From IMG/VR virus record IMGVR_UViG_3300015262_000018, positions 1 through 37,301 of that record: a stretch of 37,301 bases of DNA; one strand, written 5' to 3'. Source of the stretch: a virus. Shown in pieces: positions 1-37,301 of this stretch. Position numbers and translations under genes: made by a program. The notes beneath the pieces were generated by a model. The model ran no database searches. It was given only the letters and a program-made list of their open reading frames with translations, and was not told the DNA's origin. Numbering within the stretch: position 1 is the stretch's first letter; every line of letters begins with the position of its first letter.

Positions 1-31
1 GGTCTCATTATAAGGCGTGTAAATCCTGCGA
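1..31 (-). promoter_or_regulatory. Phage promoter copy P1 driving a gene beyond the left edge
   Basis: On the minus strand this 31-bp block has a perfect TATAAT -10 box (positions 7-12), preceded by TTTACACGCCT and followed by GAGACC. The same block, with TCGCA at its upstream end, recurs at 365-395 and 812-842 in front of two other genes. No consensus -35 is seen. It most likely starts a transcript for a gene lying left of the window. The promoter role is inferred from the -10 match and the conserved spacing. Confidence 0.65.
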
Positions 32-37
32 AAGGTA

Positions 38-72
38 AAACCTAAACCCATGTGGGGCTGGGACTTAGGTTT
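38..72 (-). terminator. Hairpin terminator after the 83-346 gene
   Basis: An 8-bp perfect stem (AAACCTAA at 38-45 with TTAGGTTT at 65-72) has a second inner stem (CCCA 47-50 with TGGG 59-62). It starts 11 bp after the stop of the 83-346 gene. In the minus-strand transcript the stem ends in GGTTTTACCTTT, a modest U-rich tail. Promoter P1 follows directly, so this separates two single-gene units. Confidence 0.6.
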
Positions 73-82
73 CTGACTTGTG

Positions 83-346
83 TCAGCTCTTGATGTGAGC
101 GTCTGCGTGGTACTGGGCTGCGATATCGTTGAACTTGAAATCGAACTTCATCTGTTCGAACGCTTTCGAATCCATCTTGTTGTACTCACCGCGCGCAAGC
201 CTGATTGCGACGTAGTGCCACTTGTTGTCGGCCTTTTCGGTCTCGGCAAGCTTCTTCAGTTCGTGCTTCAGGACGCGGTATGCGTAGATGAGGTTGATGG
301 TTGAGAACGCGTAGAACGTCAAAGATCGAACAAGCGCTTTGAGCAT
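83..346 (-). CDS. Small phage protein with hydrophobic N-terminus, unknown function
   Basis: An 87-residue protein that I do not recognise. The start is the ATG at 346, which has GAAAGGA as Shine-Dalgarno 6 bases upstream; a longer reading of the frame would run through the promoter and terminator of this unit. The N-terminal 25 residues are hydrophobic (LTFYAFSTINLIYAY), possibly a membrane anchor or signal. The rest is charged and helical (KHELKKLAETEKADNKW). It stands alone between its own promoter (365-395) and a terminator (38-72), unlike the overlapping genes elsewhere. That arrangement suggests separate or high expression. Confidence 0.65.
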   Translation of the reverse strand: MLKALVRSLTFYAFSTINLIYAYRVLKHELKKLAETEKADNKWHYVAIRLARGEYNKMDSKAFEQMKFDFKFNDIAAQYHADAHIKS

Positions 347-364
347 TCCAGATCCTTTCGTAAG

Positions 365-395
365 GGTCTCATTATAGGAGCTGTTTTTCGTGCGA
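365..395 (-). promoter_or_regulatory. Phage promoter copy P2, upstream of the 83-346 gene
   Basis: The -10 box TATAAT lies at 371-376 on the minus strand, followed by GAGACC and the leader TTACGAAAGGA that carries the ribosome-binding site. The upstream part (TCGCACG...ACAGCTCC) is more divergent than in P1 and P3 but keeps the same 31-bp length. It lies just downstream of a terminator and 19 bp upstream of a start codon, the expected place for a single-gene promoter. Confidence 0.7.
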
Positions 396-402
396 TCCCC
401 GA

Positions 403-454
403 AAGACAAAAAACAAGAAGCCATGTAAGAGGTGTTAGCTCTCGCATGGCTTCT
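403..454 (-). terminator. Strong rho-independent terminator after the 485-793 gene
   Basis: A perfect 10-bp stem (AGAAGCCATG at 416-425 with CATGGCTTCT at 445-454) is followed in the minus-strand transcript by TTGTTTTTTGTCTTT (403-415). This is a textbook intrinsic terminator. It ends the 485-793 transcript before promoter P2. Confidence 0.88.
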
Positions 455-484
455 CATTTTGACTTCACTTCAGTGCGGCAGGTG

Positions 485-793
485 TTACGACTTGAACGGC
501 TTCAGAACCATCGGTCCGGCCTTGGAGAAGATCGCGTGGAGTCGCTCGTAGTTGACGATCGCGGCGATGCCGATGAGGTGCACACCCGCAGCGAGAAGCT
601 GGTCGCGGCTGACGCGCTTGTGGGAGGTTTCGGCCTCCTTCATCGCGTGCAGCTGCTTGAGCTGGTCGTTGAGGATCTTGTACCTGTCGTCGGCGGGGTC
701 GTCGATCTCAGCCATCTTGGCGAGTACACGGTGGATCTCCTCCTCCAGGGCGGAGGGGTCGGTCTTGAAGACGCGTTCGAATCGGTAGGTCAT
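485..793 (-). CDS. Conserved phage protein with C-terminal membrane segment
   Basis: A 102-residue protein. The N-terminal 60 residues are charged and helical (DPSALEEEIHRVLAKMAEID), likely a coiled coil. A hydrophobic stretch follows near residues 70-82 (LLAAGVHLIGIAAIV), probably one membrane segment. The general plan, a short coiled coil followed by one membrane segment, resembles small proteins encoded near tail and lysis genes in many phages; its function is unknown to me. The start at 793 has CGAAAGGA upstream in a leader nearly identical to that of the 83-346 gene. It lies between promoter P3 and a strong terminator. Confidence 0.75.
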   Translation of the reverse strand: MTYRFERVFKTDPSALEEEIHRVLAKMAEIDDPADDRYKILNDQLKQLHAMKEAETSHKRVSRDQLLAAGVHLIGIAAIVNYERLHAIFSKAGPMVLKPFKS

Positions 794-811
794 TACCGTT
801 CCTTTCGTAGA

Positions 812-842
812 GGTCTCATTATAGGGCGTGTAATCCCTGCGA
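812..842 (-). promoter_or_regulatory. Phage promoter copy P3, upstream of the 485-793 gene
   Basis: The -10 box TATAAT is at 818-823 on the minus strand, preceded by ATTACACGCCC and followed by GAGACCTCTACGAAAGGA. It matches P1 at most positions across the block. TCGCAGG marks its upstream end where a -35 would be expected, yet no TTGACA-like hexamer is present. It could be read by host RNA polymerase with an activator or by a phage-specific factor. Confidence 0.7.
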
Positions 843-862
843 CCCCTGTGAACGGTAATTAC

Positions 863-1090
863 CTATTCGTCTGACGGTTCGAACGTGAGCGTGTATGCCT
901 TCCGAGGTTCGAACTTGTTGGGGGCGACACCCTTAAGAGTCATGCTCTGCGAAAGACTCGGGGCGAAGAGAGACCACTCCTTGTTTCGCCCGTCCACATA
1001 GTCCGGAGCGAAGGTGACGAGTACCTGTCGCTTATCCCCTTCGCCTCTTTCGCTCTTCGATGCGCAGATGACCTTTGCAGTGACGCTCAT
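863..1090 (-). CDS. Small conserved phage protein, unknown function
   Basis: A 75-residue soluble protein with alternating beta-like segments (RQVLVTFAPDYVDGR, KAYTLTFEPSDE), possibly a small beta-barrel. I do not recognise the family with confidence. The start ATG at 1090 has AGGGA 8 bases upstream. It begins 10 bp after the holin gene stop, so it is likely translated from the same late transcript. A 10-bp palindrome (GGTAATTACC, 854-863) abuts its stop codon, but no U-tract follows. Confidence 0.7.
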   Translation of the reverse strand: MSVTAKVICASKSERGEGDKRQVLVTFAPDYVDGRNKEWSLFAPSLSQSMTLKGVAPNKFEPRKAYTLTFEPSDE

Positions 1091-1100
1091 GTCAGATTCC

Positions 1101-1502
1101 CTACTGAGATGCTGGCGGGTTGACGATGGGGGTTTCCCCCGTGTCGCTGTTGACCCTGAAGTTGGCAGAGCTCATGTTCTCAAGCTCTTCCGGATCGCCG
1201 TCCACAACAAGCGAGAACACCTTCTTCTCTCCGTAATTCTGGACCTTGATCTCTCCTACGTACGGAGCGCTGCTGGCGTAGTACGACTTCTTGGAGAGCT
1301 GGATGATCACACCAAGAAAGGTGTTCAGAGCCGTCAGCGTACCAACGACCTGATCGACGTGGTTGAAGTTCCAGATCTGTGCCAGCGCGATATAGAGAGC
1401 ACTCAGCGCCGGGAGCACGATCGTGGCAGACCTCTTCACCACGTTGTAGGCGCCGTTACTGAGCATCGGCGTCTGCTTGGCGTGTGACGACTCGGACGTC
1501 AT
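1101..1502 (-). CDS. Putative holin (r1t-like holin family)
   Basis: 133 residues. Two hydrophobic segments near residues 26-44 (IVLPALSALYIALAQIW) and 52-68 (VVGTLTALNTFLGVIIQ) are separated by a short polar loop. A soluble C-terminal domain follows (YVGEIKVQNYGEKKVFSLVV, GDPEEL). This order and the motifs LPAL...YIALAQIW and QVVGT...TFLGV match the phage r1t-like holin family as I know it. Holins form inner-membrane lesions that time lysis. The start ATG at 1502 has AGGGA upstream. The upstream gene overlaps it by 47 bp and also encodes a membrane protein. The endolysin is about 23 kb away, which is unusual. Confidence 0.8.
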   Translation of the reverse strand: MTSESSHAKQTPMLSNGAYNVVKRSATIVLPALSALYIALAQIWNFNHVDQVVGTLTALNTFLGVIIQLSKKSYYASSAPYVGEIKVQNYGEKKVFSLVVDGDPEELENMSSANFRVNSDTGETPIVNPPASQ

Positions 1503-1851
1503 TGATTTCCCTCGACTCTCTTCTGTGGAATGTAGCTTCGTACTGTGGGTTCATGGGTCCGAACGGAAGCTTCTCAACTTCGTTCATGACCCGTTCCGCA
1601 GAGCCATTTCCGCCGAGAGCCTTGTATGGTTCGTAGAAGTACTTACGGAGTTCTTCGTACTCGTCCCTGGTGGCCCATCCTCGGCGAATATAGGCAACTC
1701 CGAACGTCATGATGTGCTCGTAAGCGATACCCATCAGGAGACGAGTCGTTGCGTTCTTCGTACTGCTCCTGCTACTCCGATAGGCCCAGAAGCCTGACGA
1801 AGCAAGAACAGTACTGACCGAAGTCAAGACAATCTGGAGCCAGTTGTCCAC
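1456..1851 (-). CDS. Membrane protein next to holin, possible second holin or antiholin
   Basis: 131 residues. The GTG at 1851 is preferred because GGGGAGGA lies 8 bases upstream; the longer frame has no such site. One N-terminal hydrophobic segment (LQIVLTSVSTVLASSGFWAY) is followed by a helical domain. That domain contains LLMGIAYEHIMTFGVAYI, then DEYEELRKYFYEPYKALGG and NGSAERVMNEVEKLP. Proteins with this C-terminal signature sit beside holins in many phages and are often called holin-like. Position and topology support a lysis role, either pinholin or antiholin, but nothing in the sequence decides which. Confidence 0.75.
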   Translation of the reverse strand: MDNWLQIVLTSVSTVLASSGFWAYRSSRSSTKNATTRLLMGIAYEHIMTFGVAYIRRGWATRDEYEELRKYFYEPYKALGGNGSAERVMNEVEKLPFGPMNPQYEATFHRRESREINDVRVVTRQADADAQ

Positions 1852-1894
1852 TAAACAATCCTCCCCTAATTTTACCCATGATGAGAGACAGCTG

Positions 1895-2881
1895 TTAAGT
1901 TGTCCTTGACCAGGTACCGGCAACTCGGCCCCATGCTTCTGCCTTCTTCCACGTCCCCCCGACGTTCACATAAGGAACGGCCAGTTTCCACGTGGACCCA
2001 TCCAGAATATAGGCCCCAGCCACAGTCTTCATCATCGTGGGTTTCGACCACGCACTCCACCCGACAGAGTTCTGAGCCCTGACGAATATGTAGTACGTGA
2101 TACCAGGGGTTAGACCTGTGAGTACTTGAGGCGAAGACGCTGACACCGATTGGGCCGGCCCGAGAGCCGTGTTCCCCCACCCAATCTGCCAAGCCGTGAT
2201 CGCACTGCCGCCATCGCTGTTGGGGTAGAAGGCGACGTCTACCGTTGTTGCTGTGATGCTCGAAAGCAGCGGAGCCTGCGGCGCTGTAGGAACCGCCTGG
2301 GTCTTTGCACTGGCCCTACCGGACCAAGGACCCCAACCCACTGAGTTGTGAGTCCGGGCCCAGAAATAGTAGGTAGTGCCCTGCGAGAGTCCCGAGATGG
2401 TCGTCGAACCGTCTGAACTGACGGTTGTGGCGGACGAAGCATCCGAGTTGTTATCGTACCTGATCTGACGGGAATCGATGGCGTCTCCGCCATTTGAACC
2501 GTCCTTGAATGTGACGACTACTGACGTCGCCTTGATGCCGGATATGGCAGGAGTAGACGGTGCGCCAGGAACCGTGTCACGAGCGATGCTGTGACTGAAT
2601 GAAGACGGACCACCGATACCCGAAACATTGGTGTCGGTGGTTAGTTTGAGCGTGACAGTCTGCGAGTCCGTTACGTTCGCAGACCCTACCTTCTTCCAGT
2701 CGGCGCCGGTGGGGTAGTCGATCGTCGTGTTGTGAGTGGAACCGTTGACCGTGTAGCTGAAGCCTAGGTTGTCCCAGTGATCGCTTTCCCACTTGGCCTT
2801 GAACCAGAATTCAACATCGGTTCCCGTGTCGGTGATGCGGAGTGTTCCGCCCTCACTGTTGGTGTAATCCCAACTGGTCAT
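1895..2881 (-). CDS. Minor tail protein with two fibronectin type III domains
   Basis: 328 residues. Residues 1-90 form a beta-rich N-terminal domain. Two fibronectin type III domains follow at about 94-185 and 188-280. Each carries the GTTYYFWARTHNSVGWGPWS or GITYYIFVRAQNSVGWSAWS strand-F/G signature and a PGAPSTP- or PTAPQAP-type entry. The last 45 residues have W-rich repeats (STWKLAVPYVNVGGTWKKAE). FN3 domains on phage tails are thought to bind host surface sugars. It is the last tail gene before the lysis genes, so it probably sits at the distal tip. The start at 2881 has TTGGAGTG upstream. Confidence 0.85.
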   Translation of the reverse strand: MTSWDYTNSEGGTLRITDTGTDVEFWFKAKWESDHWDNLGFSYTVNGSTHNTTIDYPTGADWKKVGSANVTDSQTVTLKLTTDTNVSGIGGPSSFSHSIARDTVPGAPSTPAISGIKATSVVVTFKDGSNGGDAIDSRQIRYDNNSDASSATTVSSDGSTTISGLSQGTTYYFWARTHNSVGWGPWSGRASAKTQAVPTAPQAPLLSSITATTVDVAFYPNSDGGSAITAWQIGWGNTALGPAQSVSASSPQVLTGLTPGITYYIFVRAQNSVGWSAWSKPTMMKTVAGAYILDGSTWKLAVPYVNVGGTWKKAEAWGRVAGTWSRTT

Positions 2882-2903
2882 GGCTTACGCACTCCAATCG
2901 CCT

Positions 2904-3143
2904 TTAACCGATGATCTTGAAGTAGATGTCCCCGTCGTTACCGCCAGTGGGATCCGCGGTACCCGAAGAGATCCCCGACGAGGTGCGAAACGCAGCCTTG
3001 CCGGTCGGAATGAGGGCCTTCACCTGAGCGATGAAGTCACGGGTTCGGTTGATCTCTCGACCGCCCCAGCGAACTCGCCCCTCCTCGCCGGTATCCGGTA
3101 CGGTCGGATAACCAGCGGCTGTTGCCTGATCTCCGACAGCCAT
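2904..3143 (-). CDS. Small tail-associated protein
   Basis: 79 residues, with a helical middle (WGGREINRTRDFIAQVKALI) and a Gly/Thr/Ser-rich end with DPTGGNDGDIYFKI. That end resembles the short adaptor segments in tail fibre and appendage proteins. It sits between the gp37-like tip protein and the FN3 protein with 20-bp gaps, so a tail role is inferred from position. A strong GGGAGG lies upstream of the ATG at 3143. Confidence 0.7.
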   Translation of the reverse strand: MAVGDQATAAGYPTVPDTGEEGRVRWGGREINRTRDFIAQVKALIPTGKAAFRTSSGISSGTADPTGGNDGDIYFKIIG

Positions 3144-3164
3144 GTCAAACCTCCCTTGTGAATA

Positions 3165-4367
3165 TCAGGCTTGGTTGCCCCAGACGGAATCGGTGTCCGC
3201 GCTGAAGTCACCCCATGTCTTGTTGCTGGTCCAGGACAGCCAAGAACCAGTGTTGATGAAGGTGTTGAGAGTGAGCGTCGGGTAAGACCGATCGCCTTCC
3301 TTGTCGCTCACAAATATCTGCTCGGTCACCCGCATGTAGTTGGTGACTCCGTCTATGTTTCGCACTTCAACCACGTCGCCGAGATTGTAATGCGTCCCAT
3401 AGATGTACTGACTGCTTTGACTGATCTCGCCATCGAACGCCTGATAGGTGCGGTTTTTCGCCAGTTCCTCATACCCACGCTGCTGAAGGGCTGCAGAAAC
3501 ATCAGCTACCGAATCGGCCGTGATGTCATTGGCATCTACAGGTAGAACATGCCTCTCGAAACCTTCGACTTCAGGGTCGACACCTTCAGCGAAGACCATC
3601 TCAAAACCGTCAGGACAATACACATAAGCTACGTTCTTTGCCCCGTCGATGGACGTCAGTTCTTTAGTGTTCTGCAAGTTGTCCATGTCCGGAGAGAAGA
3701 CAACCGCGGGCAGTACAGTTTGAGCAGTGGTTCGATCGCTACCGACATAAATATCGAACCAGAGTTTCGACATGTCCTGTTGGCGGAGCAGGCGGAAACC
3801 AAGGTTCCAGACCTGCGCGACTTGAAGGATCGCGTCGTAGACAGTAGAGGGCTGAATCTCTACAGTGATCGGATCGATCGGCTCCACGATTGTGTCATCC
3901 GGAAGGAACGTTCCTTCGTTGATGAAAGGGATCACGTCATTGGGATCGAGGATTCCAGTGACGCAAATATCATGGAAGATCTTCCGACACACATCAGCAG
4001 GCTTGTCTGTGATAGTCCATTTGATGTCTACCTTGTTGCCGCTACCGTCGGTCGTTTGAGTCGCAGCATTGGCTATGTACGCGACTCGGTCGTAGAGAAG
4101 GACTTCAAGAGAACGACCCTTTACGACAAGGATCTTCTCTCCGTCTCCGTTCACGTCGTCTTCGACCGATTCAACCCGCATCACATAGTTGGACTTGTCG
4201 GTAGCCAAATATGTGTCTGTCTTCAAAAGACTTCTTGCTCGGTGAGTCGACGGGATATCGAGCTGGAAATCGCCGTACTGCTGGAACCTTTCAGTCCAGA
4301 TAAGCGATTCGAACTCTTCGACCATGTACTCCCGGCGGAGGAGAGGATCGAGTGTGTAAAGCTCCAT
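3165..4367 (-). CDS. Siphovirus ReqiPepy6 Gp37-like tail protein
   Basis: 400 residues. The opening segment (ELYTLDPLLRREYMVEEFES, then LIWTERFQQYGDFQLDIP) is the hallmark of the ReqiPepy6 Gp37-like tail protein family, which structurally resembles tail-associated hub proteins (gp27-like). It would form the tail tip below Dit. The start is likely ATG 4367, with GGAGGA 5 bases upstream, rather than GTG 4370; the ATG overlaps the Dit stop codon (TGATG). The C-terminal end is W-rich (GSWLSWTSNKTWGDFS). Family assignment is from memory of the family signature. Confidence 0.88.
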   Translation of the reverse strand: MELYTLDPLLRREYMVEEFESLIWTERFQQYGDFQLDIPSTHRARSLLKTDTYLATDKSNYVMRVESVEDDVNGDGEKILVVKGRSLEVLLYDRVAYIANAATQTTDGSGNKVDIKWTITDKPADVCRKIFHDICVTGILDPNDVIPFINEGTFLPDDTIVEPIDPITVEIQPSTVYDAILQVAQVWNLGFRLLRQQDMSKLWFDIYVGSDRTTAQTVLPAVVFSPDMDNLQNTKELTSIDGAKNVAYVYCPDGFEMVFAEGVDPEVEGFERHVLPVDANDITADSVADVSAALQQRGYEELAKNRTYQAFDGEISQSSQYIYGTHYNLGDVVEVRNIDGVTNYMRVTEQIFVSDKEGDRSYPTLTLNTFINTGSWLSWTSNKTWGDFSADTDSVWGNQA

Positions 4368-5191
4368 CACAGTCCTCCGTACCGGGCCACATAATCGAGG
4401 GTGTACGGAATCCCCGCGCCAGTTGCGTAGAAGGTGATGACGTTGTCTCCAGGCAAGAGCTCAATCCAACTGGATTGAGGAGACTTGCCGTAGAGGAGTG
4501 AGGATATGGTCCCGCCTCGGGTCAAGGTCACCCCCTTGCTGCCGGTGACGGAGTTGATGACCAGAATGTCACCAGCAACAAGAGAGGCCGAGAAATCGAG
4601 CTGACGCAGATCGTCGTTCGGCGGTTGGTGATAGATCGTAAAATCGCTCAACGTCCGGTCGACGTTGAGTGTGATCACGGTACCCGTCTTCGAAGTCCCC
4701 GGGTAAGCAATGAGCCTTCCCGAGGACCCAGAAGTCGTCATTCCGTCACCGATATGACCCGGCACCACATCCAGAAAGTCCGGCTTGAAGCAGGTTACAG
4801 AGATGTTCATCGCCGGTTCCTGAGTAAACAGGGGCGAAGGAGCATCCTCCACTACTCCGGATATGGTAACGTCCGGACCTTCGTCGTCGTAGAATGTGAG
4901 GTCCACCTTCGTCGTAGGCATGAAAAATGCGTACAGACGATTCCGCAGGCTTCGCACCGTTTCCGTCAGGGGATTCGGATTGAGGCCTGCGGTTATGACG
5001 ATATTGCGTTCTTCTCGCCGAGCGGACTGGAATTGCGTCCCGTCCAGTCCGGCGAAGGCCGTTGATGTGATCGTAGCCTTCACCGGATCCAGCCCATCGA
5101 TGTCCTGAATGAGGTACGAAGCCTCGTCATCATCGAGCTGAAAGCTGAGCAGGTCGCCCTGAGGCGTACTAACTTCCACTCTTGTTAGCAC
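4367..5191 (-). CDS. Distal tail protein (Dit)
   Basis: 274 residues. The N-terminal beta domain has the Dit-type pattern: FQLDDDEASYLIQDIDGLDP, then the belt strands ATITSTAFAGLDGTQFQSAR, then RNIVI. A galectin-like C-terminal half follows. Dit forms the hexameric ring joining the tail tube to the baseplate. Its place between the tape measure and the gp37-like hub is canonical. The start is probably GTG 5191, which overlaps the tape-measure stop by 23 bp; GTG 5179 is the alternative. An AGGGAG site lies 12 bases before the first. Confidence 0.88.
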   Translation of the reverse strand: MLTRVEVSTPQGDLLSFQLDDDEASYLIQDIDGLDPVKATITSTAFAGLDGTQFQSARREERNIVITAGLNPNPLTETVRSLRNRLYAFFMPTTKVDLTFYDDEGPDVTISGVVEDAPSPLFTQEPAMNISVTCFKPDFLDVVPGHIGDGMTTSGSSGRLIAYPGTSKTGTVITLNVDRTLSDFTIYHQPPNDDLRQLDFSASLVAGDILVINSVTGSKGVTLTRGGTISSLLYGKSPQSSWIELLPGDNVITFYATGAGIPYTLDYVARYGGL

Positions 5192-8100
5192 TAGTCGACA
5201 GAGCTCCCTTCGCTCTAGACAGCTGGTTGTTGGTTTGACGGTAGATGTCGGCCGAAGAAAGAGGCTTCGGCGAGTTGTTGTACTGGTTGAACGTGAGCTG
5301 AGGGGCAGTCGACGTCGTTTGAATATCGGGCGTCTCATGTGCTGCCATCCTGGCATTGGCGATTGCCGCAGCCTTGGAATATGCAGCGTCCACCGATACC
5401 TGACGACCGAGAAGAGTCCCGATCTGACCGGCATTCTCTTTCACGTTGGACAGATCGAGAACCGGAGTGATAACCGGTTGAATATCGATCGGGCCAGCAA
5501 CCAGATCAGAGAATCCAGTCATCGACTTCCGCAGAGAATCGATAGCGGTCTGCCCAGTATCCGCGGCAGCCTTAGCCACGACACCAGACATTTCGCTCAG
5601 ACCAACAGCGACTCCCTCGGCAGAATATCCACCGACCTCCATGAACGCTCTCGACGGGGACTTGATGCCGAGCTTTTTCTTGATGGCCTTGACCATCGCA
5701 TCGGCGATCTTGTCCATCTGCTTCTCGATGTTCTTCTGTTGAAGCTCCAGACCCTTGACGAGCCCGGCAGCAGACTGCACCGCAGCGTCATAAAGCTCGC
5801 TGGATGCCGAACTACCGAGAGCCTTGGCCGCGGTTGCCAGCTGGCTGTCGAGGTTGTTGATCTCGTTGACCGCACTCTTACCGCCAGCAAGAAGCTGATT
5901 GGCGAACGGCAAAGCGTCAATACCCTTGCCCAGAAGCTGCTTATATGCCTCGTCATTAAGACCGAGGTCTCGCAGTCTCTGGAGAGTGTTGGCGAACTGC
6001 TTGGTCTTCTCGATCTGCGTCTTGAGATCGGACTCGTAGGACGCAACGGAAGTGTCTGAAGAAATATCGGGCAGTACAGAGTACTGATCCGTTATCTGCT
6101 TCTTGAAGTCGTCGCGGGTCTTCTTGATATCCGCGAGTGCCTGCTTGGCATCCTTGATCTTGTCGGTGTACTTGTCGTACTTGTCGGCAAGCTGATCGAG
6201 CTTCTTGTGCTCGTCCTTGTAGCTCTTGTCGAGGAGTTTGTACGCCGCAGCGGCCTTCTCGCGCTCCTTCTTCGTCGCCTTCGCATCCTTGGCCATCTTC
6301 TTAAGCATGTCCGACAGATACTTGAAGGCGTCGTCAATCTGGCCTCTGTTCCCGTCGAGTCCCTTGCGGAAACCGTCGATGACGTACTTACCGATCTTCT
6401 CGAATTCCTTCGAGGGTGAATGGATACCCAGGAAGTTCTTCGCTCCGTCCAGTGCGCTCTTAGCAACATCGATCGCAGCATTTTTGATCTCGCCGAGACC
6501 GGCAGCGAGTCCCTTGGCCATACCCTTGATGATGGCTACGGCCATTTTACCGCCAGCGGCACCCAACTCAGCCGAATGTTGGTTGATCGCCTTGGTTACT
6601 CCATTGATAAAGCTAAGAATCAGCTTCACGCCGGAATCGATGACCCTAGGGAGGTTCTTGGAAATACCATTGAGGAAGTTGACCACGACGTTAGTCGCTG
6701 CCGTAACCATCTTCCCGATATTAGCCGCGATACCATTCAGAACACCGGTGATCAGGCGCATGCCCGCAGTGACCATCTTGGGTACGTAGTTCGCCAGCTG
6801 CTGAAGCAGCATGGTGAGCATAACCAAGAGAGTCTTGACGATCTTAGGAGTCAGAACGGCGATCGCACTGATCATCGCCCCGATAACCGTAGTCATCGCC
6901 TTGAATATCGCCGGTCCTGCCATTGCGATCACACCAGCGAACGCAACAACACCCTCGCCGATCTCCTTCATGAGCTGAGGAATGAGACCGATCAGACCAC
7001 TGACGATACCGATGATCGCTGCCGCACCTGCTGTACCGACTGCGGCAAGGATGCCCAGACCGGATGCGAACAGATATACGCCAGCGCCAGCAGCAAGCAA
7101 GGCGACGCCCAGGATGCCGAGAGCGATGCCGAATGCCGCGATCAGCGGAGACAACAGACCCAATATGGCGGACGTGGCTCCGATGACGATGAGCGAGCCA
7201 GCCAGCATCAGAAGGCTCTTACCGATCTCGGCCAAGGACATCTGACCGAAAGCGGCGAGAACTGGCTGGAGAACCGCCAGTGCCGCAGCGACGAGAAGCA
7301 GGGCGGCAGCACCCGGAAGTGCCTCCGTCATGAGAATCATCGCCGCAGAAATCAGAGTCAATGTGCCGAAGAGCAGCAGCATCGACTTGCCGATCTCTTC
7401 CCAGGAAAATGCTGCGAACTGGGTGAGGGTTTGTGCGATGAGTAGTAGAGCGGCAGCCACACCGAGAATCGCCAGAGCGGCCAGAGGAGCCTCTGGAGGA
7501 ATAACGATCAGGGCAGCGGCGATGATGGTGAGAGCACCGAGCATCACCGTGAGGGACGATGCGATGTTGGCCCAACTCAACTGAGCCATCTGCTCCAGCG
7601 CGTCACCGATCATCCCGAGGGATATGGCGACGCCCAACACACCAAGAGCGCCGAGGGCAGCATCCGGCGGAATAAGCATCAAGGCACCTGTGACGATGCC
7701 GAGAGCACCGCCCATAGCCACCAAGCCCGAAGCGATGTTGGCCCACGAGAGCTTCGAGAAGTCCTCGACGGCGCTGGCGAGGATCTTGACCCCTGCCGCC
7801 AGCAGCAATATCCCCGCACCCTGGCCGATACCGCCAGCGTCCGCCTTTGCGAACTTGGTGAGGAGGATAAGGGCACCGAGAACAGCGCCGACTCCGACCA
7901 GGCCCTTCGCGAGCTCGTTCCAGCTGAGACCGGAGAGGTCGCCGACCGCACTGGCCAGGATCTTGACCGCCCCAGCGAGAACGATCAGGCCGAGGCCTGT
8001 AGATATCATTCCCGACGAAGGCGGCATGAACTTCATGACTGCGAACAAACCGCCCAGAAGTACCGTAACTCCCGTGAGGCCTTTCGCCAGGCTATTCCAG

Positions 8101-10481
8101 TCCAGCGTCGACAACTGCTTGACTGCCTGGGCCAGAATAAGGACGGCACCCGCCAGAAGAATCAGCGATCCCATGATGAACGGCATCTTGGCGAAGCCCG
8201 CAGTACCCACGAACTTCTGGAATATGACCAGAGATCCGATGAGCTGCGTGAACATTCCCGCCATGGCCGTAGAGGCCCGAGTGAGTCCGTTCGCGTCGAT
8301 CGTCGACAGCTTCGAAACCGACAGGGTCAGGATGCCGATGGCGATGGCGATCTCAAGGAGTGTCGTCGCCTTGAGGGTTCCCTGCATTGACTCCAGGGTT
8401 CCCGTCAGGGCTTCGAACGGACCGGTGATCGTCTCGATGAAGCCGGAGGCAATATCGCCCCCGCCCTTGATCTTGTCGATGAAGTGCTTGACGATGAGGA
8501 TCAAGCCTGCGAACAGACCCGTGTTGATCCCGTTGAGAATATCGCTGAAGTTCAGACCGGAGAAGAAGTTCGTGATCGCCGGGCCGATGCTCTGCATCAA
8601 GCTGGTGATCTTGTCGCTGATCGGGCCGAATATGCTCCCGGAGTTGCTGATCATGTCGACCAGCTTGCTCCAGCCCTTGCTGACCAGCTCAAGGAGCTTA
8701 CCGAACGGCCCAAGCTTGGTGGTGACGCCAGATATGGCGCCCTCGGCCTTGGAGCCGTCGAAGCCCTCGAACAGGGCGCCGATCCACCTCGCCGCTGCCT
8801 GGAGGAGCTTGATCGGAATGGCGAGGATCGTACCGAGTCCCTGGAAGAACTTTGTCAGACCGTTGCCGGATTCGATCGCCTTCTTGAGGCCGACGAGGAA
8901 ATCGCCGATCCTGGCGGTGAGGTTGAGGAACCCTCCAGAACCGTGAGTGATAACTCCGAAGAGATGAGCGAGGACACTTCCCACGCCCTTGATGACATCC
9001 CATGCAATACCAAAGACTGCAAACACACCCGCAAAGGTGCGCTTCAGTTTCTCAGCTGTATCACTTCCTATTTTGAGCTTCGCCATGAAGTCGGCGAATC
9101 GCTTGGTCAGATCGGCGAGTTGCTTACCGGTTGTCGCAGGGAAGATCTCCCTGAATGCGTCATGAATGGGCTTGACGACGGAGGCGAACGCCTTTATGCC
9201 ATTCGTAATACCCTTGATGAGGTCGTCTCGCCCACCCAGCTCCTTCCAATCCGACAACATCTTGTTGCGGGCGTTGGAAGAGTTGTTTACGACCTTGCTG
9301 ATGGAGTTGCTGATACCGGTGAACAGACCCTTGGCTTCGGAGAAGTCACCGAAGATGGTCTGCCAGGTAGTCGCCCAGCCAGATCCCAGAGCTTCTTTCG
9401 TGGTATCCCACAGCTGCGTAAGAGTCTTGACCTGAGTCGCGGACTCCTTCGCGGCTTTGGCTTGGGCCTGGATCATCTTGATCTCAGACTTGCTGAAACC
9501 TTCGGCCTTGAGCTGAGCATCGGTGAGATCGCCGGTGAATTGCTTCAGCGTCTGAAGGAGAACCTTGTCAGTAAGCCATGGCTTCTGCCCAGGCTTCATC
9601 CTGATGGATTCGGTGAACGACTTACCGTTGACGGTCACAGTCTTCATGGCGCCGTTGAGCTTTACGGCACCGTCCTTCAGCGTTCCAAGCTTCTCGGCGT
9701 TCATCGCCAGAGCACGTTGGAAGCCACTGCTTGCCATTCCGGCATTAACAACAGAGGTCCAGTCCTCCATCGTAACTGTGCCGGAGGAAATGGCCTGTGA
9801 GAGCTGATACATGACGTGCGACGCGTTTTCAGAATTCGCGCCAGCCATGGCTGCAACGTTGGCGATACCCTTGATCGCCGCGGTAGAGGTCTTCAGGTCA
9901 ACACCGGCAGCCGTGAAGGTGCCGATGTTCTTGGTCATCTCCGAGAAGCTGTAGATCGTCTGGTCGGCGTAGTGGTTCAGCTCATTCAGAGAATGCTTGA
10001 CGTCGTCGAGCGTCGTTCCGGCCTGCTGGGTGTTAGCCAGGATCGTCTGGATCGAGTTGATGTTCGTCTCGTACTCACGGAAACCATCCATGATCGGAGC
10101 GAACGTGAACGACTTGGCGAAGTTGAGACCGGCGCTGACTGCTCTGTTGGTGATCGTCGCCAGGGCTGTGACACCAACTACTGACAACGCTTTGAACTTG
10201 CTGGCTACCGACTGAACACCATTACCGAGGTTCTCAAGAGAAACCTTCTTGCTGGCGGAGTCGACCTGGTCGAAGTCCTTCTGAGAATCGCTGGCAAACC
10301 TTCCGAGGCTGTCACGGACTTTGTCAACACCCGTCTTGATGTTGTCGAGTCCCTTGCCGGAAGACGGTGTCTCAAGCTGCTTGGTGAAGCGCCCGAGAGA
10401 GTCTCGGCTCCTGGCGATGCCTTGCTCGAACGCCTGGTTGTCAAATCTCAATCGGACAATGCGTTCGTCGATACTGCTCAA
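5169..10481 (-). CDS. Tape measure protein
   Basis: 1770 residues from the TTG at 10481, which overlaps the preceding stop codon (TTGA). A TTG at 10502 would add 7 residues. Residues about 1-300 form the TMP N-terminal domain (MDGFREYETNINSIQTILAN). Residues about 640-1260 hold many hydrophobic segments arranged as degenerate repeats around L-S-W-[NA]-x-[IL]-A. A coiled coil precedes the C-terminus (KKEREKAAAAYKLLDKSYKD). Two GI[HK]SPS[KR]xFxxxG modules (around 6420-6340 and 5670-5590), typical of TMPs, flank it. The protein sets tail length and is ejected to help DNA cross the envelope. A tail of roughly 250 nm would follow from the usual 1.5 angstrom per residue. Confidence 0.96.
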   Translation of the reverse strand: MSSIDERIVRLRFDNQAFEQGIARSRDSLGRFTKQLETPSSGKGLDNIKTGVDKVRDSLGRFASDSQKDFDQVDSASKKVSLENLGNGVQSVASKFKALSVVGVTALATITNRAVSAGLNFAKSFTFAPIMDGFREYETNINSIQTILANTQQAGTTLDDVKHSLNELNHYADQTIYSFSEMTKNIGTFTAAGVDLKTSTAAIKGIANVAAMAGANSENASHVMYQLSQAISSGTVTMEDWTSVVNAGMASSGFQRALAMNAEKLGTLKDGAVKLNGAMKTVTVNGKSFTESIRMKPGQKPWLTDKVLLQTLKQFTGDLTDAQLKAEGFSKSEIKMIQAQAKAAKESATQVKTLTQLWDTTKEALGSGWATTWQTIFGDFSEAKGLFTGISNSISKVVNNSSNARNKMLSDWKELGGRDDLIKGITNGIKAFASVVKPIHDAFREIFPATTGKQLADLTKRFADFMAKLKIGSDTAEKLKRTFAGVFAVFGIAWDVIKGVGSVLAHLFGVITHGSGGFLNLTARIGDFLVGLKKAIESGNGLTKFFQGLGTILAIPIKLLQAAARWIGALFEGFDGSKAEGAISGVTTKLGPFGKLLELVSKGWSKLVDMISNSGSIFGPISDKITSLMQSIGPAITNFFSGLNFSDILNGINTGLFAGLILIVKHFIDKIKGGGDIASGFIETITGPFEALTGTLESMQGTLKATTLLEIAIAIGILTLSVSKLSTIDANGLTRASTAMAGMFTQLIGSLVIFQKFVGTAGFAKMPFIMGSLILLAGAVLILAQAVKQLSTLDWNSLAKGLTGVTVLLGGLFAVMKFMPPSSGMISTGLGLIVLAGAVKILASAVGDLSGLSWNELAKGLVGVGAVLGALILLTKFAKADAGGIGQGAGILLLAAGVKILASAVEDFSKLSWANIASGLVAMGGALGIVTGALMLIPPDAALGALGVLGVAISLGMIGDALEQMAQLSWANIASSLTVMLGALTIIAAALIVIPPEAPLAALAILGVAAALLLIAQTLTQFAAFSWEEIGKSMLLLFGTLTLISAAMILMTEALPGAAALLLVAAALAVLQPVLAAFGQMSLAEIGKSLLMLAGSLIVIGATSAILGLLSPLIAAFGIALGILGVALLAAGAGVYLFASGLGILAAVGTAGAAAIIGIVSGLIGLIPQLMKEIGEGVVAFAGVIAMAGPAIFKAMTTVIGAMISAIAVLTPKIVKTLLVMLTMLLQQLANYVPKMVTAGMRLITGVLNGIAANIGKMVTAATNVVVNFLNGISKNLPRVIDSGVKLILSFINGVTKAINQHSAELGAAGGKMAVAIIKGMAKGLAAGLGEIKNAAIDVAKSALDGAKNFLGIHSPSKEFEKIGKYVIDGFRKGLDGNRGQIDDAFKYLSDMLKKMAKDAKATKKEREKAAAAYKLLDKSYKDEHKKLDQLADKYDKYTDKIKDAKQALADIKKTRDDFKKQITDQYSVLPDISSDTSVASYESDLKTQIEKTKQFANTLQRLRDLGLNDEAYKQLLGKGIDALPFANQLLAGGKSAVNEINNLDSQLATAAKALGSSASSELYDAAVQSAAGLVKGLELQQKNIEKQMDKIADAMVKAIKKKLGIKSPSRAFMEVGGYSAEGVAVGLSEMSGVVAKAAADTGQTAIDSLRKSMTGFSDLVAGPIDIQPVITPVLDLSNVKENAGQIGTLLGRQVSVDAAYSKAAAIANARMAAHETPDIQTTSTAPQLTFNQYNNSPKPLSSADIYRQTNNQLSRAKGALSTSANKSGS

Positions 10482-10855
10482 GTGAGGGTCACCGCCTTCC
10501 AAACAATGTCAGCGATCTTGTCGAATACCGGTTTAATCGCCGGGTTGATGAAATCTCGTCCCTGGACGTATCCGCCGGTCCCGGTTCCGTGCCCCATCTG
10601 TAGCATGATGACGACAGGAAAACCGTTTTCAACGTCGGAGTTAGTCCAGGCGAGTTCGTACATGCCCCCGGACTTAGAGACTGTGTAATCCCACGAATGG
10701 GCAGCCAATCCGGTTTCCTCAGGAGTTGCTGAGGAGAGAGCCGTGACACCCATCTGCCCGCATGACGCCAATATGCTCTGGATGTTGAGCGAATGGACGT
10801 GATCGAGAAACGCCTGCGTGCTCTTGAAAGAGCCCGTAGTTGTGATGGTTATCAA
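10478..10855 (-). CDS. Neck protein, HK97 gp10-like
   Basis: 125 residues starting at a TTG (10855) with GAGGAG 6 bases upstream. The C-terminal part reads HGTGTGGYVQGRDFINPAI then KPVFDKIADIVWKAV, the signature of gp10-like head-tail joining/neck proteins, and the middle has a SWDYTVSKSGG strand. Such proteins are normally encoded between the portal/capsid genes and the major tail gene. Here it comes after the tail tube, chaperone and a fibre gene, just before the tape measure. It may have been moved, or it may act as a tail component. Confidence 0.7.
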   Translation of the reverse strand: MITITTTGSFKSTQAFLDHVHSLNIQSILASCGQMGVTALSSATPEETGLAAHSWDYTVSKSGGMYELAWTNSDVENGFPVVIMLQMGHGTGTGGYVQGRDFINPAIKPVFDKIADIVWKAVTLT

Positions 10856-10879
10856 GTTTCACTCCTCATTTTGGCGCCG

Positions 10880-11119
10880 TCAGAGAGTGTTCGTGGAATG
10901 CTCAGTCTTGGTGATGGACGACAGCACGAAGTTGGGATCAGACGCGACCACAGAGTCGGCGAACGCCTGCACGGCAGCCTCGATGACTTCGACCGAAAGC
11001 CCCGGAACTGGCTCCGATGCGATGTTGAACTGGAAGTTGCTGTATTCCTGGCCTGGGTTGTTCACGCTGATGTTGTAGATGTCGCCTACGTTGTTCAGGT
11101 TCATCGTGATTGTGGCCAC
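10880..11119 (-). CDS. Small phage protein, unknown function
   Basis: 79 residues from the GTG at 11119, with AAGGAG 6 bases upstream. Reading further upstream would run inside the fibre gene. It has beta-strand-like ends (MNLNNVGDIYNISVN) and an amphipathic helix (VEVIEAAVQAFADSV) and ends shortly before the gp10-like gene. I do not recognise the family. Position between a fibre and a neck-like protein suggests a virion or assembly role. Confidence 0.65.
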   Translation of the reverse strand: MATITMNLNNVGDIYNISVNNPGQEYSNFQFNIASEPVPGLSVEVIEAAVQAFADSVVASDPNFVLSSITKTEHSTNTL

Positions 11120-11129
11120 GTAATACTCC

Positions 11130-12377
11130 TTATGCTGCTGTCTCGTAGTCGAAACTACCTCGAATAGCGTTACCAGACGCCCACGTCCAAGGAGTGATGG
11201 AGTCGACGTCGCCGCCGATACCACCGCCGAGTGCGTTGGACACGAAGCACGTGAGAATGCCGAACGAAATGGCCGTGGTTCCCGAAAGCTTGATTCGAGT
11301 GAAGCCGAGGTTCTGCGTGTCCTTATACATGTCCCCGATGCCGAGGAAGGTCCCCGGAGCGGTTGCACTGGCGGGCCACTGAGCAGGAAGACTGAAAGTC
11401 CAGTTGTCGGTGCCTGCTGGCGTGGAACCGAAATTTGTAGTACTTCCGAACGTCACATCAAAAGTGACGTGGACGTTCTTCCCAAGCTTGTGGGCCTTGA
11501 AGCTGGCCGTTGCGTTACCGAACGACGGGAGGTGGATTCCACTTGTAGTGGACCAAGTGGGCGTCCATACGTAGTAGGAACCAGGATCATGGACCAGCTT
11601 CTTCCATGCACTCCATCCGGTAGCAGCGTCGGAGGTCCTGACCCACATCTCGGGGGTGTTGGTGCTTCCCGGATTCCTTTGAGTGAAGATCTGCTGCGCG
11701 AAGGAGTTTGTCGCATCCCAGAAGGTTTCGACTTCTCCGTACATACCACTGAAGTCCCATGAGGTGCTGTTCGCCGAGGTGTAGTAGATCCTCGAACGCC
11801 CGTTGGGGTATGTAGTAGCCGCAGAGGCCTGTGTGAAAGCAGCAGCCGAAAGCATCGTGAGAACGACTAGTTCGTGCCACGCGGTCCATCCGCCACCACC
11901 ATCGGAAGCGTTGTGATGCCTGATGTAGGCTCGCGGATGGCTTGTACCGCCAGAGGCCGTGTAGAAGGTCTGCTCGCAACGCCATTGGCTGTAGTTGTGC
12001 GTTACGACCGTTCCGTAACCTCCGCCGATAGACCATGTCGATGCATCCATCAAGGAAGTACCGGATGGATATGCGCTCTGGGCTGCAGTCTCGGCAATAC
12101 CGCTTACGAGCTGTACTCGATATCCGGGAAGAGACGCCAAACCGGCCGGAGTTACTGCCCTGGTGGCATCGGTACCCGCTTGTGTCTCTGCGTTGGTCGC
12201 GAGTTCAACAGGACCTACCAGAGTCGTAGTGGCAGCACCGATGGCTCCTGCATCGACTGTGGTCCCATCGTACTTGGTCAGGATGAGGTGGTTTGCAGAG
12301 TCGAAATGAGCGCCGGTCACCATTCCGTTTCGAATGGCCGTCATGGCCGCGGCGGTCATTCCTGTGACGGTAGCCAT
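11130..12377 (-). CDS. Putative tail fibre / receptor-binding protein
   Basis: 415 residues. The N-terminus (residues 1-95) has phage fibre features: ATTTLVGPVELATNAETQAG and TDATRAVTPAGLAS, the repeat type seen in trimeric tail fibres. The middle has repeated GGxTAWHELV and ATGWSAWKKLVHD modules of the pyocin-knob/fibre kind. The C-terminal third is Gly/Thr/Ser-rich and beta-predicted. It likely binds a host surface polymer. It sits upstream of the tape measure instead of beside the tail-tip genes, which is unusual. The ATG at 12377 has AAAGGTGG upstream. Confidence 0.82.
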   Translation of the reverse strand: MATVTGMTAAAMTAIRNGMVTGAHFDSANHLILTKYDGTTVDAGAIGAATTTLVGPVELATNAETQAGTDATRAVTPAGLASLPGYRVQLVSGIAETAAQSAYPSGTSLMDASTWSIGGGYGTVVTHNYSQWRCEQTFYTASGGTSHPRAYIRHHNASDGGGGWTAWHELVVLTMLSAAAFTQASAATTYPNGRSRIYYTSANSTSWDFSGMYGEVETFWDATNSFAQQIFTQRNPGSTNTPEMWVRTSDAATGWSAWKKLVHDPGSYYVWTPTWSTTSGIHLPSFGNATASFKAHKLGKNVHVTFDVTFGSTTNFGSTPAGTDNWTFSLPAQWPASATAPGTFLGIGDMYKDTQNLGFTRIKLSGTTAISFGILTCFVSNALGGGIGGDVDSITPWTWASGNAIRGSFDYETAA

Positions 12378-12389
12378 AGAACCACCTTT

Positions 12390-13178
12390 CTAATCGGAGC
12401 TGAGGGTGTAGGTGGTGTCGTCGATGAACACGGCGTTGTTAGACGTGATCTCGAAGGTTTCGTCATCGAGCATCCGAATAACGTCGTACGGAGCTGTAAC
12501 CGTGAACGTTCCATCGCCATTGTCCGTCACCGTCATCGTAGAGATGGTGTCGTAGGTGGCGAGCAACTCAACGAACGTGGGAATTCTCGCTACTTCGTCG
12601 TCGGTCCCGTAAAGAATATCCTCGATCTGGGAAAGGATCGCGGGGTCTGTCGTACGGGAATCGATGACGATATGCGGAGTTCTCTTGTATCCGTCGAGAG
12701 CTGGAGGTTTCGTTGTGATCTTCCAGCTGAAGTCATCCGGATCGTTCTGCTCTTTGATCGTCTGATGGTTCCGGTCCGTCGGAGAAACCCGAGCGTTGTA
12801 GACGATGTGGAGCTTGTACCCGGCGCTGTCGCTCTGGTCGTTTCCGATCATGGTCCGATAGGACAACCCGAAAGGCTTCCTCCTCTGATGAGTGAGGAAC
12901 AAACCCTGACGGGGTTGAACGCTGCCATCGCAAACCTCGAATTCGAGCGGGTATGTGAAAGCAGTGATGGTCGCCTCGAATTCCTCTGGAGCTGAGACGT
13001 TCAAGTACTTGACGCCATCGAGGTAGTAGGGGCGAGGTTCGCCGCCGGAAGGGGTTTCATTGACGGCGGTCAATCCATTCCATGCGACGCCCGGTTGGCC
13101 TTCGACGTATAGGACGCCTCTGTCAACACCCGCTTCGTAGTAGCGAGTTCCGATAGCATCCCAGTCGAGCCTTGGCAT
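12390..13178 (-). CDS. Second major tail (tube) protein paralogue
   Basis: 262 residues, clearly homologous to the major tail protein at 13766-14653. Both share LxWDxxGxRxYExGVxxGVLY, AWNGLTxVxExPSG, YLN, the block FEVCDGS (AECDGS in the other copy), FGLSYxTxIGND and GYKxHxVYxAxxSPxxxxxxT. The similarity covers about 215 residues; the C-terminal parts differ, and this copy ends in a short TVTDNGDGTFTVTAPYD beta module. It could form a special tube layer, a tail terminator-like cap, or a minor tube subunit. SD GAGGAGG lies before ATG 13178. Confidence 0.87.
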   Translation of the reverse strand: MPRLDWDAIGTRYYEAGVDRGVLYVEGQPGVAWNGLTAVNETPSGGEPRPYYLDGVKYLNVSAPEEFEATITAFTYPLEFEVCDGSVQPRQGLFLTHQRRKPFGLSYRTMIGNDQSDSAGYKLHIVYNARVSPTDRNHQTIKEQNDPDDFSWKITTKPPALDGYKRTPHIVIDSRTTDPAILSQIEDILYGTDDEVARIPTFVELLATYDTISTMTVTDNGDGTFTVTAPYDVIRMLDDETFEITSNNAVFIDDTTYTLSSD

Positions 13179-13193
13179 ATCGAGTTCCTCCTC

Positions 13194-13736
13194 TCACCCA
13201 GAAGTCCCCAGTTTTGCTCTCCGCTGTGCGTTCAGCTCTCGCTGCTTCTGGAGGATCTCGTTCCTGCTCATCTTCTTCTGAGGTGCGTTCTGCTGGCCAC
13301 GAACTCGGATGAGTGTGAACAGTCTGGCCAGATGCCAGTTTTCACAATCCTTCCAAATGCCAGCATCGATCATCCATGAATAGATGAGTTCAGCAGTGAT
13401 GGTCTGAGATGTTCGCCGCTGGTTCGGCCCGTCACTGAACCAGGTGGCAGTCATCTTGGCGTTGATGTACTTGTCGATGTCCTCGAAATTCTCCGCGGAG
13501 AGATTCTCGAAGACTTCTTCAGGAACATCTGGAGTAACCGTCATTGCTCTGACGTACCAGTAGACCTCAGCGTTGGTCTTCTCTTTGTCACTCAGAAACG
13601 GCTTCTCGAAAAACGCTTCCCATTTTGACAGGGAGACCAGAGAGTGCTCTAGCGCAAGCTCGAACTTCTCTCTCTTGTACTTCTCCGTCGCTTCGTCGTA
13701 GGTTTCTTCGCCGAACGGAACGTAGATGATGAGCAC
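13194..13736 (-). CDS. Tail assembly chaperone
   Basis: 180 residues from GTG 13736, with GGAGG 8 bases upstream. The pattern LALEHSLVSLSKWEAFFEKP then FLSDKEKTNAEVYWYVRAMT is that of phage proteins encoded after the major tail gene. The same family shows TAELIYSWM, WHLARLFTLIRV and a basic end KKMSRNEILQKQ. These are counterparts of lambda gpG, which coat the tape measure before tube polymerisation. I saw no obvious -1 slippery heptamer near its end that would give a gpGT fusion. It lies between the two major-tail paralogues. Confidence 0.82.
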   Translation of the reverse strand: MLIIYVPFGEETYDEATEKYKREKFELALEHSLVSLSKWEAFFEKPFLSDKEKTNAEVYWYVRAMTVTPDVPEEVFENLSAENFEDIDKYINAKMTATWFSDGPNQRRTSQTITAELIYSWMIDAGIWKDCENWHLARLFTLIRVRGQQNAPQKKMSRNEILQKQRELNAQRRAKLGTSG

Positions 13737-13765
13737 TCTCTGGCCTCCTTCCTGTCAGGTCAGGT

Positions 13766-14653
13766 TCACGAGTAGTCGAAGTACCAGTCGTCGTCCGAGA
13801 CGGCCGGGAACTTGTAGCCCGCCGCCGGAGTGGCGTTGACGACGGTGTCCTGGGTGATGACCTGAGGACCGGCGGTCTGGAGAACGCCGTCGATGTAGTA
13901 GTTGACTCCGGTGGTGCCCGGAATGGTGAGAGTGTGGGTCGAGTTGTTGTAGGTCGGCGCGGTCGGAACGACCTCCGTGACCGTGCCGGAGAACATGGCG
14001 ATGACCTCGCCCGGAAGCGGGAGACGGGGGTCCGTACCCGCGGTGCCGTACAGGGCGTCCTGGAGAGTGCCCAGAGCCGTGGCGTCCACCTGCGTCGAGT
14101 CGACGGTCAGGCTGGCGGTCGGCTTGAACGGCTTCCCGGTGGAGGGGTTCGTACCGGGGACCTCGACCGGCGTGGTGGAGATGTCCCAGCTGAGACCCAT
14201 CGCCTCCGGCGAGTCGTTGACGGTGGCGTAGGCCTTCTCAGAGGGAGCCGCCAGGGCGCCGTAGACCAGGTGGATCTTGTATCCGGCCTCCGGGTCCATG
14301 TCGTTGCCGATCTTGGTCTGGTAGGACAGACCGAAGGTCCGACGCGGCTGCTGACCGATGGCGACACCGGCAGTGGGAACCGCGGAGCCGTCGCACTCGG
14401 CCCATGCGTCGGGGTAGGTGAAGGCCTCGATGGTGCCGCCGAACTGCTCGACCGAGAGCAGGTTCAGGTACACCATGTTGTCGGCGTACTGCTTGTTGGA
14501 CTCGGCGCCGGAAGGGGACTCGGTGACGGTGGTCAGACCGTTCCAGGCAGTGCCCTCGTCGTAGACGCCGCTGTTCTGGAGGTAGAGGACGCCCTTGGAC
14601 ACACCGGTCTCGTAGGTGCGCTCTCCGGGCTGGTCCCAAGCGAGCTTGGTCAT
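13766..14653 (-). CDS. Major tail (tube) protein with C-terminal accessory domain
   Basis: 295 residues. The start is ATG 14653 (SD GAGGAG 8 bases upstream); the longer frame would overlap the gene before it. Residues 1-220 are the tube domain, with TAWNGLTTVTESPSGAESN, AECDGS and FGLSYQTKIGNDMDPEAGYK. Residues about 228-295 form an extra beta domain (THTLTIPGTTGVNYYIDGVL, then WYFDYS). That domain closely resembles the C-terminus of the capsid protein at 15307 and is likely exposed on the tube surface. The gene is visibly more GC-rich in third positions than its neighbours, as expected for a highly expressed structural gene. Confidence 0.92.
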   Translation of the reverse strand: MTKLAWDQPGERTYETGVSKGVLYLQNSGVYDEGTAWNGLTTVTESPSGAESNKQYADNMVYLNLLSVEQFGGTIEAFTYPDAWAECDGSAVPTAGVAIGQQPRRTFGLSYQTKIGNDMDPEAGYKIHLVYGALAAPSEKAYATVNDSPEAMGLSWDISTTPVEVPGTNPSTGKPFKPTASLTVDSTQVDATALGTLQDALYGTAGTDPRLPLPGEVIAMFSGTVTEVVPTAPTYNNSTHTLTIPGTTGVNYYIDGVLQTAGPQVITQDTVVNATPAAGYKFPAVSDDDWYFDYS

Positions 14654-14666
14654 GTGGTGTTGCTCC

Positions 14667-14984
14667 TCAGAAATAGAGCTCGAAGACGTCGTGATTGAGG
14701 TCATCCGCCACAAAGAACCGGTTGTACAAGGTCATGGGCAGGGCCGCAATCTTCGCCAGAGTATCCCCATCAGCAGGATCCCTGGAAATATGCGTCAGTT
14801 GATAGCGCTGCGTGTAGCTGTACGGCTTATTGCCTGCGAACTCAGTGTGAGCACTGTCTCGCTGATACACGATGCAGGGATACTGCATTTGCACGTTGGT
14901 GGGGGGTTGAAAATATACATTACTGCTTCCCAACACCCCCTCAAGGAGTGTCTGCAGTTGTTCCCTTCGGTCCGTTGTAGACAC
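14667..14984 (-). CDS. Tail terminator / neck protein (putative)
   Basis: 105 residues from GTG 14984, overlapping the previous gene by 44 bp. The core reads SNVYFQPPTNVQMQYPCIVY, then YTQRYQLTHISRDP, then TLAKIAALPMTLYNRFFVAD and DLNHDVFELYF, with the feel of a tail-terminator or minor head-tail joining family. It lies directly before the major tail gene, where the tail terminator is usually encoded. The assignment is by position and fold-like pattern. TATACA-like stretches at 14910 lie inside the coding region and are not promoters. Confidence 0.72.
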   Translation of the reverse strand: MSTTDRREQLQTLLEGVLGSSNVYFQPPTNVQMQYPCIVYQRDSAHTEFAGNKPYSYTQRYQLTHISRDPADGDTLAKIAALPMTLYNRFFVADDLNHDVFELYF

Positions 14985-15282
14985 CCCCCAATGTCAGGAG
15001 AAGGCGGGGACTCCGGACTTCAACATCCGAAACTGTCCATAGAGTCCCCACCCACTCGACATAGCGAATATTCATGAAATTCGCATTGGCGTACGCATCA
15101 GCCACAATGCTGATTGAGTTATTCATAGAGAGATCGCCATTTACGCGTTCTCCCTCACGAAGCTGTCGGATGTTCCGGATGACATCGCCGAAATATTGCT
15201 TCTCGACAATGACGTTGTTCCAGATACCGGGCTTCGTCTCGACAGATGTGCCGTAACCTACCTTTCCGTAATATCGAGCCAT
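14941..15282 (-). CDS. Head closure / head-tail connector protein (putative)
   Basis: 113 residues. It has the pattern YYGKVGYGTSVETKPGIWNN, then YFGDVIRNIRQLREGERVN, SISIVADAYA and RYVEWVGTLWTVSDVEVRSP, ending LLLTLGGVYNGP. This is the layout of SPP1 gp16-like head-closure proteins (a small beta-barrel ring between connector and tail). It sits between the capsid gene and the tail terminator candidate. The start ATG 15282 has AGGGGC upstream. Confidence 0.78.
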   Translation of the reverse strand: MARYYGKVGYGTSVETKPGIWNNVIVEKQYFGDVIRNIRQLREGERVNGDLSMNNSISIVADAYANANFMNIRYVEWVGTLWTVSDVEVRSPRLLLTLGGVYNGPKGTTADTP

Positions 15283-15306
15283 CGCTTAGCCCCTAGTGGT
15301 GAGAGG

Positions 15307-16605
15307 TCAGGACGCCTTGCGCTTGAACTCCCACGACTGGTTGTCGATCTCGAAGTAGTAGCCGGACGCCGGGACGGCGTAGACCGTGGTGGACGCACCG
15401 GCCGCCAGGGCCGTCTGGGCGCCCGCGGTGAGCGTGGTGCCGTTGCTGTCCTTGTAGACCACGCCGGTCTTCGACGGGATCGTGACGACACCGGTGGTGG
15501 AGTTGAAGGCGGGCTCGGTCGGCTCGACCAGGACGTTGGCCGCGGCGGTCTTCTTGATGACCAGGGCGGACTTCGGGCGGACGAGAGCACCCGACATGCG
15601 GGTCTCCAGCAGGTACTTCTGCTGGTTGTAGTCGATGTCGAAGTCGTCGAACATCGTCAGCTCGCCACCGCGGTCGGTGCCGACGTTGTAGTCGTCGAGG
15701 TTGACGATGATGCCGATGAGGTCGGGGATCTCCTTCATCGGCTCGACGAGCTGGATGTCCTTGACGCCGAGAGCGTCCGCGACCTCCTGCTTGTTGGCGT
15801 AGAACCGACGCTGGTTGCCGTCACGGGCCTTCAGGAACTTGTTGAGCTGCGGGACGGTGGTGTACAGGGTCGGCGTGCCGGTGCCCTTGTAGTACTCCAT
15901 GCCGTCCATGACGGCGTCCACGACCTCCTCGTAGTTCGAGTTGGCGTCGTCGACGTTGACGTTGACCTCGGTGACGAACAGCTCGTGGTCGTTGAGGATC
16001 GAGCGGACACCGGTACCGTCGGCGGCACCCAGCGGGTCCTTGATCTTGTCCTCGTCCGTGATGTCACGGCCGTCGCCGATGAGGATCGCACGCGCGATCT
16101 CCTCCTCGGTCATGAGCCGCATCTCGCCCTTGAGGAAGGCGACGATGTCGAAGTCCGTGATGTCGAGGATGTCGTCCCGGTCGAGCTTCTGCTTCTTGTA
16201 GATCGTGGTCGGGCCGGTGGTCCGCTTGGTGACGCCGAACCATTCCTCGATCTTGTAGTTGCCCTTGATGTAGCCCTTGGCACGGGCCTCGTCCTGCGTG
16301 AGGTCGGCCGTCCAGGTCTTGATCCGGGAGAACGGGGTGTGGCGGGTGCCGTTGAGAACGGAAGACACCCACTCGGTCCGGCGCTTCTCCAGCTCGATGA
16401 CACCGGTGGCCGCCTTGGCGTCCGGGAAGAGGATGTCGATGTCGGTGATGCCGTGCGCGAGGGCGTAGTCCTCGACGGCCTCCTTCAGGGAGCCGACCTT
16501 CTCCATCTTCTTGACGATGCCTCGGACGTCGTCCGCGGTGAGGCTGTGCTTCAGCGACCCACCCTTCTTGGCGGCGTCGCTCTGGTCGAAAACGTTGCGC
16601 GACAT
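15307..16605 (-). CDS. Major capsid protein from internal start (same frame as 15307-17340)
   Basis: The 432-residue C-terminal part of the fusion. The ATG at 16605 has a perfect AAGGAGG 7 bases upstream, better than most starts in this window, and the product begins MSRNVFDQSDAAKKGG. Its length is typical of a complete HK97-type capsid subunit with its N-terminal delta-like region. This would give an excess of capsid protein over protease, as assembly needs. Dual initiation is inferred from the SD and not proven; cleavage by the fused protease is an alternative or additional route. Confidence 0.72.
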   Translation of the reverse strand: MSRNVFDQSDAAKKGGSLKHSLTADDVRGIVKKMEKVGSLKEAVEDYALAHGITDIDILFPDAKAATGVIELEKRRTEWVSSVLNGTRHTPFSRIKTWTADLTQDEARAKGYIKGNYKIEEWFGVTKRTTGPTTIYKKQKLDRDDILDITDFDIVAFLKGEMRLMTEEEIARAILIGDGRDITDEDKIKDPLGAADGTGVRSILNDHELFVTEVNVNVDDANSNYEEVVDAVMDGMEYYKGTGTPTLYTTVPQLNKFLKARDGNQRRFYANKQEVADALGVKDIQLVEPMKEIPDLIGIIVNLDDYNVGTDRGGELTMFDDFDIDYNQQKYLLETRMSGALVRPKSALVIKKTAAANVLVEPTEPAFNSTTGVVTIPSKTGVVYKDSNGTTLTAGAQTALAAGASTTVYAVPASGYYFEIDNQSWEFKRKAS

Positions 16606-17340
16606 GCTGTCGCCTCCTTCGTTGTGGGTGAGGGCAGAGTGCTGAGCGTTCTTCGTGGCGTCTTCGAGAGCCGTACCGACGACGAAGTACATGGCGTTCT
16701 TCTGCTCTTCGGTCATGCTGTCGATGACGTCGTTGAGGGTGGCGTCGTCGGCGACTGCGTGGGAAACGGAAACGTCGGACTCGGTGCCTTCGTCGTCGGA
16801 CTCGTCGCCCTCTTCGTCGTCCAGCTCGTCATCGTCGTTGGAGGGCTCGTCCTCTTCCTCGTCGAGGGCGTGTTCGAGCTCCAGACCGGTGTGGATGACC
16901 GCCTCGTCGTCCAGCTCGGAGAGGGAGCCGTCACCGTGCTGGATCGCAACGAAGTCGATCTTCGCACCGGGATTGGCTCCCGCCAGAACGAGGCTCACCT
17001 CACGGATCTGTCCGTGGACGACGTTCTTGGCCTTCTCGACCAGCTGATTGGCGAAGATGGAGAGGGCGTTGATGTCCTTGTGCTGGACCATCTGCTTGGC
17101 CGTCTGGCCCTGCTTGGTCGAGTTGAAGAACCCGTAGGCGTAGACGCCCTCGTCGCGGTTCTCCAGGATCGCGTGGCCGAGAACGTTGTCCACGCTGTGG
17201 TGGCCGTGCTGCCAGACCAGCGGAACCTGCTGCTGGTCCATGTGCTCGAAAGCACCCCGCATGATGGTTCGGCCGTCAGTGCACTTGAGACCAGCCTTCG
17301 TGGCCCAGCCGCCGAAGTCGGCTTCGATTTCGGTTGCCAT
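15307..17340 (-). CDS. Fused HK97-type prohead protease, acidic scaffold and major capsid protein
   Basis: 677 residues, made of three parts. Residues 1-135 are a prohead protease with H45/H47/H48 in VWQHGHHSVDNVLGH and a likely catalytic Ser116 in REVSLVLAGANPGAKI. Residues 136-245 are an acidic, Asp/Glu-rich linker that could act as scaffold. Residues 246-600 are the HK97-fold capsid protein (TGPTTIYKKQKLDRDD, LMTEEEIARAILIGDGRD, RMSGALVRPKSALVI). Residues about 603-677 are an extra domain shared with the tail tube protein. The start ATG 17340 has AAGGAG. An internal AAGGAGG (16613-16619) precedes an in-frame ATG at 16605, so free capsid protein (432 residues) can also be made directly. The gene has strongly GC-biased codons. 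Confidence 0.93.
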   Translation of the reverse strand: MATEIEADFGGWATKAGLKCTDGRTIMRGAFEHMDQQQVPLVWQHGHHSVDNVLGHAILENRDEGVYAYGFFNSTKQGQTAKQMVQHKDINALSIFANQLVEKAKNVVHGQIREVSLVLAGANPGAKIDFVAIQHGDGSLSELDDEAVIHTGLELEHALDEEEDEPSNDDDELDDEEGDESDDEGTESDVSVSHAVADDATLNDVIDSMTEEQKNAMYFVVGTALEDATKNAQHSALTHNEGGDSMSRNVFDQSDAAKKGGSLKHSLTADDVRGIVKKMEKVGSLKEAVEDYALAHGITDIDILFPDAKAATGVIELEKRRTEWVSSVLNGTRHTPFSRIKTWTADLTQDEARAKGYIKGNYKIEEWFGVTKRTTGPTTIYKKQKLDRDDILDITDFDIVAFLKGEMRLMTEEEIARAILIGDGRDITDEDKIKDPLGAADGTGVRSILNDHELFVTEVNVNVDDANSNYEEVVDAVMDGMEYYKGTGTPTLYTTVPQLNKFLKARDGNQRRFYANKQEVADALGVKDIQLVEPMKEIPDLIGIIVNLDDYNVGTDRGGELTMFDDFDIDYNQQKYLLETRMSGALVRPKSALVIKKTAAANVLVEPTEPAFNSTTGVVTIPSKTGVVYKDSNGTTLTAGAQTALAAGASTTVYAVPASGYYFEIDNQSWEFKRKAS
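16605..16619 (-). promoter_or_regulatory. Internal ribosome-binding site and ATG for the capsid protein
   Basis: AAGGAGG at 16613-16619 and ATG at 16603-16605 on the minus strand, spaced 7 bases, lie inside the protease-capsid fusion frame at codons 241-246. The SD is encoded by the Glu-Gly-Gly codons just after the acidic linker. Its quality and its place exactly at the domain border argue for real use. Confidence 0.72.
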
Positions 17341-17355
17341 TTTGACTGCTCCTTC

Positions 17356-17883
17356 CTACTTCTTCGTGTTGGTCCGGGATCCGAGGTCGCCGCTCGCGTG
17401 CATCTTCTCGATCCTCGCTTTGATGGTCTTGATTCTCTCGTTCAAGGACTTGACCTCTGCCGAGAGATCACTGTTGGTTGCCGTACCGTTCTTGACGGCT
17501 TCTTCCCGGCGACGCTTCTCGTCTGCTTCGGCCTTTGCCTTCTTCTGAGCCGCAGTGAGCTTCTGAGGTTTGGCGCTGGCTTTCTGCTGAGAGGTAGTGG
17601 TCTTCTTAGCAGCAGTCTTGGTCGGCTTTACCCCACTGCGTTTCTTGGCCTGTTCGACCAGGATCTTCAGCGCTGCCTGGAGCTTTTCGAGACGACCTTT
17701 GAGCGCGTCTACTTGCTCCTGAAGTTGGGTATGCCGTTCCTTAGCGATCTCCGCTCTCGACTTGACCCGAGGCTTCGTCACTCTTACGGAACCGTGCTTA
17801 CGGCCCTTCAACTGACGATTCTTCAGGTAGTATTCACGACGCTTAGCCGCGTCATACACGTGAGAGAGGGAATCCTCACCCAT
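17356..17883 (-). CDS. Basic coiled-coil protein encoded between portal and capsid genes
   Basis: 175 residues. The N-terminus has YDAAKRREYYLKNRQLKGRK, a motif that looks like a recurrent leader in phage head-region proteins (from memory). A coiled coil at about 43-80 (QLQEQVDALKGRLEKLQAAL) is followed by a Lys/Thr/Ala-rich linker and a second coiled coil at about 140-163 (LSAEVKSLNERIKTIKARIE). The start ATG 17883 overlaps the portal stop by 8 bp. It could be an internal scaffold or a minor head protein. No catalytic motif is visible. Confidence 0.75.
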   Translation of the reverse strand: MGEDSLSHVYDAAKRREYYLKNRQLKGRKHGSVRVTKPRVKSRAEIAKERHTQLQEQVDALKGRLEKLQAALKILVEQAKKRSGVKPTKTAAKKTTTSQQKASAKPQKLTAAQKKAKAEADEKRRREEAVKNGTATNSDLSAEVKSLNERIKTIKARIEKMHASGDLGSRTNTKK

Positions 17884-19210
17884 CAGTTATCCCGAGGGTC
17901 TGAAAGATGGAATCGACGACAGCATTAGCGTCGTCCAATCCACTTTGTACAGCGGCGTCACCGGATGCAGACGGATCGACACTATCGGCCGGTGGTATAC
18001 CGACTGAATCACCAGGCTGTGGCATGTTGCTGTTCACAAGCTGATCGGCCTTCGGATCCTTCGAGGGACGCCAGCCGATTGCCTGACGAATATCGTTGGA
18101 AGAAGCGATCTCGTTGCGGGTGAACTTGTCAGCAATCTCCGCGATGGTCTCCATCGGAACGAGCTTGAAAGGATCACGGAAGTACATGATCGATTGGCCT
18201 TGCGTCCGAGCGGTCTTGGTCAAGAAGGTGCGCTTCATGGCCTCTGCGATTGCCTGAATGACAGGTTCGACTGTTCGGTTGAAGTAGTTCAACATGGCCT
18301 TCTCGTCGGCCGTGCCATTCATCACTTCTTCCGTAAGACCGAGCTGAGCATAGAGCAACTTCGTAAGGTACTCGATCTGGTTGAGAAGGTTGTTCTCAGC
18401 GGGACGGTTCAGCTGAGTGATCTTCTCGGTTCCGTCGGTATAGGCAATGCCGTACTGACTTCCCTTGAGTTGGAACTCAATATCCCGACGTCGCTGTTCG
18501 GCCTGCTCTCGCCTGGCCTCGGACTTGATCACGTAAGGGAGCTGGATGATCATGTCGAGTTTGCCGGAACTGGTCTGCTCATCTACCGAGTCCAGCATGC
18601 TGAGCTTCCGTATGAGCCTCTGCAAAGTCGAGTTCGGCTCGTTCATTACGGAATATAGCGGGTTCTCGACAATCGCCGTGGACTTCTTGGCGACAGTCAC
18701 ATCCTTGCGCTGACCATCTCGTTCGTCGTAAAGGCTCACCCTGATGTGTTGGGGGAACCACTCAACGACTCGACCGACCCGCATCGTGTTGATGATGTAG
18801 CTGTTGGAAACGGAAGGGTCAGTGTCGGTGTCGACCGGCACAATAGCCGCGACGCCTTCTTCGAACAGAGTCTGGGCAATATCCTGACGGAACTGCCTAG
18901 CAGCTTGATCGACATTGGCTTCTACAGTCAGACAGTCCTGTAGTCCACTGACTCGATCATTGAGATACCGTCCATCGTCGTCGAGCTGAACATGTCGAAT
19001 ATCGATCGCCGAAACATCGATAGCCAAACGCGTATAGATCGACGAGATGATTGACCTCTCGCTCGAAGATCGCGATCGGCTCCTACCCGACGGACTGGAA
19101 TATCCCCAACCGTATCCACTCGTCCGGATTTCATCCCAGTAATTGGGGTCCGTGAAGAGATTCCAGCTGTGCTTCAAACCCTCCTTCATTCGCGCAAGCA
19201 AGTTTGCCAT
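17876..19210 (-). CDS. Portal protein (HK97 family)
   Basis: 444 residues. N-terminal region YGWGYSSPSGRSR; wing strands SIISSIYTRLAIDVSAIDI; stem helix NLLNQIEYLTKLLYAQLGLT followed by EEVMNGTADEKAMLNYFNRT, and crown helix RDPFKLVPMETIAEIADKFT. The C-terminus IGWRPSKDPKADQL with P-rich tail is usual for the SPP1/HK97 portal superfamily. The portal is the dodecameric DNA gate at one capsid vertex. SD GAGGAGGTG precedes ATG 19210. The gene lies downstream of the terminase and two tagged proteins. Confidence 0.93.
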   Translation of the reverse strand: MANLLARMKEGLKHSWNLFTDPNYWDEIRTSGYGWGYSSPSGRSRSRSSSERSIISSIYTRLAIDVSAIDIRHVQLDDDGRYLNDRVSGLQDCLTVEANVDQAARQFRQDIAQTLFEEGVAAIVPVDTDTDPSVSNSYIINTMRVGRVVEWFPQHIRVSLYDERDGQRKDVTVAKKSTAIVENPLYSVMNEPNSTLQRLIRKLSMLDSVDEQTSSGKLDMIIQLPYVIKSEARREQAEQRRRDIEFQLKGSQYGIAYTDGTEKITQLNRPAENNLLNQIEYLTKLLYAQLGLTEEVMNGTADEKAMLNYFNRTVEPVIQAIAEAMKRTFLTKTARTQGQSIMYFRDPFKLVPMETIAEIADKFTRNEIASSNDIRQAIGWRPSKDPKADQLVNSNMPQPGDSVGIPPADSVDPSASGDAAVQSGLDDANAVVDSIFQTLGITDG

Positions 19211-19242
19211 GTGTCACCTCCTCTCTACGAATATGCCCGGCG

Positions 19243-19806
19243 CTAGCCGATGCCCATGTCTCGAAGGAGGTTCTGGGCTCTCTTCATGCCCTCGGGGTCC
19301 TTGATCTTGTTGAAAGCCTGCTTGCCTTTGTCCAGGATGATCTTGTCGATCCCGGCTTTATGGGCATACAGAGCTCCTCCGACGGCAATGGCAGTAGCCG
19401 CAGAAGCGTACTGAGAGTTTCCGTTGAGGATATGGCGAGTACCACGAATCCCCCTACCGGCGCTCTTCTTTACGTTCTTCCGCTTTCGCTCGCTGCGAGC
19501 CTTCTCGGCGTGCTTGGACATGTCCTGTTTGGCGAGGTGGTGATCGAAGGCACGCTGATATGCAGGATCCTTCTTACCTCGTGCCTCGACAGCAGCCTTG
19601 ATCAGCTTACGTCGAGTACCAGCACCTTCGCCGTAGAACATCTTGGCGCGAGCGAATTCCTTGGCATCGCTTCGGGCCTGTCGATTGGTCTTGTTGGAGA
19701 CGCCAGTCGGACCATTACGCCTCACACCCCAGTGCATTCCCTTGATGCCGTAGTGCGAGAGAACCACCTCATCGAGGGGCGGATTCACTCCGCGAATGAC
19801 CTTCAC
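19243..19806 (-). CDS. HYGIKGMHWGVRR-tagged basic head-region protein
   Basis: 187 residues from GTG 19806 (SD GGGAGGTG). Residues 16-30 read LSHYGIKGMHWGVRR, the shared tag. A compact helical domain follows (DAKEFARAKMFYGEGAGTRR, then KLIKAAVEARGKKDPAYQRA, with HHLAKQDMSKHAEKARSERK) and then a hydrophobic segment near residues 133-147 (YASAATAIAVGGALY). The protein is strongly basic. Comparable domains occur with the same tag in actinophage structural genes as far as I recall. A role inside the capsid or as an ejected protein is plausible from its place next to the portal; the function is unknown. Confidence 0.78.
   Translation of the reverse strand: MKVIRGVNPPLDEVVLSHYGIKGMHWGVRRNGPTGVSNKTNRQARSDAKEFARAKMFYGEGAGTRRKLIKAAVEARGKKDPAYQRAFDHHLAKQDMSKHAEKARSERKRKNVKKSAGRGIRGTRHILNGNSQYASAATAIAVGGALYAHKAGIDKIILDKGKQAFNKIKDPEGMKRAQNLLRDMGIG
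19717..19761 (-). other. Tag copy 1: LSHYGIKGMHWGVRR
   Basis: Encodes residues 16-30 of the 19243-19806 protein. The DNA matches the other three copies (20190-20229, 20742-20778, 23075-23111) at most positions over about 30 bp, including CCCTTGA on the plus strand. That is more than protein constraint alone would usually give across unrelated proteins. Confidence 0.8.
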
Positions 19807-19818
19807 TTTTCACCTCCC

Positions 19819-20871
19819 TCACAGGTTCGTGATCTTGTATGCCCCGCTACCTCGCTTCTGCTTGGCGTAGGACGGCCCGCTCGTGGCTCGGCGAGGGAGG
19901 CCCATGGCGTTCGCCGTGGCAGCCTGACCACGCTTGGTTTCGGCTCGGACCGCTACCTGCTGAGCAAGAACGTCCTTGTTGGCCAGAACGATCCGTGCAG
20001 CCTGAACCGAACCAGCGACGATAGCCGCTTTTCCGATTTGCCTCCACGCTTCGTTCTGCTGAGCCTTGGCGAGCTTCTGCCCCTTGTTCATACGGCGGTT
20101 GATGCGTTTGACGCCACCCTTGCCGAATGTCTTCTGATCCTCGGCCCGACGACGAGCAGAATATCTGGGGTTCGGGGAGTCATCACGACCCTTACGAACT
20201 CCCCAGTGCATTCCCTTGACTCCATGATGAATGAGTTCGGAATGCTTGGCGTCGAATTCATAGACCATGTCGGTAAGACCTCCCCAGACAGAGTCGTCCG
20301 TGGGGTCTCCTTCCTTGGTCACCTTGAATCCGAGCTTCTCATAGATGTGACGGGCGTCTGGGGAGTTGCCGGGAACCTCCAGCGTCATCCTCTTGAAGCC
20401 CTGCTGCTTACCGAAATCGCGACCGGCCTTCATGACAGCTGTGGCATAGCCTTTGCCTCGGGCAGACTTGTCGATTCCGAGCCAGTTAAGGTAGAGCTCT
20501 TCGTCGTTCTTCTTCTGAACGTTCGCGTCACCGACCTTCTTGCCTGAACCGTCCAAAATATCGAGAGAGGCCTCATTCGCATAGCCCTCTCGGTACTTCG
20601 GACTGATCCTCCCGAGGAAATTGTGTAGCTTGCTCGGCGGAACCTTCCGAAGAGTGATCGTCTCACCAGACGCAGTTTTTCGTGAAACCGAATCCGGGCC
20701 TAGAGACTTGAGAGGCTCTCTCGTGGATTTGAGGCGGTCTTTTCGAACTCCCCAATGCATCCCCTTGACGCCGTAATGCTTGACAGGATCGTCTGTCTTC
20801 GGCATGTTCGACTCGATGAGATCGAGGAGACCGCCGTACACTTCTTCGAGATCGAAATCGTCCTCGTTCAT
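19819..20871 (-). CDS. Doubly tagged GNAT acetyltransferase fusion
   Basis: 350 residues from ATG 20871 (SD AAGGAG, ATGA overlap with the terminase stop). Layout: acidic leader 1-30; tag KHYGVKGMHWGVRK at 31-44; GNAT domain about 95-205 with acetyl-CoA motif ARGKGYATAVM (137-147) and C-terminal ARHIYEKLGF (173-182); second tag HHGVKGMHWGVRKGR at 215-229; then a basic Ala/Arg-rich helical tail. An in-frame ATG at 20268 (residue 202) has GGAGG 10 bases upstream, so the second tag plus tail could be made alone. It looks like two tagged genes fused. The acetylation substrate is unknown; a host-directed target after ejection is speculation. Confidence 0.82.
   Translation of the reverse strand: MNEDDFDLEEVYGGLLDLIESNMPKTDDPVKHYGVKGMHWGVRKDRLKSTREPLKSLGPDSVSRKTASGETITLRKVPPSKLHNFLGRISPKYREGYANEASLDILDGSGKKVGDANVQKKNDEELYLNWLGIDKSARGKGYATAVMKAGRDFGKQQGFKRMTLEVPGNSPDARHIYEKLGFKVTKEGDPTDDSVWGGLTDMVYEFDAKHSELIHHGVKGMHWGVRKGRDDSPNPRYSARRRAEDQKTFGKGGVKRINRRMNKGQKLAKAQQNEAWRQIGKAAIVAGSVQAARIVLANKDVLAQQVAVRAETKRGQAATANAMGLPRRATSGPSYAKQKRGSGAYKITNL
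20190..20229 (-). other. Tag copy 2: HHGVKGMHWGVRK (second tag of the GNAT fusion)
   Basis: Encodes residues 215-227 of the GNAT fusion. It lies between the acetyltransferase domain and a basic tail, and an internal SD-ATG sits about 40 bases upstream of it. The tag is therefore both C-terminal to the enzyme and N-terminal to the tail. Confidence 0.8.
20742..20778 (-). other. Tag copy 3: KHYGVKGMHWGVRK (first tag of the GNAT fusion)
   Basis: Encodes residues 31-44 of the GNAT fusion protein, right after an acidic leader. Same core as the other copies: H-x-G-x-K-G-M-x-W-G-V-R. Confidence 0.8.
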
Positions 20872-22610
20872 TCGAACATCTCCTTGTTGGCCTTGAAAGC
20901 GATCCAAGCGTCCATCATGGCGGCGACGTTGTCGATCTTCGCGTCCTGGCGCTTCTTCAGGAGCTTGCGGTTACCGTTCGTGTCCTCCATGGTGATGGCA
21001 TTACCCATGGCGAAAGTCATGAGTGCTTGATCAAAGACAAGTAGACGTTGTTCACTCAGAATCTTGAGTTCCCCAAGCGGGACCGATTCTGTCTTGGCTC
21101 CCTGGATCACTTTCTCAATGCCAAACGGACCGTTCTCCGCCTCCCAGCGGGTTACGAACTCCTTAGCGTTGTAGGGGTCGAAACCAAGTGCACGCACGTC
21201 ATACTCTTGTTCCTGGATGAAGGCGTCCAGGTCATCAAATACCTGCATCATGTCGAGGACGGTACCCTCAAGAACATGCAGGCTGCCTTCGTTAATGAAC
21301 TCATCGTACTTCTGCCGCATGGCTCCAGGAAGCTTCATCAACGTCAATGACGTGATATAACTCCTGGTTTTTATGCCGAAGCCCTCTCGCAATGGAAAGA
21401 GGAATGTGAATGCGCAGAAGTCATCGCCCTGAGAAAGGTCGGCGCCCAGAGCACAAGGCATACGCCAGAACTCTTTTCGAGGATGAGGCAACGTCTCCTC
21501 GTAAGTGAAGAAGTACGTGTAACCCTCCATCGGTATGCCGAAACGTTTCGCCAGAATGTCATTCCGGGAAGCTGGGGCTTTCTCGGCTCGTTCAACATCG
21601 AGTTGATAGGTTTCATAAGTAACCGTCTTCCCGAGGTTAGGGTTGGCCTTTAGCCACATCGCTGGATTTGCGACCTCTTCCAGCTCGTCCAATCTGTAGT
21701 GCCAGATCGAGACGTGAGGGGCTTGGTACTCACCCTTGAGAATATCGGCAAGCTCCAGCTTGATGGTGTCGCCGCTACCGTTACGTACAGTCCCTTCTGA
21801 GCTGATCGCCACAATGAGGTAGTCGTCGAGCTTCGAGGCACCCTGTTCGATTGCACCGACCACGTCCTCTCGAATATCGCCCGACAACCATTCGTCGATT
21901 GTGGAGATCTTGGGGCGGAGCCCCTGGAGCTTGTTGACCGACATCGGTCGGACCTCTAGCAATGAACCTGTCAAAAAATTCTCGACACCCTTCTTTGTCG
22001 ATGCAAGCTTGACTCGGTTCGCTTTCGATCCTGTGGTGTTCTGCAGTGATCCTTCAGTAAGGAACTGAAAGAGTGGGCCGCGGCTCCGAGTGATGGCAGT
22101 GCGGAAAGGTGACATCACCTCATCAGCCTGCTTCATGGTTGGAGCTGTTGTGATTTGATGCGTTGTCGCTGTGTCGACATTCAAGAAATAACTCTGGATG
22201 CATTCGGCATACATCGACTTGGCAGCGCCTCGGGCGACGATGAGATATTGCTTTGTCGTTAGTCGTTTCCTGATTGTCTTAGTGACATACTTTCCGCCGT
22301 GGTTGTTCGGACTGGGTTCGTAGACGCTCCGATCGACGAAGTAGTACCACCCGAATATCTGCTCAGCCCAAATCTTGAAAGACGGCAGGAGGTGGAGATC
22401 AGCTCCGTCGGTCAGAGTAAGCTCATTCTCACAATAGAGAATAAAGCCTTCTACCGGTCCGTCATCGTAGTAGATGTTCGGGTTGGCGATGAGTGAGTCG
22501 ATCCGGTTCATCTCCAGAGAGATCTCTCGATTGACGGGGATCTCGCCGCGAATAACGGCATCACGGAATTCGCCGTAATACCTCGGCGTCGCCGTGTTCG
22601 ACAGTGTCAT
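20868..22610 (-). CDS. terL: Terminase large subunit
   Basis: 580 residues. The ATPase domain carries a variant Walker A ARGAAKS (126-132) preceded by YLIV and a Walker B STIDE (236-240). The C-terminal RNase H-like nuclease shows three acidic sites: ALGADLSQGDD, ALGFDPYNAKEF and DAKIDNVAAMMDA. It matches the Terminase_1 (HK97-type) family, which cuts concatemers and pumps DNA through the portal. The family is often linked to HNH proteins, and one is encoded at 25998. Here the small subunit candidate and HNH are separated from it by four genes. SD AAAGGAGG lies before ATG 22610. Confidence 0.95.
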   Translation of the reverse strand: MTLSNTATPRYYGEFRDAVIRGEIPVNREISLEMNRIDSLIANPNIYYDDGPVEGFILYCENELTLTDGADLHLLPSFKIWAEQIFGWYYFVDRSVYEPSPNNHGGKYVTKTIRKRLTTKQYLIVARGAAKSMYAECIQSYFLNVDTATTHQITTAPTMKQADEVMSPFRTAITRSRGPLFQFLTEGSLQNTTGSKANRVKLASTKKGVENFLTGSLLEVRPMSVNKLQGLRPKISTIDEWLSGDIREDVVGAIEQGASKLDDYLIVAISSEGTVRNGSGDTIKLELADILKGEYQAPHVSIWHYRLDELEEVANPAMWLKANPNLGKTVTYETYQLDVERAEKAPASRNDILAKRFGIPMEGYTYFFTYEETLPHPRKEFWRMPCALGADLSQGDDFCAFTFLFPLREGFGIKTRSYITSLTLMKLPGAMRQKYDEFINEGSLHVLEGTVLDMMQVFDDLDAFIQEQEYDVRALGFDPYNAKEFVTRWEAENGPFGIEKVIQGAKTESVPLGELKILSEQRLLVFDQALMTFAMGNAITMEDTNGNRKLLKKRQDAKIDNVAAMMDAWIAFKANKEMFE

Positions 22611-22625
22611 CGTCCACCCTCCTTT

Positions 22626-23168
22626 CTACCTTCCGACGTTCGTGTAGTGGTTTGACATTCTCCGAACAGCGAGACCAGCGCCTGCGGCTGCGGCTCCCGA
22701 AGCTCCTCCGGTGTAAGCGGCAGCACCGACCTTGGCGACCCCGAAAGCGGCCTTGAGTGCCTTTCCTGCGGGGCTATTCATGAACTTGTGGACTTCGTTG
22801 ACTGTCTTGCCGATGCTGAGCACCTGCTTGACCGCCGTATGTCCGGAGTCCAGTGCGTTCTTCTGCCTCGGAGTGGGCTCGGAAGTCAGTCGGTGGTACT
22901 GCTGTTCGAGGTTCAGACGAGTCACGACATTCTGGAGTTCGTGATTCGAAAGAGCGTCGGTTCCACCACGATTGATCTTGCCGAAAGCCTTCTCCACGGC
23001 CTTGGCGTCCTCTGAAGCCCGCGCCTTCGGAGTGGTCTGAGCCGTGGAAGAAGAACCCCCACCGGAATCACTCTTCCGGACACCCCAACGCATCCCCTTG
23101 ACGCCGTAGTGAGAGAGACCGGCTTCGTGCATGGCGAAGAAGGCGCGGCCTCGTTCAGTCTGAGACAT
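22626..23168 (-). CDS. Tag-domain protein from internal start (same frame as 22626-23741)
   Basis: ATG 23168 has GGAGGT (23173-23178) 5 bases upstream and would give a 180-residue protein beginning MSQTERGRAFFAMHE, followed 17 residues later by the tag. It lacks the phosphoesterase domain. The arrangement mirrors the tagged 19243-19806 gene, where the tag is near a true N-terminus, suggesting that an older separate gene was fused to the enzyme while its own start was kept. Confidence 0.5.
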   Translation of the reverse strand: MSQTERGRAFFAMHEAGLSHYGVKGMRWGVRKSDSGGGSSSTAQTTPKARASEDAKAVEKAFGKINRGGTDALSNHELQNVVTRLNLEQQYHRLTSEPTPRQKNALDSGHTAVKQVLSIGKTVNEVHKFMNSPAGKALKAAFGVAKVGAAAYTGGASGAAAAGAGLAVRRMSNHYTNVGR

Positions 23169-23741
23169 AGCTACCTCCATGGGCGACTGACGCTTGAGTT
23201 GGAACGTAGGACCTGAGTAATCTCCGTCCCACAGAGCAATCCGATCGAAGTTGACCCCGTAAATCTTGTCGAAACCGTCGGGGAATTTCTTCGCCGGGGA
23301 AGTCGGATAGCCCAGCGTCAAATGAGGAGTCCACTGGGGGAACTGATCCGCTGACAGATATGCCGAGTCAACGAGATCATTCTTCAGAAGCTGAGACCGG
23401 AAAGTCTCAATCTCCTTGGCCCACTGCTTGTCGAAGAACAGAACATCGGCATTCTGATCCCCCAGAACTCCCCGACTCTCAACGTCGAGATAGAACTGAG
23501 AAAGAAGAGATGCCGCATGCTCTACGTAGCCGACGACCAGATCCATCTGCGTCTGGTCATATCCAGGATTACCCAAATACAAGAGGGTGAGATGCGGTTC
23601 TTTCTCACTTGAGATCTTGCGAACTGGATCATCGGCCGAAGGAATGGCTGCGATGATCATCGACTTGTCAGCGTGGGAAATGCTGTTCAGCCCCACCAGT
23701 TCGTTGACGATGTGGCGGTTTCCGCCATGGGATCGACCCAC
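22626..23741 (-). CDS. Tagged 2H phosphoesterase fusion (2'-5' RNA ligase-like)
   Basis: 371 residues. The N-terminal domain (about 27-185) has both 2H motifs: PHLTLLYLG (HLT 50-52) and PHLTLGYP (HLT 140-142), spaced as in LigT/2H phosphoesterases. The tag LSHYGVKGMRWGVRK is at 209-223, then a helical region (LSNHELQNVVTRLNLEQQYH) and an Ala/Gly-rich hydrophobic stretch near 330-355. The start is uncertain: GTG 23741 has AGGGAGGGAG upstream; GTG 23696 or ATG 23660 are alternatives. An internal GGAGGT precedes in-frame ATG 23168 (residue 192). 2H enzymes include the Acb1 anti-CBASS nuclease, so a counter-defence role is possible, but it could also act on RNA ends. Confidence 0.8.
   Translation of the reverse strand: MGRSHGGNRHIVNELVGLNSISHADKSMIIAAIPSADDPVRKISSEKEPHLTLLYLGNPGYDQTQMDLVVGYVEHAASLLSQFYLDVESRGVLGDQNADVLFFDKQWAKEIETFRSQLLKNDLVDSAYLSADQFPQWTPHLTLGYPTSPAKKFPDGFDKIYGVNFDRIALWDGDYSGPTFQLKRQSPMEVAMSQTERGRAFFAMHEAGLSHYGVKGMRWGVRKSDSGGGSSSTAQTTPKARASEDAKAVEKAFGKINRGGTDALSNHELQNVVTRLNLEQQYHRLTSEPTPRQKNALDSGHTAVKQVLSIGKTVNEVHKFMNSPAGKALKAAFGVAKVGAAAYTGGASGAAAAGAGLAVRRMSNHYTNVGR
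23075..23111 (-). other. Tag copy 4: HYGVKGMRWGVRK in the 2H phosphoesterase fusion
   Basis: Encodes residues 211-223 of the fusion. The core agrees with the other copies apart from M-R-W instead of M-H-W. Confidence 0.8.
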
Positions 23742-24079
23742 GAGTCTCCCTCCCTCACGATGCTCATTCGAACTTCGAGCTCCTCGATCTGCTTGTTGAG
23801 CGACTCGATGACGAAGGATGTCTGAGGCGGGTCGAACAAAAGACGTACTCTCAGATAGATATACGTCTTGACCATGTTGAGCCGCTTGTCGCCTGCGAGG
23901 AAGTCATCCCACGTTGGCGTAGCGTCCTCAATCATGAAGCCCTCGGTCGGGCCTATGCCCAACTGATGGAGGACTGAGAAAACGGTGTTCGTGTGCAGGA
24001 TGACATCGGCGTCGAAACTAGTGTCGGCTTCGGCAATACCGATGATCTTCTTGACACTGGTGAGTATGCTGTCTACCAC
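23687..24079 (-). CDS. Head-tail connector (gp6-like adaptor)
   Basis: 130 residues from GTG 24079 with GGGAGG 7 bases upstream; the longer frame would run into the endolysin gene. The pattern FDADVILHTNTVFSVLHQLG, then TWDDFLAGDKRLNMVKTYIY, LFDPPQTSFVIE and the end WVDPM is that of the gp6-like head-tail connector family. That ring binds under the portal. Its gene normally follows the capsid gene, but here it lies upstream of the terminase. The stop overlaps the 2H fusion by 55 bp if GTG 23741 is used. Confidence 0.82.
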   Translation of the reverse strand: MVDSILTSVKKIIGIAEADTSFDADVILHTNTVFSVLHQLGIGPTEGFMIEDATPTWDDFLAGDKRLNMVKTYIYLRVRLLFDPPQTSFVIESLNKQIEELEVRMSIVREGDSWVDPMAETATSSTNWWG

Positions 24080-24108
24080 GTAGGAACCTCCCTCCAGATA
24101 TGGCGGGC

Positions 24109-24960
24109 TCAGCCGAAGAGTCGGTTGACTTCCTTCTGAACGGTGCTGGCGTTGTAACCGGCCTTGGTGAGGCGGGCGACTCGATCCGCTCCGGTGCCCC
24201 ACTTGCCGTCGATGACCTCGTGCGCGATCTCGTTGATCGACTTGCGCTTCGGCTTGGTGGTGCTGGAGAGCAGACGGTTGACCTCAGCCTGAACGGTCTT
24301 GGCGTCGTACCCGGCGTCCTTCAGCTTCTTGACTCGGGTATCGCCGGTGCCCCACTTGCCGTCGATCACTTCGAGAGCGATCTGGCGGACGGACTTCCGC
24401 GGTATGGGGGTGGAGGGGCGCGGGGAGGAGGGGGAGTGCTCGTCGCTCTCGGTGAAGTGCGCGTACCACTTCTGAACCTCACCGAGAAGCTCGGTCCGGA
24501 TCTTGTCCATGAACGGACCGGGGCATGCAGTCGCCGACCAGTCGTGGTGGTAGTAGACGTTGTTCTTAGTCGGCTTCTCCTTGATGACGTGGGCGAAGAG
24601 CCAACCCGCCAGACGGGCGGCCGACTTCCACGTGGTCTCGGAGACCTCCCAGTTGGGGGCGAACGTCTCGTCGGCCATCTCGATGGAAATGGAGGACTCG
24701 TTGCCTCCGCGGTTGCCGACGGCCCAGGCGTACTCCTTGACGTGGACGTACTGAGCGACCCGGCCGTGGGAGTCGACGTCGAAGTGGGCCGAAGCCGGGC
24801 GGGTCTTCCAGACCGCGAGAACACCGGCGTGGGTGAGGTTTCCACCGTTGTGATGGAAGGTGACGGACGTCTTCTTGAACTGCGTGTGGGTGACGTGTCC
24901 GGTGGCGCTGAGCGCGGCGATGAAGTCGCCGACGGGCTCGTCGTAGGATATGGTACCCAT
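24109..24960 (-). CDS. Endolysin: N-acetylmuramoyl-L-alanine amidase with two CW_7 repeats
   Basis: 283 residues. The amidase (PGRP/Amidase_2) domain spans about 1-165: TFHHNGG (H36/H37), SAHFDVDSHGRVAQYV, SSISIEM with E94, and YYHHDWSATACPGP (H138/H139, C146) supply the zinc and catalytic residues. After a Pro/Ser linker, two CW_7 (Cpl-7-type) wall-binding repeats follow at about 190-231 and 241-282, each with IAxEVIDGKWGTGxxRVxxL and VxxEVNRLL. No signal peptide is visible, so release depends on a holin. The gene is 22 kb from the holin pair. SD GGGAG precedes ATG 24960. The codons are GC-rich like the capsid gene. Confidence 0.95.
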   Translation of the reverse strand: MGTISYDEPVGDFIAALSATGHVTHTQFKKTSVTFHHNGGNLTHAGVLAVWKTRPASAHFDVDSHGRVAQYVHVKEYAWAVGNRGGNESSISIEMADETFAPNWEVSETTWKSAARLAGWLFAHVIKEKPTKNNVYYHHDWSATACPGPFMDKIRTELLGEVQKWYAHFTESDEHSPSSPRPSTPIPRKSVRQIALEVIDGKWGTGDTRVKKLKDAGYDAKTVQAEVNRLLSSTTKPKRKSINEIAHEVIDGKWGTGADRVARLTKAGYNASTVQKEVNRLFG

Positions 24961-24974
24961 GTGTTCTCCCAGGT

Positions 24975-25982
24975 TTATGAAGGATTTTGCCCGATGTTCT
25001 TCAGGCGCAGATAGAACGGGTAAGAAGGTGCGGCGTAAACACGATTCGATGCACCGGCAGCCGAACCAATATGCGCCAGCCCAACTCTCACTTTCCCGTC
25101 GCTTCCGATGACACCAGAACCAACGGTGAACATCGGAGGTGAGGAATGCTTGCTTACTGTGAGGATGGGGTAAAGACCAGGTCGGCCTTCAGATGGAGGG
25201 GTGGAAGATCTCGACGTCCCGTAGTAAAGAATCGCGTTCAAGGATTCATCCATAAGAACCCAGTCCATGTAGTGCGAACCGAGGTACAGAAAATCAGCGA
25301 ACACTTCTATTCGATCTCCGGGGGAAGCATCGATGGCTCCTGCGAGAGCAGTTCCTGAAGAGGTTCGAACGACCGTCCAAGAGGAGACTCCCGGAAGACC
25401 TGACAGATCGTCATCTATGACCGTTACTTCTATGGTCTTGCTCGAACCGCCAGAAACCCCAGGATCACCCTTGGGTCCTTGGATTCCCTGCTCTCCTTGG
25501 TCGCCCTTGGGTCCTTGTTCTCCGGGATCACCCTTGGGTCCTTGGATTCCCTGAAGACCTTGTTCCCCACGATCGCCTTTGGGTCCGACCACAGGAACGT
25601 AGTTCGGAGTGGCTGGGTTGATCTCGGCAATCGTGTTCAGATCCAAAGTGGATCCGCTCGAAAAACCCTTGAGAGAGAAGACGTGAACTCGTGTCTTACC
25701 CTCGATGGTTATGAAGACCTTCCACAACCAATCACGAGGATTCGACCCTGGCGCTGAATTATCGAGAAGCTCGACTCCAGGTACCCCGTCGTCTGAAATC
25801 AAACGACCCTGCGAGTCGAACCGATAACTTCCCCCGCCAGTCCATCGAACGGTGCTTCCGTTGATGACGATTTCGGGAACGGTCGGTTCGAACCGAACGC
25901 CTCCGCTAAGTCGCCTTCCCTCGACAGGACTTTTGACAGTGAGATTCACAGTCTTGGTCGGGGTGCCGGGAGGGAATGACAT
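24975..25982 (-). CDS. Collagen-like tail fibre / appendage protein
   Basis: 335 residues. The N-terminal beta domain (1-130) includes [20 protein letters not shown]. Collagen-type Gly-X-Y triplets at about 133-175 ([20 protein letters not shown] and following) form a trimeric shaft. The C-terminal domain of about 155 residues ([20 protein letters not shown] to the end) is beta-rich and may bind a ligand or the virion. Collagen-like proteins are frequent on actinophage tails. Placement beside the endolysin and HNH genes near the packaging site is unusual for a fibre. SD GAGGAGGAG precedes ATG 25982. Confidence 0.85.
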
Positions 25983-25997
25983 GGAGTCTCCTCCTCT

Positions 25998-26408
25998 CTA
26001 CCAAAGTTTGGTGTCGCCAGGCTTTCGTTCGACTAGCGGTTTGGGGAGTAGTCGCTCGTCGCCGAAGTGAATGGCGTTGTGTGTCCGAAGGGTCACCGCT
26101 ATCAAGAACTCAGGATCCAGAATGCTCGGATCGCCTTCTTCAATGTCAGCAACAGTCATCGGGTTCATGTGATGGATGTAGATGGCGTCATGAATGTCGT
26201 AGCCTTCGATCCCCATGTCACATCCGTTGTCTCGGACGATGACGTGATGACGAATGTTACGCCACTCTCTCGACGTGTAGAAACTCTGGTTCATCCATCG
26301 GTCGAATCCGAAAGTTGCTTCCCCGACTTGACCGCGAAGAGCGAGATACCGGAAGCGTTCCTCGAAGCTATCAATCCTTCTCAGCTCTGAGTAAGACCTA
26401 ACCCTCAT
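25998..26408 (-). CDS. HNH endonuclease (terminase-associated type)
   Basis: 136 residues. The start is likely ATG 26408, overlapping the previous stop. The HNH fold is clear: FYTSREWRNIRHHVIVRDNG then CDMGIEGYDI, the IHH motif at 78-80 (DAIYIHHMNPMT), LDPEFLI, and a final THNAIHFGDE. HNH proteins encoded next to terminases are needed for cos cleavage in HK97-type phages. This one lies close to the cos-like locus at 26836-27025. That placement supports a packaging role over a homing role. Confidence 0.85.
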   Translation of the reverse strand: MRVRSYSELRRIDSFEERFRYLALRGQVGEATFGFDRWMNQSFYTSREWRNIRHHVIVRDNGCDMGIEGYDIHDAIYIHHMNPMTVADIEEGDPSILDPEFLIAVTLRTHNAIHFGDERLLPKPLVERKPGDTKLW

Positions 26409-26751
26409 AGCCGTCGTGGATCTCTTCCGGAACACCACTCTGGTACGACCGCATAGCTTCGATCGCCTTGGCTGTGAGCTCTTCCATGCGAGCCTGCGAG
26501 CCTAGAGATTCGATCTTGGCAAGCTGGAGCTTGACATCTGCTTCAAGCCTCTGCTGTTCCAGTCGTTCGCGGGTCGAACCTAGCTTGAGGAAGTGAACAG
26601 TTTCGGTGGCGGATGCTGTTCCATCCCTGAGGCGCTGTTCTACGAGGTCGTGAGCCAACGAAACCAACTGGTGCTCTCGACCTTCGGGAGTGGTAGCCGG
26701 AGCGGTCCGTCTCGATGGCCCAGGTGATGGTACCCGCGACTGATTGACCAT
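26398..26751 (-). CDS. Conserved coiled-coil protein, candidate small terminase or packaging accessory
   Basis: 117 residues. After a disordered, Pro/Ser-rich start the core reads HQLVSLAHDLVEQRLRDGTA, then SATETVHFLKLGSTRERLEQ and a long helix to AIEAMRSYQSG. I associate this with a phage family commonly found before HNH and terminase genes. No HTH is obvious, but position right after the cos-like site fits DNA recognition for packaging. SD AAAGGAG precedes ATG 26751. Confidence 0.7.
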   Translation of the reverse strand: MVNQSRVPSPGPSRRTAPATTPEGREHQLVSLAHDLVEQRLRDGTASATETVHFLKLGSTRERLEQQRLEADVKLQLAKIESLGSQARMEELTAKAIEAMRSYQSGVPEEIHDGYEG

Positions 26752-26828
26752 GCTTCTCTACTCCTTTCAGTGAGTTCCGGATGGGTTTGTTGTGGCTTCT
26801 GAGGCGGACGAGGGGTAAAAAGCTGCAG

Positions 26829-26863
26829 AAAAACTCCCGCCGGGGGTATTTTTAGGAGGCGGG
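26829..26863 (-). terminator. Terminator-like hairpin before the packaging operon
   Basis: CCCGCC (26836-26841) and GGCGGG (26858-26863) form a stem. In the minus-strand transcript it is followed by AGTTTTTCTGC. It would end transcripts of the RNA-polymerase-like operon before the terminase-side genes. The stem is short with a 16-base loop, so strength is uncertain. Confidence 0.5.
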
Positions 26864-27025
26864 CGATACAGGAGGGGGGCCATTTTTGCGGACCCCTCCC
26901 CCCGGTCTGACAAATTTTTTTGAATCCATGTATCGAGAGCTTGGGAGGCCAGAGGTCGGCCAAAGTAAACCGGGTTCGCGAGGGGGAACGCGAGCCGCAC
27001 GGAGAACTCCAACCGACCTCTGGCC
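26836..27025. other. Putative cos / packaging locus
   Basis: A noncoding 277-bp gap (26752-27028) precedes the small-subunit-like, HNH and terminase genes. It holds nested inverted repeats: GGAGGGG (26871-26877) with CCCCTCC (26893-26899), flanked by longer G and C tracts around CATTTTTGCG, and a perfect 13-bp inverted repeat (26947-26959 with 27013-27025) enclosing an 8-bp hairpin (26973-26980 with 26989-26996). G-tract dyads beside terminase genes are typical of cohesive-end sites. If right, the genome ends lie here and the window is a circularised or prophage view. Confidence 0.5.
26947..27025. repeat. 13-bp perfect inverted repeat with inner hairpin
   Basis: GGCCAGAGGTCGG at 26947-26959 and its exact reverse complement at 27013-27025 begin 4 bp after the stop of the 27029-27298 gene. 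The 53-bp interior contains GGTTCGCG / CGCGAGCC, a stem with one G-T pair. It could be a packaging-protein site or a structured 3' RNA end. No T-run follows in either direction. Confidence 0.75.
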
Positions 27026-27028
27026 AGC

Positions 27029-27298
27029 TCATGATGCCGAAGAGTCGTCAGCCTTACTTGCTTCAACTGCCTCGTACTTGGCATCAGTTCCGGTAACGAC
27101 AACCTCAAGGAAGTCGTCTATACCGTCTTCGATCGCTTGGCTACGTACTGCTTCAGGCAGCTCGTGTGAGTCCTTGACCAAGCGAGCGAGGAGGGCAGTG
27201 GTGTGATACCCCAGCTGCCTGTCGTACTGGTCCCACTGTTCCCACTGTGTGAATGGGTCGAATGGGTTGTCGCTTGTTGTGAGCATGCGTTCTGCCAT
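27029..27298 (-). CDS. Small conserved protein downstream of the RNA-polymerase-like gene
   Basis: 89 residues from ATG 27298, one base after the stop of the 931-aa gene. The start LTTSDNPFDPFTQWEQWDQY then DRQLGYHTTALLARLVKDSH, followed by EAVRSQAIEDGIDDFLEVV, is a pattern I associate with small phage proteins encoded beside terminase loci. It is acidic and helical. Tight coupling to the RNA-polymerase-like protein suggests a shared pathway, for instance a partner or regulator. The function is unknown. Confidence 0.78.
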   Translation of the reverse strand: MAERMLTTSDNPFDPFTQWEQWDQYDRQLGYHTTALLARLVKDSHELPEAVRSQAIEDGIDDFLEVVVTGTDAKYEAVEASKADDSSAS

Positions 27299-27299
27299 G

Positions 27300-30095
27300 T
27301 TACTCACTCTTTCCACTCAGCATGGACACTAGAGTGGACACCGAGATTCCAAGGTAGTCAGCCACCTCAGCTTGGGTGTAACCCCTACGGACAAGGTCTG
27401 CAGCACGAGACCGCATGGCCGGATCGTGCACCACTGCCTCACGAGGCATGGCCAGTTCCTTGAGCTTCTCCGTATCGGTGTTGTCCAGGATGTCCTTCAG
27501 TTTGCTAGGACTGATGGCTCCTGCTTGGATCGCTTCCCATTCCCGAGGAGAGATCACGATCTGATCCTTCTTGGCACCAGTTCTGATTCGTGCTTCTTCG
27601 AGAGCCTTCGAACTCGCCTTCTTCTTGTCGCCTTCCTCCATGTCTGGATTGGCTTGGAGCTTCTGGCGGTAGATGGCATTCCCAATGATCTGGGCCTGCC
27701 TTTCGAGGGGGGCATTCCTGAGAGCCAGGTTCAGAGCCGCATCGAGACGCTTTACTTCTGGGGCATAGGTGTTGGCTGCAGAAGGAGAACGCCGAATAGG
27801 CTTGACCGAGAGGGTGGCCTTTCGTGCTTCGTTGGCCATGCCCTTCAATGCGTTCGAATGATCCGCATAGACGATCTCGATCGGAGTAGGGTTCTTCGAC
27901 AGGTAGGTACGAGCATCATCAACAGTCGATAGCTTCGCAACCTTCTCCATAACAGGAGTTTCCCTCGTCACAGGCTCACCGTCACGCTTCACGACTTCGG
28001 TGTCTGGACGAACCCTATAACTGGCTACCCATACACGCTTCCCAGTATCAGGGTCTACGACCTTGGTCTCAGACGTCTTTCTACCGGTAGGCACATACAC
28101 AAGCCTGCCAGTGGCGGCATCGATGGGACCGCCATCTTTTTGAGAACGAAGTTTGCGTTCAGGGATCTCAGTCGTGGCGTTCTGTCCAGAGTTAGAGATG
28201 ACGGTGGATGCACCACCATTCTTCTTCTGGTACTTCCTGACGAGGGCGGTGATGCCGTTGTCGATGGCAGACTGCTTGTAGTCGAGGTGGTGCTTCTCGG
28301 CATCGATCACAACCATGGAATGTTTGACGGCACGCTCAAGCTCAGGGAACGTAGCGCCACCGATGGTCATGTCGGTGATGAGATTGGACACCTTACCCAT
28401 CTCAATACCCTTGGTACGGGCACTCATCTTGGGTACGTCTTCAGGCAGCTTGTACATCTTGGGGTCGAAGTTCTTGAGACCCTCAAGCGGCGGGCGGGTG
28501 GCAATCTGGCGCTTGTCGTTCGGGATCACGAGAACCGTGTCGCCGTCGAAGTCTGCACCAGACAGTTGCTCAGCAACCTTGGGGTGGATGCCGATAGCAT
28601 CGCGAGCAGCATTACCGATTACGGACTTGCCTTCAGCCACCTTGTTGTTGACCCTCAGTTGAGGGATCTCGAACGTTCCGCCATGAGGGAAGCGAACTAG
28701 GACTACAATCTCACCATCCTTGAAGGTTGGCGCGTAAACCTCGTTCTCGCTGATCTTCGTCAGTGGAAGGATGACCTTGGTTGCCTGCCTCGGCATAGCA
28801 GCGGCCTTCAGATGCACAGCTGCGGCATCTGTGGACTCTGCGTATTTTTCGAGCAGGTGCTCTCTCAAAGTGGGGTTGGTGATCGACATGATCTCATCGA
28901 GCTCACGCCGTTTACGCTCTTGCACCAAATCAAGCTGTCGCTTGGCGAGGACTTGACTTTGCTTGGAAAGCATTTGAGACGAGAGGGTTCTATTCCACTC
29001 ATCCCATCGTCCTTCGGCATTGACGACATTCATCACCGAAGTAACGTGCTTTCGACCGAAGGCGTCAGCCTCTTGGATCTGATGGTCGATGGTTGCACCA
29101 AACGGATCCTTGGGGTCCTTACCCATGGGCTTCATGGCGTCGAGCTTGTTGCCGGTGTTCGACTTGTTCGTGTTGAAGATCAAGTCGACGCCGGGAGGGA
29201 AATCCTTAGGATCTCCTCGCATAGCCATGCCCTTGAGGTAATGGGTTCCGTCCACAGCAATACGAACCTGTGCATAGGTCGCGTTACCGAGAGACGTGTC
29301 CTTTACCCCAGGACGAACCTGAATGACACCGTCACGGAGGCTTCCGCCTTCTTCCGCATACCGAACCTTGACTCGCTTCGAATCGATCGAGATCGGAGGC
29401 TTGATGGTGTCGAAAGCTTGACCGCGATCCACAGGGAACATCGTGATCTGTTGGATCTTGTCACGGTTCCTCATCAGATCGCCGAACGTGGTACCGGGAG
29501 GACAGAGGACCTTCAGTCTCGTGTCCTTACCCGTACCCAGCTGTCGCACAGGAACCTTGTGGAGTTCGTAGCCTTCGTCCCGAAGAATGGAGACAGCAGT
29601 GTTGAGTTTCTCGGCACTGATGCCGCGGTGAAGCTCGACGCCCTTGCCCACATCGACGAAGCCCTTATCGGCTACCTGCTCGCGAAGCATCTCCGCAGTG
29701 GCCGTGAGAACGTCATTGCGTTCCTTGCGACCTGGCTCAAGCAGAGCTCGAACAGAGGATTCGCCAGCGAGCCCCATCTCCTTGGCGATGGCACCGTTGG
29801 ACCAACCCTTGGCCTTCAGCTTTTCAGCCTGTATGATCTTGGCTCGGGTTGCGGCGTTGTTGGCGATCGTGGTTGCGGCGCGAAGTTCAGTCGTCGTCAT
29901 TCCGAAACCTTGGGCGATCTCTTTGTCGGTGAGACCCGGTTTTCCATCCTTCTCCTTACGGAGATCCTCGACCATGCCGAGGAAGGTCATGGCGCGAGTT
30001 GTGACGTCTTCGCCGGAACCCCAGGGATAACGGCCAGATTTTCGGAGGATACCGTAGTGCACAAGGTAATCCTCTTCGTCAATGACCACGCTCAC
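27300..30095 (-). CDS. DFDGD-motif, RNA-polymerase beta'-like protein (putative), tagged at N-terminus
   Basis: 931 residues from GTG 30095 (GTGA overlap with the upstream gene). Order: N-terminal tag HYGILRKSGRYPWGSGED (13-30); two HTH segments (55-75 LTDKEIAQGFGMTTTEL; 97-120 GWSNGAIAKEMGLAGES); a large core; RFPHGGTFEIPQL (468-480); HPKVAEQLSGADFDGDTVLV (504-523) with DFDGD at 515-519; and a C-terminal HTH (GYTQAEVADYLGISVSTLVS). ADFDGD preceded by a HPxV segment is the catalytic Mg-site signature of multisubunit RNA polymerase beta' and of one-chain YonO/QDE-1-type polymerases. It is clear in sequence, but the fold is inferred. Alternatively this is a conserved phage protein with a chance motif. 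It is in one operon with two nucleases and ends next to the cos-like site. Confidence 0.6.
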   Translation of the reverse strand: MSVVIDEEDYLVHYGILRKSGRYPWGSGEDVTTRAMTFLGMVEDLRKEKDGKPGLTDKEIAQGFGMTTTELRAATTIANNAATRAKIIQAEKLKAKGWSNGAIAKEMGLAGESSVRALLEPGRKERNDVLTATAEMLREQVADKGFVDVGKGVELHRGISAEKLNTAVSILRDEGYELHKVPVRQLGTGKDTRLKVLCPPGTTFGDLMRNRDKIQQITMFPVDRGQAFDTIKPPISIDSKRVKVRYAEEGGSLRDGVIQVRPGVKDTSLGNATYAQVRIAVDGTHYLKGMAMRGDPKDFPPGVDLIFNTNKSNTGNKLDAMKPMGKDPKDPFGATIDHQIQEADAFGRKHVTSVMNVVNAEGRWDEWNRTLSSQMLSKQSQVLAKRQLDLVQERKRRELDEIMSITNPTLREHLLEKYAESTDAAAVHLKAAAMPRQATKVILPLTKISENEVYAPTFKDGEIVVLVRFPHGGTFEIPQLRVNNKVAEGKSVIGNAARDAIGIHPKVAEQLSGADFDGDTVLVIPNDKRQIATRPPLEGLKNFDPKMYKLPEDVPKMSARTKGIEMGKVSNLITDMTIGGATFPELERAVKHSMVVIDAEKHHLDYKQSAIDNGITALVRKYQKKNGGASTVISNSGQNATTEIPERKLRSQKDGGPIDAATGRLVYVPTGRKTSETKVVDPDTGKRVWVASYRVRPDTEVVKRDGEPVTRETPVMEKVAKLSTVDDARTYLSKNPTPIEIVYADHSNALKGMANEARKATLSVKPIRRSPSAANTYAPEVKRLDAALNLALRNAPLERQAQIIGNAIYRQKLQANPDMEEGDKKKASSKALEEARIRTGAKKDQIVISPREWEAIQAGAISPSKLKDILDNTDTEKLKELAMPREAVVHDPAMRSRAADLVRRGYTQAEVADYLGISVSTLVSMLSGKSE

Positions 30096-30700
30096 TCGCC
30101 ACCCTCCAATCTGTACTCGTCAATGGTTGCCTGGTGCGCCAGAATGATGCTGATGATCTCGGTCAGGACGACCCGATCGATCTCGTAGCACTGAACGTCG
30201 TCATTCTGGTAGAGACGGAGTTCGCCCTCGATTTCGTAGGGCTTGTACCCGTACTCCAGACAGAAGACGGCAGCGTAGATGAACAACTGCTCGACAGAGC
30301 AAGGAGAAACGCCAGTCTTCAGATCGAAGATCCGAAGGAACCCGAGAATATCGCCAACCGGTTCGGTGTAGACGTCGAACCCAATGGCATCCGCGGTGCC
30401 GTAGCAGTCCATCGAGAAGAAGAGAGCCCTCTCAGGCTCCATCCCATATTTGATGGCGTCATTGACATACTGACTGAGGGTAGACCCATCAGGCATGAGC
30501 TGTACGCCTTCGGAGATCGCATGGGCAGCAAGCTTGTGGAGGCTAGTGCCTCGTGCAGCGGCCTTGACGGTCTCCAGACGCTTGCGGAGCTTCTCTTTGT
30601 CGTATCGGAGCCAGTGGTAGTTCGAGGGGCTGAGAAAGGCGTGTGTGCCTTCGAGCTTGGCGTGATCGTTATACGCCTTGAAACGCTGCAACGAGCGCAC
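30092..30700 (-). CDS. PD-(D/E)XK nuclease, RecB/Cas4-like
   Basis: 202 residues from GTG 30700, overlapping the previous gene by 32 bp. The catalytic core is readable: RGTSLH (50-55, His55), GTADAIGF (Asp104), LRIFDLKTG (Asp126, Lys128) and the Q138-x-x-x-Y motif in VEQLFIYAAVFCLEYGYKP. The arrangement GTxD...DxKTG...QxxxYA is the RecB/Cas4/lambda-exonuclease-like family. In phages such enzymes process DNA ends for recombination or replication. It precedes the RNA-polymerase-like gene with a GTGA overlap. Confidence 0.82.
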   Translation of the reverse strand: MRSLQRFKAYNDHAKLEGTHAFLSPSNYHWLRYDKEKLRKRLETVKAAARGTSLHKLAAHAISEGVQLMPDGSTLSQYVNDAIKYGMEPERALFFSMDCYGTADAIGFDVYTEPVGDILGFLRIFDLKTGVSPCSVEQLFIYAAVFCLEYGYKPYEIEGELRLYQNDDVQCYEIDRVVLTEIISIILAHQATIDEYRLEGGE

Positions 30701-30962
30701 GGATTACGTCCTCTTCGATCTCGGGATAGATGACATGAGCGAAGCTCATACCGTTGGCCAGCTCCAGATAGTATTCCTGGTTCGGTTGGTATGGAGACGT
30801 CGCGCTTGCTTTGACTTCAAGCATCGCCCAGCGAGCCCTATAGAAAATCGACAGATCCGGGATACCCTGAATGTACGCGGAGTCGTTCTTCAGAATCAAG
30901 CAACCGGGGAAGCGAACCTTAAGCTTGTCAATGAGCTTCTTCTGATACTCACTTTCAAGCAT
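30669..30962 (-). CDS. VRR-NUC domain nuclease
   Basis: 97 residues, a complete minimal VRR-NUC (PD-(D/E)XK superfamily): E5 in the first helix, GIPD at 33-36, LEVK at 48-51 giving D36, E49 and K51, and a final helix. Stand-alone VRR-NUC proteins of this size in phages can cleave branched DNA (Holliday-junction-like). It is the first gene after promoter P4 and the hairpin at 30992-31008. ATG 30962 has TGGAG upstream. Two nucleases of the same superfamily in sequence suggest replication or recombination intermediates as targets. Confidence 0.87.
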   Translation of the reverse strand: MLESEYQKKLIDKLKVRFPGCLILKNDSAYIQGIPDLSIFYRARWAMLEVKASATSPYQPNQEYYLELANGMSFAHVIYPEIEEDVIRALVAAFQGV

Positions 30963-30980
30963 GGGCCACTCCAGTCACTC

Positions 30981-31008
30981 AAAAAGAAAGGGCTCGCATT
31001 GGGCGAGC
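30981..31008 (-). terminator. Attenuator-like hairpin in the leader of the nuclease/RNAP-like operon
   Basis: GCTCGC (30992-30997) and GCGAGC (31003-31008) form a perfect 6-bp stem with a 5-base loop. In the minus-strand transcript it is followed by CCTTTCTTTTTG. It lies between promoter P4 and the VRR-NUC start, so it is in the leader of that transcript and could attenuate it. It could also serve as terminator for the upstream 31070-31561 gene. Confidence 0.6.
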
Positions 31009-31030
31009 GAAGGCTTATTCTATCCCTTCT

Positions 31031-31048
31031 ATTATATGGCATGTATTA
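31031..31048 (-). promoter_or_regulatory. Promoter P4 for the nuclease / RNA-polymerase-like operon
   Basis: On the minus strand TAATACATGCCATATAAT has the -10 TATAAT at 31031-31036. The upstream ACATGCC resembles ACACGCC of P1 and P3, so a shared recognition element is likely. The operator-like TTTAGATACCC (31058-31068) lies about 25 bp upstream of the -10, in the usual position for regulating this promoter. Confidence 0.65.
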
Positions 31049-31054
31049 CCGGCG

Positions 31055-31068
31055 AGAGGGTATCTAAA
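31055..31068. repeat. Operator-like direct repeat, copy downstream of the 31070-31561 gene
   Basis: AGAGGGTATCTAAA occurs here and again at 31646-31659, exactly 14 of 14 bases. This copy starts two bases after the stop codon of the HNH-like gene, and the other lies upstream of that gene. A third, inverted GGGTATCTAAAC core is at 31685-31696. It may be an operator overlapping promoter P4. Confidence 0.7.
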
Positions 31069-31069
31069 A

Positions 31070-31561
31070 TCACTCCAGTACCCGAAAGACTTGGTACAGA
31101 GGAAATACGTACGTTCGATTCAGGATCGACATGACTAGCTCTCGTTCGAGCAATCCCAGCAGGACCGCGGCGTCCCACGAAGTTTCATAGACTTCTTGGG
31201 TATTGATGTTCTGTACCGGGCGGCTGAAGCCTTGCGGTCCGATCTTGAACTGCCTGTGATACTTCTGCGCAAACCACAATGGCCGCCAAGCGAGGTTGGT
31301 CACTCGGTTGTTGGTTCGGTCTCCGTCGAGGTTTATTGGTGTGTTGAACTCAAGACTTCTTGCGGTCCGGATGAAAGCATCGGCCACCAACACTGCGACC
31401 GAGCGCTTGTGCTGCACCCCCTGACGCATCAGACCTACTGTTTCGATCCCCTTGGTGTTGAGATAAGTGCGCATGATTCTGCCGGTTGTGTCGTTCTGTA
31501 TAGCTCCGGCATCGCTCACGGAATAGCCTGAGAACCCTACTATCTCGCGCCACTCTTGCAT
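31070..31561 (-). CDS. NUMOD4/HNH-like DNA-binding protein, catalytic His replaced
   Basis: 163 residues. NUMOD4-type start EWREIVGFSGYSVSDAGAIQ; then an HNH_3-like core PINLDGDRTNNRVTNLAW (75-92); then a NUMOD1-like end with VQNINTQEVYETSWDAAVLL. In active homing nucleases the core reads NHxDG, but here it is N-L-D-G (Leu78), so nuclease activity is doubtful while DNA-binding modules remain. The gene stands alone between the 31.6-kb dyad and promoter P4, with the same 14-bp repeat on both sides. That makes a regulator binding these repeats attractive, though a decayed homing endonuclease is equally possible. SD GGTGGGG precedes ATG 31561. Confidence 0.78.
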   Translation of the reverse strand: MQEWREIVGFSGYSVSDAGAIQNDTTGRIMRTYLNTKGIETVGLMRQGVQHKRSVAVLVADAFIRTARSLEFNTPINLDGDRTNNRVTNLAWRPLWFAQKYHRQFKIGPQGFSRPVQNINTQEVYETSWDAAVLLGLLERELVMSILNRTYVFPLYQVFRVLE

Positions 31562-31645
31562 GAGGTCCCCACCTTGCTCTTGAGCTTGACATGATCATGC
31601 CTTGCAAAATGTCAAATCTGAAATGAAAACTTTTTTTTTTTTGTT

Positions 31646-31659
31646 AGAGGGTATCTAAA
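31646..31659. repeat. Operator-like direct repeat, copy upstream of the 31070-31561 gene
   Basis: AGAGGGTATCTAAA, identical to 31055-31068 and forming the left arm of the 31.6-kb dyad. Minus-strand TATACT (31679-31684) is a candidate -10 for the 31070-31561 gene; a factor bound here would sit just downstream of it. Confidence 0.7.
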
Positions 31660-31684
31660 CTTTAAAGCTACGCGTAGTAGTATA

Positions 31685-31702
31685 GTTTAGATACCCTATA
31701 AT
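31685..31702 (+). promoter_or_regulatory. Candidate rightward promoter inside the dyad
   Basis: TATAAT at 31697-31702 on the plus strand abuts the operator arm GTTTAGATACCC (31685-31696). It is the only good plus-strand -10 found. No plus-strand gene is convincing downstream, so it would make an antisense or regulatory transcript across the 3' end of the helicase gene, or it may be symmetry-derived and inactive. Confidence 0.4.
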
Positions 31703-31787
31703 GCAAGAAAAAAAAGTTTTCAGAAATTTTTTTGACTTTTTGCAAGAACACCCACCCACAGGCCGTCTGACCTGCGGGTTTGCCTCC

Positions 31788-31815
31788 GTCAAATCTGTGT
31801 CAAATCTGTGTCAAA
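31788..31815. repeat. 11-bp spaced iteron-like repeats
   Basis: GTCAAATCTG occurs at 31788-31797 and 31799-31808, followed by GTCAAA at 31810-31815. A further exact copy is at 31611-31620 in the left arm of the dyad. The 11-bp period places copies on the same helix face, as for replication iterons or cooperative operators. On the minus strand each reads TTTGAC, so promoter -35-like activity cannot be ruled out. Confidence 0.55.
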
Positions 31816-31878
31816 AATGGAATCTGACGAGATTCGACCGAGTGGGTGTCCGTTTTGTGCCTTATAAGATGTGGACAG

Positions 31879-33066
31879 TCACACCTTCGAGACACGAATT
31901 CTACCCGCGAAACGGACCTCATTGAAGCTCTTTTTTGCCTTCAACGAAGCCATCACCTCGGGGTCGATTTCAGATTGTGCAAGAAGCACGTAGTAATGCA
32001 GGTCCTTAAAAGGCGTGTTTAGCCGGTCGATCCTGCCATGTGCTTGATGCCAGTTTTTGTATGAATATGTCAGTGAGTAGAAGAGGGTCGCATCGGTAGT
32101 GATGCAGTTCCATCCTTCAGCCCCAGCGACATACTGCACGAGGTACAGCCAACTGTCTGTGTCCGGAATCGGCTCGTGTTTCTTACCGTTCCACTCTGCT
32201 ACCGTGACGGTGTCAGACAGGCCTCGCAGTATCTCCAACTCGTAGTCGAAGTTGTAGAACACGATGAGTTTCGGGTGTTTCTTGAGCGTGTCCCGGACGG
32301 CGTTGAGACGCGATGGATGAGAGTACACCACCCGACGCATCGTGTAGAAGAACTCAGAGACGTTCTTGATCGGTTCGTCCGTGTAGACGTTCCATCGGTC
32401 CTTCACGACCTTCTTCAAGAGATCCTTGTCATACTCGACAGGAATCTCGTACGTGTTTCTGATCGTGTGCCGGTCGTACGGCATATGGACGAGTAGCTGA
32501 TTCCGGTAACGGTTCAGCTTAGCGATCCCGATGTACCGCTCGACTTTCGGGAACTTGGTGTACGTGGCGTAAACCACATGTTCCCGCTTGAATTCTGCCC
32601 TGCTGTTGTAGAAGCCGTTCGCTATGAACACCGGAATGTAATCGAGCCACGTATCCCCAGGAGTGGCACTCAACATGATCCAGTGGTTTCGCTGCTTCGG
32701 CTTTGTTATGTGAATGAAAGCCTTCGTCCAAGCACCGCTGCCGACGAGCCGCTGTTCGTCGAAGATGAAGAACGCATTCTTCACGTCCTTGTACTTCACG
32801 ATGTTGTTCCAGGAGTCAACCGTCAGAACACCCTCAAGGGTGGCATCCTCGGACTTGTAGATGCCGTAACGGATGAACTCCTTCTCCCAGTCCAGGGAGT
32901 CCCGTTTCTTCGCCGTCGTGATGACGTAGACGTCTCTCGGCGATTCCTTCTCTCTGTAGTAAGCCACCGCGACGCGTGACTTACCAGAACCAGTCCCGCC
33001 CCAGAGGATCTTGCCGTTTCTGATCTTGGCAAGGACCTCCTTCTGGTGCGGGTACAGGTCGTCCAT
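31879..33066 (-). CDS. SF2 DEAD/DEAH-type helicase
   Basis: 395 residues. Q-like motif LYPHQKEVL; motif I GGTGSGKS (23-30); motif II IFDEQR (101-106, a DEAx-type variant with Gln); motif III LSATPGD (132-138); in the second RecA domain WLYLVQYVAGAEGWN (motif V region) and motif VI HQAHGRIDRLNTP. It matches small phage SNF2/DEAD-like helicases used in replication. ATG 33066 shares one base with the previous stop (TAATG), SD AGGAG. It is the last gene before the 31.6-kb dyad, suggesting a link to a nearby origin. Confidence 0.9.
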   Translation of the reverse strand: MDDLYPHQKEVLAKIRNGKILWGGTGSGKSRVAVAYYREKESPRDVYVITTAKKRDSLDWEKEFIRYGIYKSEDATLEGVLTVDSWNNIVKYKDVKNAFFIFDEQRLVGSGAWTKAFIHITKPKQRNHWIMLSATPGDTWLDYIPVFIANGFYNSRAEFKREHVVYATYTKFPKVERYIGIAKLNRYRNQLLVHMPYDRHTIRNTYEIPVEYDKDLLKKVVKDRWNVYTDEPIKNVSEFFYTMRRVVYSHPSRLNAVRDTLKKHPKLIVFYNFDYELEILRGLSDTVTVAEWNGKKHEPIPDTDSWLYLVQYVAGAEGWNCITTDATLFYSLTYSYKNWHQAHGRIDRLNTPFKDLHYYVLLAQSEIDPEVMASLKAKKSFNEVRFAGRIRVSKV

Positions 33067-33224
33067 TACTGCTCCTGTGAGGGGTTCTGGGGCCTGTCGA
33101 AAGGACTGGCCGGGTTGGACTGCAAGTAGTCGAGCTCAGACAAGACCAAGATCTGCTCTTCGTACGGAAGAGAATAGAACCAGTCAAATATCTGTTCTTG
33201 CGTCCAACTTTCCTCACCTGCCAT
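33066..33224 (-). CDS. Small acidic protein upstream of the helicase
   Basis: 52 residues: starts MAGEESWTQEQIFDWFYSLP, then YEEQILVLSELDYLQSN, with a Pro/Gln-rich end. ATG 33224 has GGAG in the end of the preceding gene, and its stop codon overlaps the helicase ATG (TAATG). Tight coupling suggests co-translation with the helicase and perhaps interaction with it. I do not recognise a family. Confidence 0.7.
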   Translation of the reverse strand: MAGEESWTQEQIFDWFYSLPYEEQILVLSELDYLQSNPASPFDRPQNPSQEQ

Positions 33225-33226
33225 GT

Positions 33227-33631
33227 CTACTCCATGGGTTGCGCCGTATCCTTCGCGGATAGCGGCTTTACGGTTGGGTGGAGCCCTTCCGTGACCAGCG
33301 AGAGCGTGCTGTCGGCGTTCGGCTTGACTTCGACCGCGTCAGGAGCGTTCGGCTTGACTTCGACCGCGTCAGGAGCGTTCGGTGCCTCCACACGAACTAT
33401 GGCAGGCAGCTGCATGTTGAAGCTCGGAGGCTGCTCGGCCGGAGGGAGCTCCAGACGAACCACCTTGCCGAGTCGGGTGCCACCGACCCTGGTCTGCTTG
33501 TCGAGCTGAACGACGTGCGACGGTCCACTCCACCGGAACGCCGGAGTGTCGAATCGCGAGATCTCCTCGTAGGGCTTGCACTTGAGGGCGAACTCACGAG
33601 CGAGCTGGTCAAATATCGGGCTGTTGGACAT
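33227..33631 (-). CDS. Phage protein with in-frame 10-residue tandem repeat
   Basis: 134 residues. The N-terminal part (1-75) is globular-looking: SNSPIFDQLAREFALKCKPY, then SHVVQLDKQTRVGGTRLG. A repeat of PNAPDAVEVK appears twice plus part, encoded by exact 30-bp units. The C-terminus is Pro/Thr-rich and probably disordered. SD AAGGAGA precedes ATG 33631. The hairpin at 33694-33724 lies upstream. The function is unknown; it is encoded just before the helicase pair, so replication is a guess. Confidence 0.75.
   Translation of the reverse strand: MSNSPIFDQLAREFALKCKPYEEISRFDTPAFRWSGPSHVVQLDKQTRVGGTRLGKVVRLELPPAEQPPSFNMQLPAIVRVEAPNAPDAVEVKPNAPDAVEVKPNADSTLSLVTEGLHPTVKPLSAKDTAQPME
33316..33381. 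repeat. 30-bp tandem repeat inside the 33227-33631 gene
   Basis: Two exact 30-bp units (33316-33345 and 33346-33375) followed by the first bases of a third. The unit keeps the reading frame and adds 10 residues (PNAPDAVEVK). Exact identity implies recent slippage or unequal recombination. Confidence 0.9.
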
Positions 33632-33693
33632 TCTGGATCTCCTTGCTGTACCGCCGAGAAGTGTGTGGGGTGTTGCTGATCAGAGCGCAAGGC

Positions 33694-33724
33694 GGGGTAG
33701 ATACCGGCCAGTGATATCTACCCC
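33694..33724. terminator. 10-bp perfect hairpin between early genes
   Basis: GGGGTAGATA (33694-33703) pairs with TATCTACCCC (33715-33724) around an 11-base loop, in the 122-bp gap between the 33754-33939 and 33227-33631 genes. No U-run follows on the minus strand, so it would pause or protect RNA more than terminate it. The core TAGATACC (33698-33705) is shared with the operator-like repeats at 31.0 and 31.6 kb, so a protein-binding site is an alternative. Confidence 0.55.
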
Positions 33725-33753
33725 TTCCCTGCCTCGCACTCCAACCCCGACCC

Positions 33754-33939
33754 CTAAAGATCTGGAATGAGGTCGATCACTAGATCGCGCTGGGCGAGAT
33801 AGTAGTTGAGTACTTCCTTCCTCGACTTCCCGATGGTCCATCGAGCAATCGGAGGAGCATCGACTACTATCTCGCCATCCACGATCAACAAGATCGTATA
33901 GCGCGGCAGACTGATATAGAAGTCTGGATCTTCTCCCAT
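33754..33939 (-). CDS. Small early protein, unknown function
   Basis: 61 residues from ATG 33939, with GAGGAGG upstream; the longer frame overlaps the gene before it. Beta hairpin-like start (RYTILLIVDGEIVVDAPP) then a helix (WTIGKSRKEVLNYYLAQRDL). The W-x(n)-EVLxYYL stretch faintly recalls the paralogous family at 34217-35343, but the match is too weak to claim. It ends before the 33694-33724 hairpin. Confidence 0.68.
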   Translation of the reverse strand: MGEDPDFYISLPRYTILLIVDGEIVVDAPPIARWTIGKSRKEVLNYYLAQRDLVIDLIPDL

Positions 33940-33953
33940 CGCCTCCTCGGTTC

Positions 33954-34220
33954 CTAAGTGATCAGGATCAGTACGTAGTTGACCTTCTGATACTCGGTGA
34001 AGGAATCCCACATCTTGCTGAATTCCTCCGGCGTGAACTGTTTGGGCCTGTGGCTCCAGAAATCGAATTCCGCGATGATGGCTTCGTCGAAGACCCCCTT
34101 GATCCCTCTGAAACCCTGCCAGTTCGGAGGAACGGCGATGTCCTCCTCGAAGGCCCTCATGAATTCTCGATGGATTTCAACACGGAGCATCTCATCGATG
34201 ATCCGCTGTATCTCACTCAT
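33954..34220 (-). CDS. Small early protein, unknown function
   Basis: 88 residues, helical start (SEIQRIIDEMLRVEIHREFM), then NWQGFRGIKGVFDEAIIAEF, a middle HRPKQFTPEEFSKMWDSFTE and a hydrophobic end NYVLILIT. ATG 34220 overlaps the preceding stop (ATGA), with TGGAGGAG upstream. No known domain recognised. The strict coupling marks it as part of the early operon. Confidence 0.72.
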   Translation of the reverse strand: MSEIQRIIDEMLRVEIHREFMRAFEEDIAVPPNWQGFRGIKGVFDEAIIAEFDFWSHRPKQFTPEEFSKMWDSFTEYQKVNYVLILIT

Positions 34221-34396
34221 CCGAACTCCTCCAGGTATTCCTGGACCGTCACGAACTTCATGGTCCTTCCGATGCAGACCTGAATCTCATCGTGGAACTG
34301 CGGCCGAGCTTCCAACCACTCCAGAACCTCTTCCGGGCTGCCGTTACAGAGAGGCTTCATGTCGTCGGTGAGAACCGCGTCGAAGTACGTCGTCAT
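34217..34396 (-). CDS. Small 'FEG...WL'-type early protein, paralogue C
   Basis: 59 residues from ATG 34396, which overlaps the previous stop (ATGA). Core PLCNGSPEEVLEWLEARPQF then TVQEYLEEFG. It aligns with two other early proteins (34393-34806 and 35119-35343) around a short strand, then [FC]xG[ST]xx[ED][VI][LY]xWL, then a C-terminal short helix. The family looks like a compact alpha/beta fold of about 60 residues; the function is unknown. Confidence 0.7.
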   Translation of the reverse strand: MTTYFDAVLTDDMKPLCNGSPEEVLEWLEARPQFHDEIQVCIGRTMKFVTVQEYLEEFG

Positions 34397-34806
34397 TGCC
34401 CACCCAGTCCCTTTTCTCGGTCGTTCTCGGCCAGCCTGTCGGCGATGTCTTCCGTGAGCTTCGCGACGATGATACACGCCGACTTCATCGCGGGGTCGCT
34501 GATGTTGGACGCCCGATTATCTGCTTCCTTACTGATAGTCTCCAGGATCTCCCTGACCCGCCCGTCAGCGATCCTCTTGACGTCCTCTTCGGTCAGCAGA
34601 GGCTTCGGCTTGTATTTGTCTCCGACCCGGGCCAGGAACCCAGCAGCTGTTTCGTAATCTCCATGCTCTCGATCCCAGATCTCCCAGACCGAATGCTGAT
34701 CGACCTTGGCCAACCACTTGTAGATTTCCTGCTCCGTCCCTTCGAAGACAGGGTTAAGTCCGCGGTTAAACTTGTAGGCTACGGCATATTCCAGCTTGTC
34801 ACTCAT
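34393..34806 (-). CDS. 'FEG...WL'-type early protein with C-terminal helical extension, paralogue B
   Basis: 137 residues from ATG 34806 (SD AGGAG 7 bases upstream). Residues 1-60 carry the paralogous domain (NPVFEGTEQEIYKWLAKVDQ, then YETAAGFLARV). Residues 65-137 add LLTEEDVKRIADGRVREILE and a long helical tail ending NDREKGLGG. It lies between paralogues A and C with only the zinc-finger gene between A and B, consistent with local tandem duplication followed by extension. No catalytic motif is visible. Confidence 0.72.
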   Translation of the reverse strand: MSDKLEYAVAYKFNRGLNPVFEGTEQEIYKWLAKVDQHSVWEIWDREHGDYETAAGFLARVGDKYKPKPLLTEEDVKRIADGRVREILETISKEADNRASNISDPAMKSACIIVAKLTEDIADRLAENDREKGLGGQ

Positions 34807-35119
34807 CGGTCGACTCCTCATCATCTTTGGTCATCGGGACGCAGACGTGACAACGCAAGCGCCAACACCCGTCGTCAACATGCCCGCACTCGAAGAACTT
34901 CAACGTTACTTCTTTGGTCAACTCGCTGTCCGGATACCTCGGGCTAGCGAGTTGATTGTCCATGGCCAGAATGGCCTCTACCTGCGCCAGAACGGCCCTG
35001 AGCTCGCTCTCACGGCAGACCAGGCAGATATCTGTGATCTGCCCGCTAGCCGACCGTGAGAGCTCCTCCAGGGCCTTCGTCTCCATGCACAGGCGACATA
35101 TGACCGCCCGCGGTTCCAT
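34799..35119 (-). CDS. Zinc-finger protein with two Cys clusters
   Basis: 106 residues from ATG 35119, sharing one base with the previous stop (TGATG). The first cluster is CRLC (8-11) followed by DICLVC; the second is FFECGHVDDGCWRLRCHVC near the C-terminus (Cys, His and Cys ligands). It probably binds one or two zinc ions. Zinc-ribbon proteins in phage early regions often bind DNA or host RNA polymerase, but nothing here shows the target. The frame upstream of this ATG lies inside the preceding gene and is discarded. Confidence 0.72.
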   Translation of the reverse strand: MEPRAVICRLCMETKALEELSRSASGQITDICLVCRESELRAVLAQVEAILAMDNQLASPRYPDSELTKEVTLKFFECGHVDDGCWRLRCHVCVPMTKDDEESTDE

Positions 35120-35343
35120 CACTTGTTCTTCGTCTGCTTCTCTTCGTACTCCCGGATGAACTCGCCTTCTTCCCAGGAGACGGAGAGCAGGCGATTGACG
35201 ACCTGAAAGCCCGGAGCGTCGAGAACGGCGTTTTGCTTCAGCCATTCATAGACGTCCTTCTCGCTGCCCTCGAACATGACAGCCTGAATGCTGTTGGCGT
35301 CAGCGATAACCGCGAACTGGTTCCACCAACGAATACCACTCAT
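35119..35343 (-). CDS. 'FEG...WL'-type early protein, paralogue A
   Basis: 74 residues. Strand FAVIADANSIQAVMFEG, helix SEKDVYEWLKQNAVLDAPGF, then SWEEGEFIREYEEKQ. It shares the [FC]xG[ST]xxx[VI]xxWL core with the proteins at 34217 and 34393. SD AGGGGGA precedes ATG 35343. It is the first of the three in transcription order. The function is unknown. Confidence 0.72.
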   Translation of the reverse strand: MSGIRWWNQFAVIADANSIQAVMFEGSEKDVYEWLKQNAVLDAPGFQVVNRLLSVSWEEGEFIREYEEKQTKNK

Positions 35344-35354
35344 CGCGGATCCCC

Positions 35355-35795
35355 CTAAATCAACGCGCAGATTTCATGAGCGGTCTGCTCGATGAGCAGT
35401 ATGACGTCCCCACTGGAGTTTCCGTGGTACGTAGCGGAGTCCTGGGCGCGAGCCACCTTCAACAGAAGCTCATGCACCTTGACATACTTCTCGGTCTCGT
35501 CTAGAACCGCCTGGAAGGTCTGGAGGAACGACTTGTCTCTGTAGACTCGGAAGTCCGGCGAATCAGCCAAGCAGGTGACCCAGTCACCAATATAGGCCGT
35601 TGTCTTAAACACCCGACCGCTCACCTTGCCGGTAGGAACGTGGATGACGAGAAAGTCTCCGTTGGAGCCGTAGGTGTAGTGAACCTCGCTACCCGTCCAC
35701 TTGGCGATCTCGTTTATGTTCTCACGAGTGATGCGTATCGCCTTCACCTTGAAGGCCCTGCGCTGGTAAGTCTGCAGTTCCGCAGTGACGATCAT
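35355..35795 (-). CDS. Conserved small phage protein (PGDYG-like fold suspected)
   Basis: 146 residues from ATG 35795, overlapping the previous stop (ATGA). The N-terminal part has YQRRAFKVKAIRITRENINE, KWTGSEVHYTYG, then TAYIGDWVTCLADSPDFRVY and FLQTFQAVLDE. The order 'KVKAIRITxEN...IGDWVT...VY...F...F' is a recurring plan of small phage proteins with a GDW/GDY turn. The C-terminal helices (KVHELLLKVARAQDSATYHG) are extra. The role is unknown. Confidence 0.75.
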   Translation of the reverse strand: MIVTAELQTYQRRAFKVKAIRITRENINEIAKWTGSEVHYTYGSNGDFLVIHVPTGKVSGRVFKTTAYIGDWVTCLADSPDFRVYRDKSFLQTFQAVLDETEKYVKVHELLLKVARAQDSATYHGNSSGDVILLIEQTAHEICALI

Positions 35796-35962
35796 TTTTC
35801 TCTTCTCCCCATGTAGACCGTTGCGGGCTTCGTTTCGCCCGTCCGACCGACGCGGACGTCGAACATCAAAGCCCATTCGTTGCTGTTGAACCACCGACGG
35901 AGTTCACCCGGCAGTCCTTCCTTGATGATGCGCCCTTGACTATCGACGACCGCGTCGTTCAC
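35792..35962 (-). CDS. Small early protein, unknown function
   Basis: 56 residues from GTG 35962. It reads DAVVDSQGRIIKEGLPGELR, then RWFNSNEWALMFDVRVGRTG, ETKPATVYMGRREK. AGGGGA lies 5 bases upstream. Its stop overlaps the next ATG. It has the look of a small beta domain with an opening helix. No family recognised. Confidence 0.72.
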   Translation of the reverse strand: MNDAVVDSQGRIIKEGLPGELRRWFNSNEWALMFDVRVGRTGETKPATVYMGRREK

Positions 35963-35971
35963 GGAATCCCC

Positions 35972-36118
35972 TTAGCTGCGGACGTGGATTCGCCCGCTCT
36001 TGATTCGGTAGATCGATTCGTATGCAGTTGTGACGAACGCCACTAGACCGGCCACCATGGTTCCGGTGGCAACCCAGAACGTTATGCAGATGGTCCAGTA
36101 AACGGTCGTGAGGTCCAT
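35972..36118 (-). CDS. Small single-pass membrane protein
   Basis: 48 residues, with a hydrophobic segment at about 5-31 (TVYWTICITFWVATGTMVAG then LVAFVTTAY) followed by a basic tail (RIKSGRIHVRS), predicting N-out/C-in topology. GGAGA lies upstream in the linker after the previous stop. It is one of a set of very short membrane proteins encoded together at 35972-36712. Confidence 0.7.
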   Translation of the reverse strand: MDLTTVYWTICITFWVATGTMVAGLVAFVTTAYESIYRIKSGRIHVRS

Positions 36119-36134
36119 CGGAACTATCGTCTCC

Positions 36135-36302
36135 CTACTTCTCTTCTTGCGGACGACGAGGGAAGAAACGCTTCAACCCTCGCTTTGACACCTGCTCGAT
36201 GATTGCCACAACACCGAGGAGGATGACCAGAATGAGAAACACCGCGATGCCCACGCATATACCCAGTGCCGCAAGTGTTTCGGTATGCTCTGCCGGTGGC
36301 AT
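36135..36302 (-). CDS. Small single-pass membrane protein with basic tail
   Basis: 55 residues. Short polar start PPAEHTETLAALG, a membrane helix (ICVGIAVFLILVILLGVVAI), then IEQVSKRGLKRFFPRRPQEE, a strongly basic cytoplasmic tail. ATG 36302 begins 2 bases after the previous stop. The topology resembles pinholin-like or superinfection-exclusion proteins; no further evidence. Confidence 0.72.
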   Translation of the reverse strand: MPPAEHTETLAALGICVGIAVFLILVILLGVVAIIEQVSKRGLKRFFPRRPQEEK

Positions 36303-36303
36303 A

Positions 36304-36582
36304 TCAGGCTGCAGTCAGACGACGGTGCCGACCACTGGTGGTTTTCTTCTGCTGGGGTAGTGTCACCACATTCAGTTCGACGATGGTTGCTTCGGCCTTT
36401 TGACGTGCCTCGACGCGCTTCTGTACCGCCTGGAAAAGGAGCTTCTCAGCTTCGCGGACCTTCATCCAGTGCTCTTTCCTCTCCGCCCGCTTCTCGACCC
36501 AGATCTGACTCCCCGCGTCGATCCCAACCGCCAGAACCACTACCCCAGCCGAAACCAGGAGAACAAACTCCAGCACGTTCAC
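36304..36582 (-). CDS. Membrane-anchored coiled-coil protein
   Basis: 92 residues from GTG 36582 (SD CAGGA, 6-base gap). An N-terminal membrane segment (VLEFVLLVSAGVVVLAVGID) is followed by a charged helix (EKRAERKEHWMKVREAEKLL, then QAVQKRVEARQKAEATIVEL) and a basic end. This resembles spanin-like or anchor proteins, but there is no lipobox. Its start lies inside the overlapping 36446-36712 frame. Confidence 0.72.
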   Translation of the reverse strand: MNVLEFVLLVSAGVVVLAVGIDAGSQIWVEKRAERKEHWMKVREAEKLLFQAVQKRVEARQKAEATIVELNVVTLPQQKKTTSGRHRRLTAA

Positions 36583-36712
36583 TCTGTTCCTGCTTTCTTT
36601 CGTTCAAGTTCTCGTTGTGTCCTGTGTTCAATTCACAGTGGAATACAACCCAGAGCAGGGCGTCAACGAACATGATGTCGACGCCCATGACCACCCACCA
36701 GATCCAATCCAT
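36446..36712 (-). CDS. Possible small membrane protein, long overlap with next gene
   Basis: The frame is 88 codons. Its first 45 residues look genuine (MDWIWWVVMGVDIMFVDALL, then WVVFHCELN, a Trp-rich membrane segment). The last 43 read like an out-of-frame shadow of the next gene (Gly/Arg/Ser-rich). ATG 36712 overlaps the stop of a 19-residue ORF (TGATG), suggesting coupling, while its own SD is weak. Either a real gene with a 137-bp overlap, or an ancestral gene whose stop was lost. Confidence 0.42.
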   Translation of the reverse strand: MDWIWWVVMGVDIMFVDALLWVVFHCELNTGHNENLNERKQEQSERAGVCSPGFGWGSGSGGWDRRGESDLGREAGGEERALDEGPRS

Positions 36713-36771
36713 CAGGCTGGACGTTCTTCGTTCTCGTCGGCAGCCAAGGACTGAAGCGCCGTCGTGATCAC
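36712..36771 (-). CDS. 19-residue mini-ORF between the SSB-like and membrane genes
   Basis: GTG 36771 overlaps the SSB-like stop (GTGA) and its stop overlaps the next ATG (TGATG). The product MITTALQSLAADENEERPA is short and polar. The double coupling suggests ribosomes move through it, acting as a translational bridge to the next gene. It may have no function as a protein. Confidence 0.25.
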   Translation of the reverse strand: MITTALQSLAADENEERPA

Positions 36772-37301
36772 GCTTCGATCCCCTTCGGTGCCCCGTCCAG
36801 CTCCCAGCCGGTGTCCGAGATGATGTCGACGTCGTCGTCGCCGCTGATGTCCTCGAAGATGCCCTCGGCCAGAGCCTGAGCCTCGCCCTCCTCGATGTAC
36901 TGGGCGTAGAGCTGCTCCAGCGGGCTCTCGTAGAGGAATCCGAAGAACTCCTGGAGATACGCCGTTCGACCCGACTGACCGGACCTCAGCTTCCAGTCGT
37001 AGGGGCTGATCGTGAGGTCGATCCGGTCGAACTCCGCGTGATCCGCCAGCTCGGCCGTGTCGGCGTCCAGGGTGTTGCGGGTTCCCTTGTTCCGGGAGAT
37101 GAGCGCGATCGTCGGCGGACGGCCCTTGAAGTTCACCACGATCTTCAGGTGGATGAACTCCTCGCCGCCTTCCTCCAGCGGAGGCTTGCGCTTGACGTTG
37201 TAGCCCTGAGCCTCCAGGACGGATGCCGTGGGCGGGTCGAGGAGTACGTGGAAGGAGCGCTTGCCCCCGTCGGGGTTGAAGTCGTCCGAACGCCCTTCGA
37301 A
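36768..37301 (-). CDS. Phage ssDNA-binding-like protein, 5' end cut by the window edge
   Basis: At least 177 residues; the frame is open to the window edge, so the start is missing. The visible part reads FEGRSDDFNPDGGKRSFHVL and LDPPTASVLEAQGYNVKRK. It continues with HLKIVVNFKGRPPTIALISR, then DFDLTISPYDW-type strands (FDRIDLTISPYDWKLRSGQ), SGRTAYLQEFFGFL and an acidic tail GDDDVDIISDTGWELDGAP. I recognise this as the OB-fold-like phage SSB family with the N-F-G-R...P-Y-x-W...Y-L-x pattern. An acidic tail is usual for SSBs that recruit partners. Codons are GC-rich, suggesting high expression. Confidence 0.68.
   Translation of the reverse strand, partial: FEGRSDDFNPDGGKRSFHVLLDPPTASVLEAQGYNVKRKPPLEEGGEEFIHLKIVVNFKGRPPTIALISRNKGTRNTLDADTAELADHAEFDRIDLTISPYDWKLRSGQSGRTAYLQEFFGFLYESPLEQLYAQYIEEGEAQALAEGIFEDISGDDDVDIISDTGWELDGAPKGIEA

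Follow-up and report, generated by a model that had tools for sequence, protein, structure and literature searches.

Why would a phage join an enzyme to a short tag and encode it among its head genes? A gene in a 37,301-nucleotide stretch of DNA from a soil phage (IMG/VR record IMGVR_UViG_3300015262_000018, hereafter the window) raises this question. Its product combines an N-terminal 2H phosphoesterase domain, a DUF7211 tag and a helical tail. The explanation that we hold with a little more confidence than doubt is that the protein is a metal-independent phosphodiesterase of the 2H type, an exchangeable passenger that its tag loads into the head and that is ejected with the DNA for early action on a nucleotide or RNA. 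Overall, an ordinary enzyme fold is joined to an interesting carrier, and DUF7211 has the appearance of a cargo-loading signal. While the enzyme adds one more member to a known superfamily, the novelty lies in the tag carrier.

The gene lies on the minus strand directly between a head-tail connector gene and the terminase large subunit gene (TerL, Table 1). Its start is ambiguous: GTG 23741 sits just behind an AGGGAGG-like sequence and overlaps the connector gene, and the equivalent of ATG 23660 is the start in many relatives. The catalytic histidines are H50 and H140 when counted from the GTG, and H23 and H113 when counted from the ATG. Altogether the window carries four tags in three genes, one in the 2H gene, two in a GNAT acetyltransferase gene (20749-20778 and 20200-20229) and one in the gene for a 187-residue protein.

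Table 1 Features of the window and of phages with related 2H domains in capsid maturation protease proteins. Positions are those of the window unless a locus is named.
Feature	Position	Strand	Remarks
2H phosphoesterase-DUF7211 tag-helical tail gene	22626-23741	-	371 aa from GTG 23741; 344 aa from ATG 23660
2H phosphoesterase domain	23190-23660	-	Catalytic HxT at H23/T25 and H113/T115 (ATG 23660 numbering); PF13563
DUF7211 tag HYGVKGMRWGVRK	23064-23117	-	PF23847; low pLDDT; free third codon positions
Conserved helical tail, commonest segment beside the tag	22629-23060	-	phrog_11022, E=5e-30; 77-member segment cluster; AlphaFold2 helices
Head-tail connector protein, directly upstream of the 2H-tag gene	23687-24202	-	PF24829, E=2e-39
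Terminase large subunit (TerL), directly downstream of the 2H-tag gene	20868-22610	-	phrog_9, E=5e-110
Tagged GNAT gene: tag, GNAT acetyltransferase, tag, tail	19819-20907	-	DUF7211 twice; PF00583, E=1.5e-11
Third tagged gene, small, 187 aa	19243-19806	-	Tag at 19711-19764; phrog_6291, E=1.5e-78
Portal protein, downstream limit of the tagged block	17876-19210	-	PF04860, E=1.3e-14
Fused head maturation protease-major capsid protein	15307-17340	-	No tag; phrog_3270, E=4e-248
2H-in-protease protein	L131:6332-9484		MuF adjoining
2H-in-protease protein	L132:6332-8833		MuF adjoining
2H-in-protease protein	L133:6974-9577		

The N-terminal part of the protein is a genuine 2H phosphoesterase domain. 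It matches the 2'-5' RNA ligase superfamily (PF13563, 2_5_RNA_ligase2) with E=2.9e-6 and 27.8 bits against a cut-off of 27, and phrog_24711 with E=5e-63. The two HLT motifs on which the original prediction was built are exact at residues 50-52 and 140-142 (GTG numbering, spacing 90) and are followed, as it had noted, by the tag, with HYGVKGMRWG at residues 211-220 (window 23082-23111). H23, T25, H113 and T115 (ATG numbering) are invariant in an alignment of 48 full-length relatives, most of which were retrieved with patterns containing HxT. Among the 2H ORFs from a tag-only search, which involved no HxT selection, 12 have both motifs and a thirteenth is truncated by the contig end. Family-specific motifs, for example RGxLG...ADVxFF and WxPHLTxGxP, are also conserved in the 48 relatives. 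An AlphaFold2 model has pLDDT values mostly above 90 over residues 1-157; the tag region that follows is disordered and the tail is helical. In VIA-align comparisons the model matches YjcG (Z 12.9), Arabidopsis CPDase (12.7), human Usb1 (12.1), LigT (11.9) and the rotavirus VP3 2',5'-phosphodiesterase (11.5), with the best alignment extending over 137 residues at 3.4 Å. Profile match, residue conservation and structural match together bear out the 2H assignment. LigT/ThpR, YjcG, CPDase and Usb1 are the best structural matches across the whole 2H domain, but they share only 12-20% identity with it and are cellular, untagged proteins.

The tag is a clear member of DUF7211 (PF23847, E=9e-11, 41.4 bits against a gathering score of 27). 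Its low pLDDT in the AlphaFold2 model indicates a linear motif, and with one sequence per cluster its core reads L-x-H-[YHF]-G-[VI]-K-G-M-[KR]-W-G-[VI]-R. The codons of the conserved residues are free to vary in their third positions, and selection on the tag therefore acts at the protein level; a nucleic-acid-level element is ruled out by the same observation. Pfam gives no function for DUF7211, and in the literature searched we found no function for it and no mention of its name or its motif.

A scan of IMG/VR with the tag pattern returned at least 120 tagged loci. At least 115 of the 120 listed also encode a homolog of the connector, the terminase, the portal or the protease-capsid fusion of the window phage. 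When whole tagged proteins were grouped by single linkage, nearly all of them merged through shared tails, and segments were clustered instead: splitting the proteins at their tags gave 294 segments in 117 clusters. 2H segments occur in 17 of the 90 tagged proteins of one set, and domain matches identify GNAT, papain-fold glutamine deamidase, metallopeptidase and NTPase domains as other passengers. Tag-domain units are strung together in some proteins, up to four in locus L106, and in L099 and its relatives the window-type GNAT is fused behind the 2H domain in a single protein (2H-tag-GNAT-tag-tail). Because such varied segments and repeated tag-domain units carry DUF7211, the tag behaves, judged from these architectures, as a module that marks passengers. 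The tail is helical; its PDB matches all have Z<4 and its phage matches are confined to its own kin.

Several tagged proteins merit mention in their own right. The four-unit protein (L106:4265-6487, plus strand) has 740 residues and is polyprotein-like, some of its units being separate genes elsewhere. One of these units corresponds to the small phrog_6291 protein of the window, which has homologs in many tagged phages. In five loci an N-terminal module with the motif KLPVKTPDGSLNRNGVHAAAAALAGAR replaces the 2H domain before the tag (e.g., L030:3439-4887, L046:11016-12215 and L050:4035-4811), and the L030 protein has a weak metallopeptidase M90 match. A papain-fold toxin 1/glutamine deamidase-like domain (PF15644) was found in 12 of 174 tagged proteins scanned (e.g., L008:9739-11382); it is possible that these proteins are injected deamidases. 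The tag pattern was also found in 43 stretches of prokaryote assemblies (L216-L258), many of them gut Firmicutes MAGs and probably phage or prophage contigs. Tagged phages thus probably extend well beyond Actinobacteria.

The tags are confined to one part of the head gene region. In seven complete phage genomes, every one of the 34 tags falls within the interval from the connector gene to the portal gene, which makes up about 6-12% of each genome. Each genome has two to nine tags (ClubPenguin 4, ReqiPepy6 8, Secretariat 5, SendItCS 2, 1706 2, Rima 4 and Qui 9), and they sit on otherwise unrelated proteins. In the Streptomyces phage ClubPenguin, gp5 shares 76% identity with the window protein, and gp7-gp9 are its other tagged proteins. 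The 2H genes themselves are similarly placed: the connector is directly upstream of 91 and TerL directly downstream of 94 of the 98 2H ORFs outside MuF proteins, with both neighbors present in 87. Among 79 loci retrieved with a 2H profile, 76 carry the strict tag, two carry variants (HVGVKGMKWG and HFGVTGMRWG) and one is cut by the contig end. Because the tag recurs on many unrelated proteins that are encoded only among head genes, we conclude from gene content and order that the enzyme is probably packed in the virion and injected with the DNA. Location among head genes and joint transcription with them are also compatible with a late protein that is not packaged. The one direct hint of packaging is that the tagged gp07 of Lactococcus phage 1706 is annotated in its record as a 'structural protein'; a literature search covering phage 1706, ReqiPepy6 and actinophages found no virion proteomics on any 2H-tag protein.

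The 2H part comes and goes at a conserved position. It is present in 14 of 82 connector-terminase slots, a sample of IMG/VR loci that were not selected for 2H and a few GenBank phages that were. A TerL tree requires seven changes of 2H state, and well supported branches make at least three of them unavoidable. Of the Streptomyces phages in GenBank, 54 have a match to the tag and tail, but only 7 have one to 2H. No bacterial or archaeal relatives of the 2H part were confirmed in 84,980 genomes. From this distribution, 2H appears as an accessory domain whose gain and loss take place at one conserved slot, and since most slots lack it, the head can do without it.

Phages of Microbacterium, Arthrobacter and Curtobacterium have the same 2H subfamily built into their capsid maturation protease protein (tblastn E down to 5e-21). 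In OneinaGillian, Wilde and Kithara the MuF/protease fusion matches phrog_24711, and in the first two of these phages the 2H domain is located between MuF and the protease region. No DUF7211 tag was found in these three phages, and no Pfam or PHROG match to MuF was found in the window protein. Since the same subfamily sits both in untagged MuF/protease proteins and in tagged proteins, sequence comparison indicates that one 2H enzyme family has been attached independently to two different head-protein carriers. Several GenBank records name relatives 'RNA ligase'. This label reflects the use of 2'-5' RNA ligase as a family name for 2H proteins, and we saw no ATP-dependent RNA ligase domain.

MuF/portal-fused 2H domains have been described before, and injection and counter-defence were proposed for them (PMC5512222). 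They share with the window protein the superfamily, the subfamily as defined by phrog_24711 and the head gene context. The 2H domain of the window, in contrast, is carried neither by MuF nor by portal but by a DUF7211-tagged protein whose gene separates those for connector and terminase. The general idea of an injected 2H enzyme that degrades defence nucleotides is therefore already published for the MuF/portal-fused versions, and the injection idea has since been repeated (PMC5512222, PMC9503650).

The internal proteins of T4 offer a second comparison. They are injected, disarm restriction enzymes and share only a targeting leader (PMC3012670, PMC12373910). Like the tagged set, IPI-IPIII are unrelated small proteins that have only a short tag in common, with several per genome, and they are accessory and variable. 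DUF7211 differs in that it is often internal and repeated between domains, its passengers include enzymes rather than inhibitors, and the head genes beside it include a fused protease-capsid gene; its role in packaging, moreover, is a predicted one. The likeness that we see to the T4 capsid targeting sequence is one of logic. By this logic, the DUF7211 tag would serve as a capsid-loading signal in the manner of the T4 capsid-targeting peptide, and the tagged enzyme would be packaged inside the head and leave it together with the DNA. In the new host it might then act on a nucleotide or RNA in a way that favors the first minutes of infection, a step of which we are less certain. The enzyme could clear a defence signal of the cyclic oligonucleotide or 2'-5' oligoadenylate type, or it could cut or trim host or damaged RNA. 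We see an even chance that DUF7211 is a general cargo-loading signal with which a widespread group of phages, of Actinobacteria and probably of Firmicutes, pack and inject exchangeable effectors, including 2H enzymes, acetyltransferases, papain-fold deamidases, metallopeptidases, NTPases and many unknown domains. Such a system would amount to a modular equivalent of the T4 internal proteins and of MuF fusions.

Tag and tail could instead serve the head as structure or scaffold, or provide a recognition site for the maturation protease, with the enzymes acting during assembly in the producing cell and never being injected. No segment is found beside the tag more often than the tail, most connector-TerL slots hold a tagged ORF, and one tagged protein weakly matches a scaffold model, all of which would suit a role in assembly. 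A general processing site should, however, mark the protease-capsid fusion and the portal, and no tag was found in either, which weakens the case for a maturation-protease site. GNAT, papain-fold deamidase and NTPase domains have no obvious assembly role, and MuF fusions are the usual architecture of injected proteins. We therefore regard action confined to assembly as unlikely. Virion delivery, the second element of the original prediction, gains several independent lines of indirect support from the connector-portal location of the tags, from the MuF/protease kin and from the tag shared among passengers.

The predicted fold is nearer to YjcG, LigT, CPDase and Usb1, that is, to the RNA 2',3'-phosphodiesterase type (Z 12-13), than to Acb1 (Z 8), so that an injected enzyme may have one of several kinds of substrate. 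The protein may be an RNase or an RNA-end trimmer, resembling Usb1 or a LigT/ThpR-like CPDase, that works on host RNA or on tRNA cut by host anticodon nucleases and not on signalling nucleotides. Besides the closest structures, the best NCBIfam match points this way: it is TIGR02258 (RNA 2',3'-cyclic phosphodiesterase, E=2e-6), with 27.7 bits far under the equivalog cut-off of 65.7. For MuF-fused 2H domains, Iyer et al. favored an RNase or 2'-5' oligoadenylate role, considered defence nucleotides as targets and noted that RNA ligases are never associated (PMC5512222). A search of seven complete 2H-carrying phage genomes for PF09414, RtcB and KptA found no homolog; a ligase of the T4 Rnl1 type (PF09511) or of the host might still serve. 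Repair of cut tRNA normally needs an RNA ligase. Phage-encoded RNA repair is less likely given that these three partners were not found, and a phage repair pathway is not apparent. We treat activity on RNA as a tentative candidate that falls short of an even chance.

The protein could also be a virion-delivered analogue of Acb1, destroying the cyclic oligonucleotide signals of CBASS or type III CRISPR systems. Acb1 has the same 2H fold with an HxT/HxT tetrad (PMC9117128), and the window protein has this tetrad as well, which is common to the whole 2H superfamily and not diagnostic. Acb1 (7t26) aligns with the model over 115 residues at 3.3 Å with Z 8.2 and 22% identity, a score that many other 2H families exceed. 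An accessory, exchanged domain is what counter-defence would lead one to expect, and there is a weak sequence-profile match to a poxvirus cGAMP phosphodiesterase. Against this, the structure is clearly nearer LigT, YjcG and CPDase, no Acb1 sequence-profile match was found at E<=1, the HxT spacing is 90 compared with 69 in Acb1 (H44-H113, PMC9117128), and the base-stacking residues of Acb1 could not be mapped onto the window protein. Acb1 is, furthermore, a small free-standing protein. With no sequence match at E<=1 and a weaker structural match, direct membership of the Acb1 family is not favored; an Acb1-like function is kept as a possibility that we consider rather doubtful. The original prediction is thus plausible and in part already in print, although the structure comparison does not favor its Acb1-like version.

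To our knowledge, injected phage proteins are hard to recognize by sequence, there being no general signal outside T4-like phages and MuF or polyvalent fusions. If the DUF7211 tag marks cargo, searching many actinobacterial and gut phages for one short motif would bring up candidate enzymes for counter-defence and host takeover, and the injected proteins of a phage could be listed from its genome. Reporter proteins could likewise be packed into phage heads by means of the tag. The 2H enzyme would be the best test case for a cargo tag: its catalytic residues have been identified, and its subfamily occurs independently in MuF head proteins.

Two further observations concern other genes of the window. 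Distinct minus-strand ORFs at 12390-13178 and 13766-14713 match the major tail protein family phrog_2645 (E=1e-101 and 1e-112), and because two different ORFs match this family, paralogous major tail proteins seem to be present in this phage. A collagen-like protein with GPKGD repeats (PF01391) is encoded at 24975-25982 on the minus strand, directly upstream of the amidase endolysin gene.

Follow-up and report, generated by a model that had tools for sequence, protein, structure and literature searches.

A predicted single-chain RNA polymerase of a Streptomyces phage, its N-terminal tag and a conserved early promoter motif

A virus record of 37,301 bases from a Streptomyces phage, here called the window, encodes a 931-aa protein with the motif DFDGD. 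The first-pass annotation had suggested that it may be a one-chain RNA polymerase (RNAP) or a catalytic relative, which might read promoters of the TATAAT/ACACGCC type with helix-turn-helix (HTH) segments in place of a sigma factor. The locus raises the question whether the protein is such an enzyme, which genes it would transcribe and whether it would be made during infection or brought in with the virion.

The gene, its family and its neighbours

The ORF begins with a GTG start at 30095 and lies on the minus strand, which had not been given before. It overlaps the end of the gene for a Cas4-like exonuclease by 4 bp. The gene and its landmarks are:

27300-30095, minus strand: gene of the predicted single-chain two-barrel RNAP (ORF call; phrog_4291; AlphaFold2 model and PDB matches)
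30092-30700, minus strand: Cas4-like exonuclease, upstream neighbour of the RNAP (context)
20868-22610, minus strand: terminase large subunit, TerL (context)
17876-19210, minus strand: portal protein (context)

The protein is a full-length member of phrog_4291, whose profile matched residues 4-928 with E=0 and 1267 bits. Homologues were found in 250 records of the phage collection (Arthrobacter 95, Gordonia 55, Streptomyces 54, Lactococcus 13 and others) and were 37-83% identical to the window RNAP. The assumption that this family is normally left as unknown function was incorrect, as PHROGs and RefSeq already name it 'RNA-dependent RNA polymerase'. In SEA-PHAGES, it is mostly called 'helix-turn-helix DNA-binding domain protein'. 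The name of phrog_4291 implies RNA as the template, which no evidence supports, and experimental work on the family was not found among the papers covered by a literature search. In the Psst2 record, an ORF of 108 aa is annotated as RdRP.

The closest relative of the window is Streptomyces phage ClubPenguin (genus Bingvirus), with DNA 83% identical across 87% of the left 24 kb. The RNAPs of the two are likewise 83% identical. Read leftward, the genes are helicase, HNH, VRR-Nuc, Cas4-like exonuclease, RNAP and a small conserved protein (phrog_4303), followed by the cos joint, beyond which lie terminase, portal, a protease-capsid fusion and tails. The order around the RNAP gene is conserved among actinophages. 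Being encoded together with the Cas4-like exonuclease, the VRR nuclease and the helicase, the protein could be regarded as a primase-like two-barrel polymerase for DNA replication or repair. This is highly improbable, given that primase/polymerase has a separate gene of its own, that the RNAP gene is located near lysin instead in phages 1706 and P078, and that a promoter system accompanies the enzyme.

Predicted fold and active site

An AlphaFold2 model was built from 103 aligned sequences and reached a pLDDT of 86 and a pTM of 0.79. All 13 PDB matches to the model with E < 0.001 were two-barrel polymerases, namely QDE-1 (E 8e-8), P74-26 gp62 and RDR2. With VIA-align, Z scores of 11-15 were obtained over 337-395 residues for QDE-1, RDR2, gp62 and P23-45-type gp64, mostly within residues 231-766 of the model. 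Residues 233-764 paired with QDE-1 681-1188 (VIA-align, 2j7n). This range of QDE-1 holds DPBB1 (680-782) and DPBB2 (916-1018), the latter with the catalytic aspartates D1007, D1009 and D1011 (PMC1750930), so that region 231-766 of the model would span both double-psi barrels. The largest subunits of multisubunit RNAPs matched the model at about 428-628, with starts near 428-433. The N-domains of CDC48/TER94, which contain a double-psi barrel, matched from 364 to about 536. The following parts of the protein were assigned:

29016-29399, minus strand: first double-psi barrel (DPBB1/DPBB-B position) as predicted, residues about 233-360; model residue 233 corresponds to QDE-1 681, the barrel there starting at 680 (PMC1750930)
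28488-28808, minus strand: catalytic double-psi barrel (DPBB2/DPBB-A position) as predicted, residues about 430-536; fold matches to RNAP largest subunits and CDC48/TER94
28539-28553, minus strand: DFDGD metal-binding motif, residues 515-519; conservation, hhalign onto GADYDGD of P23-45 gp64
29739-29936, minus strand: N-terminal HTH region, residues 54-119; phrog_3855/3910, sub-threshold Pfam HTH, model helices
27315-27419, minus strand: C-terminal HTH, residues 893-927; Pfam HTH_23 and HTH_3 above cut-off (matches 893-930)

A search of the predicted structure for two double-psi barrels had been suggested earlier, and the confident model aligned to two-barrel RNAPs across both barrels in the known order. 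Q276, R278 and K288-G289 of the first barrel are invariant in the 103 sequences. The first barrel of QDE-1 has Q736, K743 and K767 (PMC1750930).

ADFDGD was confirmed in the ORF at residues 514-519 (DFDGD itself at 515-519), directly preceded by HPKVAEQLSG and followed by TVLVIP, as was the upstream segment RFPHGGTFEIPQL at residues 468-480. DFDGD falls within the catalytic-barrel region of the model. It was invariant across an alignment of ten sequences, six of which were phage homologues from motif-independent tblastn matches. GADFDGD was kept in 168 of 168 distinct homologues collected, most of them gathered by a scan that used GADFDGD or HSMVVID as its seed. Presence of the motif in most homologues had been named as a check on the proposal, and on this sequence evidence ADFDGD is not a product of chance.

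The kinship to RNAPs is argued from the fold and the DFDGD region, since PDB sequence searches with the protein or the ten-sequence profile returned no RNA polymerase and mostly matched HTH proteins. The Pfam RdRP profile (PF05183) gave 14.1 bits at residues 506-536 only, below its cut-off of 23.8. hhalign to P23-45 gp64 reached a probability of just 18.6%, yet it placed GADFDGD on GADYDGD. The profile comparison with YonO suggested earlier was negative, with an hhalign probability of 1.2% and no significant sequence similarity. At the level of the predicted fold, and with DFDGD kept in all homologues, the proposal of a one-chain RNAP or catalytic relative is supported. Judged from the model, the fold is almost certainly that of a single-chain two-barrel RNAP, and the protein is very probably active as a DNA-dependent RNAP.

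Three HTH segments had been claimed. The C-terminal one stood with Pfam matches above cut-off, whereas those at the N-terminus were supported more weakly, by sub-threshold Pfam matches (Terminase_5-like at 89-119), PHROGs (phrog_3855 at 74-110, E=3e-6) and helices in the model.

Single-chain two-barrel phage RNAPs are already known with YonO, gp64, gp96 and gp66. YonO of SPbeta is a non-virion, single-chain, DNA-dependent phage RNAP of about 100 kDa (PMC5467207). It belongs to the same superfamily as the window RNAP and transcribes late genes. The nvRNAP of Thermus phages P23-45/P74-26, gp64 (gp62), is similar to the window RNAP in its single-chain two-barrel build, the PDB fold match and the alignment of the DFDGD region, but the overall sequence similarity is negligible. 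For gp64 of P23-45, RNAP activity is experimentally proven and the enzyme is non-virion (PMC10770324). The virion-delivered vRNAP gp96 (PMC10770324) is a fusion with the tape measure protein, while the window RNAP has a gene of its own, flanking HTH segments and a DUF7211-like tag. The vRNAP gp66 of the crAss-like phage phi14:2 is also a single-chain two-barrel enzyme, but far larger (6.5-kb gene). In the phi14:2 record, its product is described as a catalytic subunit of RNA polymerase, an annotation derived from MS/MS. gp66 was absent among the PDB fold matches listed for the window model. The window RNAP differs from these known phage RNAPs in being flanked by HTH segments, in its DUF7211-like tag and in its link to a conserved early promoter.

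QDE-1 and plant RDR2, the best PDB matches, likewise have both barrels within a single chain, arranged in the same order and with DxDGD in the second. However, identity is only ∼11-16% in the aligned parts, the HTH ends and the tag of the window RNAP lie outside the matched region, and the biology (RNA silencing) is different. That the nearest solved folds include these RNA-silencing polymerases would agree with the phrog_4291 and RefSeq annotation, according to which the enzyme would copy RNA, for example in counter-defence. This is very improbable. The label derives from fold resemblance, structures of QDE-1 with DNA templates exist, and gp64 and YonO use DNA. Furthermore, the window encodes no RNA-silencing partners, and the enzyme is accompanied by a phage-specific promoter motif.

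A conserved motif in the early region

The TATAAT/ACACGCC motif of the first-pass annotation proved to be real, with three copies in the window compared to 0.06 expected. The intergenic repeat of the early region reads TCGCA-N4-TTACACGCCCTATAATGAGACC in ClubPenguin, Rima, Bing, Arthrobacter phage Gordon and Gordonia phage Rickmore, also written TCGCA...TATAATGAGACC, or TCGCA-N4-WTACAyG-N3-YTATAATGA with degenerate letters. The sites in the window are:

812-842, minus strand: early promoter motif copy GTCGCAGGGATTACACGCCCTATAATGAGACC (motif search)
365-396, minus strand: early promoter motif copy (motif search)
1-31, minus strand: early promoter motif copy at the contig end (motif search)
31010-31055, minus strand: promoter-like variant (TCGCCGGTAATACATGCCATATAATAGAAGGGATAG) ahead of the VRR-Nuc, Cas4 and RNAP genes; the same slot is filled in ClubPenguin, Rima and Bing

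A weight matrix was built from 39 seed sites. In the phages that supplied these sites, it found 3-12 forward copies and zero in reverse or shuffled sequences. It also found 12 copies in Rhodococcus phage ReqiPepy6, which was outside the training set. Diverged copies were present in Lactococcus phages P078 (TTTTACATACCCTATAATGA) and 1706 (TTTTACATATACTATAGTAG) and in Bifidobacterium phage BitterVaud1 (AAAACATCGCTTATAATGA). They keep the 5-base gap between ACA and TATAAT and many of them recur in the early region, with lower matrix scores near or modestly above those of shuffles. A relaxed regular expression was useless as a promoter detector. The constant spacing of TACA and TATAAT is common to phages of Actinobacteria and Lactococcus. 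As no TTGACA was found at -35 of the motif and the TACA block is constantly located 5 bp from TATAAT, the motif does not fit sigma-70.

With blastn (E up to 10), the motif was detected in 229 of 50,697 phage records, including 95 of Arthrobacter, 55 of Gordonia, 54 of Streptomyces and 4 of Rhodococcus phages. Compared as counts per genus, motif and RNAP records are equal for these four genera. Among 40 long viral contigs containing the motif, 34 code for the RNAP in whole or in part; in the remaining six, the left arm is present and the RNAP end (right arm) of the genome is missing. The supposed link between enzyme and motif is supported by this co-occurrence in the same host genera and by the conserved core spacing, and the RNAP probably reads the motif. 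The same reasoning was applied to P23-45, where the conserved early motif of the vRNAP gp96 is confined to relatives carrying the enzyme (PMC10770324). The co-occurrence could come from shared descent alone, as the phages form one related group with close TerL sequences. When RNAP-less sister phages with close TerL were sought, there were no intermediate TerL relatives among the matches listed, TerL identity falling from about 58% to 24-27%, so that shared descent is inseparable from function here.

The N-terminal tag and probable presence in virions

At its N-terminus, the RNAP carries a motif LxHYG...SGRYPWGSG that had been passed over in the first-pass annotation. The tag and the tagged proteins of the head module are:

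30012-30077, minus strand: N-terminal tag of the RNAP, residues 7-28 (EEDYLVHYGILRKSGRYPWGSG); invariant residues, low pLDDT, DUF7211 profile comparison
22626-23741, minus strand: protein with a DUF7211 tag (23082-23111) and a 2H-phosphoesterase-like domain, immediately upstream of TerL
19819-20907, minus strand: GNAT acetyltransferase-like protein with a DUF7211 tag on either side (20749-20778 and 20200-20229)
19243-19806, minus strand: protein of 187 aa with a DUF7211 tag (19726-19755), upstream of the portal gene

H13, G15, S20, G21, R22, Y23, G26 and G28 of the tag are invariant in the 103 sequences. Residues 1-28 are largely disordered in the model, with pLDDT < 50 at 1-21 and 25-28. In the head module, the HYGVKGMHWGVRK-type motifs correspond to Pfam DUF7211 (PF23847, HYGVKGMKWG), with four copies above cut-off in three ORFs around terminase and ahead of the portal gene. 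When the RNAP N-termini were compared as a profile with 42 DUF7211 tags, the probability was 94% and P was 9e-8, a value that is optimistic because the tag set was selected by a pattern containing HYG. Eight control sets of unrelated HYG windows reached 21-51% in the same comparison. The flanks were tested independently of this pattern. A hydrophobic residue at -2 was found in 99% of RNAPs and 100% of DUF7211 tags compared to 12% of controls, and acidic residues upstream of HYG in 94%, 90% and 27%, respectively. No DUF7211 match was listed by Pfam for the window RNAP itself, and the RNAP frame of homologue G005 gave a weak direct match (15.4 bits, cut-off 27). From these comparisons, the N-terminus appears related to the DUF7211 motif and looks like a diverged form of it.

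In ClubPenguin, the DUF7211 motif is found on genes 5, 7, 8 and 9 and the SGRY form on gene 90, the RNAP; the only other match to the tag was a chance HYG in gene 65 (56 aa). Two small proteins that flank TerL in the phage fragment MT835616 bear the SGRY form (HYGLPRRSGRYKWGSG), in slots that are occupied by the DUF7211 form in the window and ClubPenguin. DUF7211 tags were encoded in each of the 32 RNAP-bearing contigs that were tested. A pattern search aimed at other head proteins bearing the SGRY tag returned only RNAPs or RNAP fragments, except for MT835616 (L220) and one close relative (L330). An internal SGRYPWGTG in an ORF of L119 is another non-RNAP case.

In the original deposit of phage 1706, the RNAP (orf75) is called 'structural protein' and most of its neighbours 'unknown'. 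Orf7 of the same phage has two DUF7211-like tags and the RefSeq label 'structural protein'. The virions of 1706 were reportedly analysed by mass spectrometry. The labels 'structural protein' in Rhodococcus phages ReqiPepy6 and Poco6 are not independent, as they were transferred by similarity from 1706. It is rather likely that the RNAP is carried in virions, for which the depositors' labels are the sole support. Against this speaks the position of the gene, which adjoins DNA-metabolism genes (Cas4-like exonuclease, VRR nuclease) and is outside the late operon.

The same position would suit the main rival explanation, a non-virion RNAP made during infection for middle or late genes, like YonO and gp64, which are both non-virion (PMC5467207, PMC10770324). 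The early motif would then be read by the host RNAP via TATAAT, which is also the -10 element of host sigma-70 and a good one, and the N-terminal motif would serve another protein contact. This is rather unlikely considering the absence of TTGACA and the TACA block at its constant 5 bp from TATAAT, which do not fit sigma-70. Moreover, orf75 of 1706 was called structural by its depositors, the tag is common to the RNAP and head-module proteins, and no late promoter motif was seen.

The preferred reading, with a probability of roughly 0.6, is a virion-packaged single-chain two-barrel RNAP that is loaded by its tag and transcribes early genes from a dedicated promoter. The active site would be formed by the two double-psi barrels with Mg held by DFDGD. 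The disordered, DUF7211-related tag would direct the enzyme into the procapsid, from which it would be injected together with the DNA to transcribe early genes from the TCGCA-N4-WTACAyG-N3-YTATAATGA promoters. The flanking HTH segments would probably help in promoter recognition, replacing a sigma factor. The main weakness of this reading is the shared descent of all these phages, which could bring tag, promoter and enzyme together without any joint function. More tentatively, and with somewhat less than even odds, HYGxKGMKWG and HYGxxxSGRYPWGSG may represent a signal for head cargo that is general among tailed phages and would here load the RNAP as well as tagged 2H phosphoesterase, GNAT and peptidase for injection and allow host-independent early transcription.

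Among sequenced actinophages, hundreds carry the enzyme, as does the lactococcal 1706 group, under the misleading names 'HTH protein' and 'RdRP'. If it is a virion RNAP, these phages would begin transcription without host sigma factors, which bears on the control of early genes and on blocking by the host. DUF7211 would gain a meaning as cargo tag, if this is true. Together with its motif, the RNAP would offer a compact pair of enzyme and promoter that lends itself to testing, from a branch of the two-barrel polymerases that has been little characterised.

Form of the contig

A cos joint lies inside the window at 26857/26856. At this position, the counterpart of the right end of the Streptomyces phage ClubPenguin genome (...ATCGCCCGCCT) abuts the counterpart of its left end (CCTAAAAATA...) without a gap. 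Since the two end counterparts directly adjoin, the contig represents a linear genome in joined or permuted form. The contig terminus (window 1-20) falls exactly within one copy of the early promoter, a repeated TATAAT-containing motif, and is probably an assembly break at this repeat.

Intergenic repeats

Upstream of many early promoters, the early intergenic regions of Rima and Bing, and also ClubPenguin, repeat an element made up of a hairpin and then a GT-rich run (GACCCCTACAAGGGGTTTGGGTTT). Its core is common to nine out of 23 Rima intergenic regions, and the element is possibly an unusual terminator. Another repeat separates the helicase and HNH genes:

31626-31719, inverted repeat of 94 bases with 47-nt arms (77% complementary)

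Its cores are AGGGTATCTAAA and TTTAGATACCCT, and a similar inverted repeat occupies the same helicase-HNH slot in ClubPenguin.

Capsid gene and tagged proteins

The head maturation protease and the major capsid protein are fused in a single ORF:

15307-17340, protease-major capsid protein fusion, 677 aa

Psst2 carries, in addition to the full-length gene of the predicted single-chain RNA polymerase, a 108-aa ORF (13305-13631) labelled 'RNA-dependent RNA polymerase'. The 331-aa product of an ORF starting at 1910 in another comparison sequence (L119) resembles a nucleotide pyrophosphohydrolase and has an internal SGRYPWGTG similar to the N-terminal tag of this polymerase.

The enzymatic domains vary among the slots tagged with DUF7211, a HYGVKGMKWG-type motif (window 19819-20907 and 22626-23741; ClubPenguin gene 7). 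They comprise a 2H phosphoesterase, a GNAT domain with a tag on each side and, in ClubPenguin, a 'peptidase'. The proteins of these slots look like packaged or injected cargo.

Follow-up and report, generated by a model that had tools for sequence, protein, structure and literature searches.

Two-barrel RNA polymerases that are part of the virion are known from the crAss-like phage phi14:2 (gp66) and from the Thermus phage P23-45 (gp96; PMC10770324). Likewise, capsid-targeting sequences have been described for T4 IPIII and P1 DarB, in which an N-terminal signal directs enzymes to the head, from where they reach the host cell (PMC9024508). The virion polymerase of phage N4 is T7-like and unrelated to the two-barrel enzymes. 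The stretch of DNA analysed here (the window), which at 37301 bases comprises an entire IMG/VR contig, encodes a two-barrel polymerase with a conserved N-terminal tag. We assign a probability of roughly 0.6 to the reading that this is a tagged virion polymerase that transcribes early genes from promoters of its own. The gene and its parts are as follows:

27300..30095, minus strand: two-barrel RNA polymerase, 931 aa, GTG start, PHROG 4291 (E=0)
30012..30074, minus strand: N-terminal tag, residues 8-28 (EDYLVHYGILRKSGRYPWGSG); residues 1-28 are predicted to be disordered
29739..29927, minus strand: N-terminal helical region with one or two helix-turn-helix (HTH)-like units, residues 57-119, weak PHROG HTH matches
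28539..28553, minus strand: catalytic DFDGD, residues 515-519, invariant in the family
27330..27419, minus strand: C-terminal HTH, residues 893-922, Pfam HTH_23, above the cut-off

The protein matches the PHROG 4291 profile, which is annotated as 'RNA-dependent RNA polymerase', over residues 5-928 of 931 (E=0, 1267 bits) and is thus a full-length member. Its DFDGD represents the DxDGD metal-binding motif that serves as membership test for two-barrel enzymes and is invariant across 84 aligned members. Since a PDB sequence search with the family profile returned only HTH or chance matches, the fold was taken from modelling. The resulting model (pLDDT 88.5) matches QDE-1 (Z 16.1 over 376 residues), plant RDR2 (up to 14.7) and gp62 of phage P74-26 (Z 13.7), and fulfils the test for a two-barrel core fold (QDE-1/YonO-like), which is hereby established. 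All of the best matches are two-barrel enzymes; for a T7-like (N4-type) fold, a missing match is by itself no exclusion. The two-barrel fold, the invariant DFDGD and the HTH matches at both termini make a sigma-free, self-guided polymerase plausible by inference, with residues 57-119 as the putative promoter-binding part. We describe the protein as a single-chain, two-barrel, DNA-dependent RNA polymerase, whose RNA synthesis activity is inferred without enzyme data.

Members of this family occur in 250 phage records with Streptomyces, Arthrobacter, Gordonia, Rhodococcus, Curtobacterium, Microbacterium and Lactococcus as hosts or from human gut and oral samples, as well as in many firmicute prophages. 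Their names conflict: a homologue is called 'tail fiber protein' in L143 (KF594186), and others are labelled as HTH protein, RNA-dependent RNA polymerase or structural protein. Many actinophage records list the PHROG 4291 member as 'helix-turn-helix DNA-binding protein'.

The initial annotation had singled out residues 13-30 of the polymerase, and this observation held: they read HYGILRKSGRYPWGSGED, and positions 30003-30095 (minus strand) correspond to codons 1-31. In the alignment of 84 members, which are less than 75% identical and were mostly fetched by the tag, the columns HYG..SGRY..GSG are invariant, and no other invariant column precedes residue 255. H13, G15, S20, G21, R22, G26 and G28 are nearly invariant although the region is predicted to be disordered. 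Further members were retrieved with the catalytic core only; among their 149 ORFs with a 5' end, 144 carry the tag (133 strictly and 11 loosely). Variants include HVG…PPGRGSGRYPHGSG. In total, 251 phage records match the tag and 250-252 match the protein. HYG…SGRYPWGSG is thus a near-invariant N-terminal tag of this phage two-barrel polymerase family. HYG alone was rejected as a meaningful signal, since three residues occur by chance; in a six-frame translation of the window it appears five times, namely in the polymerase, in three tagged proteins and in one short out-of-frame reading that ends in a stop. The literature searched names neither DUF7211, KGMKWG-type tags nor RYPWGSG.

The polymerase shares the first half of its tag with DUF7211 (PF23847), a tag found on other proteins of the same genomes. 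In the window, such L-x-H tags are located at:

23064..23117, minus strand: DUF7211 tag (LSHYGVKGMRWGVRK) of a 2'-5' RNA ligase/phosphoesterase-like protein upstream of the terminase
20734..20799, minus strand: DUF7211 tag 1 (VKHYGVKGMHWGVRK) of a GNAT acetyltransferase-like protein after the terminase
20185..20241, minus strand: DUF7211 tag 2 (LIHHGVKGMHWGVRK) of the same GNAT acetyltransferase-like protein
19711..19764, minus strand: DUF7211 tag (LSHYGIKGMHWGVRR) with which a third tagged protein begins
17800..17874, minus strand: third tag type (DSLSHVYDAAKRREYYLKNRQLKGR) of a coiled-coil-like protein between portal and capsid

A profile comparison (hhalign) of the polymerase and DUF7211 tags gave a probability of 95 and P 3.6e-8 over only 13 columns, [DE].xLxHYGxx. 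Both tags are acidic at -5/-4 and carry L at -2 of the histidine (93% and 88%, respectively). In ten genomes, the polymerase N-terminus is likewise matched by the DUF7211 profile, at positions 4-14 only and with at most 18 bits, which is below the curated cut-off of 27 bits that includes KGMxWG. The polymerase tag hence fails this profile criterion for DUF7211. Homology of the WG halves was rejected because SGRYPWGSG and KGMxWG, which take the same place in the two tags, do not align and differ in spacing. Of the likeness to HYGxKGMxWG proposed in the initial annotation, the first half ([DE]-x-L-x-H-Y-G) is therefore shown to be related, whereas the WG half is not supported.

DUF7211 tags were found in 32 of 37 polymerase genomes, and DUF7211-like tags in 46 of 49 prophage loci. 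As read in detail in 33 genomes, the tagged genes nearly all flank the terminase gene, before the portal gene and the fused protease-capsid gene. A few genomes have other L-x-H tags, among them the third type, L-x-H…YYDPxKAxEYYxxxxxLKGR, which is conserved between portal and capsid in 14 genomes (in the window at 17800-17874). The SGRY tag itself occurs on terminase-flanking proteins of gut phage MT835616 and one close relative; a search for further such swaps yielded only this one, closely related contig, and the swap is confined to one subgroup. Genus by genus, the DUF7211 tag and the polymerase occur in identical or nearly identical numbers of records (Arthrobacter 95, Gordonia 55, Streptomyces 54, Curtobacterium 7, Microbacterium 4). 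As separate observations, the lysine-rich coiled-coil-like protein at 17356-17883 begins with the third L-x-H tag type, and the tagged proteins at 19819-20907 and 22626-23741 have enzyme domains (GNAT acetyltransferase and 2'-5' RNA ligase/phosphoesterase, respectively). In other phages, proteins labelled as protease, acetyltransferase, RNA ligase or membrane protein stand under the DUF7211 tag. Possibly, these enzyme-domain proteins resemble a set of injected effectors.

A similar motif recurs within the head genes, where positions 15307-17340 encode a protease-capsid fusion (Peptidase_S78 and Phage_capsid) with an acidic scaffold domain:

16543..16953, minus strand: scaffold-like (delta) domain within the protease-capsid fusion, in which L/I/V-x-H-[SAG] motifs recur

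In 36 sequences, 162 of 190 scaffold-domain histidines are preceded by L/I/V/M/F at -2, with S/A/G then following, compared with a shuffled expectation of 21% (sd 3%, maximum 31% in 2000 shuffles). Within the window's own scaffold domain, L/I/V-x-H-[SAG]-[DE] motifs are dense and are likely processing or binding sites. Because tags and scaffold share L-x-H, it is inferred that the same head machinery handles both, perhaps with cleavage after L-x-H. The T4 protease, which cleaves after (L/I)-x-E, offers a parallel.

Evidence for a virion location comes from Lactococcus phage 1706 (GenBank EU081845). Its orf75, a homologue with ~40% identity to the polymerase, was deposited as 'structural protein'. 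H-x-G…W-G tags are otherwise present in 1706 only in orf7, which bears two of them and is also labelled structural. The 1706 study reportedly used mass spectrometry, the presumed basis of the labels. In ReqiPoco6, gp106 carries a structural label by similarity. The notion that every virion protein needs a tag was rejected, as 1706 orf62 and orf71 are labelled structural without one. No proteomics for the Arthrobacter and Microbacterium relatives were found in the phage papers searched. Direct support for a virion location is limited to the deposited 1706 labels, and we consider the presence of the polymerase in the virion quite likely. The initial annotation had suggested that, if both tags are virion-targeting signals, the polymerase could be packaged, injected and used to transcribe early genes. 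All of the evidence obtained favours this, albeit indirectly, by inference from sequence and deposited labels; separate lines of sequence evidence back each link from tag to packaging to early transcription.

The polymerase gene belongs to an operon near the genome end:

30669..30962, minus strand: VRR-Nuc-type nuclease, first gene of the polymerase operon
30092..30700, minus strand: Cas4/RecB-like exonuclease upstream of the polymerase, with start/stop overlap between the two
27029..27316, minus strand: small gene after the polymerase (PHROG 4303), last before the genome end
26856..26857, no strand, from alignment: position that aligns with the physical genome ends of ClubPenguin (cos region)

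Both ends of Streptomyces phage ClubPenguin align across position ~26857 of the window, and one small gene lies between there and the polymerase. In ReqiPoco6, cos is located 279 bp past the gene that follows the polymerase. These data confirm the earlier proposal that the polymerase gene adjoins a putative genome end. The window runs through this physical end, and the polymerase gene is the last but one on the packaged chromosome, an order also seen in ReqiPoco6/Pepy6, 1706, Rickmore and others. Elsewhere in the window, an AT-rich near-palindrome of 94 nt (31626-31719) between an HNH-type gene and a helicase gene may be an origin or a regulatory hairpin. A perfect 30-bp tandem duplication (33315-33374) in a small ORF repeats PDAVEVKPNA, and a predicted protein with collagen-like GPKGDxGEQG repeats (24975-25982) is encoded just before the amidase endolysin.

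Three repeats in the window pointed to a motif that polymerase phages of other genera also have, a candidate cognate promoter (TCGCR-N6-ACA-N5-TATAATGAGACC). The copies in the window are:

1..31, minus strand: candidate early promoter copy 1 (TCGCAGGATTTACACGCCTTATAATGAGACC)
365..395, minus strand: candidate early promoter copy 2 (TCGCACGAAAAACAGCTCCTATAATGAGACC)
812..842, minus strand: candidate early promoter copy 3 (TCGCAGGGATTACACGCCCTATAATGAGACC), followed by GAAAGGA and ATG
31024..31055, minus strand: candidate promoter of the nuclease-exonuclease-polymerase operon (TCGCCGGTAATACATGCCATATAATAGAAGGG), degenerate, ~980 nt upstream of the polymerase

While simple k-mer and EM motif searches recovered the promoter in only some genomes, this was resolved by fixed-spacing anchoring. 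TCGCR-N6-ACA-N5-TATAAT-GAGACC with fixed spacing then yielded 119 sites, distributed over 21 early regions and without exception on the gene strand, compared with ~0.05 per region in shuffles and 6 sites in structural regions (582 kb). Carriers include phages of Streptomyces, Gordonia, Rhodococcus, Arthrobacter, Curtobacterium, Microbacterium and Bifidobacterium as well as the contigs G013, G014 and G018; at least six actinobacterial host genera are represented, together with gut and unassigned contigs. The strict pattern has no site in P118, G009 and G002 and a single one in 1706; early genes of 1706 and P118 are repeatedly preceded by a related TTTTACATAnnCTATAGT/AT motif. A BLAST search of 50,697 phage records with a 45-nt consensus returned 184 matches, all in organism groups known to carry the polymerase. 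Per genus, the matches equal the polymerase counts (Gordonia 55, Streptomyces 54, Rhodococcus 4, Microbacterium 4), with 64 of 95 in Arthrobacter. These counts, like those of the tag, agree in totals only, without a record-by-record comparison. One match, Siphovirus 29632, has no annotated polymerase, and its record also lacks annotated head genes. The promoter motif and its co-occurrence with the polymerase are thus established. The literature searched contained the promoter string only as chance strings in unrelated papers.

Of 108 loci, 56 also have a variant of the promoter 820-1300 nt before the polymerase tag, against a single one on the opposite strand and 3% in shuffles; in 53, a CG box stands at the fixed offset. 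In the core-retrieved sets, 74 of 137 loci have such an upstream variant and none has it on the opposite strand. TATAAT varies (TTTTAT, TTAGAT, CTCTAAT) while the TCGCR and ACA boxes stay, and the spacing leaves no room for a -35 box 17 nt upstream. For both reasons, a phage enzyme rather than a host sigma factor is thought to read the promoter, which remains an inference. Many promoter sites in relatives come immediately after T-rich, terminator-like stretches, which suggests transcription units of one gene each.

From these data, the following mechanism can be proposed. The polymerase would be loaded into the phage head during assembly and enter the cell with the DNA. The disordered tag, [DE][DE]-x-L-x-H-Y-G…S-G-R-Y-P-W-G-S-G, would act as a capsid-targeting signal, one of a set of L-x-H tags that are also present on terminase-flanking proteins and resemble the L-x-H motifs of the scaffold domain. 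The head machinery would treat tags and scaffold alike and might cut after L-x-H. In the absence of fusion data, we only lean towards the tag being a packaging signal; packaging, cleavage and injection are all inferred. Once in the cell, the HTH domains would replace sigma and bind TCGCR-N6-ACA-N5-TATAAT-GARA before the early genes and the polymerase's own operon, with transcripts expected to start just after TATAATGA. That the polymerase reads TCGCR-ACA-TATAAT promoters is likely, yet both recognition and early use are inferred without transcription or enzyme data.

Other explanations are conceivable. The polymerase might not be a virion protein at all; instead, it could be made early from a host-read promoter and then serve as a middle-class polymerase like P23-45 gp64, while the tag has another role. 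Such a scenario would fit the copy of the promoter class that precedes the polymerase operon in roughly half of the loci; in addition, one of the best fold matches is P74-26 gp62, a protein close to the non-virion gp64. It is rendered unlikely by the deposition of the 1706 homologue as structural and by a tag common to the polymerase and head-region proteins. Alternatively, the tag may serve the polymerase itself, as a structural or DNA-binding element with no part in packaging, and may resemble DUF7211 only through convergence on a short motif. In favour of this, RxSGRYPWGSG is nearly confined to polymerases and shows no alignment with KGMxWG. This option appears improbable in view of the significant [DE]xLxHYG profile match, the ten polymerase N-termini picked by the DUF7211 profile, the full SGRY tag on non-polymerase terminase-flanking proteins of two related gut phages and the predicted disorder of the region.

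Equally unlikely, in our view, is that the host RNA polymerase reads the early promoters and that the phage enzyme does something else, e.g. primer or small-RNA synthesis from RNA templates. TATAAT is the bacterial -10 consensus, the best fold match is the RNAi polymerase QDE-1, and the 'RNA-dependent RNA polymerase' label suggests such a role. However, the TCGCR and ACA boxes with their rigid non-sigma spacing are conserved from actinobacterial phages to gut contigs while TATAAT varies. Moreover, QDE-1 structures include DNA templates too, and DNA-dependent phage relatives share the fold.

The reading as a tagged virion polymerase is itself subject to caveats. Tags, polymerase and promoter belong to one phage lineage, so that their co-occurrence partly reflects common descent. 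As the polymerase operon has the same promoter class, the enzyme may also be made during infection, and TATAAT is a good host -10 element as well. A bolder version, in which the lineage loads enzyme cargo including a sigma-free polymerase via a shared L-x-H code read by the capsid's protease-scaffold, and in which the delivered enzyme opens infection from a three-box promoter conserved among phages of distant hosts and so makes early transcription largely host-independent, is tentative, and we would not quite bet on it.

If the virion reading is true, ~250 sequenced phages carry a virion RNA polymerase under HTH, RNA-dependent RNA polymerase, structural, tail-fiber or hypothetical labels, and siphophages of actinobacteria and firmicutes would transcribe their early genes without depending on host sigma. 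The tag would constitute a portable packaging signal for enzyme delivery into Gram-positive bacteria, and for the many DUF7211 proteins a role as injected effectors would be predicted. With the promoter motif, the idea becomes testable in laboratory phages.

Among known systems, the N4 virion polymerase, invoked in the initial annotation as an unrelated analogue, is rightly so described and shares the idea only, i.e. an injected polymerase for early genes; the two-barrel virion polymerases of crAss-like phages and P23-45 are closer. With phi14:2 gp66 and P23-45 gp96, the present enzyme has in common the single-chain double-psi-barrel fold with DFDGD; a virion location is indicated by the deposited label of the 1706 homologue, and early use is inferred. 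In contrast to these, it is not fused to a tape-measure protein; rather, it is a separate, tagged HTH protein encoded at the right genome end, and it has a candidate promoter class. In the records examined, PHROG 4291, of which it is a full-length member, is a family without assigned role, tag or promoter. Its tag is unrelated in sequence to the signals of T4 IPIII and P1 DarB, and a single L-x-H core recurs here, both on many cargo proteins and in the scaffold domain, with targeting being inferred. Hence, while virion two-barrel RNA polymerases and capsid-targeting peptides are already known, a tagged, stand-alone, HTH-bearing RNA polymerase with an inferred virion role and a candidate promoter common to phages of distant hosts is new.
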